44,031 nucleotides of DNA from Pigoraptor vietnamica (taxonomy: Eukaryota; Opisthokonta; Filasterea), in contig CALSCQ010002529.1 of NCBI GenBank assembly GCA_943704525.1, forward strand, positions 1 through 44,031, read 5' to 3'. Below are positions 1-44,031 of this stretch, piece after piece (position 1 is the stretch's first letter; every line of letters begins with the position of its first letter). The translations under genes were made by a program, and so were the position numbers. Under the pieces are notes generated by a model. That model did not search any database. It was given only the letters and a program-made list of their open reading frames with translations, and had not been told where the DNA came from.

Positions 1-30
1 GGGGGGGGGGGGGGGGGGGGGGGGGGGGGG
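1..30. repeat. poly-G tract at window start
   Basis: Thirty consecutive G residues open the window and the last five bases are also G. Other long G runs lie inside introns (26924-26938, 15 G; 38037-38056, 20 G), so G-homopolymers are a real property of this genome. The terminal ones probably mark assembly breaks, although a sequencing artefact cannot be excluded. Confidence 0.9.
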
Positions 31-98
31 CGTGTATGAGGCGCGTCCTTACGTTTCACGTGCTCGTTTTCTGACGCATACCCTTTTGTGCGTCGCAG

Positions 99-551
99 GT
101 GTTTCGGTGCCTCCCGACGAACTCTGTGACGAACTTTGCCGAGCTGCAGACGTGGCGGCGAAGCGACCGCCTTGCACTCTGCCATTCGGACAAAGCGAAG
201 GCCATCGAATTGCTGTCGCAGGTGCGCTGTTGCGCAGCGCGTTGCGTGTGCTCTTTGTATGCTGCGTGCCCTGCCTTTCCACTACTTACCACCCATCGAG
301 GCGCTGTCACAAGTGCGCGTTTTGCGTGCGCACTTGGTATTCGTAGAGCCCATCTCTCTCTCAGTGTAGCGTTTCTATGCAGCGCTCGCACTTTAGGCGT
401 TGTTTTGCTGTTGCACTGACCGTGTGCGAATGCATGTGCGCAGGTGCGCGGCTACCTTGTCGACTTCCCACTCGACTTCCTCAGGGACGAATACCTTGGG
501 CCCACCGTGGGCACTCGCGAGTACATGGTCCCAATCAAGACGTTCACGTGA
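99..551 (+). CDS. Phospholipase D, C-terminal exons (partial)
   Basis: Exons 99-221 and 444-551 (stop TGA 549-551) are joined in phase 0 by a GTGCGC...CAG intron. Together they encode 76 residues, with the rest of the gene upstream of the window. The first exon starts VFRCLP and the last reads RGYLVDFPLDFL, then GPTVGTREYMVPIKTFT and stop. This is the conserved C-terminus of eukaryotic PLD1/PLD2-type phospholipase D, which hydrolyses phosphatidylcholine to phosphatidic acid and choline at membranes. In that family the extreme C-terminus packs against the active site and must be intact, and here it ends on the usual Thr. The HKD catalytic motifs lie outside the window. Bases 31-98 are the end of an intron (acceptor CAG at 96-98). 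Identity as PLD rests on the C-terminal signature only, but the match is colinear over both exons. Confidence 0.85.
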
Positions 552-806
552 CCCCAATTGGTGTTCAATGAACGCCCTCAGGGGTGGATGCGAGGCCTCG
601 CCGGGAGCGCGTTTGCCTAAAGCGCAGGGGTACAGTGCTGTGGTGTTGGGTGACTGGGTCTTGCAAGATAATGGCGTGTCATGGCTACGATCGGTCGTGC
701 AACAGGCGCGACAATGCGGATCTTCCAATGACATGTGTACTTGCTGAGCCAACGCACGCACGCGCTTTTGTGAAAACGGACCACGCAAGACGACCGGGCC
801 GCTCGG

Positions 807-3049
807 CTACTTGTGCACGACGTAGACGCCGGCGGGCTTGCTCTGCGACATCATGAAGCGGCTGTTGAGCGGGAACCCCGCGTACACGATGTCTTGGAAG
901 AAGCGGTGGAGTACGTAGTTGAACACGGGCATGTTGCAATTGACGTTCGCCGGCGTGCGGTCCAGCACCTCGACGATATTATCGAGCACGCGCACCACCA
1001 CCTCCGTTGCGCCGCCGAGCAGTCCCGCGTTATAGACCGTGTTGAGACCCAGAATGGCCGTCAGCTCGTCGGCCCAATACTCGTCCGTTCCAAAGCACGT
1101 CTTGATGCGCGGCTTGAGCCACCCCATCGACGCCATGTTGGGGAACACCTCAACGTCCGATCCCACATACACGCGCTCGTCGCCGATAAACTCCATAAAG
1201 CGAAACGGGTCGCGCTGAAACCATACGTCCGAAATGTCCGTCACAAGGACGCGCCGTACGTCGGGGTTGTTCAGCAGCCACTCGCGGTACAGGTAGAAGC
1301 GGGCGTCGTTCGTCGACCGTCCCATGAGGTCGCAGCGCACAAACGTCACGCGGCGGCCCTGGTAGCGCGCCATAAAGTCGGTCCCGAGTCCGTCGTGGAA
1401 GACGTACGCTTCCTTCCCAAGCGCCTCGATCGAGTTCAGCCAGCGCTCCATGTACGACCGCCGGTTCGGGGGGACAAAGCTCTTGCGCTGGGGATCGCGC
1501 TGCGAGGTAAAGTACGACGACAGAACGACCTCGCGCACCACTTTTTCCCTCTCCAACATAGCGGCGAGCTCCCAGTCCACCGCCCGTCGCATGGCTTCCA
1601 GGACGTGCGCGCGTGCGTCCGCGCCGGACCGCTTGTGCGACGGCACATATCCAAGGCCTTCCTCAGAGTGCGCCAGGCTCAAGGGAATCGCGCGATCCGT
1701 GCTGGGCGTGGACGGTCGCGCGCCGGCCAATTCGACGTGCGCCTCAAGACTCCCGCCCGACACAGACGCACTGACAACGTCGAAGACCTCCTCCGCCGTC
1801 AGCGTGACGCCGGATCCGACGTTGAAGATGTTGCACGTGTACCGCATGTTCGTGGCGCGTATGAAAGCCTCGGCTACGTCGCCGACGTCGACATACTCGA
1901 GCGTCCGGAGAATGTCCGGGTCGTCCTTGCCCGACACGGCCCGTTTCACAGCGCGGCTGACGGCGCCGTTCGGGCGGTCCCACGTGCCAAACGCGTGCGC
2001 GATGCGGAGGCCCGTTACGGGGATGTCGTACAGGTGCTGGTAGACGAACGCAGTCGCCTCCTGCCCCCGCACGAGCGCGGCGTACGGCGTCAGCGGACCG
2101 TCCGCGCGGTCGCCCTCCCTCCACGGCTCCCACCGTGCCCCCTCGTCCATGCGTGCGCGGTCGGCGACGGCGTCAGCGACCGAGTCCGGGTGTCCGTACA
2201 CGTCCGCGGACGATCCGTAGATGACGGCCGGCGGGGGCTCCTGCTTCCTCACAGACTGCAGTAGGACGACAAAGCACTCTGCGAGCGACTCGATGCTTTC
2301 CGACACGCCGTAAAACGAGTCGGACCACGTCGCCTCCGGCCCGGCAAGGTGAATGACGTGCGTGAACAGGCTCTCCGCAAACAGCCCGTGCACGAGGTTG
2401 CCGTCGCACAGGTGGCCCTCGATAACTTTGGCGCCGGCCTGTTGGAGCAGCTGCGCGCGCTTACGCTTGATCCCCGCACCGCGATCGCCCACGCGGTACA
2501 TGCCGAGCGTGTCCAGCACGACGACGTACGCGTTTTCCTCCCGCAATCGCATCACAGTGTGGTAGCCGATAAAGCCCGCGCCGCCCGTTACCAGGACAAC
2601 CTTTCGCTGCCCCGTCGGAAAGGGATTCGCGATCGACGGCACCGCGCACGCGTACTGCTTCTCGTGTGGCGGGGGCGCCCGCTCGTCCTCCTCCCACTCA
2701 ATTTCGCGGTCGACACGACGATCCTCGCTGAACATTGGAGGCCGCGGCCATTCCTCTACGTCTGCGGGTAGAGGGGCGACGGTCAGCTACGGTGTGCTTG
2801 CAATTGTGCGCATTAATAAAAAGTGGAACAGATAGTGTAACAGAGTAATATGCCGGTCAGTGCAGAGTACCCACCAATATAAATGTACGTGAAGATGACG
2901 CTGCCGAGACAGACGAGAAGAATTAGCCCGATAAGCGTCGTCGTGACGCTCAAAGGGTTGCGACGGCCGCCGGGGCCGTGGCCTTGAGGCGTGCTCGTCT
3001 TCCATGATCGCATCGCCACACGCGGCACCGAAAAAGGAAGAGGTCGCAT
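807..3049 (-). CDS. Membrane-anchored SDR epimerase-like / glycosyltransferase fusion
   Basis: Two exons, complement(2875-3049) and complement(807-2761), are joined in phase 1 across a 113-bp GTGGGT...CAG intron, giving 709 aa. Exon 1 carries a short basic N-terminus and one transmembrane helix (about residues 36-58), which predicts a type II Golgi or ER membrane protein. Plant UDP-glucuronate 4-epimerases (GAE) have the same topology. Residues about 110-430 are an extended short-chain dehydrogenase with the NAD-binding motif TGGAGFIGYH (117-126), YGSSADVYG, and the LRIAHAFGTWDRP and VDVGDVAEAF blocks of nucleotide-sugar epimerases. The catalytic YxxxK reads PYAALV (Tyr285, Val289), so the Lys is missing. 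Residues about 470-709 form a second domain with VTDISDVWFQRDP, a DxD-like pattern of glycosyltransferases that use nucleotide sugars; I cannot assign its family. The start at 3049 is chosen as the first ATG in the TM frame; the ATG at 3013 is equally possible. The product probably acts in glycan synthesis, but substrate and activity are unknown. Confidence 0.8.
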
Positions 3050-4930
3050 GCCACACGTCGCGGTGGTATTTTAGTGTTGCATCCGGCGTGCAACAAGCTC
3101 CGACACGGAGCCTCAGGACGCGTACATGCGAGTTATTGCGGCGTCGGCTCCGCAACCTCACGCACGTGGCAGTGGTCCGGCTGCACACTTCAGGGCAGGC
3201 CCCGGCAGCGGACGCCCCACTGAGCGTGCCCCTCAGGCGGCGCTACGCGGCTACGCTGGCCGGTTCCCGCCCTCAGCTCAGGAAAGCCGGTAATGTTGGC
3301 GTCAAGACTACCTCCTACGGAAGGGCAGGGAGGCACGCCGTCTGGGATTGAGCAAACCGACGCAACATTACCAGTCGACCGAAGCGGCAGCTCTGCGGGA
3401 TTTCCCCGTTGCCGGAGACGACGCGAGTTTTCAGGGCAATAAGAGGTCGTACACAACGGCGAAAAGGCCGCAGGCGCGTGCAGGTGAATGTGCACAAAAG
3501 AATCGGATGGCATATCGAGATGAGATTCATGCACACCGCGAGTGTGAGGACCACGGAGCCACCTCTGGGATTAAATTCGATCTCATACATTTTTCATAGT
3601 GAACGCCGTTATTTTCAAATTATTCGGGCCATTCTTTCTTCTCGCAATCCAAAATAAGTAGTGGAATGTCCATGCATCTTAATGGCTCATTATGCACATT
3701 CCTGCGCACGTGACCTGCTTATGGTCGAATTTCGACGGTGGCCGAGAGTCGAGGGCTTGCCCTCACTCGGACCGTGTCCGGCTCCTGGCAGTCACCAAGT
3801 TACTCAGCACCAGCACCGTGAGTCGGCCTCGGCCCGCTGGTTCCGGCGTACCACTGACTGCGCTAATCAGCTGAACGACCTGGTCCGGGCCGGGCCCACG
3901 GCACGGTTCGTGGAAAGGCCGCACCCGGTTGGCCGGCAGTGGCTGAGCTCACTCCGTGACTGTTGCGCCAGCCACGGGATCCGGGGTCGCCCGGACGGGC
4001 CCGGCGGCCCGTCAGCTACTCTGATCCGAGCCCGGCGGCCGCGCCCGGGCGTCCGGGCGGTGGTGGCATTGTCCACTGGCAACTGGCGCAGTGTACGGGG
4101 CCGGACCACCGAGTTGCGTAAAGTTTGCTCGGCTGTCGCGAGCCGGCCGATCTGAAATAATGCCCGGCAGCTGGCTACTCTCGATTACGGAATCTGCTAC
4201 AGAAGGCACGGCAATGAGAGAGCCGCTCCTAATATGCGCCGTTATTGTTTCAGTCCCAGTTCATTCAAGCATTCACAAATACCAACTCACCGGCGCTGCC
4301 GACGCGCACTATTAATAGATAGGTGGCTGCGTGTTTACTCTTATTGCCCGTGTTCGAATTACGCACACGCACGGCCGGCTGCCGTGCACCTGTCCAGTCT
4401 CAACAATACAGCTGCATATTAAAGGCTCCCAAGTTGTCTCCCGGCAGTCGTATGTTTCCGAGTCAGTCACACTGTCATGCTACACACAAGCACAACGCCG
4501 AAACGCTGCACGAGCACGCTTTCATGCACACGCATTTACGCCGAAATGCACGCTGCGTCCACTTCCCCATCTGCCCAGCACCGGAATGACCGAGAAAAGG
4601 CGTTCGGACCAGGAGTACCCCTGGTTCGGACTGTCAGGCGGCTGGTCGTGGACACGGCATCAAGGCACGCCCTCATCAATTGCAAATCTGTCCGCACTGT
4701 CTTGAAGCCAGCGAACCATGAAAGGCGCGCAAGAACAGGACATCACAGCCATCTTTGCGACGCGCATGACACTCCCTCAGCGGATGCGCGAACGCCGAAG
4801 TCAATGGCCGCCTGCAACACGTCCTCCGCCCGGATTTGGCCCACTGAGTCAAGCGAAACGGCCGGCATATAATCTCAATGCCGAGGGCTCGCTCAAGCGC
4901 AAACGTGTCGTAATTGACCGAGGTACCGCC
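3050..4930. other. Gene-poor intergenic region
   Basis: There is no reading frame with recognisable homology, conserved splice structure or RNA gene here. The stretch about 3200-3650 is comparatively AT-rich at its right end. The stretch about 3770-4140 is very GC-rich with many GGCC, CCGG and CCGGGC words, and reads like degenerate repeat or decayed mobile sequence, but no terminal repeats or transposase are visible. The promoter of the leftward epimerase/glycosyltransferase gene must start here. Confidence 0.5.
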
Positions 4931-4933
4931 TCA

Positions 4934-5290
4934 TCACCGACTTGAAGCAGCCTGCCCGTCCCCGCACTCAGTCCCCGCACTCAGGACGCGCGCCGGCGCA
5001 GTCAAGACGCCGGGGTTCTTCACGGGGGCCGCCCGCACGAAGCGCATGTCCCGCACGTGCGCAAGAGCCTCCTTGAGCTCGGGGCGTACGGACCAGTCCA
5101 AGATGTCGGGCCGGTTCGACTCGAACCACCGAACAAAATCGAGGCGACCGTCCCGCACCGCCGTGAGGTACGCAGCCCGCAGCTCGTCGTCCGTCGGGCC
5201 CCGTGCTCGAATGCCCAATGAAAGTACTGCCACCGACGAGATTGGACGGCCGTGTTCAGCGACACGCGCTGACCGCCGGCGCCATCATCT
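4934..5290 (-). pseudogene. Decayed ankyrin-repeat-like fragment
   Basis: On the minus strand two reading frames together give an ankyrin-like pattern. One frame (from about 5265) reads AVQSRRWQYFHWAFEHGA. The other (5233-4934) reads DELRAAYLTAVRDGRLDFVRWFESNRPD followed by LKEALAHVRD. The A..G.LDFVRW core is typical of the divergent ankyrin repeats found in large protist families. The two parts are offset by one base, there is no clean start, and conservation is lost towards 4934. A 14-bp word, GAGATTGGACGGCC, occurs at about 5237 and again at about 5351, which suggests the fragment was once part of a repeated array. I read it as a broken copy and not a functional gene; a chance match is possible. 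Confidence 0.35.
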
Positions 5291-6052
5291 CAGTGCAAGG
5301 CCGGCGACAGTGCCCCGCGCGAACAGCCGCTTCCGGCGAGGGCATTGATGAGATTGGACGGCCTCCTACCAGGTCAAATCGCTCCAAAACGCCAGGCAGT
5401 GGCGACACAAGACCCGACGATCGCGACGGCCCGAAGGTGGTAACCGGCCCTATTTCTGCGCACACAAAATCCGAGTGCCGGGCGTGAGCTACTTTCCACC
5501 GCCAGGGTGGTCCAACCATAAAACTGACGACCACCCACTTTGCTGCGAATCAAGCTAAGTGGGCGAGGAAAGCAAACGGCAATCAAAGCAAAGATGCGTC
5601 GCACTCGCGTGCAGGGCATCGAAGGTTTGCGCACCGTGTTAAGGCCACTCGAATAGAAAACAGACTGAAGAGTCTTTCGAATCGCAAAAAGACCCGCGCT
5701 GGTGTGTAGGGACAACGTGGCCTGATGACGCATTAATGACGCAACAATGCAAGTGACGCCGCGGCCACGGCGCATTTCGCCAACTCACCACACCCTTCGC
5801 AAAAGCGCTCACTTTCCTCCCCAAGAGCAGCTCATGCTTTGCGTATTCTCTCACGAGACTGTCGCGCGTGTCTCTCCATGCGACGTCTCTGTGAACGCAC
5901 AGTTCGTTTTCCTCTCCAGCATCGTGTAAGCAGGGCCATTTTTTACGTTATTTAAATCCCACGCTTATCCGCGGTTTCGCCGTCTTCGTCGCCTCTTTTT
6001 CGCGCATACGCGATAATCGCGACTAATCGCCGTTGCGCGCGCTCGTGCGAAA
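5291..6052. other. Intergenic region upstream of the ZIP9-like gene
   Basis: No coding signal is supported. A TATA-like AT-rich word (TTATTTAAAT, about 5948-5957) lies about 100 bp before the ATG at 6053 and could be a core promoter element, but this is a weak inference. The remainder is unremarkable single-copy-looking sequence. Confidence 0.4.
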
Positions 6053-8077
6053 ATGGATCCCCTCATGACCATTCTCGCGTACGCCACGGCTATGTTCGTG
6101 GGCTCGTTTTTGGCGGGATCGCTCCCGATGGCCTTCCGGCTCTCGGAGGTGCGTGGTATGCTGCGGCGCTGAGAATTTGGCCGCTTTGAGTGCATCGTTC
6201 TGCTGTGTGCGCGTCATGTTGCATGGCAGTAATTGGCGTCGTGGTGTGTGTGTTTGAGACTTCGATCGAGCGCTTCGTCGTTTTTTTTGGTCTGCCTTGC
6301 TGTGTGGTATTCGGACCCTATTCTTCTCTCTCTTTCGGCCTTTTCTCTCGTTGTGTGTGGCTCTTAGAGGCCTATTTTACCTCCACGGCCTCTTTTCCTC
6401 CGTGTTTGCACTCGTCTTACGTGCGCAATTAATGACATTGCTTCTGGATTACACCCAACTTGCCTCTCTGTGCCATTCGTTGGACAGAAGACCTCGAGTG
6501 TATTCACTCCCCCCCTTCTCTCTCTCACTCTCTCTCTAAGCAGACACTCACACTCTTTCCCCCTTTTTTTTCGCAGGATCGCTTGCGAGTGGTCACTGCG
6601 TTTGGCGCCGGTCTCCTTGTGGGCACCTCTCTCGCCATTATCATCCCCGAAGGCGTCCACGCAATGTATGCGCCGGGTGAGTGGCGTGCGAAGCGATCGC
6701 AGCCTACGAGCATGGATATGGACCCTGCGTGCCTTTTGGGCCTCAGTGTGCCGTCTGTATGTGCTTCCAAACGCGTGCGGAAGGGCCGATCGAAAATCGA
6801 TGAGCCAGGCGATAATTGTTCTGCGTACTGTGCACTCGCCGCATCTGACAGCGTCCTTATCGCCAGGCGTCCACGTGCACGGGAGCGCGGTTGCGCACGA
6901 CCACGCGGACGGCGGCGACAGCGGCGACCACGACCACGCGGGGGAGCACGGGGGCGCTGTGATGCAGTGCCAGGACGCCTCCCCGCTCAAAATTGGGATG
7001 GCGCTCACTCTCGGCTTTGTTCTCATGATGATGATTGACCAGATTGGACAGGGCCACGGCCACTCGCACGGCGCCGGCGCTGCGGGGGGTGGGTGTTGCG
7101 CCCGTGCGATTGTGCGCGTGCGCCGTGTGTCGATTTTTCCCCTCTTCCGTTATTGCCGTCGCTGTTGTTGCTGTAATAATGGCACCGTTGTTGTGATGAT
7201 GGCGGACGTCTTGTCGCTGCCTTTGCGGTCGTCGCTTTTCTGTTCCTCACCTGTCACGTGGGGATCGCAGACGCGGAGGGCGGCGCACAGCCGCGCGGAC
7301 GGAGCATGACGGCGACCATTGGCCTCATCGTGCACTGCGCAGGTGCGTCTGCGGCATGTCTGGGCTTCCCGCCTGTGCATGTATGGTGCGACCCCATTCT
7401 CACTGCTTGTGGTTGTGACGGTCCGTGTGGACTGACTGATTGCCCGTTCCCCCTCTCCCAACACACACACTCACACGCATCGCAGCCGACGGACTTGCGC
7501 TTGCGGCTGCCGTGGCGTCGCAGCAGTCGTCTGTGGAGATGGTCGTCTTCATGGCCATTCTCCTCCACAAGGCGAGTGCGAACGGTGTTTGTTATGTGCT
7601 GTTACGTGCGGCCACTGTGTTGTGGACCGCTTTGATCGGGCTATGGGTTGCGCGCGAGCAACTCATGACGCTGCCTCTCTTTCTTACCTTGTTTGTGCGC
7701 GCGTACTTCTGCCCACGTAGGCTCCCGCGGCCTTTGGGCTCACGTCGTTCCTCCTTCACGAGGGTTACAACCACAACCGCATCCGACGACACCTCGCAGC
7801 CTTCTCCATTTCTGCGCCCGTCTCTGCCGTCGTCGCGCTGCTCATCTTGCAATACCGGAACGCCGCCGCCGAGGTCGACGGGTCGGGTTCGCTCACGACG
7901 GGCATCGCGCTCCTCCTCAGTGGCGGCACGTTCCTCTACGTCGCGACGGTGCACGTACTCCCTGAGATCAACCAGGGGCACGGGTCGGACAGCGCAGAGG
8001 CGAAGCGGTCCAATTTTTTTGCGATGGTGGCGGGGACGATCGTGCCGCTGTTCATGGCTGCGGGCCACTCGCACTGA
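6053..8077 (+). CDS. SLC39A9: ZIP-family zinc transporter, ZIP9 (SLC39A9)-like
   Basis: Six exons, 6053-6148, 6577-6676, 6867-7088, 7271-7342, 7486-7571 and 7721-8077, encode 310 aa, the usual size of ZIP9. The family moves Zn2+ and related divalent metals into the cytosol, and ZIP9 members sit in Golgi and plasma membranes. The N-terminal helix ends LPMAFRLSE, then comes [21 protein letters not shown] His/Asp-rich loop ([21 protein letters not shown]) follows, then [15 protein letters not shown]. The metal-site helices read [16 protein letters not shown] and [14 protein letters not shown], and the C-terminus has [16 protein letters not shown] and ends GHSH. The intron after exon 5 has a GC donor (AAG/GCGAGT); only this junction restores the invariant HKAPAAFGL. 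The other introns start GTGCGT, GTGAGT, GTGGGT and GTGCGT. Orthology to ZIP9 is strong along the full length. Confidence 0.92.
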
Positions 8078-8709
8078 GTCATGTGGCGCTCCGCTGGCCG
8101 GGCGTTGTCCTCACACACATGCACATGCAAAGCACCCTCACCGCAATTATTGAGCTGCGTGCGCGCGTCGTCTCCTTCGTCTTTTGTCGCACCCTCTGCA
8201 CGCGCGATCTTTAGTGGTCCCCTATTCGCGTAGAGACTGCTGCGTGCATCTTAATTTACACGATAAAAGCGCCTTACCGTAACACGTGTTTGAGGCTCAC
8301 CTGTGGTCACCGAGTGATGGGGTGCGGATATGCGCGTAATTGACTGCAGCGCCTGCATCGCGTAGTTCTCCAGCTAAACCTACCAACGTTGGTACCGCAC
8401 GCACCATATCCTTCTCCCCTCCCCGACACATACGCAAACACGCGCGCACATGCGGACGCAGAGTGAAATGAATTCGCCCTTCATTCCCTCCGCACTCACA
8501 GCGGCAGCATCCAAATTCCACAGTTGGACTGCCGCCGCCTGCAAGAGGGGGTCGCAGAGTGGGAACAGGTGGCGGACTACTCTAGTGCAATATGTTGACG
8601 ACACGAAGAAATGGGCAAACACGCAACACGCACGCAACGCACGCACGCACGCACGGCGCACGCAGACCAGCACGCACACAAACGCACACAAAACGGCGCT
8701 TGCCCCCCG
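8078..8709. other. Convergent intergenic region, ZIP9-like / CTDSP-like
   Basis: This holds the 3' ends of a rightward and a leftward gene. The right half (about 8610-8700) is rich in ACGC and ACAC repeats. No open frame with homology and no RNA gene is seen. No canonical AATAAA was found for either gene; ATAAAA occurs near 8263. Confidence 0.5.
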
Positions 8710-10824
<2,115 letters not shown>

Positions 10825-11815
10825 GATGGCGGCACGTGCGCGTGCGTGCGCGCTCCCGACAAGCTCAAACCCTACTTCCTTTCACACGCAACGGCACGCG
10901 CACGCCACTCGCCGACACACGTAGCCGGCTCGCGCGGGGGACAGGCCCCCGGGAGAGAGGCACACCGCGCTTCGTTGTGTGAGAATAATCGCTCGGCGAT
11001 TTGCGAATCAACAGCGCAAAACGGGGCTTGAAGCCCACCGGCACGCGCCGGGGCTAGGAAAGACACACGCACCAGCGAGGGAGAGCGCCCCAAACCAAAA
11101 CGAAGGTGCGATTGGAATAAAGAACGATTCGCGAGGACTTTTGCGAAGAAGCGACGCAGAGGAACGAAGCCTCCGAATCGAAATAGCACGTTCGTCTCCC
11201 GCGTATGGCTTTGAACATAGGGAAAGGCGGGGGAGAGATCGCGCGGAGGACGCTGAATTGAGAGGGAATAGTCAGCAGCACACGCAGAAGAAGAGAGAAG
11301 AAACGCCTGTTCGAGAGAGAGTGTGCGTGTGTGCGTGTGCCTGCGTGTTTCGTTCGCCGATGCAAACATCCACCATGGGGAACACAGCGCGCTCTTCCGG
11401 AATGTGCTCGTTATTCCGATGCCCGATGGGACATCGGTGCTATTTTTCCGACATACAATTTTCCATAGATAAGATGTGGAAGTGACGGAAATCGCGCCCT
11501 GTCGAGCGTCACACAGAAGCGTGGGGTAAATTTCGCCTATTTTTGATATTCCCAATTCAGTCTGTCATGGCAACCATGGGCTCCACCCTAGCAACCGGTG
11601 AAATGACCGGACACGGGGCACAGTGTCACCTTTGACGGGCGTCGCTCAGTATCTTCCGTTGCTTCTGGCCGTTGCACCCACTCATCCAACGCGCAATGCG
11701 GTGTTTTATGTATGTACATACAGGGCGGTGTCTAGCTGGCCGTTGCACACTCCATGTACCCACTCGTCCAACGGGCGCAATGCGGTGTTTTATGCATGTA
11801 CATACAGGGCGGTGT
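10825..11815. other. Intergenic region between CTDSP-like start and kinesin stop
   Basis: Both flanking genes are on the minus strand, so this holds the phosphatase promoter and the kinesin 3' UTR. No conserved reading frame is seen. The right part (11673-11823) carries a tandem duplication that reaches into the last codons of the kinesin (described separately). Confidence 0.5.
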
Positions 11816-11823
11816 CTAGCTGG
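11673..11823. repeat. Two-copy tandem repeat, period about 83 bp
   Basis: The word GCGCAATGCGGTGTTTTATG followed by ATGTACATACAGGGCGGTGTCTAGCTGG occurs at about 11691-11739 and again at about 11775-11823, each copy preceded by a CACTC(A/G)TCCAACG segment. Copy 2 overlaps the last two codons and the stop (TAG, complement 11816-11818) of the kinesin gene. Copy 1 lies downstream in the 3' UTR and repeats the stop codon context. Confidence 0.9.
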
Positions 11824-14800
11824 ACGCGATCTTCTTTTGCTGTGCGGTCCCAATCTGGCACGCGTTGACCTGCCGAGTGCGCGGAAAATTTGAATCAGGT
11901 CAACACCGATTCGCATATGGCGCATTGCACCCATAACAGTGACACCATCCTCCCACCTTCGTCGCAAACCGGAGGGAGCACACGGTCTCTCCGAGAGACT
12001 CGCGGTTGGGAGCGACGTTCACAAACATGAGCGTCTTGCTGTTCCCGCCGAGCGAGTTCTGAAGGAGATGCGTCAGCTTCGAGTTGCGGTACGGCACGTG
12101 CGCGTCCTTGTTCGCGAGGGCCATGATGACGTTGCCGAGGTTGCTCAGCGACTTGTTGATGCACTGAGTCTCCTTGAGACGGTCACCCTTCGAGCCCGAG
12201 CTGGACAGCCGCTCCGAACCCGCGAGGTCGATGAGGTTCAGCGTGCCCTCGCTCGAGTCGCCCGTCAGCGAGTTGCGGCCAACGAGGCGGAGGCGGAAGA
12301 CGCTGTGTTCCGTGGCGTGGTGTTGTTGTGAGGCATTGAGATCAGATGCTCAAGCATGCGAATGTAAGCGCAGGAATTGCAAGCGCACCTGTGGCTGCGA
12401 GACGACCGCTCGTTGCACTGCGTCTCGGCGACGGCGCGGTTCTTGTTCGCCTGCTTGAGGAGGCCAAAGACGGCGCTCTCGCTCGCCACCTTCGCGTTGG
12501 CAAAAGAGTGGGCATGAGATGGTAAATTCAAGGTAAGAGGGTGGTGATGATGAACAGGCTGAAAGGGTGCGCACGAGGCAGTGTTGTCTCTGTCTCTGTC
12601 TCTCTCTGTGTATGTGTGTGTGTGTGCGCGCGCGTGTGAGCCCTGCCTGGCACAGCGTGACGTCGGTGACGTAGATGCCCGATCCATCCGGGGTGAGCCG
12701 GATCTCGTGCTTCTTGTTTGGGTCGCCGTCGCCCAGGAGGTCCCGGATAGTCTCGTTGTAAATCTCGAGGAACGACGCCTCCATTTCGTACGACCACCCC
12801 TTTGACGACAGCGTGCGCGCAGTCTGTGCACGCAGATGGGAGAGAGGGGGCGTGAGCTCGCGCACGGGCACATGTGTGTAGGCGTGTGTTTGTGTGCTCG
12901 TGTATGGACGCCACTACACACCTCGAAAATCTGCGCCACTGCGCGGGGTATCATCCCGATCGTTGCGTCGTTGATTTGGTGTGTGGGCGGTCCCTCCATC
13001 GTGAAGCTGCGAAACAGCCGGCGTGTGAGAGGGGAGGACAGTGCGCGACCGCAAATACCCTAACGGATGCGACAGACAATAACCCTTGCAAGCGCAAGCG
13101 CATAGCGCGCAGTGATTAAACTTAGCAGTGCCCGCTCTCACATCGTTATGCGGTGTGGTGCGTGTGGAGGCGTGCGCGCAGGGTGTCCCACTTACGTCTT
13201 TCCGCTGCCCGTCTGTCCGTACGCGAATATGCACACGTTGTAGCCGTCGAGCGCGCTTTGCACGAGCTGCGAGATCTCCTCAAAGACCTCCCCTTGCGTC
13301 GCCGCGGGGCCAAACACGCGGTCAAAAGAAAACTCGGTGCGCTTGGCGCTCTTTCCGTTGAACGTCTCGCTCACGTCGTTCACGGCAATCGTCTTGCGCT
13401 CGAGAGACTGGTCGGGGAAGTCGAGCGGCAGCTGCGCGCCGGCTTCGGCCGAGATCTCGGCACCCACGAAGGGGCGGACGCGGCAGAACACCCGGATGTT
13501 TCCGCGCAGCTCCTGGATCGTGTTGTGGAGGCGGCGGCGGACGAGCTCCTCGTCACGTGAGCGCGCCTCGAGCTGGGAGACGAAGGCCTCGAGCGCGGCG
13601 ATGCGCGCGAGGTTCGCCGCGATTTCCTTGTCCTGTGACGCAGCGCAAAAGCAGTGTTGGTCATTTCTCTCTCTCTCACGCGGGATGCGCGTACGCGATG
13701 TAGAGTTGGCATATAAGCGCACCCGCACCCGCACGCGCACATGCAATGAAAGACGCCCACGTACTGCGATCGACTGCACGTGATGCCAGCGCAAAATCCC
13801 ACACACCTTGGCCGCGTTCTGGTCCGTGCTTGCCTCGAGCGCCGCGCGCACGCCGCGCAGCTGGCTCTCGACGGCGATCGCATCGGTGCTCATGCGCGAA
13901 ATCGTCGACTTGAGACCCGCAATTTCCTCGCGCGCCAAGCGAAGCTCCTCCACGCACTCGTTGTAGCGGCGCTGAAGGGCCGCGTGCGCCGCATTCGCCG
14001 CCTCGATTTCCGCGGCGTGGCGCGTGCGCATGAGGGAAGTCGTCGACGCGTGCTCGGCCTCCATCTCGGCAATACTGGAAGGGGCGGAAAGAGAGAAATT
14101 AGTGCGAGCAAAGCGCCCCGTCAACAACATGTCGAACGAACACTTCCGCAACACTCCTGCACGACATCCGCAGATGCGCCATAGTGAGCCCCCACCGTGC
14201 CCTGAGGCGCGCGAGTTCTCCCGAGACCTCGCTCGACTCCTTCTCCTTCACGATGACGGTCGATTCGAGCTGCAGCCGCAGGCGCTCGAGCATCTCCATG
14301 CGCTCGTGGCTGACCGATACCTGCCCCGTCAGCTGCGCGACCGTGCTCTGCGACTGGCGTATCTCCTCCTTCAGCTCCTCGGTCATCCCCTCCATGTCCT
14401 CAAGGCGCCCTTTGTAGTCCCACGCCGCGCGCTTTTTCTTCGCATCCGCAGCCGCCGCAGCAGCCGCGTCGGTCTTCCGCGCACCCACGCCTGCCTTGGC
14501 GCCCATAGCACCCTTCGCCACTACGCGCGTCGCGACAGGAGCAGCGGGCTTCTTCGCTGCGACCTTCGCAATTGTCGTCGCCGCGGCCGTGCGAGCGGCC
14601 TTCGCTGGGAGCGCCGTTTTGCTGAGATCGCTCATGCTCGCCTTGCGCTTCAGGTGCGACGTCATCCCCATGCCCACGGCGCCGTCCACGGGCACATCCG
14701 CAGTAACGGGCGCGGGCTCTGGCACTGACGCAATGGCCGGCTTCCACGTCTGCGCACAGGTGAACACCGGCTACATTATGCAAGGCCTCTCACGCACACA

Positions 14801-15111
14801 GTTACGGAAATTGAGATGTAAAGATCCGTGTGCTCAGGCTGAGCCATGCACTGACCTCGTTAACGGGGAAGTCGGAAGGGGTGAGTGCGGCGTCCTTGAC
14901 GATCTTCGTGGGGGGCTTCAGGCGGCTGTGCAGGCCACTGGCAGGCTGCACATTGCCAGAGAGCACCGCCAGGGGTGCGCGCTGCGTACGCACACGAAGC
15001 CCGTCGTGAGTTCGCGCCGGGAACTGCGACTGGCACGTGAGCAGAGGGGCTCTGCCAACGCCACGTTAATCAACGGACTGCCCGTGCTTCACCCACCGTT
15101 TCGTCCTGCAT
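11816..15111 (-). CDS. Kinesin-14, C-terminal motor (KIFC1/Ncd-like)
   Basis: Ten exons, complement(15097-15111, 14856-14981, 14196-14749, 13807-14074, 13196-13632, 12922-13006, 12647-12823, 12389-12489, 11957-12302, 11816-11869), encode 720 aa. The N-terminal tail (about 1-150) is basic and Ala-rich with a KRKAS nuclear-signal-like cluster, and about 150-360 is coiled coil. The motor follows the kinesin-14 neck [13 protein letters not shown] (about 365). It contains the P-loop YGQTGSGKT (459-467, split by an intron), [14 protein letters not shown], switch I NERSSRSH, switch [26 protein letters not shown], and ends [13 protein letters not shown]. Such motors move to microtubule minus ends and focus spindle poles. 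The intron after exon 7 has a GC donor (CAG/GCAGGG), required to keep [19 protein letters not shown] colinear with kinesin-14s. The 5-codon first exon (MQDET) is the least certain part. It is inferred from a matching GTGGGT donor and phase 0, because exon 2 has no in-frame ATG at its start. Confidence 0.92.
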
Positions 15112-15661
15112 TTTGCTGGGTGATGTGTCAGTAAAGCTGGTGGAAGGAAACAAAAGGAAACGAGACAAAAAGCGAGAATGGTATCGGGTAGCGCGGATGC
15201 GATGTAACTTTTTTTGACAACATCACGGCCAAGGAGCCGATTTCAAAAATTCAAAAATTTGGCGCCGTCTCGCTAGTTGGTAACGTGATTTGTAACCCTC
15301 ACCCTGCAGCGGACGTCCATGTGGCCGAGATTTCGGCAAACTTCAAACCGCCAATTTGTGCGGCAGGCACGTGCGGCAAGGTCCAAGTTGCCTATCTTCG
15401 TGTGCTGCATCGTCCACATTCCCTCAGAAAGAGAGAACAGTGGAGAGCAGGCTCTGCGTCGAGCGACTTGAGCGACCCCCTGTGTCTATTGTGCGGGACA
15501 GTCACTTCGCAGTAGTTGTAACGACGCGCACAGAGTGACCAATCTGGTGACGTGGCCCTCATCGCGTCGCATCCGATTCGACCTCTTCGTTGGATCCGTC
15601 GCATTATTTGCACTTGACAGTCGTTTTGTGCTCTAGTGCGACTGCACTCCCCAATTCGAGA
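15112..15661. other. Divergent promoter region, kinesin-14 / Got1
   Basis: 550 bp separate the start codons of two divergent genes. There is no conserved reading frame. A locally AT-rich segment with TTTTTTTGACAAC and a direct repeat of TTCAAAAA(T) lies at about 15208-15258. No convincing TATA box sits near either ATG. Confidence 0.5.
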
Positions 15662-16764
15662 ATGATTAACGTCACGGACACACAGAGTGAGTGCATGTTG
15701 TGGTTGGTTGAGCTCGGCATGCTTTCGTATGGCCAACTCGCGCCATCCCTTCGAGGTCGCTAATAGTGGAATGTGCGCAGAGATCGGCGCCGGCCTCACC
15801 GGCTTTGGCCTGACATTCCTTTTGCTGGGCGTTCTCCTTTTCTTCGACAAGGGTCTCCTGGCGATGGGAAATGTGAGTGCGATTGCGCCAGTGGCTGCGC
15901 GTGCGCTCCTGCGTTTGCACTGCGTGAGTCATTCAATCTAGTGCTGCATCTAACCGCGCGCGCGAATGGTGCTTGCAGCTGCTCTTCGTCGCGGGCGTCG
16001 CTCTCCTCATTGGCATCGAGCGGACATTCGGCTTCTTTTTCCAGGCGCGCAAAGTGCGCGGGACGGCGTGCTTTCTCGGCGGCATGGTCCTTGTGGTGGT
16101 CGGGTGGCCGGTGGTCGGCATTCTCGTCGAAGCGTTTGGGTTCATCAACCTCTTTGGGTAGGTTGCGCGAGTGCGCTTGCTGTTGTTCACAAGGAGTTTG
16201 CGTCAGAGTGCATCGTTCCCCGATTATTGCCACTCCTCTCGTGTTTTATTACCACTCTCTCGTGTTCGATCGAGTCGCTGGAGAACGGCGTATTTCGTGT
16301 TTCCGCCGATCCTTGCGTGAAGGGGGGCACTGTCTTGTCGCTCTATGGACATGGTCACGTGTCGTCATATACTCGTCATGTGTCACAGCACGTTGGTGTG
16401 TTCGTGTGTCTCTGACGCTCAGCGCCTTGTGATACGCCCACAGCGACTTCTTCCCCGTGGCCGTTGGCTTTCTCCGGCGGTTTCCCGTCGTTGGAAACTT
16501 CCTCAACCTTCCCGTCATTCGCATGGTACGTGAGGGGGATGAGCGGTTTAACGTATGTTCTGTGTGCACGTGTGTATGTGTGTGTGTGTGTGCGTGTGTG
16601 TGTGTGTGGGTGTGGGTGTGGTGTGTGTGTGTGTGCGTGCGTATGCACGCACGCGCACGTACGCATACGCACATGTGTCTCTGTGAAAGGGATTGACGTG
16701 TGGCTTACTCTCCTCGTACTCGCAGATTGTCGACAGGATCGCGGGCGGAAAGCTCCCTGTTTGA
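15662..16764 (+). CDS. GOLT1B: Got1 vesicle transport protein (GOLT1-like)
   Basis: Five exons, 15662-15686, 15781-15872, 15979-16157, 16444-16525 and 16726-16764, encode 138 aa, the typical size of Got1/GOLT1. The protein begins MINVTDTQKIGAGLTGFG. The Lys codon is assembled across intron 1, which confirms the junction. It continues LLGVLLFFDKGLLAMGN, LLFVAGVALLIGIERTFGFF, GGMVLVVVGWPVVGILVE and FFPVAVGFLRRFPVVGNFLN. Four transmembrane helices are evident. Got1 is an ER/early Golgi tetraspanning protein that promotes COPII vesicle budding and ER-Golgi transport. Introns start GTGAGT, GTGAGT, GTAGGT and GTACGT. Intron 4 holds a GT-rich microsatellite. The very short last exon codes for IVDRIAGGKLPV. 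GOLT1A and GOLT1B cannot be distinguished at this distance. Confidence 0.95.
16562..16660. repeat. GT-rich microsatellite in Got1 intron 4
   Basis: Interrupted (GT)n with GC, GG and ACGC interruptions lies within intron 16526-16725. The right edge (about 16635-16672) is a partly self-complementary GTGCGTGCGTATGCACGCACGCGCACGTACGC-type segment, written here only as a pattern, which could form a hairpin. Confidence 0.85.
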
Positions 16765-17252
16765 GCTCGGACTGTCTCCGTGCGTTATTTGTGCGTGCGT
16801 GGCGTGCGTGCGTTCGCGTGCAAGAAAAAAAGGAGAAAAAGTGTGCGAACGGTCTCATGCGCTCCACGAGTCCGGCGCGATATTAATACTGCATGCACGC
16901 GCTCGCGCGGAACACACACACACACACCTGGACATTTGCGGCGCCGCCGGGCAATTCCCAGGCCACGCCGGGGCCGGGGGAGTCCACGAGTCGGCAGTAC
17001 CCCTGCGAGTCGGTACTGACGGTCAAAAGTAGCCGAGATCTCGCTGACAAAATGGCGCGTAGTTCAAATGACGGCGTGAAATCACTCGTCCTTGGTCCCT
17101 TTGTTTTTCGCTCTGGCTGCGTGGGTGGCACCTGCCGTATATGTGAAAAACAGAGACAGTGTAAGGTCCTCGAAGATGCCCTTGCATGTCGCTTTCGGCC
17201 GTGCGCATCGCTGACCTCGCCGAGCACTCGCAAGTGCATTCGCTGAGTGAGA
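16765..17252. other. Intergenic region between Got1 and POC16
   Basis: It holds the Got1 3' UTR and the POC16 promoter. On the minus strand 16928-17015 is an exon-like 88-bp segment: acceptor CAG before it, donor CAG/GTGTGT after it, and an open frame reading TDSQGYCRLVDSPGPGVAWE. No homologue is recognised and no partner exon is found. Otherwise nothing is seen. Confidence 0.4.
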
Positions 17253-17402
17253 ATGCGCCCGCCCGCACAACGGCACGCCGCCCACGCGCAGAAGGCGCAC
17301 GTGGACGTCTTCAAGCACTTTGGCGTGGGCACGTGGACGAACTCGTGCAAGCGAGGGGATGTGACTCAAATCATTGTGGGTTCGCCCGAAGACACACGGA
17401 CA

Positions 17403-17460
<58 letters not shown>

Positions 17461-20400
17461 CACACACAGAACGTACGCGCACAATATCGCTTGTAAAAGC
17501 ACCGTTCTGCTTCTCACACTGTCACCTGTGTGCGCAGGACCCGCAGCTCCGCCAGCCCGTCTTTCGCATCGCGGGCGCCGTCCCCGCAACCAACTACATT
17601 CAAATCCCAAAGTCCGCCTCGCAGTCGCTTGGGCTCAGTGGCACCTACCTCTACTTCCAGTTTCGCACGGAGCCCAACAAGTACTTTGTCGTCCACATTG
17701 ACACGGTGACCGTCGACGGCATCGTCGTGCGCATCTCGTTCTCAAACCTCTTTCGCGAATTCCGCGCGACGTCCACGTGGCTGCAGTTCCCTTTCGACGA
17801 CGCCATCCCCGAGCCGATCGATGGGGACGGACCACAGCCGCAGTCGCGACGATGGACCCTCCTCGTGCTGGACATCCCCGCCATCTACGCCGAGCACGTG
17901 ACCCGCGTGTACTCGCACGTCAAGTGCATCCGCCTGTGCGGCAACCTCGTCGTCCGCCGCGTGTTTGCGAGCGATGTCGCGTACAACGAGTCTGCTCTTC
18001 CCAAGGACGTCGCGCTGCGGCCGCCGCTGGGCGTGCGGTGGGCGGATGCTTTCGACTGCATACGATTCCCGCCTCCTGCTGCTGGGATAGTTGCCGCCGC
18101 GTCCACGCCGCACATACGACGGCGCGGCGCCGCGCACGTGCGTGACGGTCCTTCACGTCGAGACCAATCGCCCAAACCTAGGAGGGACACTGCGGATGCA
18201 CGCCCGGCCGAGGGCGCTTTCGCAGCGGCCGTGGAAGAAGACGTCGACGCAGCCGCCAGGCATCTCCCTGTACAGCCGGTGCATGGTCGCAGGCCTCGCG
18301 CGCGGACCGAACTCTCGCCCGATCCCGTCGCATCGCTGTCGCAGGTGTGTGGGGTTGGTCCCGACTGCCTCTATGTGCTCGTGGGGCCGAGCTCTCGCGA
18401 AATTGTGTACGCGTGCCGCGCCATTGTAGTGGCGCAAGCCATCGAGAATGGCGAGGGAAAGGACGCCGACGACGCGAACGCCGTGAGGAAGCAGCGGTTC
18501 TTCATTGGGCACACGGCGTCTGTGTGCGGACTGGCACTGGACGCGCGTGGGACCCTCCTCGCAACCGCGCAGGGTGGTGAGCTTCCGTGCGTGCGACTGT
18601 GGCGATACGCCACGGCGGAGTGTCTTGTCATCGCGGCGACTGGCCTGTATGCTCACCCGCCGGCGGATCTCCGCCTGTCCCCGGAGGGCGTGCGGCTGTG
18701 CGTGGTGGGTCGGGATGCGCGCGACCGCCACTTGTTCACTGTGTGGGACGTCTCGGACGCCCGCGATGACACTTCTGTGCGTCTCGTGGCACGTGCGCGC
18801 ACGGACGCCGACATTGCGCGCGTTCGCATCCAACCCGCCGACGTCAACCGCATGGCCACGTGCGGGCGCGGCACCGTGCGCTTCTGGCGGCTCCTGCACG
18901 CGAACCTCCGGCCCACAGCACTTCGCCTCCCCCGCGAGCTCCTCTCCGCCACGTTCACGGACATCGCTTACGAGCCCGGCTTTCGCCCGAATGACCCGAC
19001 GACTACGCGGACTGCGTACGTCGGGTGCTCCACGGGAGACGTGCTGCTCGTGTCGCTACCGGCGGTGACCGTGACGCGCGTGGTGGGCGCGCACGCCGGT
19101 CCCATCACTTCGCTGGTGGCATGCGAGGCCTTCCTCGCCTCGTCGTCGTCCGGCGCTGACAAGACGCTCCGCGTGTGGCCACTCGACATGTCCGAGCCGT
19201 ACGTCGAGGCCAACCACGAGACAGACGTCGCGTGTGCGGCCGTGGGCGACGACTGCATGACGATTGGCGTCAGCTGCGCCGGCGGTCTGGTCGGCGTCCT
19301 CAACGTCAACGCGCGCACGTACACAACCGCCGTCCGATGCCACGCGCTCCCGGCGTGCGACGCCGCACAGCACCCTTCCACGCCCGGCCTGTTCGCCACG
19401 TGCTCGAAGGAGGAGAGGGCGGTGCGCGTGTGGATGTTCCCTGCGCTCTTGCAAGTGGCCGAGTTCGCGTCCCGAAAAGACCCGCCCGTGTGTCTCGCAT
19501 GGCACCCGCGCTCGGCAGCACTGCTCGCCGCCGGTTTTGAGTCTGGCGCCGTGCGCATTTTCAACGTGCGCCGCGCCGCACAGGTCGCGTCGTGCCGCCA
19601 GCACGCGGCCGCAATCACGTCTCTGGCATTCTCTGCGGACGGCGCGCGGCTGTACACGTGCGCGGGCGACGGACTGCTCACAATGTACGAGTGTGCATAC
19701 AAGGGGGCGCGGGAGGCAGCGGGAGGGGCGGAGTCCCGCCTTCCACCGGACGCAGCGTTTGCTGAAACGGCCGATCTGCAGCCCATGTCCGTGCTTGTGT
19801 GCAGCGCTGCGTGTCCCCGCCTGGCCGTGAGCGATGAGGGCGGTTGGGTGGCATTCATTGCGCCTGAAGTGGAGCCTGGTCGCCCTCCCAGTCGCACGGC
19901 CGCGTGGCTGGTCGTGTGCGATGGCCGCACTCTGCAGGAGATATCGCGGGGATCGCTCGACCGCATTGCGTCGCGCGGGGACATCGCGGACATTGCCTTT
20001 GTGAACGACTCGCAGGAGATTGCGGTGCTCGGGGCGCAGTGGGAGCTGGGACTCCTCGACGCCCACACGGCCGCGTGGGTATGCGGGCCAGAGTCGCTCG
20101 CCCCTGGGGACTCTGTGCAGCCTCAGGGAAGGGCGCTCGCGATGGCCGTGTCGCCGTATCGCTCGATGGTTGCTGTGGTCGGCGAGGATCGTCTCATGCG
20201 CGTCGCGTCCACGCGGCTCGCGCCTGGCTCTGGGCTTGGTGTGCAGTCGTACGTCGGCATGGGATCGCCGGTGTCTGCCGTTGCATTTGCGGACGGCGGG
20301 CGGCGGATAGTGGCTGGCGCAGAGCCGCTGTTTTTGTGGGACGTCGTGGGCGACGCCGAGGACGACGCGTGCGCTCCCGATGGCGCGGCTGTCGAAAGGG

Positions 20401-23400
20401 CGCTGCGGGAGAGTGTGCGGGCGGGCGAGGGAAAAAAGGGAGGTGTCGATGACGATGACGGGACGGACGGCTCGGAGACGGACTCGGGAAGCGACGCACG
20501 TGATCGCGAGGACATGGGAGAACGGTCGGCCCTCACACTCGAAGGTGGGTGACGCATGTGGAGCCTTCTGACCTATCATTGTGTTGCGAGTGGCCCGCGG
20601 TGCACTGTCGTGGGGTGCGCGAATGCGGACTTGCAACCGTGTAACTGCATCAGCACATGGCTGTGCGTGTGAATATTGGGATCGTTTAGAATGTGCATTA
20701 ACACGTGACCATTGTGCAGACATTGGCGGAACGTCAGCAATGACTCCCAACCCGGCGCGAGTAGCCGGCGTGTCTGGACTCGTCGGCGCATCGAGTGTCC
20801 GTGCCGCACCGCCGACGCCCCACGCACACGCCCCGGAAGTGCACGGAGGCCGCCACACGCCCTCCCATTCGCAGGCACACGCACCAAAGTCGCCTCTCAA
20901 GAGCCCCGCGAAGCCTGCGCCCCCGGCCGCCCCCGTCGCGCACCACTTTGTGCAGCGTGCGGATGCGCCGCCCCTCGCGCTGCGCCGGTATCCCCCGGCG
21001 GAGGAGGGGGAAGCGGGGCTGTCGCTCGCCGTCGCTGTGGGCAACAATGCATCGCGCTCCCCGCAGCCGGTCGCTTGGGACTCTGTGTCGGGCGTGTTTG
21101 CGTGGTCCGTGGGCTGCGTGGCCGTAATCGAGAGCCTCTCCACGCGGCACCAGGCGCACATCACGTCGCACTCGGAAGAGGTGTCGGCGATTGCGCTGTC
21201 TCCCGGCGGTCGCGCGCTTGCCACTGCGTGTGGACCCTCGCGCACTGTTGGCGCGGGGCAAGTATGCCTGTGGGACCTCGCGGGAGAGGGGTTTCCTGCC
21301 GAGCCCTCGCCGCGTCTTGTGGCCGCACTGTCGTACCACGACAACTGCGTGACGGCCCTTGCGTTTTCGCTCGACAGCGCCCATCTCGTCTCTGTCGGTG
21401 GGTCTGTGGGTGCGAGGAAGGTCGCGCTGTTGTTGCAGGCGTGCCTCGGCACACACTCGAGTTGTGGCGAATGCTGCCCTTTATCACTAACACTAACCCT
21501 TTGCTGCGGCGCAGGCAACATGCTGGACCCCTCCGTGGCGCTGTGGGACGCGCGAGACGGGCGATTTGTCGGCGCCTCCCACCCGGGACATCCGCTGCAT
21601 GCCGTGTGCTGGTGTCCGCCGCCGCCTCCGTACGCGGACGATTCATCGGACGACGGCGATGACGACGAGACGCCCCTCGGCGTGGACTTGTTTGTTGCCG
21701 TGGGAGAGCGCTGCATACTCTTTGTGGAGGCCCCTGATCCCCTCCGCCGTGCGGGTGCCGATGGAGATATGGTCGACGCCAACGACATTGGTGGCATGCA
21801 GCTCAAGGTCGGTGCTTCATTCTGTGTGTGGACGGTGTCCGTTACACTGTCAGCGTGCGCGCGGTTGTCCGTCTTGCTATGGGCGGCAATATCACGTGCT
21901 TGTTTGCGAATGCTCCTAATTACGCGAGGGCTGCTTTGCGTCCGCACTGAGATTCGCCACCAATTGCAGGTGTTGCGAGCGGACATTCCGGACGAGGTGA
22001 CCGCGCGTCACTTCACCGCCGTGTGTTTTGGTCCGCCGGAGGGCAACAACGGGCGCGCGCTGTTCGTGGGAGGGTCGGACGGCTCCGTCACGCGATGGGA
22101 TGCGCGCGCGCGTGTGTGCACGTCGGCGTGGAACGCAGACACGGCCGAGCTCAGTGGGTGTTTGCCTGCTGTCCGCATCACGTTGGTATTTGGAGGGATG
22201 TGTGCTGACTCATTTTCACTTGCGAGATGACCCCTCAAGCTATTAGTGCTATTACCTTTGTAATTGCACGTGCACGTTGGGCTCGCAGTGCCGCTGACGC
22301 TTCATTGAATCTTATTGCAGGCGTCGTGCTGTGGACGCACCGGCGCCTGTTCACGGCGGGCCAGTCGGCTGCGCTGCGCCGGTGGTCGGTCTCTGACACA
22401 CTGAGCGTGGAGAGCGAGATTGCGGTGGACGGCGGCATTGTTGCGCTGCAGCCGGACCTCATGGGCGAAGTGGTGTGTTGGGTGGACGAATTGTAATGGT
22501 GCTGCGACTGCTGTTATGGAACAGTTAGCGTAGGGCTTGGTGGGGGTGTGCCTTGCGTGCTCTTGTCTGAATGATGGCTTCGTCACTCTTGTATTGAACC
22601 GTCGCACGCCCGCGCTTGCGCACGCACTCATCGGACGCACGTGCAGGGCGTTGCGGCATCCGCGACCGGCACCCTGTGGTACGTGGACTTTGCGGAGGGC
22701 GCGACCATACGCCTTGCGAGCAGCCACACCGGGCGCATCACTGGGATCGACATGCCGTTCGGCGGCAGTCACATTGTGTCAAGCGCAGAGGACGGCAGCG
22801 TGCGCGTGTGGGCCACTGGCGGCGACAGGGATGGGACGCTGCCGAACGCGGTCGAGCAGATTGCACACTTTCAGGCGCTGTCCCAGGTGCGTGAGTTGTG
22901 TGCTTTTGTGTTTTTTATACTGTGGGCGTCTTTTTGAGCGAACCACCAAATTTACGCTGTCCGATTCGTGCACACACACCCAACGCAACGCAGCCTGCGA
23001 CGTGCGCCTGTGCGTTTGTGGCGGGTGACCGGTGTGCGGCGGGGTACGGCGACGGCACCGTGCGCGTGTTCAGCGTCCGCCGCGTTGCCCTGGAAACTAA
23101 GTTTGCGCCGCACAGCGCGCGCGTGACGGCGATTGCGGTGGACTGCGGCGGTAGGTGTGGCGTAATGGCAGTGAGGGATGCGATGGTGGAGCGCATACTC
23201 ACCCACACGCGCCCACACCTGCACAGTTACATACGCACACAAACTCGCACACACCCACATTTAAATACACGCGCACTTCGAAGTCACGATGCATTTTTCC
23301 CCCAGGACGCTTCATTGTTTCCGGATCGGCCGCGGGCGTTGTCGTGATCAGTGCGGCGGCGACCGGCATCACGCTTCGCTCGATCTCCGACCACAAGGGC

Positions 23401-24401
23401 GCTCCCATTGCGTGCATTCGCTTTGACCGCGCGAGCGTCATCGGTGACGACGATGCCTCTGAGACAGAGTCGGTGGAGGAGTGGGGCGCCTCCCGCATGG
23501 TTCGCGTCGCCGGGGTGGGCGTGCGCGAAGATAGCAGCTTGGGCGAGGCTGCGGCCGCCAAGCGCAAACGGCGCCCAGCACCCCGCGTGCCCACTGTTCC
23601 GCCGGCAGTTGAGCGGTTTGTCGTCACGAGCGACGACCGGCGTCTGTCGGTGTGGCGTTGCGAATGGCTCCGCGACACGTGCGAACTGGAAGAGTGGCTC
23701 ACCTTCCCCGGGCCTGCGGCCGAGCCCTCCGAAACGTCCCATGCGGCACCTCCTTCGCCTGCCGCCGACGCACCCGATGCACTGCCTTCGAGCCTCGCCT
23801 GCTTTCTTCCACAGACGCGTGCCTCGCGCGGGCGCTGTCGGATTGCGTACACTGGGTTTGGGTTCCAGAAGGAGCTCATCCTCTTCGACGTCACTTCGAA
23901 GAAGGTGCGCACGCGCGCGGGGCATTTCTACTGTGTGCAAGCGTGTCACTTGGTGCGGGACACGCAACTGCCGTCCTAATAGTCGGCTCGTGTCGCTTGG
24001 CGTGCTATGCTCACACCTGACTTTCGCGCAGATTCTGAAGACCATTCCCCTTACGTACTGGGCGACGAGCCTTGACGTGTCCCCCGACGCCTCTCTCATC
24101 GCCGTCGGCTGCAGGGGTGCGCACTTGTCTTGCTGGCACTTGGGTACTCTTATCATCTGTCGTATCCCTGTCGCAATCCCTGCTCTCGGCCCACGCGCGC
24201 TGCTCTGCGACCCGTCTAACCCCGCGCTACCCCGCCCTTCCCGCAGAGCGCCTCGTGAAGCTCATTGACGCGGCCGAGGGCACCTTCCAGGACTACGCAG
24301 CGCACGCCGACGCCGTCGCCGCCGTGCGATTTGACGCGGCGGGAAACCGACTTGTCACGGCGGCATTCAACGCCATGCTCGTGTGGGACGTCAATTTCTG
24401 A
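17253..24401 (+). CDS. WDR90: POC16/WDR90 centriole protein: CFAP20-like domain plus WD40 arrays
   Basis: Eleven exons, 17253-17375, 17538-20544, 20720-21397, 21515-21807, 21970-22153, 22321-22472, 22647-22886, 22994-23150, 23306-23904, 24032-24116 and 24247-24401, encode 1890 aa. Residues about 17-170 are the CFAP20/DUF667-type domain: VDVFKHFGV, NYIQIPKSASQSLGL, YLYFQF, ISFSNLFREF and TWLQFPF. After a Pro/Ala/Arg linker come many WD40 repeats such as FFIGHTASVCGLALD, GRGTVRFWRLL, DKTLRVWPLD, GSVTRWD and GTLWYVDFAEG. The C-terminus reads ILKTIPLTYWATSLDVSPD, RLVKLID and FNAMLVWDVNF. POC16/WDR90 decorates the centriole microtubule triplet wall and stabilises centriole architecture. Acidic low-complexity stretches occur around 20440-20520 and 21640-21670. 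The end of exon 6 could be 22469 instead of 22472. Introns 1, 3 and 4 are multiples of three without stops. Presence of this gene implies centrioles or basal bodies. Confidence 0.93.
17404..17460. repeat. (CA)n microsatellite in POC16 intron 1
   Basis: A nearly perfect CA repeat lies inside the 162-bp intron 17376-17537. Read in frame it would encode His-Thr repeats, because the intron is stop-free and a multiple of three. Confidence 0.95.
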
Positions 24402-24732
24402 GCGCTAAGAAGCGGACCCGAACCGTCACTGGGCGCCGCATTCGTACTGTCGCGTGCGCGTATTTCGTATATTGTATATTGAGACCGATCTGCGTTGGCA
24501 AAATTTTGCGCCTGTTGTTTGAACTTTTTGAAGCGTCTGGTGTCCTTTCACTCTTTCTGCGTTGTCCCAAGTGAGTGACCTGCCTTGCACTACTCCGGCA
24601 ACCCTTTTCGTGCGTTGCCGTCAATAAATTGTTCGGCCTTGCAAACGACTGAGGCCTGAGTGTTTATTTTCAGTTTCATCGTGATGCCGGTTCGCCCTTA
24701 ATGACCATCATTTTAGCCCTCCATCGCATCTC
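24402..24732. other. Convergent 3' region, POC16 / VPS15
   Basis: 331 bp between two stop codons facing each other. It is AT-richer than the coding DNA. A canonical AATAAA sits at 24623-24628 on the plus strand, 222 bp after the POC16 stop. No gene is seen. Confidence 0.6.
24623..24628 (+). terminator. Possible polyadenylation signal of POC16
   Basis: AATAAA lies in the convergent gap, followed by a T/G-containing stretch (TTGTTCGG, then TGTTTATTTT about 35 bp on), as expected for a downstream element. It is the clearest AATAAA in a 3' gap of this window. Use of the signal is inferred. Confidence 0.45.
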
Positions 24733-32431
<7,699 letters not shown>

Positions 32432-33009
32432 CGCAGACCAAGCACACCACGCACACTCAAACCACCGGTCACAGAAGAGCGCACGGCAGACACGTAGCCT
32501 CTACGTGAAGAGCGGAGCGCAAGGGACACCCGCCCGCACGAGCGGGCAGGCAGAACCCGGTACTGTCGCGTGCGACGTCAGTGACCGATCACATGCACTC
32601 GTGAGATTACAGCTGTGTTTCAGACGCCAGGGAGAGGCGCACGGCCAAACATGAACACACACATACACACGCCCCCCAGGATAGTGCGCTCGCGTGCGAA
32701 TCGCAATGAAGTGAGCGATGGAACCTTCAGACTCTGTCGTCGCTGCACTGTTGACGCGGCCGGAACGCCAGAAGTCACGTGATGAAGCCGAATCTAGCGA
32801 TATCTCGGCCAAATATTTCGCGTTGTCACGGTTTTTGGGGCCTGTTACACCGAGTGGTGAGCAATGAGTCAAGCACCCTCCCTTCAGTCTTCCACTCGAA
32901 GCACTCTAAACAGGCGCGTCTCTCATTGTGCGACGCACTAGAGACGCGCTTTTATTACAGCACATTCTTTTCCTCAGACACACGCTTGATCTCGCGTCGA
33001 TCCCCTGCC
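32432..33009. other. Divergent promoter region, VPS15 / deiminase-CtlX fusion
   Basis: 578 bp between two divergent start codons. No reading frame with homology is seen. CA-rich words occur at 32650-32670. No TATA element is obvious. Any shared regulation is only an inference from the arrangement. Confidence 0.5.
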
Positions 33010-36000
33010 ATGTTCCGCTTTGGGGGGCCGTCCGCCCACAGCGACAAGGTATGGGTACCCGAATGTCCTGTGTTTCGTCTGTATACCGCGTGTGTGCATG
33101 TGCCCACGTGTGTCTGTGGCTGATTTGCGTGCTGCAACACAGGGCGATGGCGTTGCTCGCCGCCCGTCCCTTACGAATGTGGCGGCAGAGGCCCACCCGC
33201 ACGTGGACGCCCCGCACCTCCAGGAGCACGAGAACGACGCCGTGCTCTCCGTCCTCATGCACATGCCCAGGTGCGCGGGGTCGGACCACTTGCTGTGGGC
33301 GACACTGGAAGGCGCCGTTTGTGCGTGCGCGAGGCTCAATGGCTGACCCCGACTTGTTGCACCGGCTCGCAGTCTCGCGATCTTCATGGGTAACCTGCAC
33401 CCGATCGGCTCGCTGTACGACTCTGTTGTGGACTTGGAGCAGGCGCACTGGTGTCAGCAGCATCTTGCAGACACGCTCCGCAGCCTCGGCGTGAAGGTGC
33501 ACGAGGTGAAGGACGTGCTGACGTCCGGGTGCGATTCGGACATTCGCCAGCGCATCGAGCTCGAGAATCTCGCGGCGAAGGCGCTGAAGTATGTTCTCGA
33601 CGAGGACTCCGACGGCACGCTCGTGACGGAAGAGGAGTCGAAGCTGCTTGGGGAGGCGTACAAGCGTCGCGTGCTGCAGGCCATGTCGGTGAACCAGCTT
33701 ATCGACATAGTGCTCACGCGGCCCACCATCACGCTGTCCAAGTCGAGCATCAACCACGCGCTCGCGTCCGAGTGCGTCTCGTTCCGCCCGCTCTCCAACC
33801 TCATCTTCACGCGCGACATTCAAATTTGCACACGCAAGGGTGTCATTCTCGCGCGCCCCAATTCCCCCCTGCGACAGCCCGAAATCGAGGTCCTCCGCGT
33901 GTGCCTGCAGCGTCTCGGCATCCCCGTGCTTGGCGAAATTGCCGAACCCGCGACTCTCGACGGCGGCGACTTCATTCTCGCGGGTCCTGACCTCTGCTTT
34001 ATCGGCGTTGGCGGCCGCACGAACGAGCGCGCGGCGCACTTTCTCATGGACGGGGACTATCTCGGCACCCGTCGCGTGGCCGTCGTGCGCGACATCTTTG
34101 ACCGTTCGCAGGAACGCCTCCACCTCGATTTCGTGTTCAACTTTATCGACGAGCGCGTGGTCATTCTGCTCGAGCCCGTCGCGCAGCCCCTCTCCCCCAT
34201 TCGCCGGCTCGTTGACGAATACACCCTCGACGCCTCGTCAGCGGCGGCGGCGTCGTCTTCATCCGGGGCACAAGCGTCGTCGACCCCGCGCCACTACCGC
34301 CTGTCCAGACAGGGCATCGATTTCCACCAGTACCTCCTCGACCAGGGGTACGACGTCATCGTGCTGCCGAACCGGCGCGCGTCGCACCCCATTCACACGC
34401 TGAACCTCGGCGGCGGCCACTTGGTAGTCGAGGACGAGCAGACGGCGCGCGTGCTCGCCGCCGACAGTCGCTTCAAGGGGCGCATTCGCATCCTCCCTTC
34501 GCCGCACAACAACGCGTCGTGCGAGGACGGGCCCATGTGGATTGGCGGCGTGCGCTGCCTGACGCAGGTGCTCACGCGCAAACGCATCGTCGATTGCCCG
34601 GCGGAGGCGCCAAAGGTGCGGGTTCGGCTTAGGGTTGCATGCCTTTGAAATCAACAAGTTTTGCTGCTTTCTCTCTCCCTATCTCTCCCTCTCTTTTCGT
34701 CTCTGTTTTGTTTGCCTTCTGTTTGTGTCTGAACTCTGTATTACTCTTTCACCCCTTCGTTTTCTGTTTGATTACCTTGCTTTATGGCGTGGGCTGCTCT
34801 TGAGCTTACCCTTCCCTCGCTCTCTCAGACCGCGTCGAACCTTCCGTCCAACCTAATTGTGCCGTGCGCGCGCTCGGGTGACCAATCGACCAACACGGTG
34901 CTGATGGTGGCACCCACGGCCTTCTACCAGAACTTGCAGGTGTGCTTTATTCACTCTGGCCAGCAAATGTCGTGCGCAAATGCTTGAGCCCGCCACTCTG
35001 TCCTGTTATCATGCGCCAACCCGTCCGACTTGTGTTCAAGTGCGAGCTGTTCTTTGGTGCGTCTTCAGTGCGTCCTCATTCTCACTCGCTAACCCTCGCT
35101 TCGCACAGGCGGCGGTCGACAACTACTTCATGGTCAGCAACGTGTCCCTCACCAAGCAGCAGATTCAGGCCGCCGCTCTCGCCGAGTTCTCGCTTCTCCA
35201 CCGCCGTTTGTGCGAGAAGGGTGTGCGCATTCTCCTCCACACGCACGAGGTGGGTGTGTGCGCACTGTGCGAGACATTATGCTGCTGTCTTGCTTCCCTC
35301 GTAACCCCTGACTGTCCCTCTCTTCGTGACTTGTGGGTTTGAATCCCACTGTGTTATACTTTGCTTTTCTGTGCCGTTGTCTGACCACTGCCCTCCGTTT
35401 CTTTGCAGGCGTACCACGACACCCCGGATGCCGTCTTCCCTAACAACTGGTTCTCGACGCACGCCGCGGGCGATTGCGTCACGGCGGGCTCCAAGTCGAG
35501 TCCTCGAACGCTCATTCTCTACCCGATGAAGGCGCCCAACCGTAGGAAGGAGCGCAGGCGTTCCGTCATTGCGTCGTTCTCTTCGCACTACGACCGCGTG
35601 ATCGACCTTTCGGGCGACGCCGAAGCGGCGGGGCTGTTCCTGGAGAGCACGGGCTCGCTCGTGCTCGACCGCGTGAAGCGCGTGGCGTACGCGTGCGAAT
35701 CGGAGCGAACGAACGCGGACCTTGCGCGCAAGTGGGCGGCGCTGGTCGGGTACCGCCTGTGTCTGTTCAAGGCGGTGGACGGGTCCGGACGCACCATCTA
35801 CCACACGAACATTGTGATGTCCATGGGGACGCGCGTGGCGGTCGTGTGCGTCGACTGCGTGCCGGAAGACGGCGGCCGCGAGTCGCTGCTCATCGAACTC
35901 GCGGCGAGTGGGCGAGAGCTCGTCGAGATTTCGATGAACCAGATGATGGGCTTCTGCGGCAACGTGCTCGAGCTGCTCGACGGCAACAGGCAGCCGCTGA

Positions 36001-36155
36001 TGGTGATGTCGGACACGGCGTACGACAACTTCACCGAGGCACAACGCGCGCGCATCGAGGCGCTGTGTGCGGGCGGAATAGTGTGTGCGGACATTGCGAC
36101 GATTGAGCAGATTGGCGGCGGCGGCGTGCGCTGCTGCATCGGAGAGCTGTTTTAG
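33010..36155 (+). CDS. Arginine deiminase-like + CtlX-like tandem pentein fusion
   Basis: Six exons, 33010-33048, 33143-33270, 33373-34615, 34829-34939, 35109-35249 and 35409-36155, encode 802 aa. Residues about 50-465 are an arginine deiminase (ADI) domain. It has ADI's extra helical module (about 110-190), then PLSNLIFTRD (195-204), ATLDGGDF (249-256), GVGGRTNERA (267-276), catalytic-type HLDFVF (His306, Asp308) and GGVRCLTQVL with the nucleophile Cys451. ADI hydrolyses arginine to citrulline and ammonia. The usual EGGD reads DGGD (Asp252). Residues about 494-802 match the CtlX family (citrulline utilisation hydrolase): TVLMVAPTAFYQN, DAVFPNNWFSTH (561-572), LYPMKAPNRRKER, GLFLESTGSLVLDR, IYHTNIVMSMG (His686) and IGGGGVRCCIGEL (Cys796). 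Both halves therefore look active. The combination predicts arginine to ornithine through citrulline in one chain. Exons 4-5 link the halves smoothly, so this is one gene. No targeting signal is obvious, and the first exon is the least certain. Confidence 0.88.
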
Positions 36156-36320
36156 GGGCTCTGCATGGGAGCCTCTTGCACCTCTTGCTGTATAGAACCC
36201 GCTGTTCCACCGCGCTTTGTCGTCGCTTTTCAGTTAAACCTCCATGGCCCGCACATTACATGGCTTGGTGCTCCGCAATTGGCCTTCCAATACCGCATGA
36301 GGCAAAAGGTTACTTTAGTG

Positions 36321-38621
36321 CTATCCCTTTGACTTGGACTTGGACACCTTTTCCTTGCGCTTTTTGACGTGCTTTGGCACTTTGTCCTTGCGCTTCTCGC
36401 GCTTCTCCGCCTTCACCGCCTTCTTGTGAAGCTGCGCAGCGCACGTGAATCGCAGTCAGCCAGTGCACACGTGACTCAAGCAGCGAGTGTGTGTGGCACA
36501 ACAATTCTCTGTAACGTTTTCCTCCGTTGAACAACACGGTTACAGCCGCAAATAACAACAACAGCCGCCGCAGTCCCTACCTTCCGGTCCAACTTCGGGT
36601 CGCCCGTCGGCACAAACTTGGGCGCATCCCCCTTGCTCTCGCCCTCTCCTTCCTGTTCCACGGCATCCTCGCCCTCGCCGTCAGACGACCCCTCCGATCC
36701 ATCACTCTCGCTCTCGTCGTCCTCGCCCGCGCCACCGTCCGCTGCAGCCTCCGCGTGGCCGTTCGCAGTCGGCCGCTGTTCGTCCCAGTGCGCCAGCATG
36801 TCCTGCGCCGCTTGCGACCATGCGCCGCTCTTTCCCTTCTCTGCGCCGGGAGCAAACTTCACCGCACGCGTAGTTTCACCCTGTTGGCCCTCCGCAGCGC
36901 GTTCGCCGTCCTTCGTCATGGACAGGCCCTTCATGCCCACCACCGACTGGTACAGAAGCTGCAAGCGAGGTCACGTGAGCTGGTGGGACACGAGAGCGAC
37001 TCGAAAGCGCAGCATAAGTAAAGGCAGAGCCGTGCTCCTCTCACCTCGGCTGTCTCTCCGCGCTGCAAGCGGGCGACGTCGCGCTCTGCGTCAATGACCT
37101 CGTCGAGTGTGCGGGGGATGTAGGCCTTCTTGAACACCTCCTCGTCCACTTGCGCTGCTGCGGTCGCAGGCGTGCTGTCGAGCTCCGCTTGTTTCTAGGG
37201 GAAATAGAGAAGAAGGCTGTTGAGTAACACACCCCGTAGAAGGAACAACGCTAGTAATCAAGAGAACACTGCAGGAACACCCTCGGCACTAAACTCATCC
37301 TCACACAAACTTATCAATAAGTAAATCCGGCGGAGTCACTGAGGACACGCAAGAAGAGCACATTATGGGGCCATGGGCAGCCAATCACATGCACTGCACA
37401 CTCACCCTTTCGAGGTATTCGTCGATCGAGTCCTCGGTGAGGGAGGGGTCCGTGACAAACTCAAACAGCGAACGCACGGACATCGTGTGAACCTTGTGCT
37501 TCGAGAAGAAGTCTGGGTTGGAGCGAGCGAGTGATGAGCATCTGAGGTCAAAACAAAGTCACTTTCCACAGCCCTTAGACTGCTGATTTCTGACATTCTA
37601 AGCGCAACACTCGCACTCCCTGCCTATTTGTGACAGAGACACACACACGCACTTCCAGCACATAACTCGCACACAGCTGCCTGCACGCGAGTTTCAACGC
37701 AACGCACCTGTAATGTTCGTGCAGTCCTTGCGCAAAAATTCGAGTGCGTGGGGGTGGTCGTGCTCCACCGACTGCGACACGTCGATAATGTACACATCGC
37801 CCTTAAAATAGCTGCGTGATGAGGTAGACCACTCAGCACTTCACTAACGCACGCTGAGAAACCGTGTTACTGACAGCAACACGCAACACATGCTACTCGC
37901 ACACAACCGCGGCCATACGCACAACACAGGCATTTCGGGAGTTGGCCGGTCGTGCCATACAGGCACATGCACACACAAAATTTTAAAGCAGAAAGATACG
38001 ATACTTGCATGCGCGCATACGCCACTCCGAACGGACGGGGGGGGGGGGGGGGGGGGCCACCACACGCGCGCACTCACAGGATGTTGTACTCGGAGAGGTC
38101 CGCGTGGACGAGGCGGCACGCGTGGAACATGTGGCGCACAAGTTTCACGAGGCGCAGATAGAGCTCGCGCGCCTTTTCTTCCGAGATATCGGCGTCCTTC
38201 AACCGGGGCGCTGGCCTACGCGTGGGACAGGACAGAGAGACGTGAGACACAGACCAACAAACGCACACATGCAACAACAAACTATCCGCACGAACATCGA
38301 TGGAATGTCCGCAATGCGTAGTTACACACAAGGGAGTAACACGCACCACCCGTCCTTCCCGATGAAGCGCATGACGAGCACGTGGTTGCGGAGAAGGAGC
38401 GGCTGTGGGCACGGGATGCCCGCCGTGTGCAGGCGCGTGAGGTTGCGCATCTCCTTCTCAGCCCACACCTGCCAGGTGAACGCGTAAGACTTCGTTCTTC
38501 CGCACTAGCGCACCCCTCAGTGAACCTCCTCATCAGCTTGATCAACTCTTCCACACACAGCAGCGCACCGTATCTGAACACACTCTCGCAAATTCAATGA
38601 AAGATTCCGACACGCACACAC

Positions 38622-38693
<72 letters not shown>

Positions 38694-39731
38694 GCATGCA
38701 CGCACACACACACACACATCCTCTGCACCTCTTTCTACCACGCCGCACTCCGCCCAACAATTACAGCGCCGCTTTCGCACCTTGACCATCTTGCGCGGGT
38801 TGCTCTTGCAGTAACCGCGGCGAAAGCGAAACTCGCCCGTGACGTACTTGTCCCTGTCCTTGAAGACGAGAATGGACGTCTTGAACACCTTCACCGCGAC
38901 CTCTTCGCCCTCGCCGTTGGCCGCGTGGTACACGTTCGCCTCCTTCCCCGTGCTGATGCAGCCGTTGATTTCGTCAATGAAGTTGTGGCTCAGGAGCTTG
39001 AAGAGAATCATCCGCGTGCGCGCATCCAGCACCTGCAGCAACCGCAGTCACGTGGACGGCCGAGGGTCAACAGCCGCAAGGCAACACCTTGCCGCACACG
39101 TGTTTGTCCAAAGCGGTGGCTGCAGAAAATGCACACACAGAACCACTGGCTGCCCCTCCTACGCTCGTGATGCGTGCCCTCCCACCTGCTCCGTCGTGGC
39201 GCGATCCGACTTGTCCGTCACTCGCAGCCGATCGCTGTCCGCTCGCCGCGTGGTTTCCAGCATGCGATTGGTAACAGTGTCCGAGAGCGAAGGGCCGTCG
39301 TATCGCTCCACGTTGATTCGCGTGTAGAACTTCGTGAACACCTTCTCGCTCGGCTGCAGCGTCGCCTTCACCGCCTTGGTCGCAGGCGCCGTTGCCGCCG
39401 CATTCGGTCGCACGGAGAGTCCCTGTCGCGCGGCGTTCAGCTGCTTCGTAAAGTCTCCCCGGGCGTCCTCCCAATCGAAGCCGTCGTCGCTGTCCTCCTC
39501 CTCCACTTCGTCCGCGTCGTCGTAGTCGTACTCTTCCTCTTCCTCTTCACCGCCCTGATGCTGTTCCCCCGCGTCCTCATCACTTGCTGCATGTCCATTC
39601 GCGCTGGTGTGTGCGGGTGCGGGCGCTTGAGCGGACGCGGGCGCTACTGAGATCGCCGCGCCACCTCGCACACCGAGCGGCACGGCATCGTCGTCAGCGT
39701 CGTCATACATGTCTGCGTTAGACGCCGCCAT
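36321..39731 (-). CDS. RIOK1: RIO1 atypical protein kinase, 40S ribosome maturation
   Basis: Nine exons, complement(39186-39731, 38781-39032, 38347-38468, 38078-38215, 37708-37811, 37406-37512, 37045-37194, 36581-36958, 36321-36431), encode 635 aa. The N-terminus is acidic ([19 protein letters not shown]) before [15 protein letters not shown]. The RIO domain shows [13 protein letters not shown] (nucleotide loop), [58 protein letters not shown], catalytic [12 protein letters not shown], the metal-binding [15 protein letters not shown] and FLRKDCTNI. The C-terminus is long, acidic, then Lys-rich ([19 protein letters not shown]). RIO1 is an ATPase-kinase needed for late pre-40S maturation and release of assembly factors. 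The length is close to animal RIOK1. Introns begin GTGGGA, GTGCGA, GTGCGT, GTGAGT, GTGCGT, GTGAGT, GTGAGA and GTAGGG. Intron 2 contains a CA repeat and intron 4 a 20-bp poly-G. The 3' end faces the deiminase fusion across 165 bp. Confidence 0.95.
38037..38056. repeat. Poly-G tract (20 G) in RIO1 intron 4
   Basis: Twenty G on the plus strand lie 21 bp beyond the exon 4 donor (exon ends at 38078 on the minus strand). The transcript carries poly-C very close to the 5' splice site. Confidence 0.92.
38610..38718. repeat. CA microsatellite in RIO1 intron 2
   Basis: (CA)n with CGCA interruptions lies in intron 38469-38780. In the sense of the gene it is (GT)n. Confidence 0.92.
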
Positions 39732-40189
39732 ACCTCGCGCCTTCCCCTCTTACTTGGTGGGGAGAGACACACGCAAAGACAAGAGTGTCGTTCGAATGGA
39801 TCGGCGACGCCATTTACCGAATTGCGAAATTGGCAAATCACGGTTGCACGTGGCTTGTGCGCTCACAATGACGTAGCAAGTGCAACCCTATGACGACTTC
39901 ATGGAGTGACGTACTTCTGATGCGATGCCTTTTGGCTTCCTGTGTGCTCATACATATCGCTGCTCTTCCCTCCGCCATGCCACGACGACGCGTTCCAGTG
40001 CCTAGCAGCGGGGGCGCTGCCACCCCCTTCGCTGGGGGCGGCCGCGGTCTCGCGCCGTGACGCCGCACGTGTGTTTCGTGACGAAAAAGCCGTCTGAGAT
40101 CGGCATCGAGTATGCCCTCAATCACGCGTGTCAGCGCATGCAGATCTCGGTGTCGCACGCAAATCCGTGAGTGTGGAGACTGTCGTGCG
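39732..40189. other. RIO1 upstream region
   Basis: It holds the RIO1 promoter on the minus strand. No conserved gene is recognised. The right part leads into the leucine-rich-repeat remnant and may be its decayed 5' end; an ATG at 40112 opens only a short non-conserved frame. Confidence 0.4.
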
Positions 40190-40740
40190 ATCTGTCCGTG
40201 TTTGCGGGGCTGCGCTCTGTCGCTCTCGTCAACCTCGGGGACTATCCTCTGGACGTGTCGGCACTCGGCAACGTTCACACGCTCTCGCTCCGAAAATGCC
40301 TCGGCCTGTCGGACGTGTGTGCTTGGGCGGTGTTCGCGCGCTTGATCTCGCGCGTTGCGAGTACGTTGACGACGTTTCGGCTCTCGGACGCGTACATTCG
40401 CTAACGCTTTCGTTTTGTAGGCGCGTGACTGACGTGTCCATATTGGGTGGGCTATACAAGCTGGACCTGTCGCATTGCGGCGGCCGTGAGCGGCATCGCT
40501 GCGCTCGGTCGTGTGCATGACCTCAACTTATCATGGTGCAATAAAGTGAAGGATGTCTCTGCATTCGACGGCGTCCACACGCTCCATCTTTGGGACCACA
40601 ATTGGGTGTTACAGACGTCTCGGCGCTCGGACGGGTGTCCACACGCTCGCCTTAAGGATGTGCAAAATTGTAAGCAGACGTCTCTGCGCTTGGCCGCGTC
40701 CACCGGCCGGCTCCGGCGCTCGACCCGGCTCTCGGATTGC
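40190..40740 (+). pseudogene. Frameshifted leucine-rich-repeat gene remnant (DVSALG type)
   Basis: The plus strand encodes repeats of about 23 residues with the consensus DVSALG.VHTL.L..C..V.. spread over several frames. Frame 1 (from about 40195) has LRSVALVNLGDYPLDVSALG and NVHTLSLRKCLGLSDV. Frame 3 (about 40325-40480) has GGVRALDLARCEYVDDVSAL, GRVHSLTLSFCRRVTDVSIL and GGLYKLDLSHCGG. Frame 1 resumes with IAALGRVHDLNLSWCNKVKD and VSAFDGVHTLHLWDH. Frame 2 ends with GVHTLALRMCKIVS. At least three small indels therefore break a once continuous array, and an in-frame stop follows the YIR triplet in frame 1. The LRR type is an intracellular cysteine-containing class that forms large expanded families in some protists. 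No start, promoter or intact carboxy end is visible. I regard it as a pseudogene of a multicopy family. Confidence 0.75.
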
Positions 40741-41333
40741 TAAAGGACTTGTCCGCGGTCATCAGTGAGAGCGTCCACACTGGCGCACAGTGCGCGGTCC
40801 CTCTGGGTACGTGTTATCCGCACGGAGCCTTTTATCAATTGCAATGGAAAAAAGGTCGTCAGTTTGGAGAAAGTGGCCCTTTAATTTGCCTCCATTGGCG
40901 TTGCCGGCAGTAGAGACTGAGTCTGAACTGCCGGGTAATATTGGCACAGGCTGACTGACAATCGGCAACGGCCAACAGTCGGAGCCGGCCAGTTGGCCGG
41001 CACGCACCGCACACTGAAAGATCAGATTGGACTCAAGAGGACTGAACCGACACACTTCTGTTGACAAAGACACCTCCGCAAGAGGACTGTTGTGTTCAGT
41101 CCTCATGATTGGACTGCATGATGCATGGCCCGAAACGCGCCGGCCGCCACGTGCAACAGCCGATATGCAGCAGTGAATTTGTCGCCGTCGATAGTCCCAA
41201 AAGTCGCCAACTGATTAACAGAAATTTGCCGAGTCCGTGCCGGCCCTGGTACGTGGAGCCACTGAGACTCAAAAAACGTACTTTGGGCACACAGGGACGC
41301 GCACACACACAAGTACTTTGCACAATCAGCGAG
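40741..41333. other. Intergenic region upstream of INTS7
   Basis: No reading frame with homology is seen. About 40870-41000 is rich in short inverted words around GCCGGC and TTGGCCGGC, similar in style to the GC-rich block near 3900, but no clear homology between them can be shown by eye. The INTS7 promoter must lie at the right end. Confidence 0.4.
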
Positions 41334-41528
41334 ATGTCGGCGTCTGGGGGTGCGCCCTCTGCTGCGAGTGGTGCGACGTTGCCCTCGTGGCCGTCGCACT
41401 CGCACTTTCCCCTCTTTAACACTGGCGACAGCGATGCCGCGACACGCATACTCCTTGCTCTCGACACAGGTTAGTGCCCGGTAGTGACGGGTTGCGTCGC
41501 GTGAATGCATCGGCCTGTTGGTGTGCGT

Positions 41529-41585
<57 letters not shown>

Positions 41586-41601
41586 GTGTGCGTGTGTGTG
41601 T

Positions 41602-41640
<39 letters not shown>

Positions 41641-44000
41641 TGTGTGTTGTGTGTGTGTGTGTGTGTGTATGTGTGTGTGTGTTGTGTGTGTGTGTGTGTG
41701 TATGTGTGTGGTGTGTGTGTGTATGTGTGTGTGTGTGTGCGTGTGTGTGCGTGTGTGTGCGTGTTATTTCAAAGCAAGCAAGTGTGTGTCGCATCCAACG
41801 CGCGTGCATAGCGTGCAGTTTGTTCACAAGAGAATCCCGCTTAACTTCGCAGGGCTGCGCTCGTCGTCGCGCGCCGCCCAGTGCGAGGCCGTCGCATTTT
41901 TCCCTCGCCTTTTCTCGCAGTTTCCGTCGCCGGTCATTGCGAACACGGCGCTGTTGAAGCTCTCTGACCTATTCCGCACTGGGTGAGTGGGTGAGCTTGT
42001 GCGCTGTGCGTCACTATATGCGCAGCACTCCCGTAGCTCATCTCCAAAGCATGCTGTTTTGTATTCGCTTCCTTCGCCTTCATAGCTTATTCACTGAGTG
42101 AGCCTGTGCGCTGGCCACATAGGGGCCCTAATGTGGCCCTGTGTCATCTCCAAAGCATGCTGTTTTAAATTCGCTTCCTTCGCCTCCATAGCTTATTTCG
42201 CACTGTGTGGGCACAGGTTTGTGCGTCATGTGCGGCACACCTCTAGCCCTGTGTCATCGCCAAGGAATGCTGTTTCGTATTCTTCCTTCGCCTCAATAGC
42301 TGTGACGCTCGCGGGGCAATTGGCCTCCTTCCTCTCTCTACTGAGTTAGCTGGTGTTGTGTTCCTTTGGCTTGATATTGTCCACTCACGCGGATAACCGC
42401 GCGTGTGCCCAGGGACAATACGCTGCGCGCGTGTCTGGTCAGCGTCTTCCGGGAGTCGGCGGCGGACCTTTCCCGCGCCGTGAGCACGGACGAAGTGGTC
42501 CGTCGCTTACACGCCGTGTCGCACAGCAACGACGCCATCGCCCGTTCACTCATGCTGCGCGCATTCGCTGCCCTCGCACCCGTCGTCGCCGACAGCGTGT
42601 GAGTGACGGCGATGTTGTTGTTGTGTGCGCCTCGTTATGTACTGTTTCGATTGTTTGTCATTCTCGACTCGAGTGTTGGGGTCTCGAACGCCTCTGTCCG
42701 TTTGCAATGGAGCCCTCTTTCTGCACGCCCTCTTCAGTTGTTCTGTCGATTGAATCAGTTTCCTCGCAGTGACGTCCACCACTGCGTCACCGTGTCACTC
42801 GCGTCGCGCACACCCGAGGAAGCGACGTCCGCCATCGAGGCTGCCGACGCCATTTCCGAGCGCTCGGCAGCATTCGCCGCGTCCGTCGCAGACGCGGCGG
42901 CCACCATGGTCGACTCTTCCGACACGCCGTTGGACCGCAAGGCCTCTCTCGCGCGCCTCTTCCGACACGCACACCGCAGCGATGCCGCGGCTGCGCGTTC
43001 TATGGAGCTGTGCATGGCGCTCGTGCGCTCGTACCCCACGCGCGCTTTCGTCCTTGCCGCGACGACATCCATGACGCAACTGGCCACGCGCGCTGTTCGC
43101 TCCGGTGTGGTTCCTCCCCTTCTTTCGTTCTTGTTGGCTCTTGCCGCCGAGGACCCACGCTCGTGCGTGCAATCGCACTGTGCTCTTCATGTGGCCACGC
43201 TCGCCCGCGTCGCACCACAAGAGTTCGATGGGACGCACGTAGCCTCCATGGCGCGCCTTCTGTTACGCGACGGTAACGATCGAGCACGCCGCTGGTTATT
43301 CGTCGCTGCGACGCGCCTGTTTGAGGGGCGGCTGCTCGCAGCCTGCGCGGGGACGTTGGCAGCGACGTCGCTTGTCGATGCATTGTTGGGGTGTGTGTCT
43401 TTGAGCGGCTCCCTCGCTGCATCTGCGCTCGGCGCGCTGTCAGAGGCTTCCTCAGCAAACCTCCTTTCCACTTCGGACGTCCGTGTGATGGCCACGTCGT
43501 TGTGTGCGCGCGCGGTTTCGGGGCACCTGGGCGCCACGTGGAGCGACGACGACGTGCACGGCGCATTGAATGCGGTTGTCAGCGATTCGATACGCGACGA
43601 AGAGTGTGCACGTACATGTGCCGGTGTGGTTGTGTCCCTCTTGTCCCATGCACGCAATGGCGAGTCGTTGGTGTCCCGTACAGACGGCTCTCGCTTGGCA
43701 CTTTGCTTGCGTTTGCTCGGACGTCTGTTTGGCCTGACGGGGGATCGTGTGGAGTGGGCGGCGTCCGTGTGCGAGGCCGTCGAGCGTATTCCGTTTGAAC
43801 CGGCGCTCCACGGCGATGTTGCGCGTTGCCTTCTACGGCTCAGGGCCCCGTCACAGTTGTTGCAAGCGCACGCGCGGTCACGTGCGGAGGCGATTGGGCG
43901 CGGCGACTCGACGTACGACGACTTTCAGTTTGCGCGCGACGCCCTTCGAATGGGACATCCGGGGCTCGCAGTGGACGTGCTTGCTGCATTGGAGGGGCGG
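41334..44000 (+). CDS. INTS7: Integrator complex subunit 7 (INTS7), 5' part
   Basis: Four exons, 41334-41469, 41853-41982, 42413-42598 and 42770-44000, give 561 aa. A GTGAGT donor follows at 44001, so the gene continues past the window. Identification rests on QCEAVAFFPRLFSQFPSPVI and NTALLKLSDLFRTGDNTLRA, which align with the INTS7 signature (QCEAVVRFPRLF, then LKLADVFR.GN..LR). Next come HSNDAIARSLMLRAFAALAP and VHHCVTVSLASR, then ARM/HEAT-like alpha-solenoid repeats (for example SYPTRAFVLAATTSMTQLA). INTS7 is a structural subunit of Integrator, the nuclear complex that cleaves snRNA and nascent Pol II transcripts and attenuates transcription. The N-terminal 45 residues are Ser/Ala/Pro-rich. 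Intron 1 carries a long GT microsatellite, and intron 2 contains tandem copies of the exon 2/intron 2 boundary. The C-terminal half is not in view. Confidence 0.88.
41532..41764. repeat. Long GT microsatellite in INTS7 intron 1
   Basis: About 230 bp of (GT)n with sparse AT, GC and TT interruptions lie in intron 41470-41852. Recurring TGTTGTG and TATGTG interruptions show that segments were duplicated internally. Confidence 0.95.
41971..42300. repeat. Three-copy tandem repeat over the INTS7 exon 2 / intron 2 junction
   Basis: Units of roughly 105-115 bp start at about 41971, 42087 and 42191. The first unit begins in exon 2 coding sequence (ATTCCGCACTGGGTGAGTG, with the real donor at 41983). 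Copies 2 and 3 read CTTATTCACTGAGTGAG and CTTATTTCGCACTGTGTGG at the same place. The shared tail is (T)CATC(T/G)CCAA(A/G)G(C/A)ATGCTGTTT, then TTCCTTCGCC(T)(T/C)(C)ATAGCT. The last two units are intronic. Confidence 0.85.
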
Positions 44001-44031
44001 GTGAGTGGGCGTGTTCGGGAGGGCAAGGGGG

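Follow-up and report, generated by a model that had tools for sequence, protein, structure and literature searches.

The locus at positions 33010–36155 (+) of the window, by which we mean the whole 44,031-nucleotide stretch of Pigoraptor vietnamica contig CALSCQ010002529.1 that was analyzed, raises the question of whether a single eukaryotic polypeptide could carry out two consecutive steps of arginine breakdown, with an arginine deiminase (ADI) domain followed by a domain of the putative citrullinase family CtlX. Six predicted exons join in frame into 2409 nt, or 802 amino acids plus a stop, with GT-AG boundaries at all 5 introns (Table). The earlier note on this DNA had described a six-exon gene with an ADI and then a CtlX domain; the in-frame splice and the Pfam and NCBIfam profile matches bear this out, and the motifs it had singled out (FTRD, HLD, Cys451 in GGVRCL, FPNNWFSTH, LESTG, His686, and Cys796) all lie at the positions claimed. 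In the host genome (32.5 Mb, 1395 contigs), searched at E ≤ 0.001, ADI and CtlX each matched once, both times at this gene. An N-terminal extension from an in-frame ATG at 32782 was considered and rejected: the stretch 32782–33009 (+) would add 76 residues, but its coding score over those 76 codons is −26.9 bits, and it is therefore probably 5′ UTR. Judging from sequence, we think it probable that the locus is a single nuclear gene for an arginine dihydrolase with two domains and two active sites.

Table. Exons, the domain-junction intron, and predicted catalytic or signature motifs of the ADI-CtlX gene (window coordinates).
Feature	Position	Strand	Description
Exon 1	33010..33048	+	aa 1-13; left-out coding score +3.5 bits, short (13 codons)
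Exon 2	33143..33270	+	aa 14-56; ADI domain begins; left-out coding score 24.0 bits
Exon 3	33373..34615	+	almost the entire ADI domain, to aa 470; PF02274 match aa 70-338
Intron 3	34616..34828	+	213 nt, GT-AG, 43% T; junction of the two domains
Exon 4	34829..34939	+	linker and start of CtlX domain (STNTVLMVAP); left-out coding score 17.8 bits
Exon 5	35109..35249	+	CtlX domain; left-out coding score 29.7 bits
Exon 6	35409..36155	+	remaining CtlX domain and stop; NF046062 positions 65-299
FTRD	33806..33817	+	aa 201-204; Asp204 is the guanidino-binding Asp
HLD	34121..34129	+	aa 306-308; His306, Asp308
Cys451	34556..34558	+	predicted ADI-domain nucleophile, in GGVRCL
Asn566-Asn567 of FPNN	35442..35447	+	CtlX signature
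His686-Thr687-Asn688 (HTN)	35802..35810	+	CtlX signature
Cys796	36132..36134	+	predicted CtlX-domain nucleophile

The N-terminal half passes the gathering cut-off of the Pfam ADI family PF02274 (118.3 bits against 22.8); against the arcA equivalog model TIGR01078 it scores 54 bits, under a cut-off of 489.1. The five long-type ADI neighbors of bacterial CtlX genes that were scanned against TIGR01078 likewise fall below that cut-off, at 217–245 bits. In an alignment with 12 ADI-type proteins its identity is 19–29%, and this divergence leaves room for the notion that catalysis has been lost from the ADI half, which would then serve as a regulatory or structural domain, with activity confined to the CtlX half. 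In keeping with that notion, the Arg at the fifth position before the nucleophile (GRGGGHC in the solved ADI 1rxx) is absent, with Ile446 in its place, and a structure prediction for the N-terminal half built on an 18-row alignment gave a pLDDT of 41.6, too low to judge the ADI fold. We nonetheless regard an inert ADI half as unlikely. The catalytic and binding residues expected of an ADI are kept, namely Asp204, Asp252 (in LDGGD), His306, Asp308, Cys451, R223, and R271, and the Halobacterium ADI, which is encoded beside carbamate kinase and ornithine transcarbamylase (OTC), also does without the Arg at that position and has Tyr there. We take R223 and R271, with R600 and R654 in the C-terminal half, to be the counterparts of the two carboxylate-binding arginines. 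Asp252 stands where ADIs carry Glu before the GGD-type Gly, and human DDAH1 also has Asp at this site. The earlier note had further pointed to an ADI-specific insertion, and a long insertion of the ADI type is indeed seen ahead of FTRD.

When exon 3 was combined with two annotated ADIs into a profile, this aligned to residues 10–419 of 1rxx and placed nine solved ADI sequences ahead of every DDAH, though a profile of just three rows is weighted toward its two prokaryotic members. Exon 3 also matches a haloarchaeal ADI at 72.8 bits, with 25% identity across the middle of the domain, and at the level of sequence this match fits a published tree in which eukaryotic ADIs group, with modest support, with Archaea (PMC5052871). 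That survey records ADI in 40 eukaryotic taxa and reports it as not found in Metazoa, Fungi, Embryophyta, Cryptophyta, and Haptophyta, nor in Sar, bar one questionable exception (PMC5052871).

The C-terminal half scores 269.2 bits against Pfam PF19420 (cut-off 23), and its match to the NCBIfam CtlX model NF046062 covers the full profile, positions 1–299, with an E value of 6.9e-95 and 317.6 bits, just below the curated cut-off of 334; no other NCBIfam family matched at E ≤ 0.001. When set against 80 bacterial CtlX proteins, N566, N567, R599, R600, E602, R654, H686, N688, R795, and C796 are identical in all 80, and the middle position of the HTN motif is Thr in 72 of the bacterial loci and Ser in the other 8. 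In PMC9007349, CtlX is proposed as a citrullinase from fitness data in three bacteria, its signature is given as the replacement of FTRD by FPNN and of HLD by HTN, caveats are attached that include a possible polar effect and the need for argGH, and biochemical studies are called for. The C-terminal half follows that signature exactly. Thus far the earlier note's view of CtlX as a citrulline-using enzyme holds for family and residues, with the citrullinase activity itself a proposal from bacterial genetics (PMC9007349). The pentein fold of this half is supported by an AlphaFold model of exon 6 alone (pLDDT 87.9, pTM 0.86), for which a Foldseek search of the PDB gave ArgZ, AgrE, and human DDAH1 as the best matches, then AstB, at 10–18% identity among the matches listed, with the first ADI only at rank 48. 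Sequence searches of the PDB returned no solved CtlX structure, giving only weak matches to other proteins. Compared as profiles, the N- and C-terminal halves match each other weakly (probability 50%), with their motifs in register.

It could also be that one of the halves uses another substrate, in any of three ways: the N-terminal half might act on methylarginines as a DDAH does, or the C-terminal half might be a dimethylargininase or a complete dihydrolase in the manner of AgrE. In a single-sequence PDB search the best matches of the N-terminal half are to DDAH1, over aa 194–283 (90 residues), with the ADIs behind; PF19420 carries the name DDAH_eukar; and the fold of exon 6, as noted, is nearest to ArgZ and AgrE. 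Set against these points are the ADI-type insertion before FTRD, the ranking of ADIs over DDAHs by the three-row profile, and the residue found two positions past the catalytic His. DDAHs carry Lys at this site, which is that of the second Asp of ADIs, according to PMC11659421. Here the residue is Asp in the N-terminal half (HLD) and Asn in the C-terminal half (HTN), on which ground we reject DDAH for either half, and HTN is no more the HLD of AgrE than it is the Lys of DDAH. A different substrate for one half is thus improbable, and we return to the reading of an ADI followed by a CtlX.

The two domains could, in principle, belong to two closely spaced genes, the ADI gene running to a stop at 34648 and the CtlX gene starting from an ATG at 34784. 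Both alternative frames are open, each domain is complete by itself, and the bacterial relatives are separate genes. However, a two-gene arrangement would require parts of intron 3 to be coding. In a codon-usage model trained on exons 3 and 6, with exons 1, 2, 4, and 5 left out, the extra stretches that separate genes would need, a tail of 10 codons and a head of 15, score −12.4 and −12.6 bits; as low a score was reached by 0 of 748 exon windows of the tail length and 0 of 719 of the head length, each scored with its own exon left out, whereas tail and head were scored with the model from exons 3 and 6. Tail and head, outscored by all exon windows of matching length, therefore score as noncoding. 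Since the windows overlap and all come from one gene, this evidence is good but not independent. Moreover, the splice is in frame with GT-AG sites, the intergenic gap would be just 135 nt, and intron 3 resembles introns 4 and 5; the pyrimidine share of the last 40 nt is 70% in introns 3–5 and 55% in introns 1 and 2. Two separate genes are very unlikely, and we reject them on coding statistics, that is, on codon scores rather than transcripts; the codon statistics favor one gene, with the splicing itself a prediction.

That both families are mainly prokaryotic within the sequences searched might suggest bacterial contamination or an assembly join, but this can practically be dismissed, being ruled out by the five predicted introns, by a third-position GC content (GC3) of 0.84–0.92 in all six exons (0.85 for the whole coding sequence), and by the eukaryotic genes in the window, namely a kinesin motor gene at 12.3–14.2 kb, WDR90/POC16 at 17.2–24.0 kb, and a VPS15-like kinase at 30.0–31.9 kb. 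WDR90/POC16 is a centriole and cilium protein, a weak hint that the organism is flagellated; equally weakly, the eIF5A encoded on contig C229 looks opisthokont-like. Elsewhere in the window, a reading frame at 807–2786 (−) codes for an NAD-dependent epimerase domain and then, without a change of frame, for some 300 residues that have no Pfam match and look like a glycosyltransferase.

Bacterial genomes offer a view of the company that CtlX keeps when it is encoded alone. The sample was the best 80 of at least 590 CtlX loci in genome contigs, and is thus not random. In 31 of the 80, CtlX is preceded on its own strand by an ADI-type gene, matching the arrangement of the fusion; 18 of these genes are of the long type (frames of 477–528 aa, one incomplete) and 13 are shorter and ADI-like. 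In 25 of the 31 loci, no more than 160 nt separate the stop of the ADI-type gene from the point where CtlX homology begins. HxD is present in all 31 and F-x-R-D in 29, the remaining two being interrupted by a contig end. On a quick tree of CtlX, the labels for a long and a short ADI neighbor require only 3 and 2 changes, so the ADI neighbors represent few independent origins rather than 31. CtlX occurs with an ornithine cyclodeaminase gene in 8 of the 80 loci and with an arginase-family gene in 3, in neither case together with an ADI; in 38, the flanks, some of which end at contig ends, have none of the three. Beyond the immediate neighborhood, an ADI match was found in 26 of 35 CtlX genomes, a set chosen by hand from the 80 that takes in loci already known to have an ADI neighbor, against 3 of 14 control genomes.

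Fusion of an ADI to CtlX in one frame was not encountered among these bacteria. CtlX matches were found in 102 of 395 Bacteroidota genomes (100 over the cut-off), giving 104 matches in frames of 296–369 aa; because the frames span only these lengths, none of the 104 can be a one-frame ADI fusion. In the 80-locus sample, CtlX stands behind another domain in a longer frame in 3 loci, and in none is that domain an ADI. In a Saprospiraceae metagenome-assembled genome (MAG), a 657-aa frame (L019:2972-4942, +) carries an arginase domain (PF00491, 186 bits) ahead of CtlX, a different CtlX fusion unless the assembly lost a stop; a Flavobacteriaceae MAG has what looks like its unfused form, with overlapping stop-to-stop frames for an arginase-family protein and CtlX (L018:3049-4011 and 3986-4960, +). 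Two further frames place CtlX after a LAB_N domain (L059:3371-4900, +) and after a histidine phosphatase domain (L077:3269-4894, +), in each case perhaps for want of a stop in the MAG. Six Chryseobacterium loci (L054, L079, L081, L082, L085, and L086) encode, upstream of CtlX, a small ADI-like pentein in which both FxRD and HLD are present, and the only one scanned, that of L081, gave weak and about equal scores against arcA and arginine dihydrolase; this may be an uncharacterized deiminase-like family paired with CtlX. The viral contigs scanned gave one CtlX locus, L091, with a frame of 295 aa.

Descent of both halves of the Pigoraptor protein from a Bacteroidota ADI-CtlX pair was considered and is not supported, the paired ADIs being 20–24% identical to exon 3 (17 compared). 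On the quick tree, the CtlX of the window sits beside loci L011 and L012 in an open fork with long branches, and a search of the genomes carrying those loci (G001 and G002) returned no ADI match.

Genes for the surrounding pathway were sought in the host genome exon by exon, in an assembly that may be incomplete. An arginase gene lies on C232, which by its motifs we take to be a true arginase, and a second ureohydrolase-like gene lies on C229. Six exon matches on C1011, each singly below the cut-off, together presumably represent OTC, as their motifs indicate; an ATCase-like gene is found on C385. Argininosuccinate synthetase is present, and ornithine aminotransferase (OAT) matches at 614.7 bits. 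Carbamate kinase gave no match in the host genome at E ≤ 0.001 in a search that matched 14 of 14 controls (2 over the cut-off), and urease, sought with one alpha-subunit model, gave none in a search that matched 4 of 14 controls. If these absences hold, then citrulline from the ADI step cannot go on to ATP formation through carbamate kinase, nor can urease break down the urea that arginase releases. The earlier note had proposed a bypass of both OTC and carbamate kinase. A route free of carbamate kinase agrees with what the genome search found, but OTC would be bypassed without being missing, and with both arginase and OTC present, the ADI-CtlX protein is not the sole arginine route in this host.

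What, then, would the protein do? In the N-terminal ADI domain, Cys451, His306, Asp204, and Asp308 would hydrolyze arginine to citrulline and NH3; in the C-terminal CtlX domain, Cys796, His686, Asn567, and Asn688 would hydrolyze citrulline to ornithine and carbamate, which would then decay to CO2 and NH3. The nitrogen would leave as ammonia with neither urease nor carbamate kinase involved, and the ornithine would pass to ornithine aminotransferase. The presence of that aminotransferase, with no carbamate kinase or urease match, fits an overall conversion of arginine to ornithine, CO2, and 2 NH3. The two guanidino-binding positions are D/D in the N-terminal half and N/N in the C-terminal half, whereas in AgrE they are N/D (FTAN, HLD), and this pairing in one protein therefore looks like a two-site division of labor. 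That an ADI step is followed by a CtlX step in one polypeptide, as had been suggested, is supported at the sequence level by the catalytic residues, the opposite signatures, and the gene order in 31 of 80 bacterial loci. We infer both activities, the order of the steps, the hand-over between sites, and the physiological role. The fullest form of the proposal, in which two pentein sites take arginine to ornithine, CO2, and two NH3, with citrulline handed from the D/D to the N/N site and kept unmixed with the citrulline of arginine synthesis, is put forward tentatively, and we would give it a little less than an even chance.

The consequences would reach beyond this one gene. The fusion ties the putative citrullinase to a producer of citrulline, which is circumstantial evidence for CtlX activity and, if the proposal is true, would give a physical handle for studying CtlX in the role of citrullinase; it also suggests a eukaryotic route from arginine nitrogen to ammonia without urease or carbamate kinase. 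Taken together, ADI, AgrE, and CtlX give a simple and testable rule for pentein substrates, which we suggest here: whether a site takes guanidino substrates, both kinds, or ureido substrates may depend on which of Asp and Asn occupies each of the two guanidino-binding positions. The families are known, and it is the joining of ADI and CtlX that was not met within the sequences and literature searched. A description of such a fusion was not found in open PMC full text, and annotated relatives may well exist in eukaryotic protein databases.

Among known systems, the N-terminal half is like ADI (ArcA, PF02274) in FTRD, HxD, the Cys nucleophile, the two carboxylate-Arg counterparts, and the long insertion before FTRD, and unlike it in being joined to a second pentein domain, in scoring far under the arcA equivalog cut-off, and in the Ile five residues before Cys. 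The C-terminal half shares with CtlX (NF046062) the FPNN, the HTN, the RC with the nucleophile, and the full-length profile match, but it is fused and scores slightly low (317.6 against 334), unlike the CtlX of Bacteroidota in its frames of 296–369 aa. The Pigoraptor protein resembles the bacterial ADI-CtlX gene pairs, mostly of Bacteroidota, in its two families and in their order; in the bacteria, however, these are separate genes, and none of the 17 paired ADIs compared is close to the N-terminal half (20–24% identity). The classical ADI pathway (ADI, OTC, and carbamate kinase) would have the first step in common, but the host genome has no carbamate kinase match, and the second step here would be an ATP-free hydrolysis. 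ArgZ/AgrE is like the Pigoraptor protein in the proposed net reaction and in the pentein fold of the C-terminal half. AgrE, which we take to perform the net reaction in one active site, carries a C-terminal ornithine cyclodeaminase (bifunctional model NF052231); the protein described here has no cyclodeaminase and two predicted active sites, and the contrast of FTAN/HLD with opposite D/D and N/N sites fits the earlier suggestion of a different solution. If the reading is true, the classical ADI pathway and the dihydrolase with a single site would be joined by a third solution.
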